From NCBI RefSeq assembly GCF_001983935.1, contig NZ_CP017641.1:6109001-6173000 (forward strand): 64,000 bases of DNA, written 5' to 3'. Made by a program: the position numbers and the translations under genes. Below the pieces are notes generated by a model, which worked only from the letters and a program-made list of their open reading frames with translations, did no database searches and was not told where the DNA came from. Shown here piece by piece: positions 1-64,000 of this stretch; position 1 is the first letter of the stretch, and each line of letters begins with the position of its first letter. Source of the DNA: Fuerstiella marisgermanici. Its GTDB lineage: Bacteria > Planctomycetota > Planctomycetia > Planctomycetales > Planctomycetaceae.

Positions 1-2
1 CG

Positions 3-584
3 TACATTTGCAGCTTGAATCAACAGATTCGCTCAGACGCTGTCTATCCCAATTGCTGGCGTCTCGACCTACTCGCAATAGGCACAACGTGGGATGGCGA
101 CGCGCACGTATTGGACACGTCGCTCCCGGATTCGCCTGTCTTCAGGTTCGCTCAGGATGATCAAACAGTGACCACACTTGCTGGTACGCTCGACGAATGG
201 GTCGGCCAGTTATGCCAGTGGTACGTTAACGCAGACAGCGACCACATCGCTGATGAATACAAGGCGATCACTTCGGCTATTCAAGCCGCGGGTTTCTTCA
301 GTACGTCACCCGAGCTGATGGACGGCTGGCATCGAATCGCTGTTGCATCCAGCCCTGATGGTGGCGACAGCTTCTGGATTGCAGCCGTGAACGCTGGCTG
401 GTTTGCTGGCACGTGGGCTGGCAACATCTATCAGATACCGGACAAAGTTGCCGACTTCTGTATCTCGTGCCTCACGGATGCGCCCAACAAGACTCACTCT
501 GACTTCATCGACACGATCAAGATTCGATACCGCCTAAAATCGATAACCAATGCTGAGTTCGATGCTCTCACGCGAGCCAGGTAA
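3..584 (+). CDS. hypothetical protein, 5' end outside window, weakly SUKH-like
   Basis: The reading frame is open to the left edge of the window, so the true start is probably upstream; the first start codon inside is a TTG at 15 without a visible ribosome site. About 190 residues are visible. Around residues 20-70 the pattern of aromatic residues, a WDGD turn, a short beta pair and then a helix with an EW motif is reminiscent of SMI1/KNR4 (SUKH) proteins, which often act as immunity proteins against polymorphic toxins. That resemblance is weak and from memory. No signal peptide or membrane segment is seen. It stands alone, with 129 bp before the convergent sdhB. Confidence 0.5.
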   Translation, partial: YICSLNQQIRSDAVYPNCWRLDLLAIGTTWDGDAHVLDTSLPDSPVFRFAQDDQTVTTLAGTLDEWVGQLCQWYVNADSDHIADEYKAITSAIQAAGFFSTSPELMDGWHRIAVASSPDGGDSFWIAAVNAGWFAGTWAGNIYQIPDKVADFCISCLTDAPNKTHSDFIDTIKIRYRLKSITNAEFDALTRAR

Positions 585-713
585 ATCGGATAGCGGAAGA
601 CTGTCGCCCGCGTGTCCTGGATGCGAGTCCGCTACCGTCTGTGCGCTGATCCTGTCATGAAACGCAATCATCGCGGAGTTCAGGTAACAGCTGATCTGCG
701 TATCTAATTCGTA

Positions 714-1472
714 TTAACTGCTCTTGCCTGTTTGGCGAACCTTAGCGGCGTTGTACTCCCAGTTCATTCGGGCAATATAATCGGTCGATATTTCCTGTGG
801 GCAAATGGCTTCGCAGGCCTCGGTGTTGGTGCAACTGCCGAATCCTTCTTTATCCATTGTGGCCACCATGTCGACAACTCGTCGCTGTGCTTCGATTTTC
901 CCCTGTGGCAAATTCGACAAATGAGTCACCTTCGCGCCAGTGAATAGTGCGGCTGAGGCGTTCTTGCACACTGCCACACAGGCGCCGCAACCGATGCAGG
1001 TCGCCGCGTCGAATGCAGCATCTGCTGCGTCTTTTGCGATGAGAATCGAATTGGCTTCGGGCGCGGTGCCGATGTGAGTTGAAATGAAAGCGCCTGATTG
1101 AATGATTCGATCCAGGGCAGATCGGTCGACTTTCAGATCGCGAATGAGGGGAAATGATGACGCGCGGAATGGTTCGATAACGATCGTATCGCCGTCGTTA
1201 AAGGTGCGCATATGCAATTGGCAGGTCGTGGTTGCTGTGAGCGGCCCGTGTGGACGTCCGTTGATGACCATCCCGCACGTGCCACAAATGCCTTCGCGAC
1301 AATCGTTGTCGAATTCGATCACACGCTCGCCCCTCCGGACAAGTTGCTCGTTGAGCATGTCCAACATATCCAGAAACGACATGTCAGGATCAACATCGTC
1401 GAGCGGATAGTCGACCAGCTTACCAGCGGCGTCGCGGTCATCCTGCCGCCAGATTTTTAGTAACACCTTCAT
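714..1472 (-). CDS. sdhB: succinate dehydrogenase / fumarate reductase iron-sulfur subunit
   Basis: Carries electrons from the flavoprotein SdhA to the membrane cytochrome of complex II. The 252-residue protein has the plant-type 2Fe-2S ligands C58, C63, C66 and C84, the ferredoxin-type cluster motif [11 protein letters not shown] (C159, C162, C165, C169), and the distal cysteines C214, C220 and C224. Length is normal for the B. subtilis/epsilon-proteobacterial type. It is the last gene of sdhC-sdhA-sdhB, 112 bp after sdhA. Assignment as succinate dehydrogenase rather than fumarate reductase is by context (aerobic-looking gene set) and is not decided by the sequence. Confidence 0.95.
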
Positions 1473-1584
1473 AGTTTGATAGCTTTTTGTTTGTTATCAC
1501 GTTTTCCACATTCCAGCAGCGACCAACGGGAGCGGACCACACATTTCCGAGTGTCAGCTCGAACCCGCCGCCGGTCGGCACCGG

Positions 1585-3498
1585 CTATTTGTAGCTGCGG
1601 GCGGTCAGTTTGACGTCCTGGAAGGTGAGGTGTTCTTTGTGCAGTGTCGGGGTACCGTTCGGCGTGTATTCCCATGCGGCCACGTAAGCGAAGTCGTCGT
1701 CGTTGCGAACCGCTTCGCCGTCTTCAGTCTGATGGTCCGTTCGAAAGTGAGCGCCGCACGATTCATCTCGACTTAGCGCATCGCGACACATCAGTTCGGC
1801 CAGTTCAAGGTAATCGTTGATTCGCAGCGCCTTTTCCAGTTCGTTGTTCGGTTCGTGACTACCGCCGGTGACACGGACATTGCGATGAAAGTCCTCACGC
1901 AATTCCGTGATCTGAATGATCGCTTCCTGTAAACCTTCCGGGCTACGACTTATGCCGCAACGGTCCCACAAAATCGCCCCGAGTGCTCGGTGATATTCGT
2001 CGACGGGGCGACCACCGTTGACATTCAACAGCTTCCTGATCGCTGCTTCTGCGGCATCGGCGGCCTGCTGAAATTCTGGAGCATCCGTGGACGGCAAATT
2101 CTTCGTGCGCTGATCAGCCAGGTAGTTGCCGATGGTCGTTGGGATAATAAAATAGCCATCAACGCAGGCCTGCAGCAAAGAATTGGCGCCCAACCGGTTA
2201 GCTCCGTGGTCAGCAAAGTTGCATTCGCCCAGAGCGTACAAGCCATTGACGCTGGTCATTAATTCATAGTCGACCCACAGCCCGCCCATCGAAAAATGAG
2301 CGGCCGGAGCAATGCGCATGGGTTCCGAATAGGCATCCAGACCTGTAATTTTGCGGTACATGTCGAACAGGTTGCCGTAGCGACCGGCGATCCCGTCGCG
2401 GCCGTATTCCTTCAAAGCGTCGCGGAAGTCCAGATAGACGGCGTTCTTAAGCGGGCCGACGCCATGTCCCGCGTCGATGCGTTCCTTGGCCGCTCGAGAC
2501 GCAATGTCGCGCGGCGTGAGGTTTCCGAAAGCGGGATAACGCCGTTCCAGATAATAATCGCGTTCGTCGTCGGGGATGGCGTTAGGAGACCGTTCGTCGC
2601 CAGCTTTCAAAGGAACCCAGATACGTCCGTCGTTGCGCAGGGATTCCGACATCAGAGTTAATTTGGACTGACGTTCGCCTGATTGAGGCAGGCAGGTCGG
2701 GTGAATTTGAGTCAGGCTGGGATTGGCGATGTACGCGCCGCGCTTGTGAGCTTTCCAGATGGCGGTGGCATTGCTGCCGAGCGCCAATGTCGACAGGTAG
2801 AAAATTTTCGAGTAGCCGCCGGTGGCCAGAACAACCGCGTGCGCCGCATACCGCTGGATCTCCCCCGTGATCAGGTCGCGTGCAATAATGCCCTTCGCCT
2901 GGCCGTCGACAATCACCAAATCCAGCATCTCGTGGCGATTGTACATCGTGACTCGGCCGGCTTTGATTTGCCGACTAAGTGCGGAGTACGTTCCGAGCAA
3001 CAATTGCTGCCCGGTTTGCCCCTGAGCGTAAAACGTGCGTTCAACCTGGACACCGCCGAAGGAACGGTTTCCCAGAACACCGCCGTATTCGCGAGCAAAG
3101 GGAACTCCCTGAGCGACACACGTGTCGATCAGGCTGACCGACAGTTCGGCCATGCGATACACGTTGGCTTCGCGAGATCGAAAGTCGCCGCCTTTAACGG
3201 TGTCATAAAACATGCGATAGATGTTGTCGCCGTCGTTTTGATAGTTCTTCGCCGCGTTGACGCCACCCTGAGCGGCCGTCGAATGAGCTCGACGAGGGCT
3301 GTCGTGAAAACAGAATGCCTTTACGTTGTATCCGAGTTCGCCCAGTGCGGCGGCGGCACCTCCGCCAGCGAGTCCCGTGCCGACAATGATGACGTCCAGC
3401 TTTTTGCGGTTGGCGGCGTTCACGAGTTTGCAGGTCGCCTGATAGCGACTCCACTTTTGTTCGACCGGGCCTTCCGGAATTTTTGCGTCTAATGTCAT
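1585..3498 (-). CDS. sdhA: succinate dehydrogenase / fumarate reductase flavoprotein subunit
   Basis: Oxidises succinate to fumarate with covalently bound FAD, at the membrane face of complex II. The 637-residue protein has the dinucleotide-binding glycine motif [11 protein letters not shown] near residues 39-50 and the FAD-linking histidine in the motif [11 protein letters not shown] (H72). Further family blocks are [18 protein letters not shown] near 150-170, an HPTC segment, and the C-terminal RTDHQ region. It lies 7 bp downstream of sdhC and 112 bp upstream of sdhB on the same strand, so the three form an operon. Length is typical for the B. subtilis-like type. Confidence 0.96.
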
Positions 3499-3505
3499 GC
3501 TTCAA

Positions 3506-4168
3506 TCAGCGTTGCATAAAGAACAGATAGATCGGCATCGCCGCAAACCCAAAAGTGATCACGATGGCAAACGCCAGGCTGAACCACTTCACCCAACGTG
3601 CATAGCCAGGATGATAAAGGCCCAATGAACGAAAGCCGCTGTATACGCCATGGTGAAGATGAAACCCCAACGCACACACGGAAACGGTGTAGAACCCCAC
3701 ATACCACCAGCGACGGCAGGCAACAGCAACGACCGTGTACAGATCTCGATTGCCTTCCGGATCCTGCCCGACGGAATTGCCGAACTTGTACGGGTACCAG
3801 AAGTCCATCATGTGCACGATCAGAAACAGCAGGATGATGGCTCCGAGGATCCCCATCATCCGAGAATGCCACGGAGAAGACGCTTCCGGATCTTTTCCGA
3901 CATAGCGATCACCGGCCGACTTGCGATTGGTAATAGCCAGCCCGACCGCCACGATTGAATGTGCGATGACGCAGAAATAAGTCACATAGGCGGCCGCTTT
4001 GATGACAAACAATTTCGACAGAAATTCGGCATACCAGTTGAACTTCAGTTGCGCATCGGGCATGGGAAGAAACAGCTGGATGTTGCCCAGCAGATGGATC
4101 ACCAAAAAGATGCAAAGAAAGAAACCTGTGAGAGCCATCAGGTTTTTTCGAGCGACCGAAGAGAGCAT
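3506..4168 (-). CDS. sdhC: succinate dehydrogenase cytochrome b558 subunit (B. subtilis type)
   Basis: Five-helix membrane anchor that binds two haems and reduces quinone. The 220-residue protein is strongly hydrophobic, with segments near residues 10-35, 52-78, 102-125, 155-178 and 192-218. Histidines placed as haem ligands are seen in the helices (VIHLLGN, VIAHSIVA, LIVHMMDF and FHLHHGVYSGF). A single fused anchor with no separate sdhD is typical of the di-haem B. subtilis/Wolinella class. It is the first gene of the operon. The start MLSSVARKN directly precedes the first helix. Confidence 0.93.
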   Translation of the reverse strand: MLSSVARKNLMALTGFFLCIFLVIHLLGNIQLFLPMPDAQLKFNWYAEFLSKLFVIKAAAYVTYFCVIAHSIVAVGLAITNRKSAGDRYVGKDPEASSPWHSRMMGILGAIILLFLIVHMMDFWYPYKFGNSVGQDPEGNRDLYTVVAVACRRWWYVGFYTVSVCALGFHLHHGVYSGFRSLGLYHPGYARWVKWFSLAFAIVITFGFAAMPIYLFFMQR

Positions 4169-4546
4169 TGGCTGATGTCGATGGAAGTACGGGATTGAAA
4201 AAGTATTGGCGAACAGGGTTCTGGCCAGGGCCCATTTACGCTCGCGCGGGGTTCACCGCATTGTCACGCGGTTCTTCAGCAAGTATCGCAGGCGAAGGGT
4301 TTCGGCTGACGCCCTGACCATCCATGTCGTAGTCACCTAAACCAAACGGACGGACCATTTCAAAACAGACGTCCTTACCGCGGAGAGCAATTCCGCACAC
4401 CGCGCGCGATGATGCACACCAACCTGCCGTTGCGATGTGCTTAACTTTCGCTTTTACTCGGTCTGGGTGGACCTTCACCACCGTGTCCTTCAGTACTTTA
4501 TTGAAGGATTCGACAATGCAGATCGCGTGCCAACTATCACATCCAG
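4169..4546. other. intergenic region between sdhC and the haem lipoprotein
   Basis: About 380 bp without a gene I can support. It presumably holds the sdh promoter, reading leftward, but no convincing -35/-10 pair stands out. An 81-codon open frame on the minus strand (4236-4481) has no recognisable domain or ribosome site and I do not call it. Confidence 0.4.
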
Positions 4547-5194
4547 CTATTGCTTCGGCGGATGAGGCACTTCTACCCAGAACCAGCCTCGCAGGTCGTC
4601 TTCGTGAAATCCAGTGGCCTGATCGTTGGGGTACTGCAGCTTTAAAGCCGACTTAACGTCTTCCGCCAGCTGGTCTACCGGACCGTGACACAGCAGGCAT
4701 TTCTTCTGCAGCCGGATCGGCAAAAATACGCCCAACGCATCATCGGACAATGAGACAAGTTGAGGCGTATCTGCCCGCGTCTCGACAAATTCAGTGGCCC
4801 AGTCAGGCGACGGATTCATGGAACTCCGCAGCTTGAACGAAGTGCGTCCGATGTCGACTTTGAATTCCCGCTTCACATTTTCGGCGATGGCCGGAGCTTC
4901 TGACTTACAGACATCGATTGCCGCTGCTGGCCCGTCCTTTTGAATGGCTTCAACCAATCGACCAGACAGCTTCGTCATCAGCGCATCTTTGGCGGCCAGA
5001 GCTGTTTCATGCTGTTGCCGCTGAACCGGCGTGAGCTGATCTGCAGATTCGATCACGACGGTTTCACCGACGTCTTCAGTTGAAGGCGCGGCGGGACTCG
5101 CCGTTTCCGTGGAAGAATCACCTTCCGGCTTCGCACAGCCAATCAGCGACATGCACATGGCCAGAGCGACTGTGGCCGTTCGTTTGTTAGTCAT
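4547..5194 (-). CDS. DUF3365/Tll0287-like haem-binding lipoprotein
   Basis: The ATG at 5194 is chosen because GAGGA lies just upstream of it and it places a lipoprotein signal at once after the start. The lipobox is LIGC with lipidated cysteine C20. The 215-residue mature part is exported and has a single c-type haem motif CLLCH (C166, C169, H170) near its end. The order of a helical N-terminal half, a region with RTSFKLRSS and then the haem motif matches the DUF3365 (Tll0287-like) family, thought to be a redox or sensory haem domain. Substrate and partner are unknown. Two further single-haem proteins occur at 24-25.6 kb. Confidence 0.8.
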   Translation of the reverse strand: MTNKRTATVALAMCMSLIGCAKPEGDSSTETASPAAPSTEDVGETVVIESADQLTPVQRQQHETALAAKDALMTKLSGRLVEAIQKDGPAAAIDVCKSEAPAIAENVKREFKVDIGRTSFKLRSSMNPSPDWATEFVETRADTPQLVSLSDDALGVFLPIRLQKKCLLCHGPVDQLAEDVKSALKLQYPNDQATGFHEDDLRGWFWVEVPHPPKQ

Positions 5195-5989
5195 CGTATT
5201 CCTCATGGTCATCAAACAAGACCGATTCCTTTGTGATACGGTTGTCGGACGCAGCCAAATCGTGGCCACCAACAAATTGTGACTGGCGAAATCTCTGACA
5301 CCCCGCCGACGTCGTGGCGAACACCAACGATTTGCCGATTGACAGGGCCTTCATCCTTCGACCTCGTTTGCGCTTAACGCAGCAATCATGCAACGCGTCG
5401 CGATGGTTCAGGATTGCAAACGCCATACCAGTCGCGCGTGTCATCTTCCGCGGCTGCTTTCATTCGACTTAGCAAACTTATGTGACGCTGCGGGAGAGAA
5501 GATGTCCGACGCTGCATTGTCGCGTAGCTCACAGATCGACCACCGTGGCGAGTCATGCGATTTTGCGGAATGTGTGCGAGGTACGACACATCCTGTGACA
5601 CTGCTGACGCACGGCTAAGTCAGTCCGTGAAAACCATCATGCAAACACAATCGAAGTCTGCCCTGGTCCGGGCCCTGCAAGAATTGAATGTGCGAATACC
5701 GAACTCGTTGCACAGCCCGGACTTGACGTTTGTATGCGCGGTAATTGGCCTGGAAACGAGCCCAGCCCCGTGCTCAAATCCTTCGGCATTGCGTGTAACG
5801 AAAGCGAAGCGAATGGGACTCGGCACGACAATTGCAAACGCCGTATTGCCGATCATGGTGGTCGGATTTCCGCCCGGAATTTTCCAAGTGTACCGGCGGA
5901 ATTCATACTGGACCTGCCGGGGTCTTCGAGCTTCTGGACGAGCGTCGGCGGGGTTTGTTCGTTTCGGGACTTGTGCAGAGGAGACCGGC
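5195..5989. other. long intergenic region, no supported gene
   Basis: Nearly 800 bp between divergently transcribed genes. Open frames on both strands (5555-5989 plus, 5620-5991 minus) lack recognisable motifs. It should contain promoters for both flanking genes. A pair of words at 5569-5579 and 5594-5602 recurs at 25738-25769 (see findings). Confidence 0.4.
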
Positions 5990-6427
5990 ATGCTGCAGGT
6001 CCGGTTACCAGGAAGTAACCCTTTTCAGATCGCGGTTAGTGAGTCCACGACGGAGTCTGCTCGACCATTGCGGGTGGCCGTTGCCGATGACGAGGCCGAG
6101 TTGCGAATCTACTTCGCTCGGGCACTTCCGCACCTGGGCTACACCGTCACTAAGATCGTCGCGACGGGCGAAGAGTTAGTAAAACAGTGTCAGCGATCTC
6201 CACCTGAAGTCGTCATCTGTGATGTGCAACTGGCAGGAATCAGCGGCCCGGAAGCGGTTGCCACCATTCGAGAACAGTTCTCAATTGCAGCCGTCTACAT
6301 CACAGAGAATTCACATGAAGACAAGGCGGCTTCGGCTGCCGCATATTGCGGGATACTGACAAAACCATTTCGAATGCACGATCTGACGCCTGCGATACAA
6401 CGGGCCGTTGCTGAACGCCCCGGATGA
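5990..6427 (+). CDS. single-domain response regulator (receiver, CheY-like)
   Basis: Phospho-acceptor protein of a two-component pathway. The ATG at 5990 is preferred to the longer open frame because GAGGAG ends 7 bases upstream; it gives 145 residues. A non-conserved tail of about 26 residues precedes the receiver domain. All receiver landmarks are present: acidic pair D33/D34, phosphorylated D78 in VVICDVQLAG, T105 and K125 in LTKPF. There is no output domain, so it must act through a partner, and no histidine kinase is nearby. It lies 42 bp upstream of the HPF-like gene, which suggests joint expression in a stress response. Confidence 0.88.
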   Translation: MLQVRLPGSNPFQIAVSESTTESARPLRVAVADDEAELRIYFARALPHLGYTVTKIVATGEELVKQCQRSPPEVVICDVQLAGISGPEAVATIREQFSIAAVYITENSHEDKAASAAAYCGILTKPFRMHDLTPAIQRAVAERPG

Positions 6428-6469
6428 CCGTGGGGATTATTCGAACGAAGTATTTTAGGAGACGAAACA

Positions 6470-6817
6470 ATGATGGCCCCTCTTGATGTTTGCTTTCAAG
6501 CGATGGAACGCGACGAACGGGTGGTGTGCGAAATTGAAGCTCAAATCGCGGACCTGGAAGACCAATATGATTCGATTATTGGCTGCGACATCGTCGTCCA
6601 TGGACCAGCCGCACGCGACCCGAAAACCTACGACAAAACCAACGGCCTGTACGACGTTCGACTCGTGCTGGCTCTCCCCTGTCGAGAAATCACGATCGAA
6701 CGCGGACAAACCGCCGATGCCGACGTGTACACCGCGGTTGAAAAAGCGTTTCAGGCTGCGCGGAAGCAGTTCGAAGAATGGCTTGAAGAACGGCATCACC
6801 TGCACGAAGCGAGTTGA
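6470..6817 (+). CDS. HPF/RaiA-family ribosome-associated protein
   Basis: A 115-residue protein resembling the ribosome hibernation factor / RaiA domain, which binds the decoding site of the 30S subunit in stationary phase. The pattern MAPLDVCFQAMERDERVVCEI, then a long helix, the strand IIGCDIVVHGP, the strand GLYDVRLVLALP and the segment DADVYTAVEKAFQAARKQ is typical of this fold. It lacks the long C-terminal dimerisation domain of long HPF, so it is a short form. AGGAG lies about 8 bases before the tandem ATGATG start; either ATG (6470 or 6473) is possible. Confidence 0.75.
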   Translation: MMAPLDVCFQAMERDERVVCEIEAQIADLEDQYDSIIGCDIVVHGPAARDPKTYDKTNGLYDVRLVLALPCREITIERGQTADADVYTAVEKAFQAARKQFEEWLEERHHLHEAS

Positions 6818-6956
6818 AGCAACCTGGCGACTTCTTCCAATGTAGAAATTACGCCGGGCCGACGGCGCCGTTCAAAATGGGCTGACCGTCGGCACACGAC
6901 CTGCGGTGTATGTTCGGTGACGCGATCAATTCCCACACTCCTCAAGAAGTAACACG

Positions 6957-7220
6957 ATGTCCAGTCAACAAAGTACGGTCAAAGACATGATCTCATCGCT
7001 GAAACGCCAGCGAGACGAATTGAAGTTGCAAATTCATCTTGGCAGCGCGGACGCAAAGGAAGAATGGGAGCGGCTGGATGAGAAGTTTCAAAGCCTGGTG
7101 TCACGCTTCGACCCATTGAAACAGGCGGTGGACGAGACGACCGAAGATGTTTGGGAGTCCCTGAAACTTGTCGCGGGTGAAGTGACAGACGGATTTCACC
7201 GCATTCGAAAGTCGCTCTGA
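6957..7220 (+). CDS. small coiled-coil protein, sll1863-like
   Basis: An 87-residue, highly charged protein. Residues 8-60 form a probable coiled coil and the C-terminal part (EDVWESLKLVAGEVTDGFHR) is amphipathic. The arrangement resembles cyanobacterial sll1863-type stress proteins, which pair a long coiled coil with a WxxLK amphipathic tail. Function is unknown. It follows the HPF-like gene by 139 bp on the same strand. No signal peptide or membrane segment. Confidence 0.6.
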   Translation: MSSQQSTVKDMISSLKRQRDELKLQIHLGSADAKEEWERLDEKFQSLVSRFDPLKQAVDETTEDVWESLKLVAGEVTDGFHRIRKSL

Positions 7221-7251
7221 CGCGTGCCGTAAGTCACCATCGTTAGCATTC

Positions 7252-8181
7252 CTACTGCAGCAGCGTTCTCAGGTGCAGTTCTACGCAATCCGCAAGAATC
7301 GGCGGGTTGTAGCCGCCTTCCAAAACGCTCACCAATCGACCGTCGCAGTGTTCTTTGGCCACGTCCAGCGTCATGCACGTCAGGGCTTCGTAGTCTTCGG
7401 TTTCCAGTCCCAGCGAACCCTGCACGTCGGCGTGGTGAGCGTCAAAACCGGCGCTTAGCAGGACCAACTCGGGGCGACACTTTTGTGCGGCTTCTGTCAG
7501 CAGATCCCCAAAACGCGTCAGCAATTCCTTTCGCGGAATGCCGAAAGGCAGCGGCAGATTGAAGATCGTTCCCTTGCCATCAGCGGCACCGGTTTCATCG
7601 GCTAGTCCCGTGCCGGGGTAGAAGGGATGCCGATGGACGGACACGTAGTAAACGTCGTGGTCGCGATAAAAAATTCGCTGAGTTCCATTACCGTGATGCA
7701 CGTCCCAATCGACGATCAGAATGCGGTGCAGATGATGGAACAGCCGCGCGTGCACGGCACCGATGGCTACGTTGTTAAACAGACAGAAGCCCATCGCCAT
7801 GCCGGGTAGCGCATGATGTCCGGGCGGACGTACCAGGCAAACGGCCTGCCGATGAGTTCCCGTGAGAACTCGATCCACAGCGTCAACCACGCTGCCGACA
7901 GCCAGGCGCGCGACATCAAATGAGCGTTCGCTAAGAAACGTATCGGTGCCCATCCAGCCACCTCCGGCAGCCGCGAAGTCTTTAATTTTTTCTACGTGAC
8001 GATTCGCATGGACGGTTTCAAGCTGTTCCGCCGTGGCTGCCTGCCATGCGGGGACCTCAAAGCTGGTGACCAGGCCTGACGATCGCAGTCGTTGATGCAC
8101 CTGGCGCAAACGTTCGGGCGATTCCGGATGATCGCCGGTCGCGTGGTCCAGAAACTCAGGATTGAAATACAGGAGCGGCAT
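7252..8181 (-). CDS. histone deacetylase family protein (AcuC/HDAC-like)
   Basis: Zinc-dependent amidohydrolase of the HDAC/AcuC/acetylpolyamine amidohydrolase superfamily, 309 residues from the ATG at 8181, chosen because the family begins with this LLYFNPEFLDH segment. Catalytic landmarks are complete: H122-H123 in RPPGHHA, zinc ligands D160 and H162 in DWDVHHGNG, D247 in SAGFDAHH and the transition-state tyrosine Y291 in LEGGY. It starts 7 bp after the stop of the acetyltransferase gene, so the two are co-transcribed. By analogy with B. subtilis AcuA/AcuC it probably removes acyl groups from lysines of metabolic enzymes. The substrate is inferred. Confidence 0.88.
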   Translation of the reverse strand: MPLLYFNPEFLDHATGDHPESPERLRQVHQRLRSSGLVTSFEVPAWQAATAEQLETVHANRHVEKIKDFAAAGGGWMGTDTFLSERSFDVARLAVGSVVDAVDRVLTGTHRQAVCLVRPPGHHALPGMAMGFCLFNNVAIGAVHARLFHHLHRILIVDWDVHHGNGTQRIFYRDHDVYYVSVHRHPFYPGTGLADETGAADGKGTIFNLPLPFGIPRKELLTRFGDLLTEAAQKCRPELVLLSAGFDAHHADVQGSLGLETEDYEALTCMTLDVAKEHCDGRLVSVLEGGYNPPILADCVELHLRTLLQ

Positions 8182-8188
8182 TGGATAA

Positions 8189-10963
8189 CTACGTTTCAGA
8201 TTTGATGGCTGCATCTGATAGTGAAAGGCTCTCCGGGCTGGCGAGACCTATTTCCCGTTCCAGATACACGACGCCATCCTTCCGCTTTGTGACTTCGAAC
8301 GTACGCCGTCGAAACGCGGCCAGCATGCGATGGTTGTTGAAGTCCGTTTCTGCCACGACCGATTGCAGTCCCCACTCTTCTGCCACCTGCAGACAATATT
8401 TCGTCAGCGCCGATCCCAGGCCCCTGTTCTGCCAGGGGTCGGCAACCAGCACGGCGAATTCGGCGTTCTCGTGATTGCTGTCTGCGACAAGTCGTCCAAC
8501 GCCGGCGAGCTTCCGTTCTCCGTGGTCGTCAAGTTCTGCGACGATTGCCATTTCGCGATCGTAGTCAACAAAACAAAACCGCGTGGCGAATTCGTGAGTC
8601 GTCCGCTTCAACAGGTAGCGAAAACGAGCTCGAATCGTCTCGGGCGAACACGCCGCCAGCATCGCATGCCACATCGGTTCGTCCTCAGGCCGAATCGGGC
8701 GAAGCAACAGTCTTAAACCATCCTTCAGCGTGACTTCTGTTTTGAACTGGTCGGGATAGGGACGAATAGCCAGATGAGCAAACGGCTTCAGCGACTGCTG
8801 CGCGGCGTCGTGATCGATCACGGCACGTGCGTCCAGCGCTACCGTGCGTTCCGATGTGGCTACCAGCGGATTGATATCGAATTCCTGAATCTCAGGCGAA
8901 TTCGCAATCAGATACGAAAAGCGAATCAACACTTCGATCAACCTGTCAATGTCGGCTCCCGGCTGACCGCGATAGCCTTCCAGCAACGGCCACGACCGCA
9001 GCGACTTCAGCATTCGTCGAGCCAGGCGTTCGTTCAGGGGCGGCAGCCCGAGTGCTCGATCGTTAAAACATTCGGCCGCCGTTCCTCCCGTGCCGACCAG
9101 CATCACTGTGCCGAATGTCGCATCCTGTTTAGCCCCGACGATTAGTTCCAAACCCTCTGTGTGTTTGAACATTTGTTGCACAGTCACGCCCGGAACGTCG
9201 GCGTCCGGTCGTTTCTGTTTGGCGTTTGTCTGGATCTGGTCGAAAGCCGTTCGCACGGCGTCTGCCTGACGCAAATTCAGGATCACGCCGCCGACATCCG
9301 TCTTATGAGTGATGTCCGGCGAGAACACTTTCAGCACCACCGGATAGCCCAGTTTATCGGCCGCCTCCACGGCTTCACGACGCGACGTGGCGACGAGTGT
9401 TTCGGTGACGGGAATTCCGTAGCGTTTGAGAATCGCTTTCGAGTCCGGTTCGGAAAGAACCGTTTGTCCAGCAACCGACTTCCGCCGCAGAAAACGCGAA
9501 ATTAATCCGGGACGGGCGGCCAGCGGCGTCTCGGCGACTTTACGCGTTAAGCGTGGTTCGCCGCCAGGAAGTTCCTTCGGTGTTTCATACAGAATGTCCC
9601 GATTGCGTCCGTATTCCACAAGGTGCATGAACGCGCGGACGGCGTTTTCCGGTGTCGGGTATGTGGGTACGCCGGCCGCGTTTAGTAGACGAATTCCGGC
9701 TTCTACAGAAGCCCCGCCCATCCACGTGGCCAGCACCGGCTTGCGCACGTCTCGAGCCACCTCGCCAACCGCTTTTGCGATCGCAGTCGGATCAGTCATG
9801 GCCTGAGGCGACAGGACGACCAGAACCGCGTCGACATTGCGATCGGCCACAACCGGCCGCAGCGCTGCTGAGTATCGATCGTCTGTGGCATCGCCCAAAA
9901 TGTCGACAGGGTTGCCACCGGACCAATAGGCAGGCAGTGCAGTGTTCAGCGTTCGCACTGTATCGTCAGACAACTGGGCGAGTTTGCCGCGTCGTTCCAT
10001 CAACGCATCGGTGGCGATCACGCCTGGTCCACCGGCATTGGTCACGATAGCCAGGCAGGGACCGCGGGGCGGGGCATGGCGAGCCAGCAATTCGGCCGTG
10101 TCAAAAATTTCGCCGATGTCGAAGGCTCGCACGATTCCCGCGCGTTGAAAGGCGGCATCGTAAACCGCATCTTCGCCAGCCATGGCGCCGGTATGAGACG
10201 CTGCGGCCTTCGCCGATTCGGCGAACCGTCCGGACTTGTACACGACGATCGGCTTTGTCCGAGTGAAAGCTCTGGCCGCGGAAATGAATTCGCGTGCCTT
10301 TGTGATGGCTTCCACATACAGAACGATGGAATCGGTATGCCGATCGTTGGCGAAGTAATCGATCAAATTGGCGATGTCCACATCCAGCGTGTTGCCAACG
10401 GACACAAAGTTGCTGAAGCCAATCTGCTCGCGTTCTGCCCAATCCAGAATCGACGTACAGAGTGCTCCGGATTGCGAAATCAGTGCGACGCTGCCGGCCT
10501 GTGGTGTGGTCGCTGCGAAACTGGCGTTTAGTCGTAACCGGGGAACGATGACGCCCAGACAGTTTGGCCCGATAATTCGCAATTCCGGAAATTCGGCCGC
10601 CGCTGCCCGCAATTCGGCGGCCACCGCTGCGCCCGCTTCGCCGATTTCACGAAAGCCGGCCGACAGGATGATCATGCCATGGATTCCGGCCGTTCCGCAA
10701 TCACGCACTAACTGCGGAACGCTGGCGGCCGGTGTGCAGACAATTGCCAGGTCGGGCGTGTTCGGCACATTTTCAATCGAAGAATACGCCTGAATCCCCT
10801 GCACCGATTCGCGTTTGTGATTGACAGGATACACCACGCCGTCGAATTCGTTGCCGATCAGATTCCGCAGCACGCTGTAGCCCACGCTGCTGCGACGGTC
10901 ACTGGCTCCGATGACGGCGATGCGGCGTGGGTCGAAGATCTTTTCAAGATGGTGAACAGGCAT
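8189..10963 (-). CDS. acyl-CoA synthetase-like protein with C-terminal GNAT domain (Pat/PatZ type)
   Basis: The 924-residue protein has an NDP-forming acyl-CoA synthetase body: CoA-binding domain (1-140), succinyl-CoA-ligase-like domains (about 150-460) and an ATP-grasp domain (about 500-720). A GNAT acetyltransferase domain follows (about 740-905), with the acetyl-CoA loop QNRGLGSA. This is the architecture of bacterial protein lysine acetyltransferase Pat/PatZ. The phospho-histidine segment SHTGAMAGED (H257) and the ATP-grasp segment THKTDVGG both look intact, so synthetase activity may be retained. AAAGGA precedes the ATG. The gene begins 9 bp after the RND permease and leads into the deacetylase gene. 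Confidence 0.88.
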   Translation of the reverse strand: MPVHHLEKIFDPRRIAVIGASDRRSSVGYSVLRNLIGNEFDGVVYPVNHKRESVQGIQAYSSIENVPNTPDLAIVCTPAASVPQLVRDCGTAGIHGMIILSAGFREIGEAGAAVAAELRAAAAEFPELRIIGPNCLGVIVPRLRLNASFAATTPQAGSVALISQSGALCTSILDWAEREQIGFSNFVSVGNTLDVDIANLIDYFANDRHTDSIVLYVEAITKAREFISAARAFTRTKPIVVYKSGRFAESAKAAASHTGAMAGEDAVYDAAFQRAGIVRAFDIGEIFDTAELLARHAPPRGPCLAIVTNAGGPGVIATDALMERRGKLAQLSDDTVRTLNTALPAYWSGGNPVDILGDATDDRYSAALRPVVADRNVDAVLVVLSPQAMTDPTAIAKAVGEVARDVRKPVLATWMGGASVEAGIRLLNAAGVPTYPTPENAVRAFMHLVEYGRNRDILYETPKELPGGEPRLTRKVAETPLAARPGLISRFLRRKSVAGQTVLSEPDSKAILKRYGIPVTETLVATSRREAVEAADKLGYPVVLKVFSPDITHKTDVGGVILNLRQADAVRTAFDQIQTNAKQKRPDADVPGVTVQQMFKHTEGLELIVGAKQDATFGTVMLVGTGGTAAECFNDRALGLPPLNERLARRMLKSLRSWPLLEGYRGQPGADIDRLIEVLIRFSYLIANSPEIQEFDINPLVATSERTVALDARAVIDHDAAQQSLKPFAHLAIRPYPDQFKTEVTLKDGLRLLLRPIRPEDEPMWHAMLAACSPETIRARFRYLLKRTTHEFATRFCFVDYDREMAIVAELDDHGERKLAGVGRLVADSNHENAEFAVLVADPWQNRGLGSALTKYCLQVAEEWGLQSVVAETDFNNHRMLAAFRRRTFEVTKRKDGVVYLEREIGLASPESLSLSDAAIKSET

Positions 10964-10972
10964 TGAGTTCCT

Positions 10973-13900
10973 TTAACTGCCGCTGAGTTTCCCGTCATCA
11001 GTTTCCAGGCTTTCACCGTAGATCAGCCAGTATACCAACGGAATGACGATCAGCGTGAAGAACGTCGATGTCAACAGCCCAAAGATGATCGCCCACGCAA
11101 GACCAGAGAAGATAGGGTCCAGAGTAATCACCCAGTTACCCAACAGCGTGGTTCCAGCCGTCAGCAAGATGGGCCGAGTTCTCACGGCCACGCTGCGGAT
11201 GATGGCTTCACGCAGTGACAATCCTTCGCTCTGGCCAATGTGAATAAAGTCGATCAGCACCACCGAATTTCTGACCACGATCCCCGACAAGGCAATCATG
11301 CCGATCATCGCTGTGGCAGTAAAGAACACGGGATTGGGATGACCACCAATCGGTCGGCTTGTGACTGTATTCAGCAGCCAGAACCCCGGCAGAATTCCGA
11401 TCAGAGACAGAGGAATGGCCAGCATGATGACCACCGGCAGAATGCGCGAACCGGTTTGGAACATCAAAAGAACGAAGATCCCCACCAACGCCGCACCGAA
11501 CGCCAGGCCGAGATCTCGGAAGACGTCTAGCGTGATTTTCCACTCACCTTCGCCCGCCCATTCGACGCGGATGCCGTCCGCGACGCGCCAGGGATCGCCA
11601 CCGCCCGGGGACAGCCACGTGCGGTCCGCGGCGGCGCGACTGTCTACAGCTTGTCCATCAGGACTGCGGACATCGTCTTCGTTTCGGCGAAGATCAACGG
11701 AACCAAAGCTGGAAGTGCCAGCCTCCTGCCGATCCCATTGGATATCGATAATCGCATCCGCCGGAGCTCGTCCGGCAACGTCGGCGTACACATACGCGAC
11801 TCGTTTCAGGTTCTTGTGATAGATCGTCTTGTCATCAGTTCGTTTGCGAAACTCTCCTAACGCTCCGAGCTGCACCATGCGGCCGGTTTCGCCCTTCACA
11901 TACAATTCTTCCAGATCGTCAATGGCCGAACGCTGCCATGTTGGCAAACGCAGCTGCACCACCAGTGGGTCGACTTCGCTGGGAAGATGCAGCACCGTGG
12001 CAGGCAGTCCGTCCAAAGCAAGCTGCAATGTTTGAGCAATCGTGTCGGTAGAAACTCCGGACAATGCGGCCTTCGGTTTGTCTGTTTCGAACACCCACAC
12101 GCTTTGGTCGGATTCCGCACTGACGTCGATATCCACCAGCCCGGGTTCTTTCTGCATGCGGTCCGCCAATTGATGCGATGCTGTAATCAAGTCGGCATAC
12201 GGCACATCGTCGGGGCCGTAAACTTCAGCCGTAATCGTGGCCATCACAGGTGGCCCCGGAGGCGATTCGACCAGCTTGATGTTGGCCCCCATCGACGTCG
12301 CCAGTTCGCTCAAGCCATTGCGGATGCGCAAAATCATTTCGTGCGACTGGTGAACTCGAACATCTTTCGACACCAGGTTGACTCGAATGTCGGCAACGTT
12401 CGGCCCCTGTCGCAGAAAATAGTGCCGCACCATGCCGTTAAAGTCCATGGGCGACGCCGTTCCGACAACCGCCTGGTAGTCGCGTACTTCCGCTTCAGCC
12501 GACAGATAACGGCCCAGTTCACGAGCCACCGCGTCCGTGCGTTCCAGAGTCGTGCCTTCCGGAAGATCGATCACAATCTGAAATTCGTTCTTGTTGTCAT
12601 AAGGCAGCATCTTCAGCGGCACCATTCGGAACGCGGGCAGAATTAACGCCGCCAACAGCAGCAGCCCGGTGCTCGCCAGAACGCTGTAGCTCATCCAGCG
12701 ATGGTTCAGAAGAGGCGTCAGCATCCAGCGGAAGAAGCGATACAGTGGTCGTTTCGTGACGTCGAATTCTTCGGCCACCGAAGGGTCGTCAATGATCTTC
12801 CGCAGCGACACCATCGCCAGCCATGGCGTCAGCACGAAGGCCACCAGAGTCGACACGCTGACCGTCAGCGGAACGTTCAGCGCCATCGGCGCCATGTATG
12901 GCCCCATCATTCCGGTGATGAACGCCAAAGGCAGAAAGCTGGCGATGATGGCCAGAGTCGACAGAATCAACGCGGGACGTACTTCCTGAATCGCTCGTAA
13001 CACGGACTTGCGAGCGGGAAACAACCGCAGCGTAAAATAGCGAGCCACATTTTCGACGTCCGTGATCGGATCGTCCACCAACAGCCCCAACGACAGAATC
13101 AAGGCAAACATCGTGACGCGGTTAATCGTGTAACCGGCCATCAGATTAATGAACAGCGTCAAGCTATAGCAAACAGGAATCGCCAGCGCGATGACCAACG
13201 CGGCTCGCCAGCCAAGCACGACTCCGATAAAGGCAATCACCGTCAGCACGGCGACGGCCAAACCTTCGACCAGTTCATTCACTTTGTCGTTCGCCGTTTC
13301 ACCATAGTCTCGCGTCACGCGATAGTGAACTCCGTCGGGTAGCAGCGACTGCGACAGTTCCGCCAGTCGATCTTTCACATCGTCCGCCACCCAGACGGCG
13401 TTGGTTCCCTTGCGTTTCGCAATCGCGATGTTGACGGCGGGAAATGTCTCGAACGTCACGGCCGGATCCGCGCTTGCTGCCGCCCCGCTCGCATCATCGT
13501 CTTTCAGAAAGGGCAGGGCGGCGGGCGACGCTATCTCCGCCGCGCCGAAACCCATCCAGCTATAGCTTTCGGCTTCGGCCGGGCCGTCAATCACATCCGC
13601 CACGTCCTGCAGGTAAACGGGGCGTCCGTCGGTCACCGACACCACCAAGCGTTGAAGCTCGTTTGCGTCACGAACGAACGTACCTGCTTCTACGATGAAG
13701 TGTTCTTCCTGTTGGCCAAAGCCGTTTGACCGGCGATTGACGTTGCTGGCCCGCAGAGCGTTCGCGACCTGCAGAGCTGACACCTGCCGAGCCGCCAGCG
13801 CAGACGGATTCAGTTCGACGCGAATCTGCCGAGGCCGGCCACCCACCACCCACACGCGATTCGTGTTGGGAATCGCCTGCAGATCGTCCTGAATTTCTTC

Positions 13901-14437
13901 CGCCAAACGCCTTAGTTCGTGATCGCCATACAAATCGGTCCGATCCGACCACAGCGTCGCAACAACGATTGGTACGTCATCCACTTCGACGGGTTTGATC
14001 ACCCATCCGGCGACGCCCGCAGGAATGTCGTCGACGTTGGAATACACCTTGTTATAAAGTTTGATCAGCGAATCTTCGCGATCCTCGCCGACATAAGACC
14101 GAACCGTCACAACTGACTGCCCTGGGCGAGACATCGAATAGACGTACTCGACACCATCGATCTGGTACAGCAGTTTTTCGACTTTCGTCGTGACCAATTG
14201 TTCGACTTCTTCAGCCGACAAGCCCGGCGCACTGATCAGCACATCAGCCATGGGAACGACAATCTGAGGCTCTTCTTCGCGCGGAGTCAGATACAGCGCG
14301 GCTGCTCCCAGCATCAGCGACACGATCGTCAACATGATGGCGATATCGCCGCGTAAAAAGACGTCGACGATACGAGTAAGAAACGGCATGGACTCGGCGT
14401 CGGCGGAGGAATCGTTAACAACATCCGGATTCGTCAT
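10973..14437 (-). CDS. RND-family efflux transporter, permease subunit
   Basis: Proton-driven inner-membrane pump of the AcrB/HAE superfamily, 1154 residues against the usual 1020-1060. The extra length lies partly in an acidic insert near residue 300 and partly in a second insert around 890-960. N-terminal and central membrane blocks flank two large periplasmic loops. The proton-relay motif GLLVDDPITDVENV holds the paired aspartates. In the last membrane block the segment ALSGIVVRNSVVLIDF carries arginine where lysine is usual in AcrB. The start overlaps the adaptor gene by 4 bp. No outer-membrane channel gene is present. The substrate cannot be told. Confidence 0.9.
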   Translation of the reverse strand: MTNPDVVNDSSADAESMPFLTRIVDVFLRGDIAIMLTIVSLMLGAAALYLTPREEEPQIVVPMADVLISAPGLSAEEVEQLVTTKVEKLLYQIDGVEYVYSMSRPGQSVVTVRSYVGEDREDSLIKLYNKVYSNVDDIPAGVAGWVIKPVEVDDVPIVVATLWSDRTDLYGDHELRRLAEEIQDDLQAIPNTNRVWVVGGRPRQIRVELNPSALAARQVSALQVANALRASNVNRRSNGFGQQEEHFIVEAGTFVRDANELQRLVVSVTDGRPVYLQDVADVIDGPAEAESYSWMGFGAAEIASPAALPFLKDDDASGAAASADPAVTFETFPAVNIAIAKRKGTNAVWVADDVKDRLAELSQSLLPDGVHYRVTRDYGETANDKVNELVEGLAVAVLTVIAFIGVVLGWRAALVIALAIPVCYSLTLFINLMAGYTINRVTMFALILSLGLLVDDPITDVENVARYFTLRLFPARKSVLRAIQEVRPALILSTLAIIASFLPLAFITGMMGPYMAPMALNVPLTVSVSTLVAFVLTPWLAMVSLRKIIDDPSVAEEFDVTKRPLYRFFRWMLTPLLNHRWMSYSVLASTGLLLLAALILPAFRMVPLKMLPYDNKNEFQIVIDLPEGTTLERTDAVARELGRYLSAEAEVRDYQAVVGTASPMDFNGMVRHYFLRQGPNVADIRVNLVSKDVRVHQSHEMILRIRNGLSELATSMGANIKLVESPPGPPVMATITAEVYGPDDVPYADLITASHQLADRMQKEPGLVDIDVSAESDQSVWVFETDKPKAALSGVSTDTIAQTLQLALDGLPATVLHLPSEVDPLVVQLRLPTWQRSAIDDLEELYVKGETGRMVQLGALGEFRKRTDDKTIYHKNLKRVAYVYADVAGRAPADAIIDIQWDRQEAGTSSFGSVDLRRNEDDVRSPDGQAVDSRAAADRTWLSPGGGDPWRVADGIRVEWAGEGEWKITLDVFRDLGLAFGAALVGIFVLLMFQTGSRILPVVIMLAIPLSLIGILPGFWLLNTVTSRPIGGHPNPVFFTATAMIGMIALSGIVVRNSVVLIDFIHIGQSEGLSLREAIIRSVAVRTRPILLTAGTTLLGNWVITLDPIFSGLAWAIIFGLLTSTFFTLIVIPLVYWLIYGESLETDDGKLSGS

Positions 14438-15579
14438 GGCGACGTATCCTGAGAAGCAGATTCCAGCTGATTCGTTTCCCGCGTTCGCAGTACCACACGC
14501 TCTCCGGCCTTCACGCCGCTTAGCACTTCGACTCGCCCCGGCACTCCCAATCGCCCGGTGCGAATCATGCGGCGTTCCAAAGTTTCGTCGTCACGGACAA
14601 CGTTAACAAACTCCAGTTGACCGATTTCCTGAATCGCATTCCTCGCCAAACACAGGTGCCGACGAACTCCTGCTGGAATCAGCAACCGCCCGAACATGCC
14701 TTCATACAAATCGTCCGTCCGCGGTAATGTGGCCTTCACCAGAAAGGACCGGCTGGGCGCATCGGCCTGAGGCACAATTTGATCGACAACCGCTTCAACG
14801 GTGCGGTTCAACGCATCGATCTGCACCTGCAGACGGTCGCCAACTTTTAGATTGACCGCCAGTTTTTCCAGCACGGGAGCTTCCAGCCGCAACGATGCCG
14901 CGTCATAAATGACCAGCAAAGGCTGACCGGGCCGAGCCGTATCGCCCGGTTCGGCCAGCCGGTCGACGACTCGACCGGCCTTCGGTGCCGTGATGGTTGT
15001 GTACGCCAGAATGATCTTTGCTTCGTCGATGGCCTGCCTTGCCTGAGATTCCTTAGCCGTGGCCACATCCAATTGAGCTTTGCGAGCATCAAAGTCAGAT
15101 TGAGTTCCCACCTTGCGTTTCAGCAGTTCGGCCGCGCGTTCGAAATCGACGGCGGCCTGTTTGCGACTGGCAGTTGCCGCCAGCAATGCCTGCTCCGCCT
15201 GCTGTACGCGAGCCTCCATTTCGTCGCTGTCGAGCTGGATCAATACGTCGCCAGCCGCGACCAGATCTCCGGCCGAAACGTTGATCGACTTTATATCGGC
15301 CAACACACGCGCAGAAACTTCAGTCCGACTGGCGGCTTTCAGGGTTCCGACTGCTTCTTCGATGTAGTCTTTGTTGATCTCATGGACAACGTCCGTCGGC
15401 CGATCACCCAGCGTCGGACGGTCGACATCAGCACGTCCAGGTTCAATCTTGTCTGTAAACGCCCCCGACAGCCACGCGATGACCGCGACCAGCAGCCCAA
15501 GCCCGACAGCAGCAGGCAGGACAGTGCGAACGAACATCCGCAGAACTGACATGAACTTATCCATCGCAATGGCCACCAT
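14434..15579 (-). CDS. RND efflux periplasmic adaptor (membrane fusion protein)
   Basis: 381 residues with one N-terminal membrane segment (about 15-42). A lipoyl half (VSARVLADIKSINVSAGD), a coiled-coil hairpin rich in A, Q and E (about 115-180), the second lipoyl half (TITAPKAGRVVDRLAEPGD) and beta-barrel domains follow. It links the RND pump to an outer-membrane channel. The stop overlaps the pump start (ATGA), giving translational coupling. In-frame ATGs at 15564 and 15552 are alternative starts; none has a strong ribosome site. Confidence 0.9.
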   Translation of the reverse strand: MVAIAMDKFMSVLRMFVRTVLPAAVGLGLLVAVIAWLSGAFTDKIEPGRADVDRPTLGDRPTDVVHEINKDYIEEAVGTLKAASRTEVSARVLADIKSINVSAGDLVAAGDVLIQLDSDEMEARVQQAEQALLAATASRKQAAVDFERAAELLKRKVGTQSDFDARKAQLDVATAKESQARQAIDEAKIILAYTTITAPKAGRVVDRLAEPGDTARPGQPLLVIYDAASLRLEAPVLEKLAVNLKVGDRLQVQIDALNRTVEAVVDQIVPQADAPSRSFLVKATLPRTDDLYEGMFGRLLIPAGVRRHLCLARNAIQEIGQLEFVNVVRDDETLERRMIRTGRLGVPGRVEVLSGVKAGERVVLRTRETNQLESASQDTSP

Positions 15580-15626
15580 TCTCTAATGACAGCCCAAACT
15601 GTTGGGAAACATGATCGATAAGCCTG

Positions 15627-16226
15627 CTAAGGTTTAGAAGCCTCAACGGGCTGCGCGGCGGCGTCAAGAAAAACCTGATCCAGTTCCTTCAGCCGCGTTT
15701 CTTCCGCCTTCGAGACTTTGCCGATCCCCAGAATTCCGCCAGCCGCTTCTGCGACTTTGCGAGAGCGAATCATCGCTGCGTCGTGCAGTTTGCGGAAGGC
15801 GCTGACGGACAGAGTTGGCTGGACTGCATGGATGAAGTCTGACCACGCTTTAAACAGAGTGGCAGACGGCGGTGTCTTGAGCCAAACTCTGAGCAGTTCG
15901 TATGACGGCGTCTCCTCTGCGATTCCCTCCTGATCGGCGGCTTTCAGAACAGCGGCCCGTTCTGTGGTTTCCACAAATCCGTTTGCCCACGCAACATGAA
16001 CGGCCGGAAACAAGGTCAAAGCGAGCAGAGATTGAGAAGTAATCTGCGCTTCGACTAACTCCTCCAACACACCGCGGTCGGTGATCCCCGTCGCTGCAGT
16101 GAGAGCCTCTTCCTCGGCTTCCACTCGCTGCTGATCCTTCAGCTTTTCGATCAGCTCAAGATCGACGCGATAGAAAAATTCGTCCTCAAGAGTACTGGCT
16201 CGTTTGCGAAATGAATCGTGCGACAT
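15627..16226 (-). CDS. hypothetical protein, TerB-like helical region
   Basis: The ATG at 16226 is chosen because AGGAG lies 7 bases upstream, giving 199 residues. The protein is soluble, helical and charged. The central segment (ALTLFPAVHVAWANGFVETT, about 78-97) resembles tellurite-resistance TerB-like domains, in which an acidic residue follows an ADG-type turn; here the turn reads ANGFVE. The call is tentative. It lies 47 bp upstream of the efflux adaptor on the same strand and may be the first gene of that operon. Confidence 0.6.
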   Translation of the reverse strand: MSHDSFRKRASTLEDEFFYRVDLELIEKLKDQQRVEAEEEALTAATGITDRGVLEELVEAQITSQSLLALTLFPAVHVAWANGFVETTERAAVLKAADQEGIAEETPSYELLRVWLKTPPSATLFKAWSDFIHAVQPTLSVSAFRKLHDAAMIRSRKVAEAAGGILGIGKVSKAEETRLKELDQVFLDAAAQPVEASKP

Positions 16227-16460
16227 AATCTCGCTCCTGTGATTGAGGGAATCGCCCAAAGACGACAGGGACTATGTTTACTTGTGGAGCAATTCCTATG
16301 CCCGAAGTCGTCGTCCGTCCGCCCTGAGCATAACGCATCACCACAATCGCTAAATATGTGCGGAATCGTCACTGATGTGCAGTTGAGCGCGCATCGAGCG
16401 GAGACGTCATACACGTTCGTGCCGACAGTCGTGCAACTCTAAAGCTGCGTCGCCGAACTC

Positions 16461-17390
16461 TTACCCCTGCGTCAACGCTTCGTACCCGGTGACGACGTCC
16501 AGCAGTTCTTCCGTGATGGTTGTCTGGCGCTGGCGAGAAAAGTCGGAGCGCAGTTCCTGCAGGCGGTCGTTGATATTGCGTTCCGCAGCCTGCATGGCGG
16601 CAATACGACTGGCGTTTTCTCCGGCCAGAGATTCCGCGCAGGCCTGGAACAGTGACACAAACAGAAACTGCTTAACCAGCCGCGAGAACAACACGTCTGA
16701 GTCCATCGTCCACAATGGCAAGGAGCGATTTGCGTTGTGAGGCGCGCTGGTTGAATCGTTTTCTGGAGGGACCGAATGTGAGTCAGCCGCATCGTGCTGC
16801 GTCTTCAGGCGTTCGAAGTTCAGTGGCAACAGCTGCATCACGTGTGGTTGCCACGACGATGATGTGAGTCGCCGGTTGTGAAACACAGAAATCCGCTGCA
16901 GGCTGTACCTGGCTCGCCATCCATCAATCGCAGCCAGCAGTTCCTGGACAAGTGGCGTGATACCGTCGACTGAACCGGGCAAAGAAAAGGTGTGGTGGAT
17001 ACCGAAGTTGGCGTCGCTTAGCTTGTCGGCCACTCGCTGACCGACGCAGATCACAGGTGCCTGCTGCGAAACTTCTTCGGCGCCAGCCAACAGCGAATCC
17101 ATCGCAAATTGAGCCACCTGTTCGTTGAATTGGCCACACATCCCCTGGTCAGATCCAAACACGACGGCTCCCGTGCGACCGTTGGCGGCGGACTCCGTAA
17201 AGTCATCGCATGTGTGCCGCATCAGCATCGCGAGTCCCGTATCGATCGTCCGAGCGTACTCAGTGAGCGATTCCGTGGCGGTTTCGTATTGCCGAATACT
17301 GACAGCCGCCATGGCCTTCATCGTGCGAACCACGCTGCCCAGATCTTCGGCACTGGCGATGCTGCGTTTAAGGGATTCAAGCGTTTGCAT
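16461..17390 (-). CDS. atpG: N-type ATPase gamma subunit
   Basis: Central rotor shaft of the F1 sector. The 309-residue protein starts with the gamma-type helix SLKRSIASAEDLGSVVRTMK and has the core Rossmann-like segment AVVFGSDQGMCGQFNEQV. The C-terminal helix ends NDRLQELRSDFSRQRQTTITEELLD with a final GYEAL. It is the last gene of the atpDCQRBEFAG operon, 73 bp after atpA. The Q-S-D spacing and low overall similarity to housekeeping gamma are as expected for N-ATPases. Confidence 0.88.
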   Translation of the reverse strand: MQTLESLKRSIASAEDLGSVVRTMKAMAAVSIRQYETATESLTEYARTIDTGLAMLMRHTCDDFTESAANGRTGAVVFGSDQGMCGQFNEQVAQFAMDSLLAGAEEVSQQAPVICVGQRVADKLSDANFGIHHTFSLPGSVDGITPLVQELLAAIDGWRARYSLQRISVFHNRRLTSSSWQPHVMQLLPLNFERLKTQHDAADSHSVPPENDSTSAPHNANRSLPLWTMDSDVLFSRLVKQFLFVSLFQACAESLAGENASRIAAMQAAERNINDRLQELRSDFSRQRQTTITEELLDVVTGYEALTQG

Positions 17391-17463
17391 GGATACGTTT
17401 TCTGGTGAGCCTCATCAGTCGTTTTCGTCGGCGATGGCGCGCCAATAGTCGAGACGACTTCTG

Positions 17464-18978
17464 CTACGAACCAATCACCTTTCCAATCGCTTCAAGCAAT
17501 GAGGTCTTAACACCCTTGTCCAGTTTTTCGCCACGCGCCACGCGTTCACAAACTTCCGGCATTGCCGACGTGATCTGTGATTGAAGGCGCTCTTCCATCT
17601 TTCGCGTGTCCGCCAATGGCACATCGTCCAGCAACCCTTCGGTGACTGCCAGCAAAGGCACGATCTGAGCCGCGACTGACAGCGTCTCGTACTGAGGCTG
17701 CTTCAGAATCTCACGAACTCGGCGACCGCGTTCCAGAGTTGCTCGAGTGGCGTCGTCCAGACGACTGCTAAACCGCGAAAACGCCTCCAGTTCTTCAAAC
17801 TGTGAATACGACAGACGCAGGTCACCCGCGACAGCTCGGTACGCCGGAAGTTGAGTCTTCCCGCCGACGCGCGAAACCGAACGGCCGACGTCCACAGCTG
17901 GCAGCAGGCCTTTCTGAAACAGATCTGGCGACAGATAGATCTGTCCGTCCGTGATCGAAATCAGATTGGTAGGAATGTAGGCCGAAAGGTTTTGAGCGTT
18001 CGTTTCGGCAATGGGCAGAGCCGTCAGCGATCCGCCACCGAGACGTTCATTCAAGTGAGTTGATCGTTCTAAAAGTCTTGAGTGCAAATAGAAGATGTCG
18101 CCAGGAAAGGCTTCTCGCCCCGGCGGACGGCGTAACAGCAGCGACAGTTCTCGGTAAGCACGCGCGTGAGATGTCAGGTCGTCGTACACGATCAGCACGT
18201 CTTTGCCCTGAGACATGAAGTACTCACCGATCGACGTGGCCGCAAACGGAGCCACATACTGCATCCCCGGAGACGAATCGCCTTCTGCCACAACAACCAC
18301 GGTATGATCCAGCGAATCACGCTTCTTCAAATCGGATACGACCGAGGCGACAGCCGTGTTGCGGCGACCGATCGCGCAGTAGATGCAGATGACACCAGTG
18401 TCACGCTGATTCAAAATCGTATCGACGGCGATCGCTGTCTTGCCGGTCTGCCGATCGCCGACAATCAGTTCTCGCTGCCCTCGACCAATGGGCACCAATG
18501 CATCGACAACTTTGATCCCGGTTTGCAACGGCACGGTCACCGGCAAACGGTCAAGAATCGCAGCCGCATCCTGTTCGCAGACGCGCCGTTCATGAGCCTC
18601 CACCGGGCCGCGCCGATCGAGCGGCCTTCCCAACGGATCGATGACTCGCCCGAGCAGTCCTTCGCCGACAGGAACATCCAGCAGTCGCCCGGTGCGGCGA
18701 ACTTCATCGCCGGCAGCAAGCTGCCCGTCGGTTTCGAGCTGGACGATCCCAACTTCGTCGCGGTCCAGATTGAACACCATGCCAGATCGCCCGCCTGGCA
18801 ACTTCAGCAGTTCCTCTGACTGCACATGAGGCAACCCGCTGACTCGAGCGACCCCACGAGCCACGCTGGTGACGGTGCCGACTTCCATCGGCCGCAGCTG
18901 GCTTCGCTGCTGATTCAGCACGCGATCGAAGGCGTCACGTGTGGGTTGCAGAATTTGTTGAGTAATCGAATCAGGCAT
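17464..18978 (-). CDS. atpA: N-type ATPase alpha subunit
   Basis: Non-catalytic nucleotide-binding subunit of F1, 504 residues. Beta-barrel domain at about 30-95, then the Walker A motif [10 protein letters not shown], the segment [20 protein letters not shown] with the Walker B aspartate, and the conserved arginine region [10 protein letters not shown]-like ([11 protein letters not shown]). Located between atpF and atpG as in all N-ATPase operons. Confidence 0.95.
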
Positions 18979-19013
18979 GGATGTTCAAACTGGAAGTGTG
19001 CAAAGTTTGGCCT

Positions 19014-19784
19014 TCACGCTACGCCTTCCGGAATCGCATTTTCTACGGCATCGATAAGGTCCGATTCCACTTTCGCCAACGCATCACGAATACTCCACGC
19101 CAGCTTGCAACCGGGAGCATGCAGTTCGATACCGCACACAAGTTTGTCATTGACTCGGAAATCCACACCGCCATTTTCGTCCGCCAGGCTCTGTATTCTA
19201 TTGACAATTTCTAATTGCTCATCGCCTGACAGATCGTGCGAGGTCTCAATCACTAGACCGTCTTTGCGTAATGCGGCCGCAATGGGTTCGATGGTGGTCG
19301 CGTCGGCGTTCGTAAGCTCCGACAGAAAACGTTCCACCATACGAGTCTGCAGACGTTCGTCAGACAGATCCTGTAACAGGTGACGGCTCACGTCAGTGGC
19401 ATGCTGCGATACCTGAAGTTGCAGTTCTTTGAGTAACGTTTGTTTTTCACGAGCCAGCGAACGCTGCCACTGAGTCTTCGCAGTAGCAACTTCCTCACGG
19501 CTGCGCTGCATCTGCTGCTTCTGCCATTCGTCGGCCGCCTGCCTGGCCTCTTCCAGCGATTTGTCGCGTGTGGCGTTTAGCTGCTGAAGCTGTAATTCAT
19601 AGTCTTTGCGAATCGCTTCGGCCTGAGCGGTCGCGTCTGCAGCTTCCGCCTGTCGTGCTGCCATGGCGTCTTCGCGTTTTTGCATCGCGTTCAGGATCGG
19701 ACCGTACAGGAATCGCTTCAACAACCAAATCAGGATCAGGAAGTTGATGATCTGCGCGACAAATGTAAACCAGTCGATAGTCAT
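19014..19784 (-). CDS. atpF: N-type ATPase subunit b with delta-like C-terminal part
   Basis: Peripheral stalk subunit, 256 residues against about 156 for an ordinary b. One N-terminal membrane helix (5-28, FVAQIINFLILIWLLKRFLY) is followed by the conserved GPILNAMQKRE and a very long charged coiled coil to about residue 160. The last 50 residues (GVDFRVNDKLVCGIELHAPG) resemble the C-terminal part of delta/OSCP-type subunits. No separate atpH gene exists in the operon, so this protein probably supplies both roles. The gene follows atpE by 4 bp. Confidence 0.87.
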   Translation of the reverse strand: MTIDWFTFVAQIINFLILIWLLKRFLYGPILNAMQKREDAMAARQAEAADATAQAEAIRKDYELQLQQLNATRDKSLEEARQAADEWQKQQMQRSREEVATAKTQWQRSLAREKQTLLKELQLQVSQHATDVSRHLLQDLSDERLQTRMVERFLSELTNADATTIEPIAAALRKDGLVIETSHDLSGDEQLEIVNRIQSLADENGGVDFRVNDKLVCGIELHAPGCKLAWSIRDALAKVESDLIDAVENAIPEGVA

Positions 19785-19788
19785 CTCA

Positions 19789-20046
19789 CTACGAGCTCAG
19801 AAACGGATTGGCGAATAGTAAAATCATCGACACGACGAAACAGTAGATGGCCGTCGATTCCACCATCGCCAGACCGACAAACAGGGTTCTCGTGATCGTG
19901 TTGGCTTCGTCCGGTTGCTGCGCGATGGCCGACAATGCCTGCGCTAACGCTCGGCCTTCACCCAGCGCCGGTGCGATTGAGCCAATCGAAATTGTGAGCC
20001 CCGCTGTGACAATCGAAGCCACGGAAATCAGCGTATTGGAGTCCAT
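19789..20046 (-). CDS. atpE: N-type ATPase subunit c (rotor ring)
   Basis: Two-helix proteolipid of 85 residues that forms the rotor ring. Helix 1 ends in the motif PALGEGRALAQAL with a glutamate (E30) where sodium-binding c subunits of Ilyobacter have a glutamine. Helix 2 holds the ion carboxylate in ESTAIY (E63, S64, T65, Y68). The EST-x-x-Y part is the sodium signature, while the double carboxylate is the N-ATPase hallmark. N-ATPases were first proposed to pump sodium; later ring work on a Burkholderia enzyme favoured protons, to my recollection. The coupling ion is therefore open. Confidence 0.95.
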   Translation of the reverse strand: MDSNTLISVASIVTAGLTISIGSIAPALGEGRALAQALSAIAQQPDEANTITRTLFVGLAMVESTAIYCFVVSMILLFANPFLSS

Positions 20047-20048
20047 GA

Positions 20049-20732
20049 TTATCTTTCAACCTGAGTTGCCGAGGCGATGTACACCATGGCCAGCACAGAA
20101 AAAATGTAGGCCTGAATCATGCCGGTCAGCAGTCCAAACAGCTGCATCAACACGGGAATAAACAACGGCACGAAGCCGAGCAGAATGGCAGCAATCACCG
20201 TGCCGCTCATCATATTTCCGTACAAACGCACGGCCAGGGCGAGTGTCCGAGACAGCTCACCGATGACGTTAAAGGGCAGCATCAATATCGATGGCTGCAG
20301 GTACTGTTGCAGGTAGTTCCAAACGCCTTTGCGAGCGATCCCGAACATCGGCACAGCCACGAACACGCAGGTTGCCAGAGCGGCCGTCGTCGACAGTGAA
20401 CCTGTGGGAGGTGTGTAGCCAGGAAAGATGGACAGCAAGTTCGCGAATGCCAGAAACAGAAACAGCGATCCGACAAACGGCATATAACGTTCCGGTTCAC
20501 GGCCGCCCACATCCCGAATCTGATCGCGCAATGCAGACACCAGAATTTCCAGCACGTGTTGTCCCTTCGACAGTTTGGTTCCCGTCGAAAGTCGGCGCGT
20601 GACCAGCCATGAAATTCCGACCAGCAGCACCATGACCAGCCAGGTAAACAGGATCGTGCGGTTCAGCCCCACTGGCCCCCATTGCCACAACACGGCATCC
20701 GGAGAAATCTGAATATCGTTCCCGCTACTCAC
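20049..20732 (-). CDS. atpB: N-type ATPase subunit a (stator ion channel)
   Basis: The GTG at 20732 is preferred: GAGGAG lies 6 bases upstream, and it makes an 8-base overlap with atpR; an ATG at 20762 is the alternative. This gives 227 residues with five or six membrane segments. The essential stator arginine is in LAVRLYGNMMSG, matching R210 of E. coli. N-type features are the start ISPDAVLWQWGPVGLNRTIL and the segment TRRLSTGTKLS. It lies between atpR and atpE, 2 bp before atpE. Confidence 0.92.
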   Translation of the reverse strand: MSSGNDIQISPDAVLWQWGPVGLNRTILFTWLVMVLLVGISWLVTRRLSTGTKLSKGQHVLEILVSALRDQIRDVGGREPERYMPFVGSLFLFLAFANLLSIFPGYTPPTGSLSTTAALATCVFVAVPMFGIARKGVWNYLQQYLQPSILMLPFNVIGELSRTLALAVRLYGNMMSGTVIAAILLGFVPLFIPVLMQLFGLLTGMIQAYIFSVLAMVYIASATQVER

Positions 20733-21015
20733 TTCCCGCTCCTCGAAGAACGCTCCTGCCATGCGTCGCCAGCAAACGCACGCCGACGAATCCCAATAAG
20801 CAAGCAACCATCGCCCCGGCATCGCCGTTGCTGAAGTACCAGACGCCCCAACACACGATCGCCGTTCGTAGAATCATGCTTGAAATCGCCAGCAGACCAG
20901 GCCGTTTCGACGTCGGTAGCTTGCGGACAGTCGCCCACAGACCACCGAAAAAGATGACGCCTAAGACCATGCCCACGACAATCATGATTCCGTATTGAAT
21001 TAGCGGATAATCCAT
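20725..21015 (-). CDS. atpR: N-ATPase subunit AtpR
   Basis: A 96-residue protein with three hydrophobic segments (about 5-27, 41-60 and 66-84) and the sequence SSMILRTAIV, whose membrane arginine is the conserved AtpR residue thought to interact with the extra c-ring carboxylate. The ATG at 21015 shares its A with the stop codon of atpQ (TAATG), indicating translational coupling and fixing the start. AtpR occurs only in N-ATPase operons. Confidence 0.88.
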   Translation of the reverse strand: MDYPLIQYGIMIVVGMVLGVIFFGGLWATVRKLPTSKRPGLLAISSMILRTAIVCWGVWYFSNGDAGAMVACLLGFVGVRLLATHGRSVLRGAGSE

Positions 21016-21282
21016 TACCGCACCCCGCCTTCGTCTCTCAGCCAGCGCCACGCATTCCAACACCCGATAAACAGCCCCAGCAACAAAAGCATCAACGTCC
21101 ACGATCGACGACTTTCGAATCTCGCGTCAATCCACACACCAACGGCGGCCCCCATCAATGTCGGAATCGCCACCGACCAGCCCACCAGCCCGAACATTCC
21201 GAGACCGAACCAAACTTTATGGCCCTGTTCGTTTTTCGCCTTAATGCGGCGAGCTTCCTTCTTTGCAATTTCCTTTTCAACG

Positions 21283-21293
<11 letters not shown>
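21015..21293 (-). CDS. atpQ: N-ATPase subunit AtpQ (AtpI/AtpZ-like)
   Basis: A 92-residue membrane protein. A charged N-terminus (MSDDVEKEIAKKEARRIK) is followed by two membrane helices (about 27-48 and 60-78) and a basic end, as in the AtpI/AtpZ helper family that aids c-ring assembly or magnesium handling. The ATG at 21293 overlaps the end of atpC by 11 bases. A longer in-frame start exists upstream but would lie fully inside atpC. Confidence 0.88.
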
Positions 21294-23135
<1,842 letters not shown>

Positions 23136-23356
23136 TCACGTTCAATGGCGTCCGGACAAAAATCGTTGCTCTCCTCAACACAAACTCCGCAGCGCTAATC
23201 CCACAGCGCAGCAAGCAAGTCGTCCTTCACAAGCTTCAAACACAGCGCCCCCCTGTGCTTCAGCGAGACACTGATGCCGTGCATCGCCTCCGGCTTCGGC
23301 TTCGGGTTAAACGCAGTGGACCCCGGTGCTGAAGTGAGCGAAGACTCCTGCCTGTT

Positions 23357-23842
23357 CTATGCAAGATAGTGCGACAAAAACTGTGTCATCCGCTGAGGAC
23401 TTACGATCCCAATCGGCCGCTGGTCCGCATCGATGACCGGCACGTGGCGAAGACCACTGACCGCCATGATAGAAAGCACCTTCGCTGTCGAATCGTGTTG
23501 GTGCACGAACACAGGATTCGCGGTCATGACAGCTCGTATCGGCCCGTCAATCACGTCGTCGTATTCCAGGCACACTTTGTCCAGCACATCGCGATCGCCG
23601 AAGATGCCGACAAGTTTGCCATCTTCCTGCACCAGCACGCATGCGATTTGGCGGCCCACCATCAACTTCATGGTTTCGCGAACCGACGTGCTGGCCTCGA
23701 TGCACGTCATCGGCTGTGCCTGAATGCTTTCGACGGTCTTTTCGTGCAACGCCTGCTCAACAGGGTCATCGAAATTCGGGCCATCGTAGTTTTCCAACGG
23801 ATCTTCAAAACTACCAGAGTCGGTTTGATTGGAGTCGGCCAT
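23357..23842 (-). CDS. CBS-pair domain protein
   Basis: 161 residues: an acidic tail of about 35 residues, then two CBS motifs (about 38-95 and 100-160). CBS 1 contains TSVRETMKLMVGRQIACVLV and a DGKLVGIFGDRD end; CBS 2 ends in a DADQRPIGIVS block. CBS pairs bind adenine nucleotides or NAD and act as energy sensors. There is no attached catalytic domain. It begins 1 bp after the neighbouring CBS gene stops and is likely co-translated with it. The partner is unknown. Confidence 0.88.
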   Translation of the reverse strand: MADSNQTDSGSFEDPLENYDGPNFDDPVEQALHEKTVESIQAQPMTCIEASTSVRETMKLMVGRQIACVLVQEDGKLVGIFGDRDVLDKVCLEYDDVIDGPIRAVMTANPVFVHQHDSTAKVLSIMAVSGLRHVPVIDADQRPIGIVSPQRMTQFLSHYLA

Positions 23843-23843
23843 C

Positions 23844-24314
23844 TCAGGCTCCTTCTTTCCGGGTTGAAAGGTCTACGCCAGTGGCGTCCTGAGTCATCAC
23901 TTCGTGAGGAAACATCTCGGCGACAAATTCCATCATCGATTTCTGGCCAGTAATGCCGACGACATGACGGTCTTCGTCCAGAACCGCGATGAATCGAATG
24001 TTGTGCTCTTCCATCGCTTCCAGCACCATGCCGACTCCATCGGTCGGCAACACCCACGGAAGCCGCTCAACCATTTGGTGTTCTACGCTATCGTCCAGAA
24101 CCGAAATCGATTCGTTGATGGCGCTTCGCAGCATACCCTCGGTAAACATCCCGGCGGCCTTATCGTCATCATCCACGACAATCACGCATCCCAGTTTTGC
24201 CGCACGCATCTTGACAACCGCTTCGCGCACCGTGGCCGACTTATGAATCGTCGTGGCCGGGCGGAGATTCAGCTTGTTGACCGTTGTCGTTTGAAGTTGT
24301 TCCTTGAGTCCCAT
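23844..24314 (-). CDS. CBS-pair domain protein
   Basis: Two CBS motifs in 156 residues from the ATG at 24314, supported by an AGGGG sequence 8 bases upstream and by the length of its neighbour. CBS 1 reads ATTIHKSATVREAVVKMRAA and continues to DKAAGMFTEG; CBS 2 reads VGMVLEAMEEHNIRFIAVLD and RHVVGITG. An alternative ATG at 24386 overlaps the stop of the upstream haem protein gene (ATGA) and would add 24 residues. Probable operon with the other CBS gene and the haem protein gene. Confidence 0.85.
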   Translation of the reverse strand: MGLKEQLQTTTVNKLNLRPATTIHKSATVREAVVKMRAAKLGCVIVVDDDDKAAGMFTEGMLRSAINESISVLDDSVEHQMVERLPWVLPTDGVGMVLEAMEEHNIRFIAVLDEDRHVVGITGQKSMMEFVAEMFPHEVMTQDATGVDLSTRKEGA

Positions 24315-24382
24315 TTCGGACACCCCTGTTTGAACGTAACAGTGTGAAACAAACGGCGCTTCTGCCGCCGATCGTTGGTTAC

Positions 24383-24898
24383 TCATTTGCGTTGCGGTTC
24401 CAGATCCGCCAGTACAACATTCCTGACCCATTCGTGACACTTGATACAACTCATTGTGACGTTCACCCAGGCAAGTGACGCACCGTCGATCGACCGCTTG
24501 TCGGCCTTGTTGTAAAGGTCGGCGACCGCGTTGCGAAACTGCGTGCTGTGCTGCAGATACATCATGTCATTCGATGCACGCCAACGCTCTTCCTTGCTCA
24601 TCTCCAGAAGTTTGTCAGCGTTGACTGCCACTGATTTCAAATCGTCAGTCATCAGGCCTTCGAGAATGCGGCTTGAGGCGGCCAGTTTCTGCTGCATGAA
24701 TCGATCAAGAGCTCCGTCGCCAGCTTCGTTGTCGGCTTTCTTCCCGTCCTGCTGCTCCTCCGCCGCAGGCACTGCCGGTTTCGCCGCCGTGAGCTGCTTC
24801 TGAGCCGATGGCTGCTGTGCGGCTGTTCCGTTCCACTCGACGAAAAGAAAGGCAACAACGGGAATCGCAAGGAACAAGAGGGGGCGAGTTTTTCGCAT
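24383..24898 (-). CDS. small single-haem c-type cytochrome
   Basis: The ATG at 24898 has AAGGA upstream and is followed by a classic signal peptide (RKTRPLLFLAIPVVAFLFVE). The 171-residue protein is helical and exported. One c-type haem motif CIKCH lies near the end (C151, C154, H155). A helical body with a late haem site resembles four-helix cytochromes c'-like or cytochrome b562/c families. No known function can be assigned. The gene is the first of a probable operon with the two CBS-pair genes. Confidence 0.8.
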   Translation of the reverse strand: MRKTRPLLFLAIPVVAFLFVEWNGTAAQQPSAQKQLTAAKPAVPAAEEQQDGKKADNEAGDGALDRFMQQKLAASSRILEGLMTDDLKSVAVNADKLLEMSKEERWRASNDMMYLQHSTQFRNAVADLYNKADKRSIDGASLAWVNVTMSCIKCHEWVRNVVLADLEPQRK

Positions 24899-25019
24899 GA
24901 TGCTTCCTTTGTGATGGACAGAAATGTCGTTGCGAATCAACGCAAAAAATGTTTCGCAACACCTTCCTTAGCTAATGCAGAAACCATGCCAACGTGAAGT
25001 TGCAACTACAGCGAATCTC

Positions 25020-25107
25020 GCTGACTTGTGGCGGCGGAACACGCGTTTCGCAAGATGAAGGCGGTTTCCGACGAGCCCAAACCGTCAACAACAAAAAGGA
25101 AACTGCT
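25020..25107. repeat. 88-bp dispersed intergenic repeat, copy 1
   Basis: Aligns without gaps to 37329-37416, about 71 of 88 positions identical by eye; both begin GCTGACTTGTGGC and end AAACTGCT. It is in an intergenic position 3' of the haem protein gene at 25123. Confidence 0.75.
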
Positions 25108-25122
25108 GCAAGGAATACGGAA

Positions 25123-25575
25123 TTACGGATAGTCGCGAATGTAGTCATGGCAGGCGATGCAGGTCGCTGTAAGGTTTTGCTGTACGTACGCGGTCGCTTC
25201 CAATTCTTTTCGGCGGGCCATTCGCTCAAGTTGCCCCGCCAGGCGAGCGAATTCCATGCGGAAATGTTCGTAGACCTGCTCGTCTGACTTGTCGCCCGCT
25301 TTCTCCAGATCTGGTGGTGGCGTCAGGCTGATTTTCGATAACGCGGCGGCCGCTTTTTCGATGGATTTGAAGTCCTGTGTGACGAGTCCCGCCAGAATAT
25401 TTTGAGAATGCTGCAGCTTGGCCTGCATCATGATTTGAGTATCTTCGTTGCGGATGCTCTTACCTTCGTCCGGGGTCACCGGAATTGGTTTCACTTGAGC
25501 ATTCAACATCGAAGTGACCGCAATTCCAGCCGCCACAATCAATCCGGTCAGTGCGAAGTTGCGTCGCGAAAACAT
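25123..25575 (-). CDS. small single-haem c-type cytochrome
   Basis: The ATG at 25575 has CGGAG upstream and is followed by a signal peptide (MFSRRNFALTGLIVAAGIAV). The 150-residue protein has one haem motif CIACH (C139, C142, H143) close to its end. Its order of features and the segments SQNILAGLVTQDFKSI and the other protein's SSRILEGLMTDDLKSV mark it as a paralogue of the cytochrome at 24383. Periplasmic role is likely; redox partner unknown. Confidence 0.8.
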   Translation of the reverse strand: MFSRRNFALTGLIVAAGIAVTSMLNAQVKPIPVTPDEGKSIRNEDTQIMMQAKLQHSQNILAGLVTQDFKSIEKAAAALSKISLTPPPDLEKAGDKSDEQVYEHFRMEFARLAGQLERMARRKELEATAYVQQNLTATCIACHDYIRDYP

Positions 25576-25892
25576 ACGAATCTCCGTAAGGATGCTGAGC
25601 AGCAAAGTCGGGTGCAGAAAGCCACTTGCAAGACTGCGGACGCAAATGCGGTGCCCGCGAAACGAAAGTTCTGAACCCATAGAAATGACAACGACCGCCG
25701 CAGCACTGGCACTCGCAATCCGAAATCACAGCGCGCCAATGTGTGCGACTGCGTCACAGGTGTGACACTTTCGGGGCCGCTGCACATCCGACAACTACCT
25801 GCGCGAGTCGCCACCATGTAACCGTCTTGTCCCACGCTCAACGGCATCGCAGCGATGGGGCACGCAGATTCAGGCCGATCAGCCCAGCAGAA
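25576..25892. other. intergenic region with possible shared regulatory words
   Basis: About 315 bp without a gene. It contains the words AATGTGTGCGA (25738-25748) and TGTGACACT (25761-25769), which also occur as a pair at 5569-5602. The rest shows nothing I recognise. Confidence 0.4.
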
Positions 25893-26438
25893 TCAGCCGT
25901 TTTCTACAGCGTCCACCCTGGCGAAAATCTCAGCGGTGTCAGGCCTGTCGTGTGGCGAATCACTTGCGAAGTAGAACCGGACTATGCCATTCGGGTCGAT
26001 CAGCACATCACCGCCAAGCTGGCGGTAGTCTGAACCCGGTTTGTGAACGCGGCGGCCGCGTAAGATCAGCTTCAGGTAGTTCCAGATCGAAGCTGGTCCC
26101 AGAATCGACCACCAGGAACCACGCCCCATTCCGTAGGCGTCGTAGGTCCGATGTTCAGAATCAATCAGCAACGGCCACCGCAAGCCAGTCTGCCGGATGT
26201 AAGACGTCGCCATCACGTCGGCGTCAAAGGTGATGATCGCCACATCGACGTTTCGATCCCGAAACTGAAGTTCCCGCTGACGCAACTGCGTCACGTGCTC
26301 ACGGCACGGCAGTCAGCCAAGGTGACGATGAAACACCAGCAGCAACCAACGACCTCGATAGTCCACCGGCCGATGCTCAACACCATCCACGTCAGGCAGC
26401 TCAAAGCCAGGAGCAGGTTTATTCAGAAGTGACATCAT
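25893..26438 (-). CDS. peroxiredoxin-like / AhpC-TSA fold selenoprotein with in-frame UGA (Sec42)
   Basis: Reading from the ATG at 26438 (or 26435) gives a full thioredoxin-fold protein of 181 residues if the TGA at 26313-26315 is read as selenocysteine. The part before it (KPAPGFELPDVDG, then RGRWLLLVFHRHLG) is the typical AhpC/TSA start, and the active site then reads U42-L-P-C45-REH, a UxxC redox motif. After it come DVAIITFDAD, LRWPLLIDSEH and a late GGDVLIDPNGIVRF strand, all in the same frame. The TGA sits exactly where relatives have the catalytic cysteine. A hairpin lies 19 bases downstream. A pseudogene or sequence error is the alternative. Without readthrough only a GTG-started fragment at 25893-26294 remains. 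Confidence 0.75.
26278..26293 (-). promoter_or_regulatory. candidate bacterial SECIS hairpin
   Basis: On the minus strand, TGACGC-AGTT-GCGTCA forms a perfect 6-bp stem with a 4-base loop. It begins 19 bases after the TGA, and the loop starts 25 bases after it with G as second base. This fits the remembered bacterial SECIS rule of a short apical loop with an early G, 16-37 bases from UGA. A competing pairing joins GCTGAC (containing the UGA) to GTCAGC at 26276-26281. Confidence 0.5.
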
Positions 26439-26722
26439 TCAAGTGATTGTAGCCAGGCCCGGTGACCACAACCATGATATGTCAGCAGGCGTCGAACAAC
26501 CGTGGCGGCATGCAGACGCGGGCAGCAGTGCCAGTCAGCGACGTTTTCCAGCCATCACCGCCGTTGAATCAGCCTCGGTTCGCTACATTGCATCCCCGCC
26601 CATTTCCCGTTATCCCTTCCCATTCTTTCGCCCCCTACGAACTGACCGAGACACGCCAACCCACCCATGTCCGACGACACAAAATGCAGCTGTAATCGCA
26701 GCTTTGGAACATCGCCAACACT

Positions 26723-28240
26723 TTGCGAGGCAAAATGGGGGCGGATGAGTTCCGCGATTACATCCTGGGATTCATCTTTTACAAATACCTGTCTGAACGC
26801 ATGCATCTGTTCGCGGACGAGATTCTGCAGCACGACGGCATCAAGTTCGACGAAATCGACGAAGACACACCCGACGGCCTGGAAATGCTGGACGCCATCA
26901 AAGACGAATCCGTCGGGCGGCTGGGTTATTTTCTGAAACCTTCCGAACTGTTCCACCAGCTGGCTCAAAAGGGAGCTCAAAAGACCGGCAACTTCATTCT
27001 GGAAGACCTGACCGCCGTCTTAAAGCACATCGAAGCCAGCACGATGGGCCACGACAGCGAAGACGACTTCGAAGGCCTGTTCGAAGATCTCGATCTGGGC
27101 TCGTCCAAGCTGGGGAAGACCGAAAACCAGAAAAACGAACTCATCGCCAAGGTGCTCGTTCATCTGGATCAGATCGACTTTCGTCTGGCCGATACTCAGG
27201 CCGACGTGCTGGGCGATGCCTATGAATATCTGATCGGGCAGTTCGCCAGCGGAGCCGGCAAGAAGGCGGGCGAGTTCTACACGCCTCAGCAAGTCAGCAC
27301 CATTCTGGCTCGCATTGTCACCAGCGGCAAACAGAGTCTGAAAAACGTGTACGACCCCACGTGCGGTTCCGGTTCGTTGTTGTTGCGAGTCGCCAAAGAA
27401 CTGCCGGAAGGCGAACTGATTCAGTTCTATGGTCAGGAAATGAACCCGACCACCTACAACCTGGCCCGCATGAACATGATTCTGCACGGTGTGCATTATC
27501 AGCGTTTTGATTTGAAGAATGAAGACACGCTGGAACATCCCGCTCCTGAACACGCCGACCTGCGTTTCGACGCCATCGTGGCCAATCCGCCGTTTTCTGC
27601 CAAATGGTCGGCCAGTGCGATTCATGAAAACGATGACCGCTTCAGTGCTTATGGCAAACTGGCTCCCAAAACCAAAGCCGACTTTGCGTTCGTGCAGCAC
27701 ATGGTTCATCATCTGGACGACGGCGGTACGATGGCCTGCGTGTTGCCGCATGGCGTGCTGTTTCGAGGAGCCGCCGAAGGCCACATCCGCCGCTACCTGA
27801 TCGAAGACTGCAACTATCTGGACGCCGTCATCGGCCTGCCGAGCAACATTTTCTACGGCACGGGCATTCCGACCTGCATTCTGGTGTTGAAGAAGCAGCG
27901 AGATAACCCCGACGACATTCTGTTCATCGACGCCAGCCAGGGTTTCGAAAAGGTGGGCAATCAGAACGAGCTTCGCCCGGAACACATCGACCGCATCATC
28001 GACACGTTTCGCGATCGCAAGAGCATCGAAAAGCTCAGCCACGTCGCCGACCTCAGCGAGGTCGCAGAAAACGACTACAACCTGAACATCCCGAGGTATG
28101 TGGATACGTTTGATGAGGAGGAGCCGGTGGATCTGGATGAGGTCGCGGCGAAGCTCGCGGCATTAGAAAATGACATGGTGGAAACGAATTCCGTGGTTGC
28201 TGAGTTCTGTCAGGAACTTGGAATTAAGGCACCGTTCTGA
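26723..28240 (+). CDS. hsdM: type I restriction-modification system methyltransferase subunit, N-terminus damaged
   Basis: Adenine-N6 methyltransferase subunit of a type I system. An N-terminal helical domain (RGKMGADEFRDYILGFIFYK) is followed by the SAM-binding segment YDPTCGSGSLLLR and the catalytic motif NPPF in VANPPFSAKW. The start is uncertain: the conserved family sequence begins earlier (SQLWNIANTL, from 26696), but an in-frame TAA at 26693-26695 separates it from an ATG at 26684. Only a TTG (26723) or the internal ATG at 26735 can start translation, neither with a ribosome site. The gene ends in TGATG, coupled to hsdS. Confidence 0.85.
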   Translation: MRGKMGADEFRDYILGFIFYKYLSERMHLFADEILQHDGIKFDEIDEDTPDGLEMLDAIKDESVGRLGYFLKPSELFHQLAQKGAQKTGNFILEDLTAVLKHIEASTMGHDSEDDFEGLFEDLDLGSSKLGKTENQKNELIAKVLVHLDQIDFRLADTQADVLGDAYEYLIGQFASGAGKKAGEFYTPQQVSTILARIVTSGKQSLKNVYDPTCGSGSLLLRVAKELPEGELIQFYGQEMNPTTYNLARMNMILHGVHYQRFDLKNEDTLEHPAPEHADLRFDAIVANPPFSAKWSASAIHENDDRFSAYGKLAPKTKADFAFVQHMVHHLDDGGTMACVLPHGVLFRGAAEGHIRRYLIEDCNYLDAVIGLPSNIFYGTGIPTCILVLKKQRDNPDDILFIDASQGFEKVGNQNELRPEHIDRIIDTFRDRKSIEKLSHVADLSEVAENDYNLNIPRYVDTFDEEEPVDLDEVAAKLAALENDMVETNSVVAEFCQELGIKAPF

Positions 28241-29466
28241 TGAACCCAACAAAAATGCAAGCATCGCCGAGGTTGAGGTTTCCAGAGTTTGCAGGCCACT
28301 GGCAAACTCTAACTCTGCGAGATCACGGTATTTCAGTAATTGATGGTGACCGAGGTAAAAACTACCCCAACGGCGATGATTTTTCCGCAAACGGCTACTG
28401 CCTGTTCCTCAACGCGAAAAATGTGGCGTCCTCAGGATTCGTGTTCAGCGATGTCTCGTTCATTTCTGAGGAAAAGGACCGCCAGTTAAGTAAAGGGAAA
28501 CTCGAAGCTGAGGACGTTGTTTTGACGACCAGAGGTACCGTGGGGAATATCGCCTTCTTTGGTCGCGATATTCCGTATCGACAGATGCGGATAAACTCAG
28601 GAATGGTCCTCCTCCGTTGCAGTGACAAGAAGATTTCGCCGCAGTTTCTTTACTCTGCTTTCTTTGCTCCGCCTTTAGATGGCGATGTTAAAAGAACCGC
28701 ATTCGGGAGCGCCCAGCCACAGCTTACGGTCAAAGGGATCTACGCTCTCAAATTCGGCGCACCAGCAATCCCTGAGCAACAAAAGATTGGGGATTTCTTG
28801 ACGGCGGTGGATGGGCGGATTCAGCAACTGAGCCAAAAGAAAGCCCCGCTTCAGGACTACAAGAAGGGCGTGATGCAACAGCTCTTCACCCAAGCCCTCC
28901 GCTTCAAAGACGACCACGGCAACGACTTCCCCGATTGGGAAGAGAAGACGGTCGATGATGTCGCAGACTGTTTGGACAATCTCCGCCGGCCCGTGAACAG
29001 TGCTGATCGCGAAAAGATGAAGGGCGAAATTCCGTATTACGGAGCAAATGGAATTCAGGGTTACGTAAACGATTTTCTATTCGACGACGATCTCACACTG
29101 TTGGCTGAAGACGGGGGAAACTTTGATGATTTTGCACCCCGTCCAATTGCTCAGCGGGTCTGCGGTAAAGCCTGGGTCAACAACCACGCCCACATCCTCC
29201 GCGCAAAGGCGACGCTAATGACGCCGGACTTCCTGTTTTATTGCCTCGTCCACAAGGACATCCGGCGATACATCAATGGCTCATCCCGGGCAAAACTCAA
29301 CAAGGGAGACATGCTGACGATCAAAGTGGCAGCGCCGTCGGTAGCCGAACAAACCAAGATCGCGAACTTCCTCACGGCGTTGGACCGTAAGATCGAAAGC
29401 GTGTCGCAGCAGATCACCCACACCCAAACCTTCAAACGCGGCCTGCTGCAGCAGATGTTCGTCTGA
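28240..29466 (+). CDS. hsdS: type I restriction-modification specificity subunit
   Basis: DNA-recognition subunit, 408 residues. Two target-recognition domains (about 12-180 and 225-375) each end with a conserved helix: FLTAVDGRIQQLSQKKAPLQ then KGVMQQLF, and FLTALDRKIESVSQQ then RGLLQQMF. The repeated spacing determines a bipartite target, which cannot be read from sequence. Its ATG overlaps the hsdM stop by one base. Confidence 0.93.
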   Translation: MNPTKMQASPRLRFPEFAGHWQTLTLRDHGISVIDGDRGKNYPNGDDFSANGYCLFLNAKNVASSGFVFSDVSFISEEKDRQLSKGKLEAEDVVLTTRGTVGNIAFFGRDIPYRQMRINSGMVLLRCSDKKISPQFLYSAFFAPPLDGDVKRTAFGSAQPQLTVKGIYALKFGAPAIPEQQKIGDFLTAVDGRIQQLSQKKAPLQDYKKGVMQQLFTQALRFKDDHGNDFPDWEEKTVDDVADCLDNLRRPVNSADREKMKGEIPYYGANGIQGYVNDFLFDDDLTLLAEDGGNFDDFAPRPIAQRVCGKAWVNNHAHILRAKATLMTPDFLFYCLVHKDIRRYINGSSRAKLNKGDMLTIKVAAPSVAEQTKIANFLTALDRKIESVSQQITHTQTFKRGLLQQMFV

Positions 29467-29526
29467 ACGTGCACGGCCCGTAACGCATCCACCGCGTTCA
29501 CGCCCCAACGGGGCAACCCAACGCAG

Positions 29527-30057
29527 CCCAGGGCAACGCCCCGGGTTTCCATGCCGTACCAAACCAGAGCCCTGAAAGGGCGATCGAATTCCGTTTGATC
29601 GCCCCTGCAGGGCTCTAAATGTTTCGAATCTGCAAACCCAGGGCGATGCCCTGGGCTACGTTGGGCCGCACCGTTGGTGCTGGGTTTTTTGCGGGCGTTG
29701 CAAACCCAGGGCGATGCCCTGGGTTTCCATGCCGTACCAAACCAGAGCCCTGAAAGGGCGACCGAATTCCGTTAGATCGCCCCTGCAGGGCTCGAAATGT
29801 TTCGAATCCGCAAACCCAGGGCGATGCCCTGGGCTACGTTGGGCCGCACCGTTGGTGCTGGGTTTTTGGGGTGTTGCGATCCCACGGCGATGCCGTGGGT
29901 TACGTTGGGCCGCACCGTTGGTGCTTGGTTTTTGCGGGCGTTGCAATCCCACGGCGTTCGCGGTGGTCGCGAATTTATTCGCGGCATGACGCCCCAAAGG
30001 GGCAACCTAACGTAGCCCAGGGCATCGCCCTGGGTTACGATCCCCGAACCAACACGT
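29527..30057. repeat. array of hairpin-forming REP-like repeats
   Basis: At least six palindromes of the form CCCAGGGC-GAT-GCCCTGGG and variants lie at 29527-29545, 29637-29655, 29705-29723, 29815-29833, 29881-29899 and, inverted, 30016-30034. One copy (29881) has CCCACGGC-GAT-GCCGTGGG, with both arms changed so pairing is kept. Smaller palindromes GCCCT-GAA-AGGGC and CACC-GTT-GGTG alternate with them. No open frame here looks like a gene. Similar palindromes follow the transposase gene at 30585-30603. Confidence 0.85.
29546..29901. repeat. tandem duplication of a 178-bp repeat unit (two copies)
   Basis: The units starting at 29546 and 29724 are near identical (differences such as GATCGAATT/GACCGAATT and GTTTGATC/GTTAGATC). 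The first unit ends at 29723 directly against the second. The second diverges after about 29873, where its last hairpin becomes the CCCACGGC version. Confidence 0.85.
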
Positions 30058-30562
30058 AGCCCTGAAAGGGCGACCTAACTCCAAACGCCGCCATGCCACA
30101 ATCTCTGGCCAATCTGTACATTCACCTGATCTTCTCAACGAAAGATCGCTTCCCGTTTCTAACCGACGACGTTCGCCCCGATCTGCACGCCTACATGGCC
30201 ACCGTTTTGGCCAATCTGAATTCCCCCGCCATGCTGATTAACTCGGTACAAGACCATGTGCACATTCTTTTCACAATGAGTCGCACGGTCACGCTGGCTC
30301 AGGTTGTGGAAGACGTAAAGAAGTCGTCTTCAAAATGGATTAAGACGCAGTCACCCCAGTTGGCCGCTTTTGCGTGGCAGGCGGGATACGGTGGGTTTTC
30401 TGTCAGCGAATCCAACGTGCCGAAGGTTGAGAGCTACATCCGTCGACAGGAAGAGCATCATCGTGTGAAATCATTTCAGGAAGAATACCAAGCGTTTTTG
30501 ATGAAGCACAACATTCAATACGATGAACGCTATGTGTGGGATTAGGTCGCCCTTTCAGGGCT
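30058..30562 (+). mobile_element. REP-associated / IS200-like transposase element with inverted flanks
   Basis: A 21-base sequence at 30058-30078 (core GCCCTGAAAGGGCGACCTAA) is repeated exactly in inverted orientation at 30542-30562, where it includes the transposase stop codon. The 505-bp unit holds only the transposase gene. Related repeats continue on both sides, as in REP/RAYT units. It lies between hsdS and hsdR. Confidence 0.75.
30093..30545 (+). CDS. HUH-type transposase, IS200 / REP-associated (Y1_Tnp)
   Basis: Single-strand DNA transposase, 150 residues. The HUH metal motif is HVH in VQDHVHILF (about 59-61) and the nucleophile tyrosine is in ESYIRRQEEHH (about 127). The end FQEEYQAFLMKHNIQYDERY is typical for stand-alone Y1 transposases of this size. 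These enzymes cut and move DNA via hairpins such as those in the flanking repeats. The gene appears intact and sits in the same direction as the hsd genes. Whether it is a RAYT domesticated for REP maintenance or a mobile IS200-like element cannot be decided from one copy. Confidence 0.85.
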   Translation: MPQSLANLYIHLIFSTKDRFPFLTDDVRPDLHAYMATVLANLNSPAMLINSVQDHVHILFTMSRTVTLAQVVEDVKKSSSKWIKTQSPQLAAFAWQAGYGGFSVSESNVPKVESYIRRQEEHHRVKSFQEEYQAFLMKHNIQYDERYVWD

Positions 30563-30721
30563 TCTCGTTTTTCGCCATTGCAAACGCGGGGCGATGCCCC
30601 GGGCTACGTTGGGCCGTCCCTTTGGGACTGAACGCTCGTAACGTTGCTCCATCCAGCGTTGTTCCATTCAGCGTTGGGGCGTCCCGTTGGGGCTGAGCAT
30701 CCACTAAACAATCCGCAAGAC

Positions 30722-33586
30722 ATGTCGTTACAGATGACTCAGTCCGAACAAATTCTTGAAGACAACCTTGTCGCTCAGCTGATCGCTGCGGGCTACGACA
30801 AGGTTGCCGTCACGGATGAAGCGTCCATGCTGGCCAACCTGAAGACGCAGGTGCAGCTGTTCAACGATGTGACTCTGACGGACGCCGAATTCACCAGGGT
30901 GCTGCATCACCTGAACCGAAAGTCCGGAGTCTTCAACAAGGCGGGCATTCTTCGCGACCGGATGAAGCTGACCAAAGACGACGGCGACACCGTTTACCTG
31001 GAATTCTTCGATTCCACCAATCCGCTCCGCAATCGCTTTCAGGTGACTCAGCAGGTCACCATGGAAGGCAGCTACAAAAACCGCTACGACGTCACCATTC
31101 TGATCAACGGCCTGCCTCTGGTGCAGATCGAACTCAAACGACGCGGGCTGGAAATGAAGGAAGCCTTCAACCAGATTCAGCGTTACCAGAAACACACCTT
31201 CTGGAGCGGTCACGGGCTGTTTCACTTTGTCCAGCTGTTTGTGATCAGCAACGGAGTGAATACCAAGTACTACGCGAACGCTCGCAAGCAGTCTTTCAAG
31301 CAGACGTTCTACTGGGCCGCCAAAGACAACACCACCATTCGCGAACTGACGCCGTTTGCGGACGCGTTTCTGAACCGGCAACACATTGGCACGATGATCG
31401 GCAAGTACATCGTGCTGAACCAGACCGACAAGATTCTGATGGTGCTGCGGCCGTACCAATACTACGCCACCGAAGCCATTGTCGATCGCGTCCAAAACCC
31501 ACCAGAAGCCGACGCAAACGGGTACATCTGGCACACCACCGGTTCGGGTAAGACTCTGACATCGTTCAAGGCGGCTCAGATCATGACCGGCCTGCCTGAC
31601 GTTCACAAAGTCGTCTTCTGCGTCGACCGCAAGGATCTGGACTACCAGACCATCCGGGAATTCAACGGCTTCAGCAAAGGCAGCGTCGACAGCACCAACA
31701 ACACAAAGACGCTGGTCAGCCAGTTTGCTGACGTGGATACCAAGCTGATTGTGACAACTCTGCAGAAGCTGAACACCGCCATCAGCAAACCGGCCTATCT
31801 GCAGCAGATGAGCCGCCTGCAGGACGAGCGGATTATCTTCATCTTTGACGAATGCCATCGCAGCCAGTTCGGGGACACTCATCAACGCATCTGTGCGTTC
31901 TTTCGCAATCACCAGATGTTCGGCTTCACCGGAACACCGATCTTTGCAGACAACGCGGTCGCCAAAGACGGAAAGAAACACACCACCAAACATCTGTTCC
32001 ACCAGCAACTGCATTCCTACGTGATCACCGATGCGATCAAAGACGAAAACGTGCTGAAGTTCGCGGTGGAATACGTCGGCAAGTACAAGCAGAAAGACGG
32101 CAACCCCACAAAGCTGGACATCAAAGTCGAAGACATCGACACCAAAGAAGTGCTGGAATCGCTGGACCGGCTGGAAAAGATCGCCGACTACATCATCGAC
32201 CGCCATGCTGTGAAGACTCGCAACAAAGAATTCACCGCGATGATGTGCGTGAGTTCTGTGGACGTGCTGATCAAATACTACGAACTGTTCGCCCGGAAAA
32301 AGGCCGAAGGCAAACACAAACTGAAGGTGGCCACGATCTTCAGCTATACGTCCAACGAAGAAGACCCCGATGCCGACGGCAATCTGGACGGCGATGCCGA
32401 AATCGTCGGCGGGGAAGGCGGCAACCCGCACACTCGAGACAAGCTGGACGGCTTCATCGCCGATTACAACGCGATGTTCGGCACCAACTTTTCCACAAAG
32501 GACACGCAGTCGTTCTACAACTACTATCAGGACCTGGCCAAAAAGGTCAAAGACAGGAAGGTCGATGTTCTGCTCGTGGTGAACATGTTTCTGACGGGCT
32601 TCGACAGCAAGCCGCTGAACACGCTGTACGTGGACAAGAACCTGAAATATCACGGGCTGATTCAGGCGTATTCCCGGACCAATCGCATTCTGAATGAAGT
32701 CAAGAGTCAGGGGAACATCGTGGTGTTCCGCAACCTGAAGAAAGCCACGGACGATGCCATCGCGCTGTTTAGTAACAAGCAGGCCAAAGAAGACATCTTT
32801 GTTCCGCCCTACGAAGACTATGTGAAGAAATTCAACGAAGCGGTGGTGGAACTTTTGGCTCTCACGCCAACCGTGGACAGCGTCAAAGATTTGCCGGACG
32901 AAGAAGCGGAACTGAAGTTCGTGAAGATCTTCCGCGAACTGATGCGACTGCGGAACATTCTGGAATCGTTCTCGGAATTCACCGACGAAGATCTGGCTTT
33001 GACGGCTCAGCGTTTTGCCGACTATCGCAGTGCCTATCTGGACCTGTACGACAAGGTGAAGACGGACACTCAGAAGGAAAAGGCGTCGATTCTGGATGAC
33101 GTCGACTTCGAACTGGAACTGATTCACCGCGACATCATCAACGTGCAGTACATCCTGACCTTGCTGGCTCAGTTGTACGACGCCGACGAACCGGAACAGC
33201 AGAAACTGCGATCGCTGATTCTGGACACCGTCGCGGGCGACATCGAACTGCGAACCAAGCGCGAACTGATCGAAAAGTTCATCGACAGCACAATGCCGGA
33301 CATCACCAACGCGGCCGAGATTCCAGACTGCTTCGAGGACTTCTGGGAACAGGAACGGCAATCGGCCTTTGACCGGCTATGCAAAGAAGAGCAACTGGAC
33401 GCGGACAAGCTGAAAAAGGTGATCGACCGCTACGTCTACACCGGCCAGGAACCACTACCCGACCCGGACATCGTCGACCTGATCATCCGCCCATTGAAGC
33501 TGGCAGAACGTGGCCCGACTCGAAGGCGCGTGCTGGACCGCATCATGGATTTCGTGGCAACGTTCATTCGCGGGATCGTGGCGTGA
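30722..33586 (+). CDS. hsdR: type I restriction-modification system endonuclease/translocase subunit
   Basis: Motor and nuclease subunit, 954 residues from the ATG at 30722; an ATG at 30734 is equally possible, and a longer frame from 30644 runs through repeat DNA. The nuclease domain shows YDVTILINGLPLVQIELKRRG (PD-ExK core, about 120-140). The helicase domains show Walker A TTGSGKT (near 285), DECHRS, and the SF2 motif GFTGTP. The C-terminal helical region is full length. With hsdM and hsdS it would form the restriction complex, if HsdM is made. Confidence 0.93.
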   Translation: MSLQMTQSEQILEDNLVAQLIAAGYDKVAVTDEASMLANLKTQVQLFNDVTLTDAEFTRVLHHLNRKSGVFNKAGILRDRMKLTKDDGDTVYLEFFDSTNPLRNRFQVTQQVTMEGSYKNRYDVTILINGLPLVQIELKRRGLEMKEAFNQIQRYQKHTFWSGHGLFHFVQLFVISNGVNTKYYANARKQSFKQTFYWAAKDNTTIRELTPFADAFLNRQHIGTMIGKYIVLNQTDKILMVLRPYQYYATEAIVDRVQNPPEADANGYIWHTTGSGKTLTSFKAAQIMTGLPDVHKVVFCVDRKDLDYQTIREFNGFSKGSVDSTNNTKTLVSQFADVDTKLIVTTLQKLNTAISKPAYLQQMSRLQDERIIFIFDECHRSQFGDTHQRICAFFRNHQMFGFTGTPIFADNAVAKDGKKHTTKHLFHQQLHSYVITDAIKDENVLKFAVEYVGKYKQKDGNPTKLDIKVEDIDTKEVLESLDRLEKIADYIIDRHAVKTRNKEFTAMMCVSSVDVLIKYYELFARKKAEGKHKLKVATIFSYTSNEEDPDADGNLDGDAEIVGGEGGNPHTRDKLDGFIADYNAMFGTNFSTKDTQSFYNYYQDLAKKVKDRKVDVLLVVNMFLTGFDSKPLNTLYVDKNLKYHGLIQAYSRTNRILNEVKSQGNIVVFRNLKKATDDAIALFSNKQAKEDIFVPPYEDYVKKFNEAVVELLALTPTVDSVKDLPDEEAELKFVKIFRELMRLRNILESFSEFTDEDLALTAQRFADYRSAYLDLYDKVKTDTQKEKASILDDVDFELELIHRDIINVQYILTLLAQLYDADEPEQQKLRSLILDTVAGDIELRTKRELIEKFIDSTMPDITNAAEIPDCFEDFWEQERQSAFDRLCKEEQLDADKLKKVIDRYVYTGQEPLPDPDIVDLIIRPLKLAERGPTRRRVLDRIMDFVATFIRGIVA

Positions 33587-33639
33587 ATTTGAAAGAACAT
33601 CCGGTTCGTGGTCAGTACGATCTCGACGCGGCTACTGGC

Positions 33640-34135
33640 TGGCTTGATCACCGACGGGAATCGCGGTCTCCTGACCGTATGCCGATCACCAGGACTCGGC
33701 ACCATAAAGGCTATGAAATGTAAGACGTTCCGATCAGGGACATTCGGACATATCTGGAAGACGCAATTCAGGAAGCACTTCCAGCGGGCAAGCGCAGTCT
33801 TCCAGCGGATCTGCCGAACATCACACGGTTTTCGACATCCAACAACAACCTGGACAAACCGCTCAAAAAGATCATCGAAGCGGCTTGAGGTTCCGTGGGC
33901 AAAGCTGTTTCAGAACCTGCGGCCATCGTGTGAACCCCAGTGGCTCAAGGAAGTTGCACGGACAGATCTGGTGGCAAGTTGGGTCAGCCACAGCGTCAAG
34001 GTTCAGCGACAAAACTACGTTCAGCACACCAATAACGACATCGAAGCATTCAACGCCATGGCGACTTCGAAAAGTGGCAACACAGGTGGCAACTTCAAAA
34101 CCGCAGAAAACGCTGGAAGGCAGTATTCTTGCTAG
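33640..34135 (+). pseudogene. decayed tyrosine recombinase/integrase (C-terminal half)
   Basis: Translation in one frame gives RMPITRTRHHKGYEM, a TAA at 33721-33723, then DVPIRDIRTYLEDAIQEAL and LDKPLKKIIEAA before a TGA at 33886. A second frame continues with VPWAKLFQNLRPSCEPQ and WVSHSVKVQRQNYVQHTNND. Together these match the catalytic half of planctomycete phage-type integrases, with the motif arginine (LFQNLR), histidine (SHS) and nucleophile tyrosine (NYVQ). At least one stop and one frameshift break it, and the N-terminal half is missing. It lies 18 bp from a tRNA 3' end, a usual integration site. Confidence 0.75.
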
Positions 34136-34153
34136 TCAAACGCTGGCGAAGAG

Positions 34154-34227
34154 TACCCCGAGCAGGACTCGAACCTGCAACCTGCCGCTTAGAAGGCGGC
34201 TGCTCTATCCAGTTGAGCTATCGGGGC
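34154..34227 (-). tRNA. tRNA-Arg (anticodon TCT)
   Basis: Cloverleaf of 74 bases read on the minus strand. The acceptor arm is GCCCCGA with TCGGGGT (one G-U pair), the anticodon loop CTTCTAA with TCT at 34191-34193, and the T arm GCAGG-TTCGAGT-CCTGC. No CCA is encoded. Its 3' end faces the integrase remnant. Confidence 0.95.
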
Positions 34228-34359
34228 ATTGAGTGTTGACGACGCGGGCCATCGTGGCCGGCAGCGTGTGAGTTTAGCAGACGTTCGCTTTTGAACAGAC
34301 ACAACAGGCCGATTCTGGTTCCGATTGTTGACAGATTCCGGAGGGCAGGGCACCCGCGA

Positions 34360-34713
34360 TTACCCCTTGACTTTGTACCCTATTTTCTGAAGCTCCGCGC
34401 GCACGGCTTCCAGCTGATTGCCCTGAATTTCAATATGTTCATCGTGCAGGCTTCCTCCGGCACCGCACTTGCTCTTCAGCGTTGCCAGCAGCGATGGCAA
34501 GTCGTTACCAACGGCTGGCAGGTCGCGAATCACGGTGACCGTTTTTCCTCGCTTGCGTTTTTCGATTGCCAGACGAGCCGTTTGTTTGTCGGGAGCGATC
34601 CGAAACGGGGCTTCGGGAGGCGGTGGCGGGCAGGTGCAGTTTTCTTCGAGTTCATCGCAAACGTCGCAGTGCGGCGGGCGGTCGAAGGGAGTGCCAGCGA
34701 ATAGTCGCGTCAT
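34360..34713 (-). CDS. SUI1/eIF1-family translation factor (YciH-like)
   Basis: A 117-residue protein. A short N-terminal cysteine cluster (PPHCDVCDELEENCTCPPP) looks like a small zinc-binding motif and is followed by a proline run. The SUI1 domain (about 45-117) has KRKRGKTVTVIRDL, LKSKCGAGGSLHDEHIEIQG and a final GYKVKG. Bacterial YciH modulates start-site selection on the 30S subunit. The start overlaps the Nudix stop (ATGA), so the pair is co-translated. Confidence 0.9.
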   Translation of the reverse strand: MTRLFAGTPFDRPPHCDVCDELEENCTCPPPPPEAPFRIAPDKQTARLAIEKRKRGKTVTVIRDLPAVGNDLPSLLATLKSKCGAGGSLHDEHIEIQGNQLEAVRAELQKIGYKVKG

Positions 34714-35219
34714 GGATGAGTCCTCAGATACGCGGCAAACAACAATCGGAAAGCGGGCGAAAATTCGTCCGGGGCCGCTTCAACGCGAGCCCGCGCTTCC
34801 TCCAATGTGACCCACTTTATGTCGGCAATTTCTGAGGAATCGACCGCGATATCCGCATCAGAACGGGCCTCGTACAACTCAGTGAATTCGTTGGAGGTTG
34901 CCGCACAGGCGTCGAACTTCGCAACGTGCGCAAGCGATGCCGAGACGCCCAGTTCTTCAAGCAGCTCGCGTTCTGCGGCGGTCGAGTACGATTCGCCGGC
35001 GGACACATGGCCCGATGCCGATGACGTCCAGACGGAAGGAAACTCTTCCTTTGTGGCCGTTCGCAGATGGATCAGAATTCGCCCGTCAGTGCGAAACAGA
35101 AAGATGTGAACGGCTCGATGTCGCAGTCCCTGGCGATGCACTTCACTGCGCGACATACGTTCGATGGGGACATCGAATTCGTCGACAACATCGAAAAATT
35201 CTTCCGTAGCGGCGGCCAT
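34710..35219 (-). CDS. Nudix hydrolase (YfcD / IPP-isomerase-like)
   Basis: From the ATG at 35219 the protein is 169 residues. The complete Nudix box GHVSAGESYSTAAERELLEE-LGV (split here) matches G-x5-E-x7-REUXEE-x-GU. The start EEFFDVVDEFDVPIERMSRS and the segment HRQGLRHRAVHIFLF are shared by YfcD-like hydrolases and isopentenyl diphosphate isomerases. The isomerase catalytic cysteine and glutamate set is not clear, so a hydrolase acting on an unknown nucleotide or diphosphate is preferred. First gene of a two-gene operon with the SUI1 gene. Confidence 0.88.
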   Translation of the reverse strand: MAAATEEFFDVVDEFDVPIERMSRSEVHRQGLRHRAVHIFLFRTDGRILIHLRTATKEEFPSVWTSSASGHVSAGESYSTAAERELLEELGVSASLAHVAKFDACAATSNEFTELYEARSDADIAVDSSEIADIKWVTLEEARARVEAAPDEFSPAFRLLFAAYLRTHP

Positions 35220-35365
35220 AGTTTGGTTTTCCGAGCGAATCCGGTCGGTGGTGACGTTTGATGTGTGTGAGAAGCCGGGCTGCGAGGAAAGCGGCCCGTC
35301 AGACCTGAGTAGCAGACAGATTTGCAACGCCTTACGTGATTCCGTGGCCTAAAAGGGGCCGCGCG

Positions 35366-35394
35366 TTGAGAATTGCGGGAATATCGGGTAAAAT
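35366..35394 (+). promoter_or_regulatory. sigma-70-like promoter of the LRR gene
   Basis: TTGAGA (35366-35371), a 17-base spacer and TAAAAT (35389-35394), placed 43 bases before the ATG at 35437. It is close to the sigma-70 consensus and the best promoter seen in the window. Confidence 0.6.
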
Positions 35395-35436
35395 AGCGTT
35401 TTTCGAGCGATTTTGAGCAAAATTGAGGTCTGAGAA

Positions 35437-36351
35437 ATGGGCGACGAAGCTGCAGTTAGTGCCTCGAAGGCGGACATTGCCAAGTCAGCACTCAAAGACA
35501 CGGGAGGCTCACTGGGCACCGGTCTAGGCGGGCGGATCACCAAGCTCACCTTTACAGGGGCCAAATTCGGCGACCCGGAAATGGAGCACGTTCCCGCTCT
35601 GGAAGACCTGCGGGAAGTTAACCTGAACGGCACCAAAGTTACAGACGTCGGGCTCGCTCAGCTCAAAAAAGTCAAGAACCTCAAGCACCTCACCCTGACC
35701 GGCACCATGGTGACCGACAGTGGCCTGGCTCACTTGAAAACGTTGACCGGACTGCAGGTGCTGGTCCTTTCGAAGGGCAAAGTCACGGACACGGGCCTGG
35801 CTCATCTGAAAAAGCTGACCGGGCTGCAGGAACTGTATCTCGCCAACACCAGCGTCTCAGACAAGGGCCTGGAACACCTCGCCGCACTGACTCAACTAAC
35901 CGCGATTGGTTTAAGCGGCACCGAAATCACAGATGCGGGATTGGCTCACCTGAAGAAGCTGAAAAAGCTGGAAGTGCTGCTTCTGCGTGACAATGCCAAC
36001 ATCACGGACGAAGGGCTGAAACAGCTGAAGGGGCTGAAAAATCTTTGCCGTCTCTGGCTGCGAGGAACCGGCGTCACCGACGATGGGCTGGTCTATCTTG
36101 AAAAGATGCCCGATCTGCAGTGGTTGGAACTGAACGAAACCGCCGTGACCGACAAAGGCCTGGCTCACCTGGTTCCGCTGGTTGAACTGGAAACACTCAG
36201 CCTGCGAAATTGCGACATCACCGACAAGGGAATCCCGAAGCTGAAGAAGCTGAAGCACCTCGGCACACTTTGTCTGGCAGAAACAAAAGTCACGCCCGAC
36301 GGACTGCGAAGTTTGAAGAACGCGTTGCCTCGCTGCCGCGCGGAAATCTGA
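35437..36351 (+). CDS. leucine-rich repeat protein
   Basis: 304 residues with no signal peptide, made almost entirely of about eleven repeats of 23-25 residues (pattern LxxLxxLxxLxLxxTxVTDxGLAHL) from residue 40 on. The repeats form the RI-like/F-box-like type with the VTDxGL turn, as in the many planctomycete LRR proteins. An N-terminal stretch of about 35 residues is non-repetitive. GAGG lies upstream of the ATG and a good promoter is present. It probably binds another protein; the partner cannot be guessed. Confidence 0.9.
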   Translation: MGDEAAVSASKADIAKSALKDTGGSLGTGLGGRITKLTFTGAKFGDPEMEHVPALEDLREVNLNGTKVTDVGLAQLKKVKNLKHLTLTGTMVTDSGLAHLKTLTGLQVLVLSKGKVTDTGLAHLKKLTGLQELYLANTSVSDKGLEHLAALTQLTAIGLSGTEITDAGLAHLKKLKKLEVLLLRDNANITDEGLKQLKGLKNLCRLWLRGTGVTDDGLVYLEKMPDLQWLELNETAVTDKGLAHLVPLVELETLSLRNCDITDKGIPKLKKLKHLGTLCLAETKVTPDGLRSLKNALPRCRAEI

Positions 36352-36513
36352 TAACGTCGAAGACGTCGAGCGTCAGCCGCAAAGCTGGTGCTGTGTCAGC
36401 ATTTCACGTTGGTTCGACCGCAGGGTTTAGCTCTGACGGTGACCGAACTTCCTGCAACGAGCAACCGCCGTTCCGGCAATGGCGTGATGTGGTGTGCTCA
36501 ATCCGGCCTGCGT

Positions 36514-37179
36514 TTAGTGCTCGGCGGCTTCGTCCTCCGTCGCCCGCTGGTGTCGACGATAGTCCCACAGCACCAGCTGGAATGCGAAAAGGTCGTAAGT
36601 AGCGTGAGCGGTCATGGGGATCAGCAGGTTGGGCGTCGGATCGGCCGACATTAATGCGGTCAGGTACAGTCCAACCAACCCGGCCAGCCACGCGTACATC
36701 GGCGTGACAGCGTGAGCCAGGCCGAACAGAACGTTCATGACAACGATCGCCAACGTTGGATTCCACGCCTTGCCCCACTGGTACAACAAGCCTCGAAACA
36801 GCACCTCTTCGCAGACACCCGCCAACAGCGCGAGGAACACGATGTCGATAAAGCGACACTTTTCCAGTAGCGGTCCCAGCATGTCTCGCAGGAACTTTCG
36901 AATCTGTTGAAGGCCGTTACTGTTGGATAACCATGCAGCGGCCAGCAGCAACAGCATGGGAATCGTTGCCAGCAGGCCCAGTCCGAAATCGTGCAGCGAC
37001 CATGTCAGTTCGCCCGTCGGAGGAATGCCGATCAGCCAGCCAACCAAAATGGCGACGACCAGCAGGCCGCCTTCGAACAGCCCGGCGCTGATCAGGAACT
37101 GTGAAACCGTCATCGGTTCCGGTTGAGGGATTTCGTCGGGCATCGTTGGCAATTTAAGTTCAGAGGCGTGTGACTGCAT
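36514..37179 (-). CDS. CPBP-family intramembrane metalloprotease
   Basis: About 221 residues from the ATG at 37179 (37143 also possible; no ribosome site decides). Six or more membrane helices. The family motifs are CEEVLFRGLLYQ (paired glutamates and arginine), FGLAHAVTP and the third histidine motif TAHATYD. Such proteins (Rce1/ABI family) cleave prenylated proteins or peptides, or serve in bacteriocin immunity; substrate unknown. Alone on its strand. Confidence 0.88.
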   Translation of the reverse strand: MQSHASELKLPTMPDEIPQPEPMTVSQFLISAGLFEGGLLVVAILVGWLIGIPPTGELTWSLHDFGLGLLATIPMLLLLAAAWLSNSNGLQQIRKFLRDMLGPLLEKCRFIDIVFLALLAGVCEEVLFRGLLYQWGKAWNPTLAIVVMNVLFGLAHAVTPMYAWLAGLVGLYLTALMSADPTPNLLIPMTAHATYDLFAFQLVLWDYRRHQRATEDEAAEH

Positions 37180-37328
37180 TGAAGCGAATTGTAGTCGTCG
37201 TGTCGCCCGAGAAACCTGGCATTCGCGCGAAGGGCCAGGAAACAGCCTGATGCCACACCGACAACCTGCCGTCACCGCAGCAATAGTGGCATGTCGATTC
37301 GACGGTGGGTATCGTTACAGCGTGTTCC

Positions 37329-37416
37329 GCTGACTTGTGGCCGCGGAACAAGCGTTTCGTACTATCAATGCTGTTTGCCACGAGCCCGAATCGTCCGCGA
37401 CAAAAGGTAAACTGCT
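37329..37416. repeat. 88-bp dispersed intergenic repeat, copy 2
   Basis: Ungapped match to 25020-25107, about 71 of 88 identical. Here the first part can pair as GTTCCGC (37325-37331) with GCGGAAC (37343-37349), a perfect 7-bp stem not kept in copy 1. It lies about 55 bp upstream of the dehydrogenase gene. Confidence 0.75.
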
Positions 37417-37470
37417 CTAGCGATCGCCGTCAAAACGATCCTATGCCATTCGTTCAGGAAACCCTCAACC

Positions 37471-40400
37471 ATGCCAGCGAATCGACCTGTCTATCTCGGC
37501 CCTGTGGCGTTGTTGGTGCTGCCTTTATTGGCAGTCTTCGTGGCGAGGACATCGCTGGCAGACGAAGCCGTTCAACGGCCACTGTGGACGACGTCCAAAA
37601 TCACAGGATCACCCGAACCGCCGCCGCCGCTAAAGCAGGTGTTGCGATATCCGAAGTTAAAATTTGATCAACCGCTGTACATTGAACTCGATCCCGCAAA
37701 GCAGCGACTGTGGGTCATCACTCGTGATGCGAAAGTGTTTTCTTTATGCGACGAACCCGACGTCGAAGCCGGCGATTTGTTTGTGGACCTGAAGGACGTG
37801 TTCAAGCAGTTGTCGCCGCATCCGACTGCCGCTCGCGTCAACACGGCATACGGACTGGCGTTTCATCCGGACTATCCGAAGGTGCCCGTGTGCTGGCTGA
37901 CTTATACGATGGTCGACGGCCAACGCGGAACTCACTTGGAAGATGGAACTCGTCTGTCTCGCTTTCACGTGACCTTCGATGACAACGGTGTTCCACGTTG
38001 CAACGTTTCCAGCGAAAAGGTGCTGATTGCGTGGGCCGAAGGCGGCCACAACGGTGCGTGCCTTTGCTTCGGACCGGACGGGTATCTTTATGTTTCGGCG
38101 GGCGATGCGGACGTACCGAATCCGCCGGATCCGCGTCGAGCCGGTCAGGACGTGACCAACGTGCTATCGACCGTGCTGCGCATTGACGTGAATCCGACGG
38201 ACGACGGGCCGCTGTATCGCATTCCACCGGACAACCCGTTTGCAGCGAACACGTCGACTGCTTCAAGGAACGCACCTTCATCGAAGGCGGATGCAGACGT
38301 CGCGAGTGCATTGACTTATTCCAGAGAAGAAGCGTTGCCAGAAATCTGGGCGTACGGATTTCGCAATCCGTGGAAGATGAATTTCGGACCGGACGGGCAG
38401 TTGTGGGTCGGCGATGTCGGTTGGGAAATGTATGAAATGATTTACAACGTGAAGCCCGGCGGCAACTACGGGTGGAGCGTCATGGAGGGCCCGCAGTCCG
38501 TCATCCCCGATGCCAAACGAGGCCCAACGCCCATCCTGCCACCAGCCGTTGCGTACTCTCACACAGAAGGCGCTTCGATCACCGGCGGGTTTGTTTATCA
38601 AGGGACAAAGTTTCCTGAACTGCGCGGCAAGTACATCTTCGGCGACTATGAGACTCGCCGCATCTGGGCGGCAACAATCACACCGCACGACGACGGGCGC
38701 GCGGATACGCTTGAGAACCTCACCGACCTTGTATCGCCGTCGGTCCGCATCGTAGCGTTCGGAGAAGATTCAGAAGGTGAACTGTTGCTGCTGCATTTCA
38801 GCGAAGGCACCGTCTACGAACTACAGCGTAATGAGCAGGCAGGTGAGCCGACTTCATTTCCGAAGCGGTTGAGTGAAACGGGACTCTTTGCCGACATAAA
38901 AACGAAGACGCCAGCCGCCGGGCTGGTTCCTTTTAAAATCAACGCGGACATGTGGCGAGACGGAGCGACCGCAACAGACCGTTGGCTGGGGCTGGCGCAT
39001 GATGAAGCGATTGAAGTGTTGCCCGCACCTCGCCGTCAGGCCGACAGCATTCGACTCGAAAACATGCACTTTCCGGACGATTCCGTGCTGGCTCAAAACA
39101 TCGCCGTGTCGGACGAATCCGGCAGCGACGTGCTTGTGGAAACTCAGGTGCTGCACTTTGATGGCACAGCGTGGAACGGCTACAGCTATGTCTGGAACGC
39201 GGAGCAAACGGACGCACAACTGGCTCCGGCGGCCGGTGTCGAACTTTCGCTGGCTGAACTGGGCGACTTCCCTCAGCACCGCCGCTGGACGGTACATTCT
39301 CGCAGCGAATGCATGAGGTGCCACAACACCTGGGCGGGCGGCCCGCTGGCGTTCACGATTCCGCAATTGGATGTCCGCGACGATCACGGTTCCACATCCA
39401 ATCAAATTGAACGCCTGAAAACTGCGGGCCTGCTTTCCGGCGACATTTTGAACGACAGCGAACGTCTGGCCGCTGCGTGGCCACCGATCACCGATCCGAC
39501 GGACGAAACAGCGGACGTGGCGGCTCGCGCGCGAGCGTACCTGTCGGTCAACTGCTCTCACTGTCACCAAAACGGAGCGGGCGGCACGGCGACCATCGAC
39601 CTGCGACACATTCCCAAACTGGACGACATGAAGACCGTCGGCGCAACGCCGATGCAAGGCGTGTTTCAAATCGCAGGTGGCGCGATCGTGGCGGCCGGTC
39701 AGCCGTCGAAGTCCGTGCTGCTGTATCGAACCGCCTGCTGTGGTCGCGGCCGCATGCCTCATATCGGTTCCCGCGAAGTGGACGTGGAAGGCGTGAAGCT
39801 GCTGCGGAAATGGATCGCCTCAATGGATGAAGACTCCGCTTCAGAAATCGCACCGTCACTGGCGTCGACGTCTGCCGCTTTGGAATTGGTGGCCGAACTG
39901 GATGACGGATCATTGTCAGCCACAGATCGAGAGCGCTGGCTGGTGAAGGCTCGCGAGGCGCCGCCGGAAATTCGCAATCTGTTCACTCGCTTTCAACCGT
40001 TTGAGTATCGTCAGCAACTGAACCGGCAACTCGATCCGGAAATGCTACTGGCGATCAACGGCGACGCCGCACGCGGAGCCACGTTATTTGCCGACAAACG
40101 CAATCAGTGCATTACCTGTCACCGGATCGGCCAACAGGGCGGCCAAATCGGCCCAGCACTGGACGACGTCGGCAAACGCCTGAAGCCGCACGAGATCCTG
40201 ACATCGATTCTGGAACCATCAAAAAAGATCGACCCCAAATTCGCCGCATGGACGGCACTCACAACCGAAGGTCAGGTGCATTCCGGCTTGCTGACCGAAC
40301 GCACAGACACGAAGGTGGCGCTGCGGAATGCGAAGGGTGACGACGTGCAAATTCCACGCGAAGATCTGGAAGAACTCATCCAACAAACCACGTCACTAAT

Positions 40401-40491
40401 GCCGGACCGACTGTTGAACGATCTGAGCGACGAACAGATCGCGGATTTGTTGAGTTATCTAGTGTCGCCAACGACAGACGTACAGCCGTAA
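37471..40491 (+). CDS. PQQ-type (HHIP/GDH-like) dehydrogenase fused to cytochrome c domains
   Basis: A 1006-residue exported protein with a signal peptide or anchor (about 1-33). Residues 65-450 form a six-bladed propeller of the soluble glucose dehydrogenase/HHIP type, with EIWAYGFRNPWKMNFGPDGQ and GDVGWEMYEMIYNVKPGGNYGW as hallmark strands. Three c-type haem motifs follow: CMRCH (C614), CSHCH (C695) and CITCH (C880). The last block (GGQIGPALDDVGKRLKP through SILEPSKKIDPKF) is the planctomycete/verrucomicrobial haem-binding domain. It probably oxidises an unknown sugar or aldose and passes electrons through its own haems. Common in Planctomycetes. Confidence 0.9.
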   Translation: MPANRPVYLGPVALLVLPLLAVFVARTSLADEAVQRPLWTTSKITGSPEPPPPLKQVLRYPKLKFDQPLYIELDPAKQRLWVITRDAKVFSLCDEPDVEAGDLFVDLKDVFKQLSPHPTAARVNTAYGLAFHPDYPKVPVCWLTYTMVDGQRGTHLEDGTRLSRFHVTFDDNGVPRCNVSSEKVLIAWAEGGHNGACLCFGPDGYLYVSAGDADVPNPPDPRRAGQDVTNVLSTVLRIDVNPTDDGPLYRIPPDNPFAANTSTASRNAPSSKADADVASALTYSREEALPEIWAYGFRNPWKMNFGPDGQLWVGDVGWEMYEMIYNVKPGGNYGWSVMEGPQSVIPDAKRGPTPILPPAVAYSHTEGASITGGFVYQGTKFPELRGKYIFGDYETRRIWAATITPHDDGRADTLENLTDLVSPSVRIVAFGEDSEGELLLLHFSEGTVYELQRNEQAGEPTSFPKRLSETGLFADIKTKTPAAGLVPFKINADMWRDGATATDRWLGLAHDEAIEVLPAPRRQADSIRLENMHFPDDSVLAQNIAVSDESGSDVLVETQVLHFDGTAWNGYSYVWNAEQTDAQLAPAAGVELSLAELGDFPQHRRWTVHSRSECMRCHNTWAGGPLAFTIPQLDVRDDHGSTSNQIERLKTAGLLSGDILNDSERLAAAWPPITDPTDETADVAARARAYLSVNCSHCHQNGAGGTATIDLRHIPKLDDMKTVGATPMQGVFQIAGGAIVAAGQPSKSVLLYRTACCGRGRMPHIGSREVDVEGVKLLRKWIASMDEDSASEIAPSLASTSAALELVAELDDGSLSATDRERWLVKAREAPPEIRNLFTRFQPFEYRQQLNRQLDPEMLLAINGDAARGATLFADKRNQCITCHRIGQQGGQIGPALDDVGKRLKPHEILTSILEPSKKIDPKFAAWTALTTEGQVHSGLLTERTDTKVALRNAKGDDVQIPREDLEELIQQTTSLMPDRLLNDLSDEQIADLLSYLVSPTTDVQP

Positions 40492-40546
40492 TCTGCGGAA
40501 ACGCCTTGAGACGCTCGGCAGCCGGTGCGCGAACTCAACCGGAGCC

Positions 40547-41392
40547 CTACCACTGGTCCGCCGAAGCGTCTGCCGATAACTTCGTCCACAATTCGCGTTG
40601 CGTATCGCTTAAGAACTCAGGCGCGTTTGCGGGCAAGCGATTCAACTGAATTGCTGTATTTAACACAACTCCCCACTCCCCTTGTAGCTTCTGCAGTTGA
40701 GGTGCAAGCCAGAGTTCTAACTCTCGATCCTGTTCATCAGATAGGAGCAATTCATAGGAAAGTGCAGCCACCATCGAGGATACAACGGCACGTTTTAGTC
40801 GTCGTTCGCGATGGCCGCTATATTCCATCTGCTGTTCGGCCGTCAATGTGTCGTCGAGTGTCTTTCGCCACAAGGGTTGCTTGCTGAGATTCGATGGTCC
40901 TGGTCTCCCTTCGGCGTCGCCACTCAGGTCATAGTACGAACCTCCGCCGCGGTTACGGGGACCTGACCTCGTCTCAAGCCAGAATCCGGTCGGTCTCTCA
41001 CATACCGTAAACGTAACAAACGGCGCACTCTCCTCCTGTCCCGGACCAGTGACGGTCTTCTCGTTGACCCGGAACGTATACTGTTCGGGAACTGGCGGCA
41101 TCCTTCTGACAATCCCCTGTTCAATGGATTCAAGTGCCGCCTTGCTGTACTGCTCGGCCGCGCCGCGTGCGGCTAGTTTCAACCGTCGGGTTTCCGCAGC
41201 ATTCAGATCGAACACACGCTGCATGTCGTCAACCTCCACAGCGCGGTGGGCGGCCAGAACTCTGGTCAACTCGTGACAAATCTCGCTGGCGATGTGTTCG
41301 ATGATCGCATTCTTGTTCTCTTGTTCCTCGTCCGCCAGCATCAGGCCGGCACCGAAGAAGAGCAAAGAAAGCAGTGCGAGTTTCGTTTTCAT
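40547..41392 (-). CDS. exported hypothetical protein
   Basis: 281 residues. A clear signal peptide (MKTKLALLSLLFFGAGLMLA) is followed by a charged, mostly helical body with no recognised domain and no cysteines in haem-like spacing. The word RQLxxLARGAAEQYSKAAL near 75-95 suggests a helical bundle. Convergent with the dehydrogenase gene. Function unknown. Confidence 0.75.
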   Translation of the reverse strand: MKTKLALLSLLFFGAGLMLADEEQENKNAIIEHIASEICHELTRVLAAHRAVEVDDMQRVFDLNAAETRRLKLAARGAAEQYSKAALESIEQGIVRRMPPVPEQYTFRVNEKTVTGPGQEESAPFVTFTVCERPTGFWLETRSGPRNRGGGSYYDLSGDAEGRPGPSNLSKQPLWRKTLDDTLTAEQQMEYSGHRERRLKRAVVSSMVAALSYELLLSDEQDRELELWLAPQLQKLQGEWGVVLNTAIQLNRLPANAPEFLSDTQRELWTKLSADASADQW

Positions 41393-41486
41393 AACCGGAC
41401 CTCCCCGTAAATGGTGCAGACCGCTGGGCGCATTATCAGTTTCAGACGCGGAACCGGCAACTAACCGGAGGGCACAACAATGTTGC

Positions 41487-43976
41487 TCACTCGAGATCGA
41501 AGCGAGGGAATTTTTTGCCGCTGTCGATCGCCTGATCAGCGATGTCGAAATACTTTCTTAAAGCGGCGGCGTAGGCGAGTTTCGCGGCGGGTTGTTCTTC
41601 CTTTGCGATGAAGCGTCGACGATTGTTCCACAGTAGACGCACGGATTCGGCACACCAGAGCGCACTGCGGTGACTGCATCGAATTGGTTGGCGATTGACG
41701 ATGACGTTTACGGGATTCGTGTGCAGCTGCGGGAATTGTCGGACGGCAATCCAACTGCTTTGGTCAACTGCAATATCGAATTCCAGGTCATGAGGCTCCC
41801 CGTCCGCTTCCACATTGGCAGACGCGACGACTTCGCCGTTCTTGATCACTTCCACCAGTCGTTGCCCGCCCTTCACAAAGCCCGTATTGCGTTCGGCGTG
41901 AAGGTTGACGGTGTCGCCCGCCATTCTTGGACCGGCCGATGGCATGAGAGTTCCGTAGGCGACGGCCTTCGGTTGCTCCGGAGCAAACGCAACCGTTGTT
42001 TGTACCTTGACGGTTTTCGATTCGTCTAAAGAAACGGATTGCGGTCCCGGTGCCTGACCGTTCACGCGATATCGCAATGCGTGCGCAAATCCGTCCGATA
42101 CATATGACTGCCCGGCCGCGACGCCTTTGCACCAGGTTGGAAAATCAACCCTGTCAACATTCCCTAACTGCACGTACACGCGGCCCTGTCCGACTCGCAG
42201 ACTACTCATGCAGGGAAAGTCTGTTTCACCGCTAAGTTTCAGCGCGTAGCCGCAATTCATCAGATGGTACCACGTGTTCCATTCCGGAATTCGGGCCGTG
42301 TCCATCGCGCTGATGAAATCGCAAACGCCTTCGCTTGTGCTGACAAAAATCTCCATCGCTCCGCCACCGTTTAATGACGGCAATGCGTAATTGGGAAGTT
42401 TGTCCGCCGCGCGATTGGCGCTGTTCCGAAGCTCTTCCGTCGTTAAGGCACCGTCGTTGTTGTCGTCCGTCGTGTCGAACGGTTCCGCCAGCAAAACGTC
42501 GGATGCTTCGTCGGCAGACAGCTTTTGATCGCCGTCTTTGTCGAACTTTCGGATCTGCCATTCGGCGGCCAAACGAGGATCCACGTGCAGTGCCGAATGA
42601 GGATAGCCGGTGACTCCGCCCTGGTCTTTTGCCCATCGCATGACGGGCACCGTCCAGGTTGGCCAGCCCTTTTCCGCTGTTCCGTCTGATCCGGGATAAG
42701 TCTGATCCTTCAGATTCAGAAGACAGACATGCCCAAGGGCCGCAGAACCGAAGCCGCTGATTTCGAGGTCATACTTCAGGACGGTGCTGGCTTCACTGAT
42801 CGTGGCGGCGATCGGTGAAAAGTAGTTTCGCTGGTGATCGAAACACGGCCCCCAGGTTAGCACGCAGCCAACGTTCAGCCCTTCGCCTTTGACCTGCGCG
42901 AACATGTCCTGAGGCGACACGCCTTGGGTGGGATTGTCATAGTGCGAACACCCGGCCGCGTGAATGTGGTGGTCGCCGGAATAGAACCCAAACTCCTGAG
43001 GGTTGACCCAGCGTTCGAGCCGAACATCAACAGTTGTGCCACTTTCCGAAACTGAAACCTTTTGAGTTCGCCGACGATACTCTGGCCCGCGACACGACGT
43101 CAAAGTGAACTCACCGGGCGGAAGCAACACTGTGTCTCCATCGGCACGATAGATGTGTGTCTGAAAGAAAAAGTCAGGAGCCAGCCTCTTGGCCTGCGGT
43201 GGATAGATACGGTCGTCTTTGTCGCGAAATTCCAACCGAGCTGTCGTGGGCGTACCATCAAAGTCGGTAATCTTCAACTTGACGGCAACGGCCGGTTTGA
43301 TGCTGAACAACACGGGCACCTCGCTGCGGAATCCAAGATCCTGAGTCCCCTGGCCGATATCGAATACAATCGTCGCTTCTCGTTGCCCCGCGTCACTACT
43401 GTGAATCAACGCGATGGCGTATTCCACGCTCAGACCGGACAACTGCGGCGTCATTGGCGACTGATCAAACATTTCTACATCAAGAAACCGCCGCTCGCTT
43501 TCTTCGTTTTCGTTGATGTTCAGTTCCGTTTGAGCCTGCCGCTTCAGAGTGGAAGAGGCCGCTCCTGCATAAACGGCGCCGGCCTGAGGACTACCGATCT
43601 TTAAGCGGCGGGTCACTGTTGCGTCGTTCAGTACCTTGACCAACACTGGCGTGAAGCCACCCTGCTGAAGAATGGAATCACCGGGACCGCGCTGCACCTT
43701 CACCCGTAGTTCCGGATTGATGGACACGACAAACAGCGCGTGACGATCGAGCGTCTCCTGCAGCTTCCGTTGATCGCCTTCTTTGATGGCAGCCTTCAGT
43801 GCCGTTGAAGTGGCTTCCGGCAGCGGAGTTCCAAGGTAGACAAATGCGTCCATCAATCGAGCGACGTTTGCTGCCAGCGGCTGAGTGGCCACCCGCGGCC
43901 GAGGAACCTCATCACCTGAAACAATGCCACAGACAGCGACAGTCAGGGCGAGAAAAATTTGAACACAAGTTCGCAT
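41487..43976 (-). CDS. CehA/McbA-family PHP-like metallohydrolase with EF-hands
   Basis: 829 residues from the ATG at 43976, after a signal peptide (MRTCVQIFLALTVAVCGIVS). A beta-rich region (about 60-340) leads to FGFYSGDHHIHAAGCSHYD, the HxH metal site of PHP-like CehA/McbA proteins. Two EF-hand-like calcium loops follow (DKDGDQKLSADEA and DDNNDGALTTEEL, about 495-545), which divide the metal domain. Relatives hydrolyse carbamates or act on carbohydrates; here the substrate is unknown. Periplasmic location is likely. Single gene. Confidence 0.82.
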   Translation of the reverse strand: MRTCVQIFLALTVAVCGIVSGDEVPRPRVATQPLAANVARLMDAFVYLGTPLPEATSTALKAAIKEGDQRKLQETLDRHALFVVSINPELRVKVQRGPGDSILQQGGFTPVLVKVLNDATVTRRLKIGSPQAGAVYAGAASSTLKRQAQTELNINENEESERRFLDVEMFDQSPMTPQLSGLSVEYAIALIHSSDAGQREATIVFDIGQGTQDLGFRSEVPVLFSIKPAVAVKLKITDFDGTPTTARLEFRDKDDRIYPPQAKRLAPDFFFQTHIYRADGDTVLLPPGEFTLTSCRGPEYRRRTQKVSVSESGTTVDVRLERWVNPQEFGFYSGDHHIHAAGCSHYDNPTQGVSPQDMFAQVKGEGLNVGCVLTWGPCFDHQRNYFSPIAATISEASTVLKYDLEISGFGSAALGHVCLLNLKDQTYPGSDGTAEKGWPTWTVPVMRWAKDQGGVTGYPHSALHVDPRLAAEWQIRKFDKDGDQKLSADEASDVLLAEPFDTTDDNNDGALTTEELRNSANRAADKLPNYALPSLNGGGAMEIFVSTSEGVCDFISAMDTARIPEWNTWYHLMNCGYALKLSGETDFPCMSSLRVGQGRVYVQLGNVDRVDFPTWCKGVAAGQSYVSDGFAHALRYRVNGQAPGPQSVSLDESKTVKVQTTVAFAPEQPKAVAYGTLMPSAGPRMAGDTVNLHAERNTGFVKGGQRLVEVIKNGEVVASANVEADGEPHDLEFDIAVDQSSWIAVRQFPQLHTNPVNVIVNRQPIRCSHRSALWCAESVRLLWNNRRRFIAKEEQPAAKLAYAAALRKYFDIADQAIDSGKKFPRFDLE

Positions 43977-44062
43977 GATGCCTGATTCCTGCAGTGACAG
44001 CAAAAAGAAATCCGGGGTCCATCATAGCCTCGCCAACAATCCTATGGCATGGCAGGCCAACA

Positions 44063-46306
44063 CTACTCGTCCGCATTCTCCTGACGCACGGCTCGGCAAG
44101 TCGAGACGATGCGGATGTCGTCATAACTGACGGATTCTTCGAGGGCTTCAAAGATCGGCTTTAGACGGTCACCGCCAATATCGTCGATTACTTTGTCAAC
44201 TCGGGCAACGATGTCGGCGGGGATCCAGCGAGCCGCATCGTCGCATTTTCGCAGGCGGATGTAACTCGCCAGATGCCCGGTCACGGTGCTGGTCGCTCGA
44301 TCCAGTTGCAAGGCCACTTCGTCGCGGGTCAGACCCTGAGCGAAGAGGTCAAAATACTGCCCGGACTTTGCCGACACTTTCGGCTTCGCTGGCTTAGCAA
44401 CGTTCGTCACCGTCGTGCCCGGACGAGCCGCCGGAATCGTCAGGTCCGTTTCCAGACTGTGTTCCACACTGTACTCAGCAATCCTCGCGACAAATGCGGC
44501 GCCAAATTCTTCGAGTTTTAGCTGGCCGATGCCATAGATCTTCAACAGCACATCAACGCTGGTCGGCCGATAGCGAGCCAGTTCTCGCAGTGTCATGTCG
44601 CCAAAGATCACATACGGCGGCACGCCTCGCTGATCGGCGATGTCCATTCGCGTTTGGCGCAATGCGTCGAACAGGCCGCGATCCACACCCTCCCATTTGT
44701 CGGCGGCAGACTGCACAGTCTGACGGGTTTTGGGTCGAGCGAGCGACGGCGTGACGTCGCCCTTCAGCACGCGATTGCCTTCTTCGGTGATGACGATGAC
44801 CGAATGTTCGCCCGATCGTTTCAGGAACCCCTGCGATAACAACTGATCAATCCAGCCGCGAACCACGGCTTCGGATTCGTGCTTCAACAGGCCATAAGTG
44901 CTTAACTGATCGTGCTTGTTGTGCCGTACTTTTTTGTTGCGTGATCCTCGCAGCACCTGAGCCGTATAGTCGGCTCCGAAGCGTTGTTCCTGCCGATACA
45001 CGCTGCTGATAATTTTCTGAGCTGTCACCAGTGCGTCGTCGACAGTCTCGACTTCGTTCAGACACACATCGCAGGCTCCACAGCCAGTGGTGTGATCCAG
45101 CGTCTGGCCGAAGTGTCCGACCAGTTGCTGATGCCGACACGTCACGCTGGAGCAGAAACGTTCCATCCCGCCCAGCGCGGCGAAGGAAGCCTTGCGGTTG
45201 TCTTCGTTGTCTGACTGGTTAATCAGAAATTCCCACGTGTTGATATCGCGGCCGGAATAGATCAGGTAACACTCCGCTTCCAGCCCGTCACGCCCAGCTC
45301 GTCCACTTTCCTGCTGATACGCTTCGATGCTGCGCGGCATTTCTGCATGAATCACGTAGCGAACGTTGCTCTTATCGATCCCCATTCCGAACGCCACCGT
45401 GGCGACGATGATGTCGACCTTTTCGTCGATGAACGCTTCCTGGTGAGCTCGCCGTTGTTCAGCTTCCAACCCCGCGTGATACGGCAATGCCTTGTAGCCG
45501 AATGTCTTCAGCGTGGCGGCTGTGTCTTCCACGTTCGAGCGACTGATGCAGTACACAATTCCCGATTCATTAGGATGCCGATCGATGACCTGACGTATCT
45601 GAGACATCGCATCAGATCGCCGTTCAACTCGGTACAGCAGGTTCGGCCGGTCGAAGCTGCCAACCAAAACTTCGGCGTCGCGCAGGTCTAGCTGATCGAC
45701 GATGTCCTGCCGCACCTGTTCGGTGGCTGTCGCAGTGAAGGCATGAATCGACGCTTCCGGGAACGCCTCGCGCAGGCAATTCAGCTTTCGATACTCCGGT
45801 CGAAAATCGTGGCCCCAGTTGCTGATGCAATGAGCTTCGTCGATGGCGATAAAGCTGACGTTGGCCTCACGCAGAAATTCGATCGTGCGCGGCTGAACAA
45901 GACGTTCCGGCGCGGCGAACAGCATTTTGAGTTCGCCGGAACGTACCCGGTTGGCGACGTCCAGTCGTTCCTGAGCTGTCAGGCTGCTGTTTACGAAGGC
46001 GGCTGGGATTCCGCATTCTGTTAACGCGTCGACCTGGTCTTTCATGAGCGCGATCAGCGGACTGACGACGACTGCCATGCCGTCTCGACAAACCGCTGGA
46101 GCCTGATAACACAACGACTTTCCGCCCCCGGTCGGCAACACCGTCAGACAGTCACGACCTTCCATGGCTCCCAACATGGCTTCTCGCTGCAGCGGCCGAA
46201 ACGAATCGTAACCCCAATACTGCTTGATAGCAGCAAGAAGTTGTTCGGCATGGTCGTCGGCGGCGTCCGCCACGGCAACGGTCTCGTTGTCAGTCTGCTC
46301 CGTCAC
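44063..46306 (-). CDS. recQ: ATP-dependent DNA helicase RecQ
   Basis: 3'-5' helicase in recombination and fork repair, 747 residues. The helicase domains have Walker A TGGGKSLCY, DEAH and GMGIDKSNVRYV. A zinc-binding region ends in GCGACDVC, an RQC winged helix follows, and an HRDC domain (about 540-610) has LFDALRQTRMDIADQRGVPP. An additional C-terminal helix-turn-helix region (GLTRDEVALQLDRATSTVTG) is of the kind found on some RecQ proteins. All parts look intact. Confidence 0.95.
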   Translation of the reverse strand: MTEQTDNETVAVADAADDHAEQLLAAIKQYWGYDSFRPLQREAMLGAMEGRDCLTVLPTGGGKSLCYQAPAVCRDGMAVVVSPLIALMKDQVDALTECGIPAAFVNSSLTAQERLDVANRVRSGELKMLFAAPERLVQPRTIEFLREANVSFIAIDEAHCISNWGHDFRPEYRKLNCLREAFPEASIHAFTATATEQVRQDIVDQLDLRDAEVLVGSFDRPNLLYRVERRSDAMSQIRQVIDRHPNESGIVYCISRSNVEDTAATLKTFGYKALPYHAGLEAEQRRAHQEAFIDEKVDIIVATVAFGMGIDKSNVRYVIHAEMPRSIEAYQQESGRAGRDGLEAECYLIYSGRDINTWEFLINQSDNEDNRKASFAALGGMERFCSSVTCRHQQLVGHFGQTLDHTTGCGACDVCLNEVETVDDALVTAQKIISSVYRQEQRFGADYTAQVLRGSRNKKVRHNKHDQLSTYGLLKHESEAVVRGWIDQLLSQGFLKRSGEHSVIVITEEGNRVLKGDVTPSLARPKTRQTVQSAADKWEGVDRGLFDALRQTRMDIADQRGVPPYVIFGDMTLRELARYRPTSVDVLLKIYGIGQLKLEEFGAAFVARIAEYSVEHSLETDLTIPAARPGTTVTNVAKPAKPKVSAKSGQYFDLFAQGLTRDEVALQLDRATSTVTGHLASYIRLRKCDDAARWIPADIVARVDKVIDDIGGDRLKPIFEALEESVSYDDIRIVSTCRAVRQENADE

Positions 46307-46429
46307 TGATGTGCCTGCTGTTTAGGGCCCTTAATACTCGAGCGAATTCGCTAGCGACAAAGTATAACCGAACAGTGGTCGCAGTGAGTGGTGAGGGGCT
46401 GGCAGCCGGTGACTCTTGGCAGAATAATG

Positions 46430-46458
46430 AAAAAGCCCAGCTCTTGAAGAGCTGGGCT
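46430..46458 (-). terminator. rho-independent terminator
   Basis: On the minus strand a 10-bp or longer perfect stem (AGCCCAGCTC with GAGCTGGGCT, loop TTCAA) is followed by TTTTT. It lies about 35 bases after the stop codon of the exported gene at 46492, and ends that transcript. Confidence 0.9.
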
Positions 46459-46491
46459 GCGGAATCTTTGCGTCGAACGAACCAGAATTCG

Positions 46492-46896
46492 CTACTTCTT
46501 TCGTGATGAGCTTGTGGACTTGCCGGACGACTTTGACTTCGCTGATGCAGCAGCCACCAGCTTATTCAGCGCGGTGACTTGCGTGCGAGTCAGGACGTCT
46601 TTGATTTCTTCATCCTGCGCCTCTTTCAGTTCCTCAAGCTCCTTCTCCAACTTGTCGATTTTGGGGCCGTATTCGTCTTTAATCTTATAGACTTCTTCGC
46701 GCTGTTCCGGCTTCAACTTTAGCTGACCGTAGTACGCAGGCAGGCGGTGATAGGGCGAACTGTCTTTCTTCGCGGCCACAGTTTTTGACTTTGAAGAGGA
46801 CGATTTTTTCGTCTGAGCGACTGCTGTCAACGTTCCGGCGGTGACAGAAAGTGCCAGCAGTGGAGCGACGAAACGACGGATTGGACGATTTGACAT
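46492..46896 (-). CDS. exported small protein, Spy/CpxP-like helical region
   Basis: 134 residues from the ATG at 46896 (GGAG about 9 bases upstream). A signal peptide (SNRPIRRFVAPLLALSVTAG) is followed by a lysine/serine-rich linker and a charged helical part (about 55-110), then a low-complexity K/S tail. The phrase LKLKPEQREEVYKIKDEYGP and the late LTRTQ match Spy/CpxP-type proteins (LTxxQ). The tail may bind nucleic acid or wall polymers. It has its own terminator. Confidence 0.75.
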   Translation of the reverse strand: MSNRPIRRFVAPLLALSVTAGTLTAVAQTKKSSSSKSKTVAAKKDSSPYHRLPAYYGQLKLKPEQREEVYKIKDEYGPKIDKLEKELEELKEAQDEEIKDVLTRTQVTALNKLVAAASAKSKSSGKSTSSSRKK

Positions 46897-47019
46897 GAGG
46901 GAAATCTCCAGCATAGAAAGGTGAGCGGCCCACTTGCATGTTTGACGACCATCGTGCCCACCCCAGGGAAGTCATTCAAACGACTTTATGCGGTTTTTCG
47001 GCCATTTTGCGGAGACTAC

Positions 47020-48429
47020 TCAATCGACGTTATAAGTCACGACGCCATGCCGTTGAGCTCGGCTGATGCGATCGGTCGCGTGCAGCCCGGCCAGCACAAA
47101 TTCCACACACGATGCCCGCACAGCCGCACTTTCTGAGGCGTTCAGCTCGAAGGCTTTATCCCAGATCGGCGGCACGCGTTTTAGCAGCGTCTCATAGTGT
47201 TCGCTGGGCAGCATATCGCCGACTTCGATCTTGACGCCCTTGGAAAAGATCTGGCTGATCTCTTCCAGACCATGCATTTCCACATATTCTCCGAAGATAT
47301 TTTTGATGGCTTCGACCATCACGGAATCCAGTACCTGACGCTCGCTCATCTGATGACTGCTCATCAAATCGACTTCCAGCTTGCCCAGCGATGACGAGTA
47401 CAAGTGTCCTAAATCGCTGATCCGAGGGACCGCCGGAGTTTCTTTAAGCACAGCTCCGCGACGGCGCGCGCTTGCGATCAGAGTTGCATAGTTGGCGATG
47501 CTGAATCGAGCACTCACGCCGGACGCCTGATCGATGTAGCGACTCTGGCGAGCACAGCGACTCATTTCTTCCACAATCTGTTTCATGAAGAACGGCACAA
47601 CCACTGGGTACTCGCCATCCAGCGGAATTTCGCATTCCTGTTCCATGATCTGAATACCCATGTGCCGCTCTTCGGGGTAATGAGTGTGCACGATGCTGCC
47701 GATGCGGTCCTTCAGCTGAGGGATCACCTTGCCGCTGCGGTTGTACGTCGATGGGTTCGCTGAGAACAGGATCATCACGTCGATGTCGAACTGAATGGGA
47801 AAACCGCGAATCTGCACGTCGCGTTCTTCCAGAATGTTGAACAGTCCGACCTGCACCAGTTCATCCAGTTCCGGAAGTTCGTTCATCGCGAACAGGCCGC
47901 GATGCATGCGAGGAATCAGGCCAAAGTGCAGGGCGTCCTCTGTGGACATGCTGGCTCCGGCTGCCAGCTTCGCGGGATCGATTTCGCCAACGATGTCCGC
48001 GAACTTCGTGCCAGGAGCCAAACGTTCAGCATAGCGATCTTCGCGCGACCACCATTTAATTTTGACATCCTCATCCGCCGTCATAGACAGATGGTCTTTG
48101 GCCATCGTCGTGATGGGTTTCAGCGGGTCTTCGTGAACGGGACAACCGGGCAGATCGAGATACGGAATGGCTTCGTCAAGAAAGCGAGACATCTGTCGCA
48201 TGAGGCGACTTTTGCCCTGACCTTTTTCGCCCAGAAACAGCATGTCATGGCCTGCCAGCAGTGCCAGGCTGATTTCGGGGATAACCGTGTTTTCGTAGCC
48301 CAGAATGCCGGGAAACAAGTCGTCGCCGTCGGCCAGGGCCTTCAGGAAATTCGCCTGAATCTCCTGCTTGACGGTTTTCGACTGCCAGCCGCTGGCTTTG
48401 AGTTCGGCAAGATTGGTGGGGGTGGTCAT
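47020..48429 (-). CDS. AAA+ ATPase, magnesium chelatase subunit I-like
   Basis: 469 residues. Walker A is [12 protein letters not shown] (near 67-78); Walker B-like FAMNELPEL and sensor region [20 protein letters not shown] with a sensor arginine further on ([12 protein letters not shown]). The helical insert typical of BchI/MoxR families is present. It is not accompanied by a VWA-domain protein or chlorophyll genes, so a chaperone-like regulatory role is more likely than true chelatase. Single gene. Confidence 0.82.
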
Positions 48430-48649
48430 GGATGATTGGGATCAGAATGGGAATGCAAATGAAACTGATAGCAAAACAGGTCCAGGCGGACGTCGCACCA
48501 TATCATAGTCGTCCACTCCGATCCGTCACGGATGTTTCTGCGTTGCTTGCGAGTTCCAGCCCAAGTCCACGTTTGGCGTCTGAGGTCTGCCAGCGCGTGA
48601 ACGCAACTGATTGACGATCTCAAACATTAGTCCGTGCTGTGGACGGCTG

Positions 48650-49708
48650 TCATATTTTCTCGTTGACCGCCGCCGCCAAGTGGTCACGGAAAAGTTGTTG
48701 AGCCTTCTCAGATTCGAACGCCGTCGCGATCTGCACCGCGCAAATGTCGTCATTGGCGTCGGGAATTTTCACCAGATCCTTAAGCGTCGTCAGAATCAAA
48801 GGCGCTCCGGCCGCCTCCGCATGCTGGCGAGCACTCTGCAGATCGGCTTCGGTGTAGTGGTGGTGATCGGGAAAGAACATCGACGTGACGACGTCCGCCC
48901 CGATCTGGCGACAGGTGTTGACAAACGCCCCGGGATTGCCGATCGCCGTCATGACCGTGACGGGTTTGTCCTCAACGTGACTAAGAGGTCGTGCGCCGGC
49001 GTTCGACAGTAAGCCAGTTGGGCGGAACGAAACTCGAAAAATCTTCTGAGCCAGCGACGGGTTCTGTTCGATCACCGTTGCGGCAATCTCTGACAGCGTG
49101 TTCTCAGACGCCGAATCAGCTCGCGTGATCAGCACAACATCCGCCCGCTTCAATCCGCTTAGCGGTTCGCGCAGCAGCCCCCGCGGCAACAGGTGTCCGT
49201 AGCCGAACGGATTAGTGGCGTCGATCAGTACGATGTTCAGATCACGGTGGATACGGCGATGCTGAAAGGCGTCGTCCAGCACAATGGCGGTGACACTCGC
49301 GGTGTCGATCAGCTTCTGAGCCGCCGCAACGCGGTCCGGGTTCTGCTCGTGAGAAACGTCCGGACACAGCTGAGCCAGCACTCGTTTCTCGTCGTTCTCA
49401 CCGCTTGCGTCGGCGCGGTAGCCGCGGCTGACGATGCCTGGCCGCTGGCCGAGTTCCTGCAGCAGCTTCACCACCGTCGCCACAATCGGCGTCTTGCCCG
49501 TCCCGCCGGTCGTCAGATTCCCAATGCTGATCACAGGCACGGCAACGCGGGTGTCTTTTTTGAGACCGATATCGAACGCGGCATTTCGCAGACACATCAC
49601 GCCACTGTAAGGCATCGACAGGCAGTGAAGCATGCCGCGAGCGACGCTCGCCATCACCCCTCGCGATTTCCCACTGATCAATTGTTTGAAGCTTTCTTCC
49701 GACATCAA
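48650..49708 (-). CDS. lpxK: tetraacyldisaccharide 4'-kinase
   Basis: Phosphorylates the lipid A disaccharide at the 4' position, at the inner face of the inner membrane. The 352-residue protein has the Walker A motif TTGGTGKTPIV (about 67-77), the segment GYRADASGENDEK, the histidine/aspartate block DDAFQHRRIHRDLNIVLID and the late FFPDHHHYTEAD. Length is normal. Its presence shows that this organism has the lipid A pathway. Divergent from icd. Confidence 0.93.
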   Translation of the reverse strand: MMSEESFKQLISGKSRGVMASVARGMLHCLSMPYSGVMCLRNAAFDIGLKKDTRVAVPVISIGNLTTGGTGKTPIVATVVKLLQELGQRPGIVSRGYRADASGENDEKRVLAQLCPDVSHEQNPDRVAAAQKLIDTASVTAIVLDDAFQHRRIHRDLNIVLIDATNPFGYGHLLPRGLLREPLSGLKRADVVLITRADSASENTLSEIAATVIEQNPSLAQKIFRVSFRPTGLLSNAGARPLSHVEDKPVTVMTAIGNPGAFVNTCRQIGADVVTSMFFPDHHHYTEADLQSARQHAEAAGAPLILTTLKDLVKIPDANDDICAVQIATAFESEKAQQLFRDHLAAAVNEKI

Positions 49709-49752
49709 TCAAGGTTCGTCCGCGTGGTATCCCTGTTTCTCATTCGATATAA

Positions 49753-52056
<2,304 letters not shown>

Positions 52057-52074
52057 AACATTTGTAACGGAGAC

Positions 52075-52791
52075 ATGATGGGTGGTGGAGATGGGCGGAA
52101 GGAAGAATCGGCCAGAATTAGCCCACGCTGGATTTCAGGCAGTACGGCAGTTGGACTTATAGTGCTGGTTGCGCTGGCGGGAATGCTTCAGCTTGCATTG
52201 ACACATCCGACGTGGTTTGAGAAGCGACCTCGTACACCCGCTCCTCGATCGGTTAGTCGCTTTTCATCAGTCTACCTGAATCCCCGACAGATCCCCGGCG
52301 TTGTTCCCGACGACTTGGTGCAGACGTACATCAACCAAGGCCTGTTGCGAGGTGGGTTTGGCGTTCAGGGCGGTGGTCACGGTTATCTGGATCGGATGCG
52401 GTACGGACCTGCCGGGCACCCAACCCCGGATCCGTTGATGCATATTTGGCATTTTCAGAGTGGCCACGACAATGACGATGTGATGGTGCTGGTCGACATT
52501 TACGGCGTAAAAGGAAAGTTTGTGCATATGGTGAGCGTTCGGGTCGCTGACTACGGGAGTTCACAATTTGAGGTCGAGGCCGCCAAGCAATTTGAAAGAC
52601 TGGGCGTATTCGAATTTCAGGGCTCAGATGCCGAAGTCGTGTCGTCTTGGCTGTCTAAACACGTATCTGGGCCAGCCAAGCTAGAGGTAGCAGGCGTCAC
52701 ATACGAAATCCCGTCTGATCGGCTGCAGTATTCCAGCACGCTACGAACACTCCTAATCGAAGGCCCTGTTGTCACGAAAACGGAACAGTGA
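52075..52791 (+). CDS. hypothetical membrane-anchored protein
   Basis: 238 residues. Ribosome-site-like GGAG precedes the ATG. One membrane helix (about 24-44) is followed by a soluble domain of about 190 residues rich in W, F and H. No known domain is seen. The glycine- and histidine-rich stretch GVQGGGHGYLDRMRYGPAGH is notable but unassigned. Could be translationally linked to the isocitrate dehydrogenase gene (18 bp spacing). Confidence 0.7.
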   Translation: MMGGGDGRKEESARISPRWISGSTAVGLIVLVALAGMLQLALTHPTWFEKRPRTPAPRSVSRFSSVYLNPRQIPGVVPDDLVQTYINQGLLRGGFGVQGGGHGYLDRMRYGPAGHPTPDPLMHIWHFQSGHDNDDVMVLVDIYGVKGKFVHMVSVRVADYGSSQFEVEAAKQFERLGVFEFQGSDAEVVSSWLSKHVSGPAKLEVAGVTYEIPSDRLQYSSTLRTLLIEGPVVTKTEQ

Positions 52792-52986
52792 CGCTCGCGT
52801 AATTGAGGTAACTTCGCAGCGCAGCCCCTTTGAACGACCTGTACAGGCAATCCATTTTCGGAGCGAAATGGTGCCAACAACCTTTAAGCCATCCGCATGC
52901 GGCAAACCAACGCGATGGACGGTCGAGCCATGCGGCCAGCAAGGCGACATCGGAACGGCGAAGCGTTTTCGTGAGGAGAGCTAATC

Positions 52987-53673
52987 GTGAAGCGAGGCGA
53001 CGATCAGTTTCGGACTCTGCGATATCTACTTCTTATCTGCGCAAGTGTTCTGATCCTTCGCGTCACTTCCAGCGTCGTACTCAGTTATCGCGGTTACCTT
53101 CCCCCCGACTTCACAACCAACTTTCTACGCGGGCGTGAGGCGTATTTCTTTGGAAGCTACCAATGGGCGTTCTATGTTCACATTGCATCCGGGCCAGTCT
53201 CGCTGGTTCTGGGGATGCTGTTATTGAGTGGCCGGTTTCGCAGGAAATGGCCGCAGTGGCATCGCGTGTTGGGACGGGTTCAGGGTGCCAATGTATTGGG
53301 GCTGGTGACTCCGAGTGGCCTTTGGATGGCCTTCAATGCCGAAAGCGGCTGGGTCGCCGAGTTGGGTTTTGCCGCTTTGGCGATTGCGACGGGATTTAGC
53401 ATTGCGATGGGCTGGTTTGCTGCGGTGAAGCGACGCTTCGCTTTTCATCAGCGGTGGATGTGGCGGTGTTATGTCCTGCTGTGTTCGGCGGTCGTGCTGC
53501 GAGTCATCGGCGGGTTGGCAACGGTGGCAGGCTACTACAGCGAGTGGCTGTATCCGCTGAATGCATGGGCGTGCTGGGTTGTGCCGTTGGCAGCGCTGGA
53601 GGCGACGTGGGTCTTTCGTCAGCAGAAGTTCAGTCCGCTGCGCGGCGTAAACGATTCGCGCGGCGCGGGTTAG
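52987..53673 (+). CDS. DUF2306 membrane protein
   Basis: 228 residues starting with GTG, with GAGGAG 8 bases upstream. Six or seven membrane helices. The histidine in FYVHIASGPVSLVLGM and the motif WPQWHRVLGRV, together with RFAFHQRWMWR, match the DUF2306 (YozB-like) family, a putative haem or quinone-related membrane protein. The gene end overlaps the convergent DUF1559 gene by 4 bases. Role unknown. Confidence 0.85.
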   Translation: MKRGDDQFRTLRYLLLICASVLILRVTSSVVLSYRGYLPPDFTTNFLRGREAYFFGSYQWAFYVHIASGPVSLVLGMLLLSGRFRRKWPQWHRVLGRVQGANVLGLVTPSGLWMAFNAESGWVAELGFAALAIATGFSIAMGWFAAVKRRFAFHQRWMWRCYVLLCSAVVLRVIGGLATVAGYYSEWLYPLNAWACWVVPLAALEATWVFRQQKFSPLRGVNDSRGAG

Positions 53674-54073
53674 AATTCGCCGACGGTCTCGCCGACGTTG
53701 ATCGTGACAAGAGCTTCCAACGTTTCCAAAGCGATGTTCTTCGAAAGATAGCGGACACTACCGTCCCCGAACAATGCCTGAGCACCGCCCATATGAGCCT
53801 TCTCGGCATCTGACTTCAGGTTCAACACAAGCGGCAGATCCGCATCGTGAGGTGCCATCCAGTGAACGGAAAACTCAAGCGGCACTTCCATGACCAATAG
53901 CGTGTTGCTGGTGCCGTCGGTGATATCCTGAAGTTGTACTGCTTCCGTGGAATAGAAAACGCTGTTCGGGCCGGTCACGCCAAGATACGTCGTGTGGCCA
54001 TCCGGGACGTCGGACGAAGGGCATCGATAAGCTTTCAGGTTCGATTCGAAGGCGGCACGGTTCGCCGGATCGC
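53670..54073 (-). pseudogene. DUF1559 (type II secretion-like, SBP_bac_10) protein, C-terminal part cut off by IS
   Basis: Holds about 131 residues from ANRAAFESNLKAYRCPSSDV to GGAQALFGDGSVRYLSKNI, the characteristic end of DUF1559 proteins. Joined to the N-terminal part at 55526-55880 across the target duplication, the frame is exactly restored (WSDP-ANRAAF). The insertion therefore broke one gene of about 252 residues. Confidence 0.9.
54065..54073. repeat. target-site duplication, left copy
   Basis: The 9-base word CCGGATCGC occurs here and at 55517-55525, directly flanking the IS256-family element. Confidence 0.9.
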
Positions 54074-55516
54074 GAGTTATTGTCGAAAGTTGTGTTCTTG
54101 AGTGAATGAGAAAGGTGGCGCATCCTGTTGGAACTTCTCCTCTCCAACGGCCCGAAGTGGGCAAAGGAATACGCTATGAGCAAGACTAAAACAGACCGAA
54201 CCAAAGTGCCAGTGGGTCAAGCGCTCGATCCCGAAGTGATTTCCTTTCGGGCTCAGTTCGACGAGCGAAGTCCGCTCGACGAGATTGTCCGTGAGGGAGC
54301 CAGGCGGATGCTACAAACCGCAGTCGATGCCGAGGTGGATGCGTTCGTCGCCATGCATGCGGATCGGACTGACGAGCACGGCCGGCGACTGGTCGTCAAG
54401 AACGGAAGCCTTCCGGAGCGGGACATCCTCACCGGTGCCGGAGCGATTCCGGTCACTCAGGGGCGTGTCCGCGACAACGATCCTGATCGCGAAAAACGGG
54501 TGGCTTTCTCGCCAAGCGTGCTTCCGAGCTATCTGCGAAAAACGAAGGCCATTGAAGAACTCATCCCCTGGCTTTACCTCAAAGGAATTTCCACGGGTGA
54601 CTTCAACGAGGCGTTGCAGTCGCTCGTCGGCGAGCGGGCCGCCGGGCTGAGTCCCAACGTGGTTTGCCGGCTCAAGGATCAGTGGTGCAGCGAATACGAT
54701 GACTGGAGCAAGCGGGATCTATCGAACAAGCAGTACGTTTACATCTGGGCCGACGGCATTCACGCGAAGGTCCGACTGGAGGATGACGCCAATAAAAAGC
54801 AGTGTTTGCTGGTGCTGATGGGGGCTACGCCGGAAGGCCAGAAAGAATTGATCGCGGTGCTGGACGGTTACCGCGAGAGCGAGCAGAGCTGGTGCGAGTT
54901 ACTGGTCGACTTGAAGCAACGTGGCCTGCAATTGTCACCGAAGGTTGCCGTTGGCGATGGTGCGCTTGGCTTCTGGGCCGCGATCCGCAAAGTATTCCCC
55001 GAGACTCGTGAACAACGCTGTTGGGTTCACAAGACGGCCAATGTTCTCAACAAGATGCCTAAGAGCGTTCAACCCAAAGCGAAAGGCGACCTGCACGAAA
55101 TCTGGCAGGCAGAAACGAAGGACGATGCGAACAAAGCGTTCGATAAATTCATTGAAAAGTACGGTGCGAAGTATGCAGCGGCTTGCGATTGCCTGAAGAA
55201 GGACCGCGACGAGCTGCTGACGTTCTACGATTTCCCGGCCGAACACTGGAGCCACTTGCGGACAACCAACCCGATCGAATCCACCTTCGCGACGATCCGC
55301 CTTCGTCACCGCAAGACCAAAGGCAGCGGAACAAGACGGGCGAGCTTAGCGATGATGTTCAAGCTGGCTCAGTCAGCATCGAAGAAATGGAGACGACTCA
55401 ACTGCCACGAAAAGATCACACTCGTCATCGAAGGACGTTCCTTCAAAGACGGAATCATGCAGGATGATATCGCCGCCTAAATCAAAAACCCAAAACACAA
55501 CATTTGACAATTGCTC
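54074..55516 (+). mobile_element. IS256-family insertion sequence
   Basis: A 1443-bp element with inverted ends: the first 25 bases (starting GAGTTATTGTCGAAAGTTGT) and the reverse complement of the last 25 (GAGCAATTGTCAAATGTTGT) match at 20 of 25 positions. It is flanked by a 9-bp target duplication, as usual for IS256 elements. It contains one complete transposase gene and disrupts a DUF1559 gene. The exact duplication and restorable target frame suggest a recent insertion. Confidence 0.93.
54176..55480 (+). CDS. IS256-family transposase (Transposase_mut)
   Basis: 434 residues from the ATG at 54176 (AAAGGA upstream). The catalytic triad reads WADGIHAK (first D), AVGDGALGFW (second D) and TNPIESTFATIRLRHR (E). 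The sequence ends ...RSFKDGIMQDDIAA. Appears complete and functional. A longer in-frame start at 54128 has no ribosome site. Confidence 0.95.
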   Translation: MSKTKTDRTKVPVGQALDPEVISFRAQFDERSPLDEIVREGARRMLQTAVDAEVDAFVAMHADRTDEHGRRLVVKNGSLPERDILTGAGAIPVTQGRVRDNDPDREKRVAFSPSVLPSYLRKTKAIEELIPWLYLKGISTGDFNEALQSLVGERAAGLSPNVVCRLKDQWCSEYDDWSKRDLSNKQYVYIWADGIHAKVRLEDDANKKQCLLVLMGATPEGQKELIAVLDGYRESEQSWCELLVDLKQRGLQLSPKVAVGDGALGFWAAIRKVFPETREQRCWVHKTANVLNKMPKSVQPKAKGDLHEIWQAETKDDANKAFDKFIEKYGAKYAAACDCLKKDRDELLTFYDFPAEHWSHLRTTNPIESTFATIRLRHRKTKGSGTRRASLAMMFKLAQSASKKWRRLNCHEKITLVIEGRSFKDGIMQDDIAA

Positions 55517-55880
<364 letters not shown>

Positions 55881-55958
55881 GGCGTGGTACTCGCATAAGG
55901 GACAATCAGAATTTCATTCCAGCGACTCCAATCCCGGTCCTCCTCGCAGCTTCGCCAA

Positions 55959-57371
55959 TCACGTCAGTACGTCGTGAACGACGTTGCCGTACACGTCTGT
56001 TAAGCGGAAGTCGCGGCCAGCGTGCCGGTAGGTCAGGCGTTCGTGGTCGAGTCCCAACGCGTGCAAAATCGTGGCATGAAGATCGTGCATATGCACGGGG
56101 TTCTCGACCGGCGCATATCCGAATTCGTCTGTGGAACCGTATGTCAAACCAGGCTTTGCTCCTCCGCCAGCCATCCACATGGTGAAACCCTGGGGATGGT
56201 GATTGCGCCCGTCACCATTTTCGACCATCGGCGTGCGTCCGAATTCTGAGCCCCACACAACCAGCGTGTCTTCCAACAGTCCTCGTTGATCCAGATCCTG
56301 CAGCAGTCCGGCGATGGGACGGTCCACTTTGGCCGATTCCCCGACGCTGCCTTTGACCACGGCGTTGTGATGATCCCACGTGTAATCAGTCGACACCTGA
56401 ATATACCTCACACCGCTTTCCGCAAACTTGCGGGCCAGCAAGCACTGACGGCCGAAATTGTCGGTGGGCTCAGAATCGATACCGTACAGATCCAGCGTGG
56501 CTTTTGATTCATCGGCCAGGTTCATGATCTGCGGCATGGTGGACTGCATACGAAAGGCGAGTTCGTAGTTAGCGATCAGCCCTTCGATGTTCTTGTCGAT
56601 TGTCGTTTGCTGCAGGTGTTGTCGGTTGAGCGATTGAATCAGGTCCAACTGCTTTCGCTGCAGGCCGGAGCCAATGCGGTTGTTGCCGAGATTCGAAACG
56701 ACGGCCTTTGAAATTGGTATCTCAGCCGACCCAATGGCGGTTCCCTGATGCCTGGCTGGCAGAAACGCGCTGCCGTAGTTTTGCACACCGCCGTGCCCTC
56801 GCGGCGGAGAAATTGTCAGGAAGGCCGGCAGGCTGTCGCTTTCGCAGCCAAGACCGTAGCTCACCCACGCCCCCACGCTGGGCCTCACCAGACTGGCCTG
56901 GCCTGTATGCAGTCGCAGTAACGCTTCACCATGAGCGTTCCCTTCTGTGTGCATTGACCGTATCACGCACATCTTGTCCGCATGTCGCGCCAGCTTCGGA
57001 AACAGCTCGCTAATCCAAATCCCACTGTCGCCGTGTTGGTCAAATTGAAACGGTGAACCCAGCAACGTGCCCAGGTTTTCGCGGGCACTGCCAACCGATT
57101 TTCCCGCCAGCGGCTTGCCGTCTTCGCTGTTTAAGCGAGGTTTGGGGTCGAACAGATCCACATGACTGGGTCCGCCCCACATAAACAGAAAGATGACTCG
57201 CTTGGCCCGCGCTGGATAGTGTGGAAGGGGCGCTGAAGCGGCCGTACCGCCATCTGCGGCCGTCGCCTGTTGACCCGCCAGAGCGGCCAGCGCCACCTGA
57301 CCGAAGCCAGCGGCACTGGTTTGCAGCATCGATCGGCGAGTTGTTGCACTTGTGAATTGGTGGCACGTCAT
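55959..57371 (-). CDS. DUF1501 protein
   Basis: 470 residues with a Tat-type signal (TTRRSMLQTSAAGFGQVALA). The first domain segment FLFMWGGPSHVDLFDPKPRL and the later EFGRTPMVENGDGRNHHPQG are hallmarks of DUF1501, an alkaline-phosphatase/sulfatase-like fold widespread in Planctomycetes. Expected outside the cytoplasm. It lies 3 bp after the PSCyt gene, and such pairs always occur together. Enzymatic activity is not known. Confidence 0.93.
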   Translation of the reverse strand: MTCHQFTSATTRRSMLQTSAAGFGQVALAALAGQQATAADGGTAASAPLPHYPARAKRVIFLFMWGGPSHVDLFDPKPRLNSEDGKPLAGKSVGSARENLGTLLGSPFQFDQHGDSGIWISELFPKLARHADKMCVIRSMHTEGNAHGEALLRLHTGQASLVRPSVGAWVSYGLGCESDSLPAFLTISPPRGHGGVQNYGSAFLPARHQGTAIGSAEIPISKAVVSNLGNNRIGSGLQRKQLDLIQSLNRQHLQQTTIDKNIEGLIANYELAFRMQSTMPQIMNLADESKATLDLYGIDSEPTDNFGRQCLLARKFAESGVRYIQVSTDYTWDHHNAVVKGSVGESAKVDRPIAGLLQDLDQRGLLEDTLVVWGSEFGRTPMVENGDGRNHHPQGFTMWMAGGGAKPGLTYGSTDEFGYAPVENPVHMHDLHATILHALGLDHERLTYRHAGRDFRLTDVYGNVVHDVLT

Positions 57372-57374
57372 CGG

Positions 57375-59891
57375 CTACTCCAAAATCTGAAAACGGCTCG
57401 ACGCAAACAGGGCGTGGCAGGCAATCGCGAGCGCTCGTACCGCAGGTTCTTTCTCGCCGGCGTGCTTTAATTCTTCGGTTGTTGACCGCAGAAACTCAAC
57501 AAGGCTTCCGCGTTCGGCAGCGGTGGGCGTGTCGTTCACGATCCATGCAAACATGAGGTCGACGATGCGTTCCAAATCCTGTGGCGACACTTCCGTCAGA
57601 ATTCTGCGCGAAGTGGCTTCGGCGGCGTCCATCACGGAGGCATCGTTCAGGATAAACAGCCCCTGAGTCGCCACCATTGTTTCCGGTCGCATGCCGGTGG
57701 TGGCGTGAGGGTCCGCGAAGTCAAAGGCGTCAAAGACCTCGGGCAAGTCGTTGCGAATCACAGGCAGATACACGCTGCGGCAGGGAAAGTCGGTGCGCCG
57801 CCGATTCGTGTTCGCCCCGACCGCCGTGGCCTGATCGCCCAGATAAGACACGGTAGAATCCATGGGCGTCAGATCAAGAGTTCCCGCAGCCGACAACATA
57901 GCGTCACGAAGGGCCTCGGGGGTCAATCGGCGTCGGTGAGCTCGCCACAGCAATTGGTTGTCGGGATCCACAGCGTGAGCCGCTTCGTTATGCTCGCTGC
58001 TGAGGGCGAATGTTCGGCTGAGGACAATTTCGCGAATCAGGGCCTTCGTTGACCAGCCGGATTCGATCAGCTTCGTGGCCAGATAATCCAGCAATTGCGG
58101 ATGACTGGGTTCTTCACCGGTACGCCCAAAGTTGTCCACGGTGCGCACCAGACCGCGACCAATCAGGTGCCGCCAGACGCGGTTGGCATACACGCGAGCT
58201 GCCAGACGACCGGCACCATTGTCGACATCGCATAGCCAGTCTGCCAGTTGCAGCCGTCCGCTTTGGCCGTCAGGAATTTCGATACCGTGATCTGAAACGA
58301 CCTGCAACACGCCGCGAGGAACAGTGTCGCCGGGCCGGTTAAACTGTCCGGCAATCCGAATCGCTTCGTCCTTCGGCGACTTGCTGTCAGCTGGTATCAT
58401 GGCTCGCGGCGGAATTTTACGCGGCTTCGCAGCAGCATCGGCTTCAGCCACGTAAGCCTCCTGCAACTTAATCCGTTCGTCGATCGACAGTGCCTCGTCC
58501 ATCACACTTTTTGCAATCGCCTTGCCGTGTTCCTTTACGAACGCAGTCAGTGCGTCGAGTTTTCCGGCTTTCAACAACTTCAGCGTCTCACGAGCGTGCT
58601 TGAGGTGTTCCTCGCGTTGGGCTTTCTCACGCCAGAAGGCTTCGTAGTCGTTGTCCACGTTTTCGCCGTCCGGGCCGAGTCCCACAAGTTGCTCCATGAC
58701 TCGTTGCTGCCCGAGCATGTAGCGTTGTTCCATCACGTGCGTCGACGTGAAGATGCCCGCCATCGCGTAGTAGTCTGCAGTTGGCACGGGATCGAACTTA
58801 TGATCATGACAGCGGGCACAGCCGAGTGTTTGCCCGAGTACCGTTTTGCCGATGGTATCAAGCTGTTCATCCGCGACGTCCATGATGCGTTCGTTGGCAT
58901 CGTTGCCCAGCAGCACCTTTGGCCCCATCACCAAAAATCCGGCCGCGACACGTTGCTGATCACGCTGTTCGATAGAATCGAAGGGCAGCAGGTCACCCGC
59001 AATTTGTTGCCGCAAAAATTCGTCGTACGGCATGTCGTTGTTAGCGGCGGCAATCACCCAATTGCGATAGCGCCATGCTTCGCGGAACAGAAAGTTTTCG
59101 TCCAGCCCGTTCGAATCGGCATACCGAGCCAGGTCCAGCCAGTGACGTCCCCAGCGTTCGCCAAACTGAGGCGAGGCCAACAACTCGCCCACGAGCGCGT
59201 CGAACGCGGCGGCGTTATCTTCGCGCAGGAACGTCGCGGTCTGCTCAGCGGTCGGTGGAAGCCCCGTCAACTGAAAGCACGTACGACGCAGCAGCGTACG
59301 ACGATCTGTGTCGGTGGCGGGCGAAAGCTTCGTCGCTTCCAATTCCGCCAGCACGAAATAATCAATCTCGGATCGCGGCCAGTCTGAGTTCTGAACCTTC
59401 GGAATGTCGGTTTGCTCCAATGGCTGAAACGCCCAGTGCTCACGTCCCGCAACAGGATCAGACGGCGCCGGTGATGCGGCGGTGTCGGTCATCACCTTTT
59501 CGCGAGGATCCGGGGCTCCCATCTTCACCCAACGTTCCAACACCGCCACGGCTTCCTTCGGCAACGCCTTATCGGGCGGCATCTGCAAGTCAGCGTCTAC
59601 GTACCGCACCGCCGAAATCAGGAGACTGGCGTCAACGTCTGCTGGCACAATCGCCGGGCCACTTTCGCCGCCGGTTTGCCAGCCGGCACGGCTATCCAGC
59701 GTCAGCCCGCCTTCTGCCTTGCCGGTCTTCACCGCATGGCACGAATAGCAGCGAGCGGCCAGCAGCGGCCGAACGCTTTTTTCAAAGAATTCCACCTGGT
59801 GAGCAGGTAGATCCTCAGCGCGGGACGAGGGGCTAAGGCAGGCCGCTGCGGCCAGGAGGCAAGGCATCAGTAGGGGGGTGTTGGTTTTCAC
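57375..59891 (-). CDS. PSCyt1-DUF1549-DUF1553 protein
   Basis: 838 residues, exported (MKTNTPLLMPCLLAAAACLS). The planctomycete cytochrome C domain holds one haem motif CYSCH (C48-H52) and GGLTLDSRAGW. DUF1549 (about 155-370) has WGRHWLDLARYADSNGLDEN and a haem-like CARCHDHKFDPV. DUF1553 (about 540-790) has RVYANRVWRHLIGRGLVRTV and LATKLIESGWSTKALIREIV. It is the usual partner of the downstream DUF1501 gene, likely in degrading an unknown polymer. Confidence 0.93.
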   Translation of the reverse strand: MKTNTPLLMPCLLAAAACLSPSSRAEDLPAHQVEFFEKSVRPLLAARCYSCHAVKTGKAEGGLTLDSRAGWQTGGESGPAIVPADVDASLLISAVRYVDADLQMPPDKALPKEAVAVLERWVKMGAPDPREKVMTDTAASPAPSDPVAGREHWAFQPLEQTDIPKVQNSDWPRSEIDYFVLAELEATKLSPATDTDRRTLLRRTCFQLTGLPPTAEQTATFLREDNAAAFDALVGELLASPQFGERWGRHWLDLARYADSNGLDENFLFREAWRYRNWVIAAANNDMPYDEFLRQQIAGDLLPFDSIEQRDQQRVAAGFLVMGPKVLLGNDANERIMDVADEQLDTIGKTVLGQTLGCARCHDHKFDPVPTADYYAMAGIFTSTHVMEQRYMLGQQRVMEQLVGLGPDGENVDNDYEAFWREKAQREEHLKHARETLKLLKAGKLDALTAFVKEHGKAIAKSVMDEALSIDERIKLQEAYVAEADAAAKPRKIPPRAMIPADSKSPKDEAIRIAGQFNRPGDTVPRGVLQVVSDHGIEIPDGQSGRLQLADWLCDVDNGAGRLAARVYANRVWRHLIGRGLVRTVDNFGRTGEEPSHPQLLDYLATKLIESGWSTKALIREIVLSRTFALSSEHNEAAHAVDPDNQLLWRAHRRRLTPEALRDAMLSAAGTLDLTPMDSTVSYLGDQATAVGANTNRRRTDFPCRSVYLPVIRNDLPEVFDAFDFADPHATTGMRPETMVATQGLFILNDASVMDAAEATSRRILTEVSPQDLERIVDLMFAWIVNDTPTAAERGSLVEFLRSTTEELKHAGEKEPAVRALAIACHALFASSRFQILE

Positions 59892-60110
59892 GCTCCCATG
59901 CTAACCGCACCGAAACCTGTCGTAAAGTTTGGTCTGAGACGGAGACGCCGAATGGCTGGTTGCTGAGCGGCCAGTGTGCGCGTTCATCGCGCGTGGTGAC
60001 CGCAACCCGCTTGCAGCGGCGATTTTCCTCGGCAAAGGCGACACCCCTTTCTACGGCACGCGAATTGCAACTCTGTGAATCGACCAGTTCTAAACCCGAG
60101 AGCAAAAGAA

Positions 60111-62492
60111 ATGTTCCGTTTCCTTCCATGGAAGATGATTGTCCGCAAAGCGGCTCGCAACTACGGCATCGCAGACCCGTCGTTGTGGCTAGCTCGAATC
60201 CGCCAGTTCTCTCAGCAATCTGAGGTGCAGGAGCCCATCGAACTGCTGCGCGCCGGCATCCACTTCCATGCACGAGGCTTAATCAACACCAAAGCCATTC
60301 AGCACAACCTGGACTGGGTGTGGCCTTATTGGGTTGAGCGACAATTTGACCCAGCTGATGAATCCTTTGTCCCGCGAGCGTTCTCATTCAGTCATATTAA
60401 TCTGACTCATCGCAACTGGACGGCCGTCGGGCTGCCTGAGCTTTCACTGTACCCGATCGTCGATCCGCGGGGGCTGGTCACGCCACTGCATGACGGCTGG
60501 TCTATCGACTTCTGGCTGACCGACCCCGACGGCCAGCAGCTGATTCCCAGTCGTACCCTGGATGATGACGTCGACCAGTCATTGAAAACAGACGGCCGCC
60601 TGGCGGTACAAACCAACCTCTGGAAGTCCGAGTTACAACTTCGCCAGCGCGTGGAAGTTGTCGTAGAAGACCGCCCCGGTGTTCCGCTGAAATCAGAATC
60701 CCCAGCGCAGCCTGTGTTGAAGATCACCATCGATGCGGCCAGCCCCGCAGGCGGTTCGCTGGCCATGGCGATTCGGCCTTACAACCCGGAAGGTGTTCAG
60801 TTCGTCGACAGCGTGGAAGCGTTGCCGGATGCAACCGGCTGGAAAGTCAACGACACGACTCAAGTAATCACCGACCGCAAAGCCAATCGCCTGCTGACTT
60901 CACACTACGACGAAGGCGACGTGCTGTATCAAATCAATCCCGCTGCCGAGGCCGACCAATCCGCGCCACCTCAGGATTCCGCCACTTCGACGACAATGCG
61001 GTGCGATCAGGGAATGGCGACGGCGGCGTCCGTGTACGACTTCGAGGGCGACAGCATGCAGCTTGTCGTGCGAGTTCCTCTGGCCGCCGAGCTTCAAGTG
61101 CAGGGGCATCCGCAGAAGTTTCATCCGGAAGTCACATGGCCGGAAGTCATGGCCGATGCAGCAACTCTGACGGTGCCAGACTCGCGAATTCAACGCTTGT
61201 ACGACGGAGCTTTAAAAACTCTGGTCCTGCTATCAGTCGACGACATCGTGCCCGGCCCATACACCTACCGGCGCTTCTGGTTTCGCGATGCGTGCCTGAT
61301 GATGAACCCATTACTGAGCGTGGGCTTTGTGGATCGTTGTCGCCGCATGCTGAACGAATTTCCGTCGCGGCAGCAGCACAACGGGTACTTCCGGTCGCAG
61401 GAAGGCGAGTGGGATTCCAACGGGCAGGTGCTGTGGATTTTGAACCGCTTTCGCAAGCTGACTCATTCGCCGTTGACGAGCGAACTGTATGGCACGCTGG
61501 ATAAAGCGGTTGCCTGGATCGATCGTAAGCGAGTCCCAGCAGATGCGAAAAAACGGCATGCCGGTCTGCTTCCGGCTGGGTTTAGCGCGGAACACTTGGG
61601 GCCGAATGACTTCTACTACTGGGACGACTTCTGGGCAGAAGCCGGCTTGCGAGCGGCCAGTGAGATCTACCGCGATGCTGGCGACGATGCAAAAGCGACA
61701 AAGGCCTCAGCGACCGCCGATGAAATTCGCGATTCCATTGAACGCAGCTTGCAGGACCTGCCAACTTCGCGAACGCAGGGCGGTATTCCGGCTTCGCCTT
61801 ATCGCCGCATGGATGCGGGAGCCATTGGTTCGCTGGTTGCTGATTATCCTCTGCAACTTACGCCCCCCAACGATCCTCGCATTCAAGCGACCATCGAGGC
61901 ATTGCTGCAGAAGCACTTCCACCGTGGCGGCTTTATGCAGGACATGATCCATTCCGGCATCAATGCCTACCTGACTCTGGATATTGCTCAAACGTTGCTA
62001 CGAAACGGCGACGAACGGTGGCGCGATCTGGTCGACGCCGTGGCAGACCTCGCATCGCCGACTGGTCAGTGGCCGGAAGCCATCCACCCTCGCACACTGG
62101 GCGGATGCATGGGCGATGGCCAGCACGGTTGGGCCGCAGGTGAATGGGTCATGATGATTCGCAACTGTTTTGTGCGCGAAGAACCAGACCGGCTCGTGAT
62201 TGGTTCGGGCCTGTACCGCGAGTGGTTCGATCAGGACACAGATCTCGCCTTTGGTCCGACTTTGACCGCGTGGGGCAGGGTGAGCGTTCGAATTGTTCAG
62301 CCGGCCTCGAACCCTCGGCTTGTCATCGACGGACATTGGCACCGTGAGAAGCCACCCATCGACGTCCGCATTCCAGGATTCGAAGCGTTGCAGAACGTCA
62401 ACGATGGCACGTCGATTGCATTGAAGCGACAGTCGGCGGACGAGTTCCGAGTTGACGAAAGACCTCACGTGCCAAGCCACAAAGACAGATAG
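60111..62492 (+). CDS. glycosidase-like protein, (alpha/alpha)6 toroid type
   Basis: 793 residues from the ATG at 60111; the longer frame starts at 60075. No signal peptide. The N-terminal part is beta-rich (about 45-280) and the C-terminal part is helical (about 390-740), with RRFWFRDACLMMNPLLSVG, DSNGQVLWILNRFRKL and WDDFWAEAGLRAASEIYRDA. This arrangement resembles six-hairpin glycosidases such as amylo-alpha-1,6-glucosidase or GH15-like enzymes. Catalytic acids are not identified. It sits 53 bp upstream of a glycosyltransferase gene. Confidence 0.65.
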   Translation: MFRFLPWKMIVRKAARNYGIADPSLWLARIRQFSQQSEVQEPIELLRAGIHFHARGLINTKAIQHNLDWVWPYWVERQFDPADESFVPRAFSFSHINLTHRNWTAVGLPELSLYPIVDPRGLVTPLHDGWSIDFWLTDPDGQQLIPSRTLDDDVDQSLKTDGRLAVQTNLWKSELQLRQRVEVVVEDRPGVPLKSESPAQPVLKITIDAASPAGGSLAMAIRPYNPEGVQFVDSVEALPDATGWKVNDTTQVITDRKANRLLTSHYDEGDVLYQINPAAEADQSAPPQDSATSTTMRCDQGMATAASVYDFEGDSMQLVVRVPLAAELQVQGHPQKFHPEVTWPEVMADAATLTVPDSRIQRLYDGALKTLVLLSVDDIVPGPYTYRRFWFRDACLMMNPLLSVGFVDRCRRMLNEFPSRQQHNGYFRSQEGEWDSNGQVLWILNRFRKLTHSPLTSELYGTLDKAVAWIDRKRVPADAKKRHAGLLPAGFSAEHLGPNDFYYWDDFWAEAGLRAASEIYRDAGDDAKATKASATADEIRDSIERSLQDLPTSRTQGGIPASPYRRMDAGAIGSLVADYPLQLTPPNDPRIQATIEALLQKHFHRGGFMQDMIHSGINAYLTLDIAQTLLRNGDERWRDLVDAVADLASPTGQWPEAIHPRTLGGCMGDGQHGWAAGEWVMMIRNCFVREEPDRLVIGSGLYREWFDQDTDLAFGPTLTAWGRVSVRIVQPASNPRLVIDGHWHREKPPIDVRIPGFEALQNVNDGTSIALKRQSADEFRVDERPHVPSHKDR

Positions 62493-62545
62493 CGAAGTTC
62501 GACGGCCATGCTTCAGGAAACAAACCTTCACACGGAAACAGAACG

Positions 62546-63832
62546 ATGAACGTCACCATGTTTACGAACACGTACCGCCCTCATGTCGGCGGCGTGGCCA
62601 ATAGCGTATTCACCTACGAGACGGAATTTCGTGATCGGGGCTTCGACGTCAGCGTAGTGGCACCGGAATTCGAAGGGGCGGAAGAATCCACCGATCACGT
62701 GCTGCGTGTGCCGGCGATTCAGAACTTCAATGGCAGCGACTTTTCGCTGCGACTACCGCAGCCATGGGTCGTTTCTGAATTCATTGACCAGGTTCAACCT
62801 AACCTGATTCACAGTCACCATCCGTTTCTGCTTGGCGACACTGCATTGCGAACGGCCTACGAACGAGGCCTGCCGCTGGTGTTCACTCATCACACGATGT
62901 ACGAACAGTACACACACTATGTGCCGCTGGATTCCGAAGCGATGCAGCGAGTGGCCATCCAAATGGCGACAGAATACTGCAACTTGTGCAACCACGTGAT
63001 CGCGCCCAGCGAGAGCATCGAGGCTCTGCTTCGCAAACGGGGTGTCACCGTGCCGATCACCACCATTCCAACGGGCATCGATCTGGATTTTTTCGGCAGT
63101 GGAGACCGCCAGGCGTTTCGAACGCGGCACGGCATCGACCACGATGCGATCGTCGTCGGGCACGTGGGCCGCCTTGCTGAGGAAAAGAATCTCGCGTTTC
63201 TGGCCGAAGGCGTCGGGCAGTTTCTGTCGCAGAAGTACGACGCTGTGTTTGTTGTCGTAGGCGACGGCAACGACAGGCAGCGGATGGAGGAGGCGCTAAC
63301 AACCCATGTGGGTTCGGACCAATTGGTGTTCACTGGTCGCCAGACCGGACAGGATCTCGCCGACGCCTACGCTTCGATGGATGTGTTTGCCTTCGCGTCG
63401 CAATCCGAAACTCAGGGCATGGTGATTGCCGAAGCATTGGCCGCTGGCAATCCCATCGTGGCTTTGGACGGCCCCGGAATCCGGGAAGTTGTCGAAGAAC
63501 GTAACGGGCGACTGCTGGAGCACGACGCCACCGAAGCAACGTTCGCCGAGGCACTGATGGAACTCACGGCAGAGACGCATCGTCTGAGTCGCATTCGGGA
63601 AGTTGCGAGAGAAACAGCGAAACCCTACGGCCTGAAATGTTGCGCCGATCGGTTGGCCAAGCTGTACGCGGACCTGGTGGCTGAATTCGAAGCCAGCCAT
63701 GACCACGAATTTACTGCATGGGACCAGATGCAGGGACGACTGGAAGCCGAATGGAAATTGCTGGTCGAAAAAGCGTCCGCACTATCTGCTGCGGTAACAG
63801 ACACAGACGCGACACGAGCCGTCATGACGTAG
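62546..63832 (+). CDS. GT4-family glycosyltransferase
   Basis: 428 residues, two Rossmann domains. N-terminal RPHVGGVANSVFTY glycine loop and SHHPFLLGDTALRTA; the C-terminal domain has GHVGRLAEEKNLAFLAEGVG and the EX7E nucleotide-sugar motif ETQGMVIAE, followed by ALDGPGIREVV. Close in type to diacylglycerol glucosyltransferases and PimB-like enzymes, so a membrane-lipid or envelope glycan product is likely. The acceptor is inferred only. Confidence 0.9.
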   Translation: MNVTMFTNTYRPHVGGVANSVFTYETEFRDRGFDVSVVAPEFEGAEESTDHVLRVPAIQNFNGSDFSLRLPQPWVVSEFIDQVQPNLIHSHHPFLLGDTALRTAYERGLPLVFTHHTMYEQYTHYVPLDSEAMQRVAIQMATEYCNLCNHVIAPSESIEALLRKRGVTVPITTIPTGIDLDFFGSGDRQAFRTRHGIDHDAIVVGHVGRLAEEKNLAFLAEGVGQFLSQKYDAVFVVVGDGNDRQRMEEALTTHVGSDQLVFTGRQTGQDLADAYASMDVFAFASQSETQGMVIAEALAAGNPIVALDGPGIREVVEERNGRLLEHDATEATFAEALMELTAETHRLSRIREVARETAKPYGLKCCADRLAKLYADLVAEFEASHDHEFTAWDQMQGRLEAEWKLLVEKASALSAAVTDTDATRAVMT

Positions 63833-63841
63833 AACGTTCAC

Positions 63842-64000
63842 ATGCTTACAAAAATTGGAAATTTCAAACGTCGACTCATCAGACGCTTCAGCCGGTCGGA
63901 ACTCATCTCACGATGGACGGGGTTCGAAACAAACGTGCCGCCTTCGCACGAACCCGGCCTGATCGTCCTGCAGGTTGACGGGCTGTCTCGGAAGCAGTTC
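63842..64000 (+). CDS. phosphodiesterase-like (alkaline phosphatase superfamily) protein, 3' end outside window
   Basis: 53 codons from the ATG at 63842 run off the window edge in frame. A basic N-terminus (MLTKIGNFKRRLIRRFSRSE) precedes GLIVLQVDGLSRKQF, which resembles the metal-binding start of type I phosphodiesterases/nucleotide pyrophosphatases. It begins 9 bp after the glycosyltransferase gene, so it is in the same operon. Confidence 0.6.
   Translation, partial: MLTKIGNFKRRLIRRFSRSELISRWTGFETNVPPSHEPGLIVLQVDGLSRKQF

Follow-up and report, generated by a model that had tools for sequence, protein, structure and literature searches.

Under the plain bacterial code, one gene of Fuerstiella marisgermanici is split at its own active site, because an in-frame TGA stands where the first residue of a redox motif would be expected. 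Is this TGA a stop, or does it encode selenocysteine (Sec)? We analysed the gene within a window of 64 kb (the whole stretch of DNA under study, positions 6109001-6173000 of a genome that consists of one contig of 8,920,478 bases). At a probability of about 0.95, we conclude that it encodes a selenoprotein with a thioredoxin fold, a member of a SelL-related (Prx-like UxxC) family, and that UGA codon 42 is decoded as Sec via SelB and an AGUU hairpin. The basis of this selenoprotein reading is computed: the frame, a conserved Sec/Cys site, a covarying SECIS element, Sec machinery encoded by the genome and a confidently predicted fold. From this we infer expression, Sec insertion, substrate, reductant and place in the cell. 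The coordinates of all features are given in Table 1.

Table 1. Features of the selenoprotein gene and of the selenocysteine machinery (window positions, unless marked as genome positions).
Feature	Position	Strand	Evidence and remarks
CDS, 181-aa SelL-related UxxC selenoprotein (predicted)	25893..26438	-	ATG 26438, stop TGA 25893-25895; NF040769 and AhpC-TSA matches; alignment to several relatives begins at residue 1
In-frame TGA, codon 42, read as selenocysteine (predicted)	26313..26315	-	Sec/Cys in relatives; 52 distinct TGA-bearing sequences including the window
TGC codon of Cys45, partner of Sec42 in U-L-P-C	26304..26306	-	Invariant in the 80-row alignment A4
Bacterial SECIS hairpin (predicted)	26278..26293	-	Stem 26288-26293 / 26278-26283, apical loop AGUU 26284-26287; covariation, TTG loop codon, common loop and spacing
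tRNA-Sec	genome 1515309-1515400		79.7 bits, anticodon TCA, above cut-off
selA	genome 1590006-1591346		505.8 bits, above cut-off
selB	genome 2822687-2824543		336.2 bits, above cut-off
selD (L018)	genome 1587774-1588730		263.2 bits, above cut-off; inside a 772-aa frame

The reading frame and its internal TGA

The minus-strand frame (26438-25896) comprises 181 codons, and its translation (MMSLLNK...FHRHLG-U-LPCREH...VENG) contains the TGA at codon 42 as its sole internal stop. Neither TAA or TAG codons nor a frameshift occur within the frame, and the terminal stop is a TGA as well. With the internal TGA read as Sec, the protein matches the AhpC-TSA profile (PF00578) with 66.7 bits and the NCBIfam model NF040769 'SelL-related redox protein' with 168.2 bits (curated cut-off 120), residues 8-173 aligning with positions 2-171 of the 173 profile positions. 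A preliminary description of this DNA had proposed an AhpC/TSA-type protein in a minus-strand frame that runs through one TGA without a frameshift; our analysis supports both the assignment and the frame, and identity to relatives extends past the TGA. For eight of the 14 relatives compared, namely those nearest by search rank and the same-genus one, identity to the window protein was 56-67% before the TGA and 48-63% after it, while the other six gave 41-68% and 26-50%, respectively. That is, the in-frame UGA is flanked by conserved coding sequence on either side and aligns with Cys in homologues, as is characteristic of bacterial selenoproteins.

The conservation upstream of the TGA also bears on the possibility that translation starts beyond it. 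The 133-aa ORF that is present there, beginning with the GTG at 26294, would give a shorter product without the redox motif. We regard this start as very improbable: the range of 56-67% given above for the eight near relatives is that of residues 1-41, in the structural model the short product would be without strand 31-36 and would retain helix 43-54 only in part, and positions 42 and 45 are invariant in alignment A4 (80 rows; the Sec of L031 was written as C, and two rows, L049 with CxxA and L125 with CxxT, were left out).

In the neighbourhood, the gene is adjoined by the type I restriction-modification genes HsdM and HsdS, followed by an IS200-like transposase (window 26723-29463 (+) and 30093-30542 (+)). 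Window positions 20052-24449 (-) encode ATP synthase subunits, of the alpha/beta type and the A chain, and two ORFs with CBS domains are close by; this may be an ATP synthase operon.

Selenocysteine or cysteine in the relatives

When 170 genomes of the same family were searched at the protein level, 161 contained some match, and the best 30 matches were typed. At the position of codon 42, eight of these encode a TGA and 22 a Cys. tRNA-Sec was detected in 61 of the 170 genomes; among the best 30 matches, it was present in seven of the eight TGA genomes compared with seven of the 22 genomes with Cys (Fisher p 0.012, uncorrected for relatedness, many of the 22 being of one genus). For the TGA-bearing draft genome G168, the best tRNA-Sec match reached 46.4 bits against a cut-off of 47, also in a lone search, and selB was present. 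selB was above the cut-off in seven of the eight TGA genomes, and the eighth (G058) carries a fragment of it at a contig end.

The Cys found at this position in relatives would suit a reading in which a near-cognate tRNA or a leaky stop turns the UGA into Trp or Cys. Such a route is hardly compatible with the way in which tRNA-Sec tracks the TGA form in the above counts, nor with the presence of Sec machinery and of a SECIS-type hairpin (see below). In addition, ten of the 22 hand-listed long ORFs in the window end in TGA. We consider translation by this other route highly unlikely and retain Sec at codon 42.

In a second approach, a genome collection was scanned with two peptide patterns, one of which requires Cys at the codon-42 position and neither of which requires a TGA. 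The scan matched 210 stretches, 128 of which code for a relative, and the top 80 were retained. The loci examined number 118 (L021-L138), all typed except for L025. Some are duplicates, the window gene appearing as L021 and again as L029, and L030 of G168 being identical to L069 (record named Planctomycetaceae). Among the 117 typed loci, we found 58 UxxC, two UxxU (one gene twice), 54 CxxC, one CxxA, one CxxT and one misframed sequence. Sec or Cys thus occupies the codon-42 position in 116 of them, and the misframed L103, which lies on a frameshifted contig, reads U-L-P-C once another frame is used. Homologues with an unrelated residue at this codon, which according to the preliminary description would speak against a selenoprotein, did not occur among the typed loci. 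By their record names, the TGA-bearing loci belong to Planctomycetota, Akkermansiaceae, Desulfuromonadales, Desulfobacterales, Hydrogenedentota, Acidobacteria, Chloroflexi-side taxa, Acidimicrobiales and Myxococcota, and they comprise 52 distinct sequences, the window included. Among viral contigs, 57 stretches matched the scan, and none of them is a relative.

A TGA shared by 52 distinct sequences of several phyla is difficult to reconcile with a true stop, with an ordinary Cys gene misread in sequencing or with a pseudogene. It also makes a correction of the TGA from the reads, which the preliminary description had named as a refutation, very unlikely. Such a reading can point to the frame, which is split under table 11 with only the 133-aa GTG ORF listed past the TGA, and to a same-genus relative (L034, 1489-1962 (+)) that looks truncated further downstream. 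L034 keeps the Sec motif and loses similarity past approximately residue 118; two of the six stem pairs of its hairpin are mismatched, and its missing end was not found within 3.3 kb around the locus. Protein identity between the window gene and its relatives nevertheless continues beyond the TGA, and compensatory changes keep the hairpin (see below), which leaves very little probability for a stop, an error or a pseudogene. Since the TGA is shared, both of its sides are conserved and the stem covaries, we rejected sequencing error, pseudogene and downstream start in favour of a functional Sec codon.

The host genome encodes two Cys-type members of the family above the cut-off as well (690833-691294 and 3397094-3397570). 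A TGA lies inside one of its 37 AhpC-TSA matches, the gene studied here, and one other match contains a TAA. A quick maximum-likelihood tree was built from 80 of the 101 available sequences, with positions 42 and 45 masked. It places the window sequence in a clade of 22 rows, all of them Sec forms (SH-aLRT 96), which is nested in a 29-row all-Sec group with a lower support of 82. Six Sec/Cys changes are needed on this tree, versus about 25 in shuffles. With UxxC, UxxU and CxxC forms on one tree, the family is suited for tests of a second Sec or of Cys in place of Sec.

The AGUU hairpin, the Sec machinery and a second gene

Downstream of the TGA lies the hairpin TGACGC-AGTT-GCGTCA, with 25 bases between TGA and loop. 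The preliminary description had given it a stem of 6 bp and an AGTT loop and had placed its start 19 bases past the TGA, and this is what we found. Taken alone, the 18 nt of the hairpin have a folding energy of -8.7 kcal/mol, which one of 200 dinucleotide shuffles reaches. Folding 46 nt of the window gave an unremarkable stability (z -1.04; 32 of 200 shuffles did equally well); the fold of the single sequence is therefore only suggestive, and the comparison with relatives settles the matter. Among the constraints on bacterial SECIS elements, PMC13188914 lists a loop of 3-9 nt, a stem of 4-16 bp, a G in the first two loop positions, a distance of 16-37 nt from the UGA and an MFE <= -7.5. Compared by these published constraints rather than by bSECISearch, the window hairpin lies within all of them (loop 4 nt, stem 6 bp, G second, 25 nt, -8.7 kcal/mol).

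An AGTT loop 25 nt past the TGA is present in 34 of the 52 distinct TGA-bearing sequences. When these 34 were aligned (A2), 95.6% of the cells of the six-pair stem paired versus 74.4% after shuffling, and 52 cells showed two-sided changes versus 15.6 in shuffles and no more than 13 when the register was slid. Such changes occurred in five of the six stem pairs. Two of the five covariation measures on A2 were not clear of the shuffles: the number of stem pairs in which both sides change was matched in 53 of 500 shuffles, and the number of further pair types in 186 of 500. RNAalifold recovered the same hairpin unprompted, plus one extra pair. With all 52 sequences (A3), the register is paired in 76.9% of the cells with 67 two-sided changes, compared to 61.2% and 28 for a slide of -3, and 51.9% and 42 for a slide of +3. 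What had been suggested as a bacterial SECIS from one sequence is thus borne out by covariation among TGA-bearing relatives, and the gene provides a covariation-supported SECIS of exact geometry.

The hairpin also seems to leave its mark on codon usage. Among the 52 sequences, the loop codon encodes Leu 34 times, and all 34 are TTG, while 5.4 TTG would be expected from the Leu usage of the same genes; these sequences are related and do not represent 34 independent events. Synonymous recoding gave a mean z of -1.52 for the 52 Sec genes (40 of them under -1) versus -0.34 for 49 Cys genes (nine of 49).

The remaining 18 of the 52 TGA sequences have no AGTT loop at this position. Their best hairpins, chosen for each sequence by a procedure with no control of its own, carry loops at 20-32 nt and are in part strong; those of L106, L107 and L131 comprise no more than 3-4 pairs. 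Six loci that group in the tree (L036, L093, L096, L101, L102 and L105) have a best hairpin with a loop of three bases (GTC/GGC/GGT/GGG) 21 nt past the TGA, a different SECIS geometry within the same family. In another relative (L031/L074, the same gene; record named Planctomycetaceae), the motif is U-L-P-U, with two Sec and one hairpin, the loop of which is 25 and 16 nt away from the TGAs.

The preliminary description had seen no selA, selB, selC or selD in the window and had proposed to look for them in the genome. Our genome searches for selA, selB, selD and tRNA-Sec likewise list no match inside the 64-kb window; all four, including a tRNA-Sec(UCA), are present elsewhere in the genome (Table 1), and a lack of Sec machinery, which the preliminary description had named as a refutation, is not observed. 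The 772-aa open frame around selD points to a fused gene, which may correspond to the Ndh-SelD type of PMC2398784, and selA lies about 1.3 kb away. In the proposed decoding, SelB carrying Sec-tRNA(UCA) would bind the AGUU hairpin 25 nt past the UGA, Sec would be delivered at codon 42, and the ribosome would continue to residue 181.

A search of the host genome for FdhA revealed six matches, among them a partial one with an inner TGA. FdhA was rejected as a second selenoprotein, since none of the six was above the cut-off and the match with the inner TGA turned out to be FmdB. When read through, this gene (L139:185-1522 (-), genome 5981084-5982421) matches TIGR03129 with 492.2 bits (cut-off 327.8). 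Formylmethanofuran dehydrogenase subunit B (FmdB) is thus apparently the second selenoprotein of the host, with Sec116 in the motif L-U-H-G-P; for a Rhodopirellula planctomycete, FmdB has already been published as a selenoprotein (PMC4807772). Its hairpin, CCGCCC-AGTT-GGGTGG, again has the loop 25 nt past the TGA. The bare pattern TGA-N24-CAGTTG is not enriched in the whole genome (67 places versus 67 in the reversed control), and at two of these places, this gene and FmdB, all six stem pairs are formed, the next best having four in a row. As about 0.5 full stems are expected by chance (a rough estimate from base composition), the count of two genes is weak when taken alone, and the identity of both genes is the argument. 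Sec use in the host genome thereby reaches at least two genes.

The more unusual part of these findings is that the AGUU/25-nt signal is constant across phyla and reused in FmdB. We tentatively propose, at somewhat less than even odds, that the SelB/SECIS code of the lineage is narrowly fixed. A C-G-closed AGUU tetraloop exactly 25 nt past the UGA would serve two unrelated selenoproteins (SelL-related and FmdB) in one genome, would be strong enough in relatives of several phyla to hold the minor Leu codon TTG, and in the UxxU relative both Sec residues would be inserted by means of a single hairpin, at 25 and 16 nt from the two UGAs.

Fold, active site and comparison with known systems

The AlphaFold2 model, built with 80 sequences, displays a thioredoxin/Prx fold (pLDDT 92.8). 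The UxxC motif stands where a predicted helix (43-54) begins, after a strand (31-36), which is the arrangement of thioredoxin-like CxxC/UxxC oxidoreductases. The best Foldseek matches include a Bcp-type peroxiredoxin (Bcp4), ResA and human prostamide/prostaglandin F synthase (PGFS). In profile alignments to ResA and to a thioredoxin-family protein, Sec42 falls on the first Cys of CxxC. Aligned to 2ywn, it falls on the Thr of the peroxiredoxin TxxC, and Cys45 on the peroxidatic Cys. The TGA had been described as lying at the catalytic position; this holds in the thioredoxin sense, as the first residue of UxxC, and fails in the sense of a peroxidatic Cys. A true peroxiredoxin (TxxC) was rejected for the same reason, that Sec42 is at the Thr position.

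Judged from the family, the protein is likely a UxxC thioredoxin-like oxidoreductase or a thiol peroxidase. Sec42 would act as a fast nucleophile on a peroxide or a disulfide and would form a selenenylsulfide with Cys45 as the resolving residue, which a thioredoxin-type donor may re-reduce.

How does the protein compare with known systems? With respect to NF040769, where it scores above the curated cut-off, we found no difference, and a single limited literature search for this accession and related phrases revealed no paper. ResA is membrane-anchored and located outside the cytoplasm. It shares the fold and aligns the first Cys of its CxxC with Sec42, whereas the window protein has no apparent signal sequence by eye. 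Human PGFS (PDB 9us9, 9usa) matches in fold (TMq 0.76, rmsd 1.9 over 167 columns) and by profile over residues 16-174. Its redox pair C44/C47, named in the entry title, consists of Cys instead of Sec, the identity is 16%, and C44 may correspond to Sec42.

A strict SelL, with two Sec in UxxU, was rejected, since the window protein has one Sec in U-L-P-C. SelL is said to form a diselenide within its UxxU motif, a report attributed to Shchedrina in 2007. The SelL of aquatic animals is a Prx-like protein (PMC3473315, PMC2398784), as is the window protein; the UxxU form occurs in the relative L031/L074 only, whereas the window protein is UxxC with one Sec and has its own SECIS inside the frame, as in bacteria. 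Table 1 of PMC13188914 lists bacterial Prx-like thiol:disulfide oxidoreductase selenoproteins with PF00578 and UxxC or UxxU. Likened to these by description rather than by example sequence, the window protein, possibly of the same subfamily, is PF00578 and UxxC with one Sec, and a relative is UxxU. The window gene is a well-supported new example of the already known Prx-like UxxC/UxxU selenoproteins, as described in PMC2398784 and PMC13188914.
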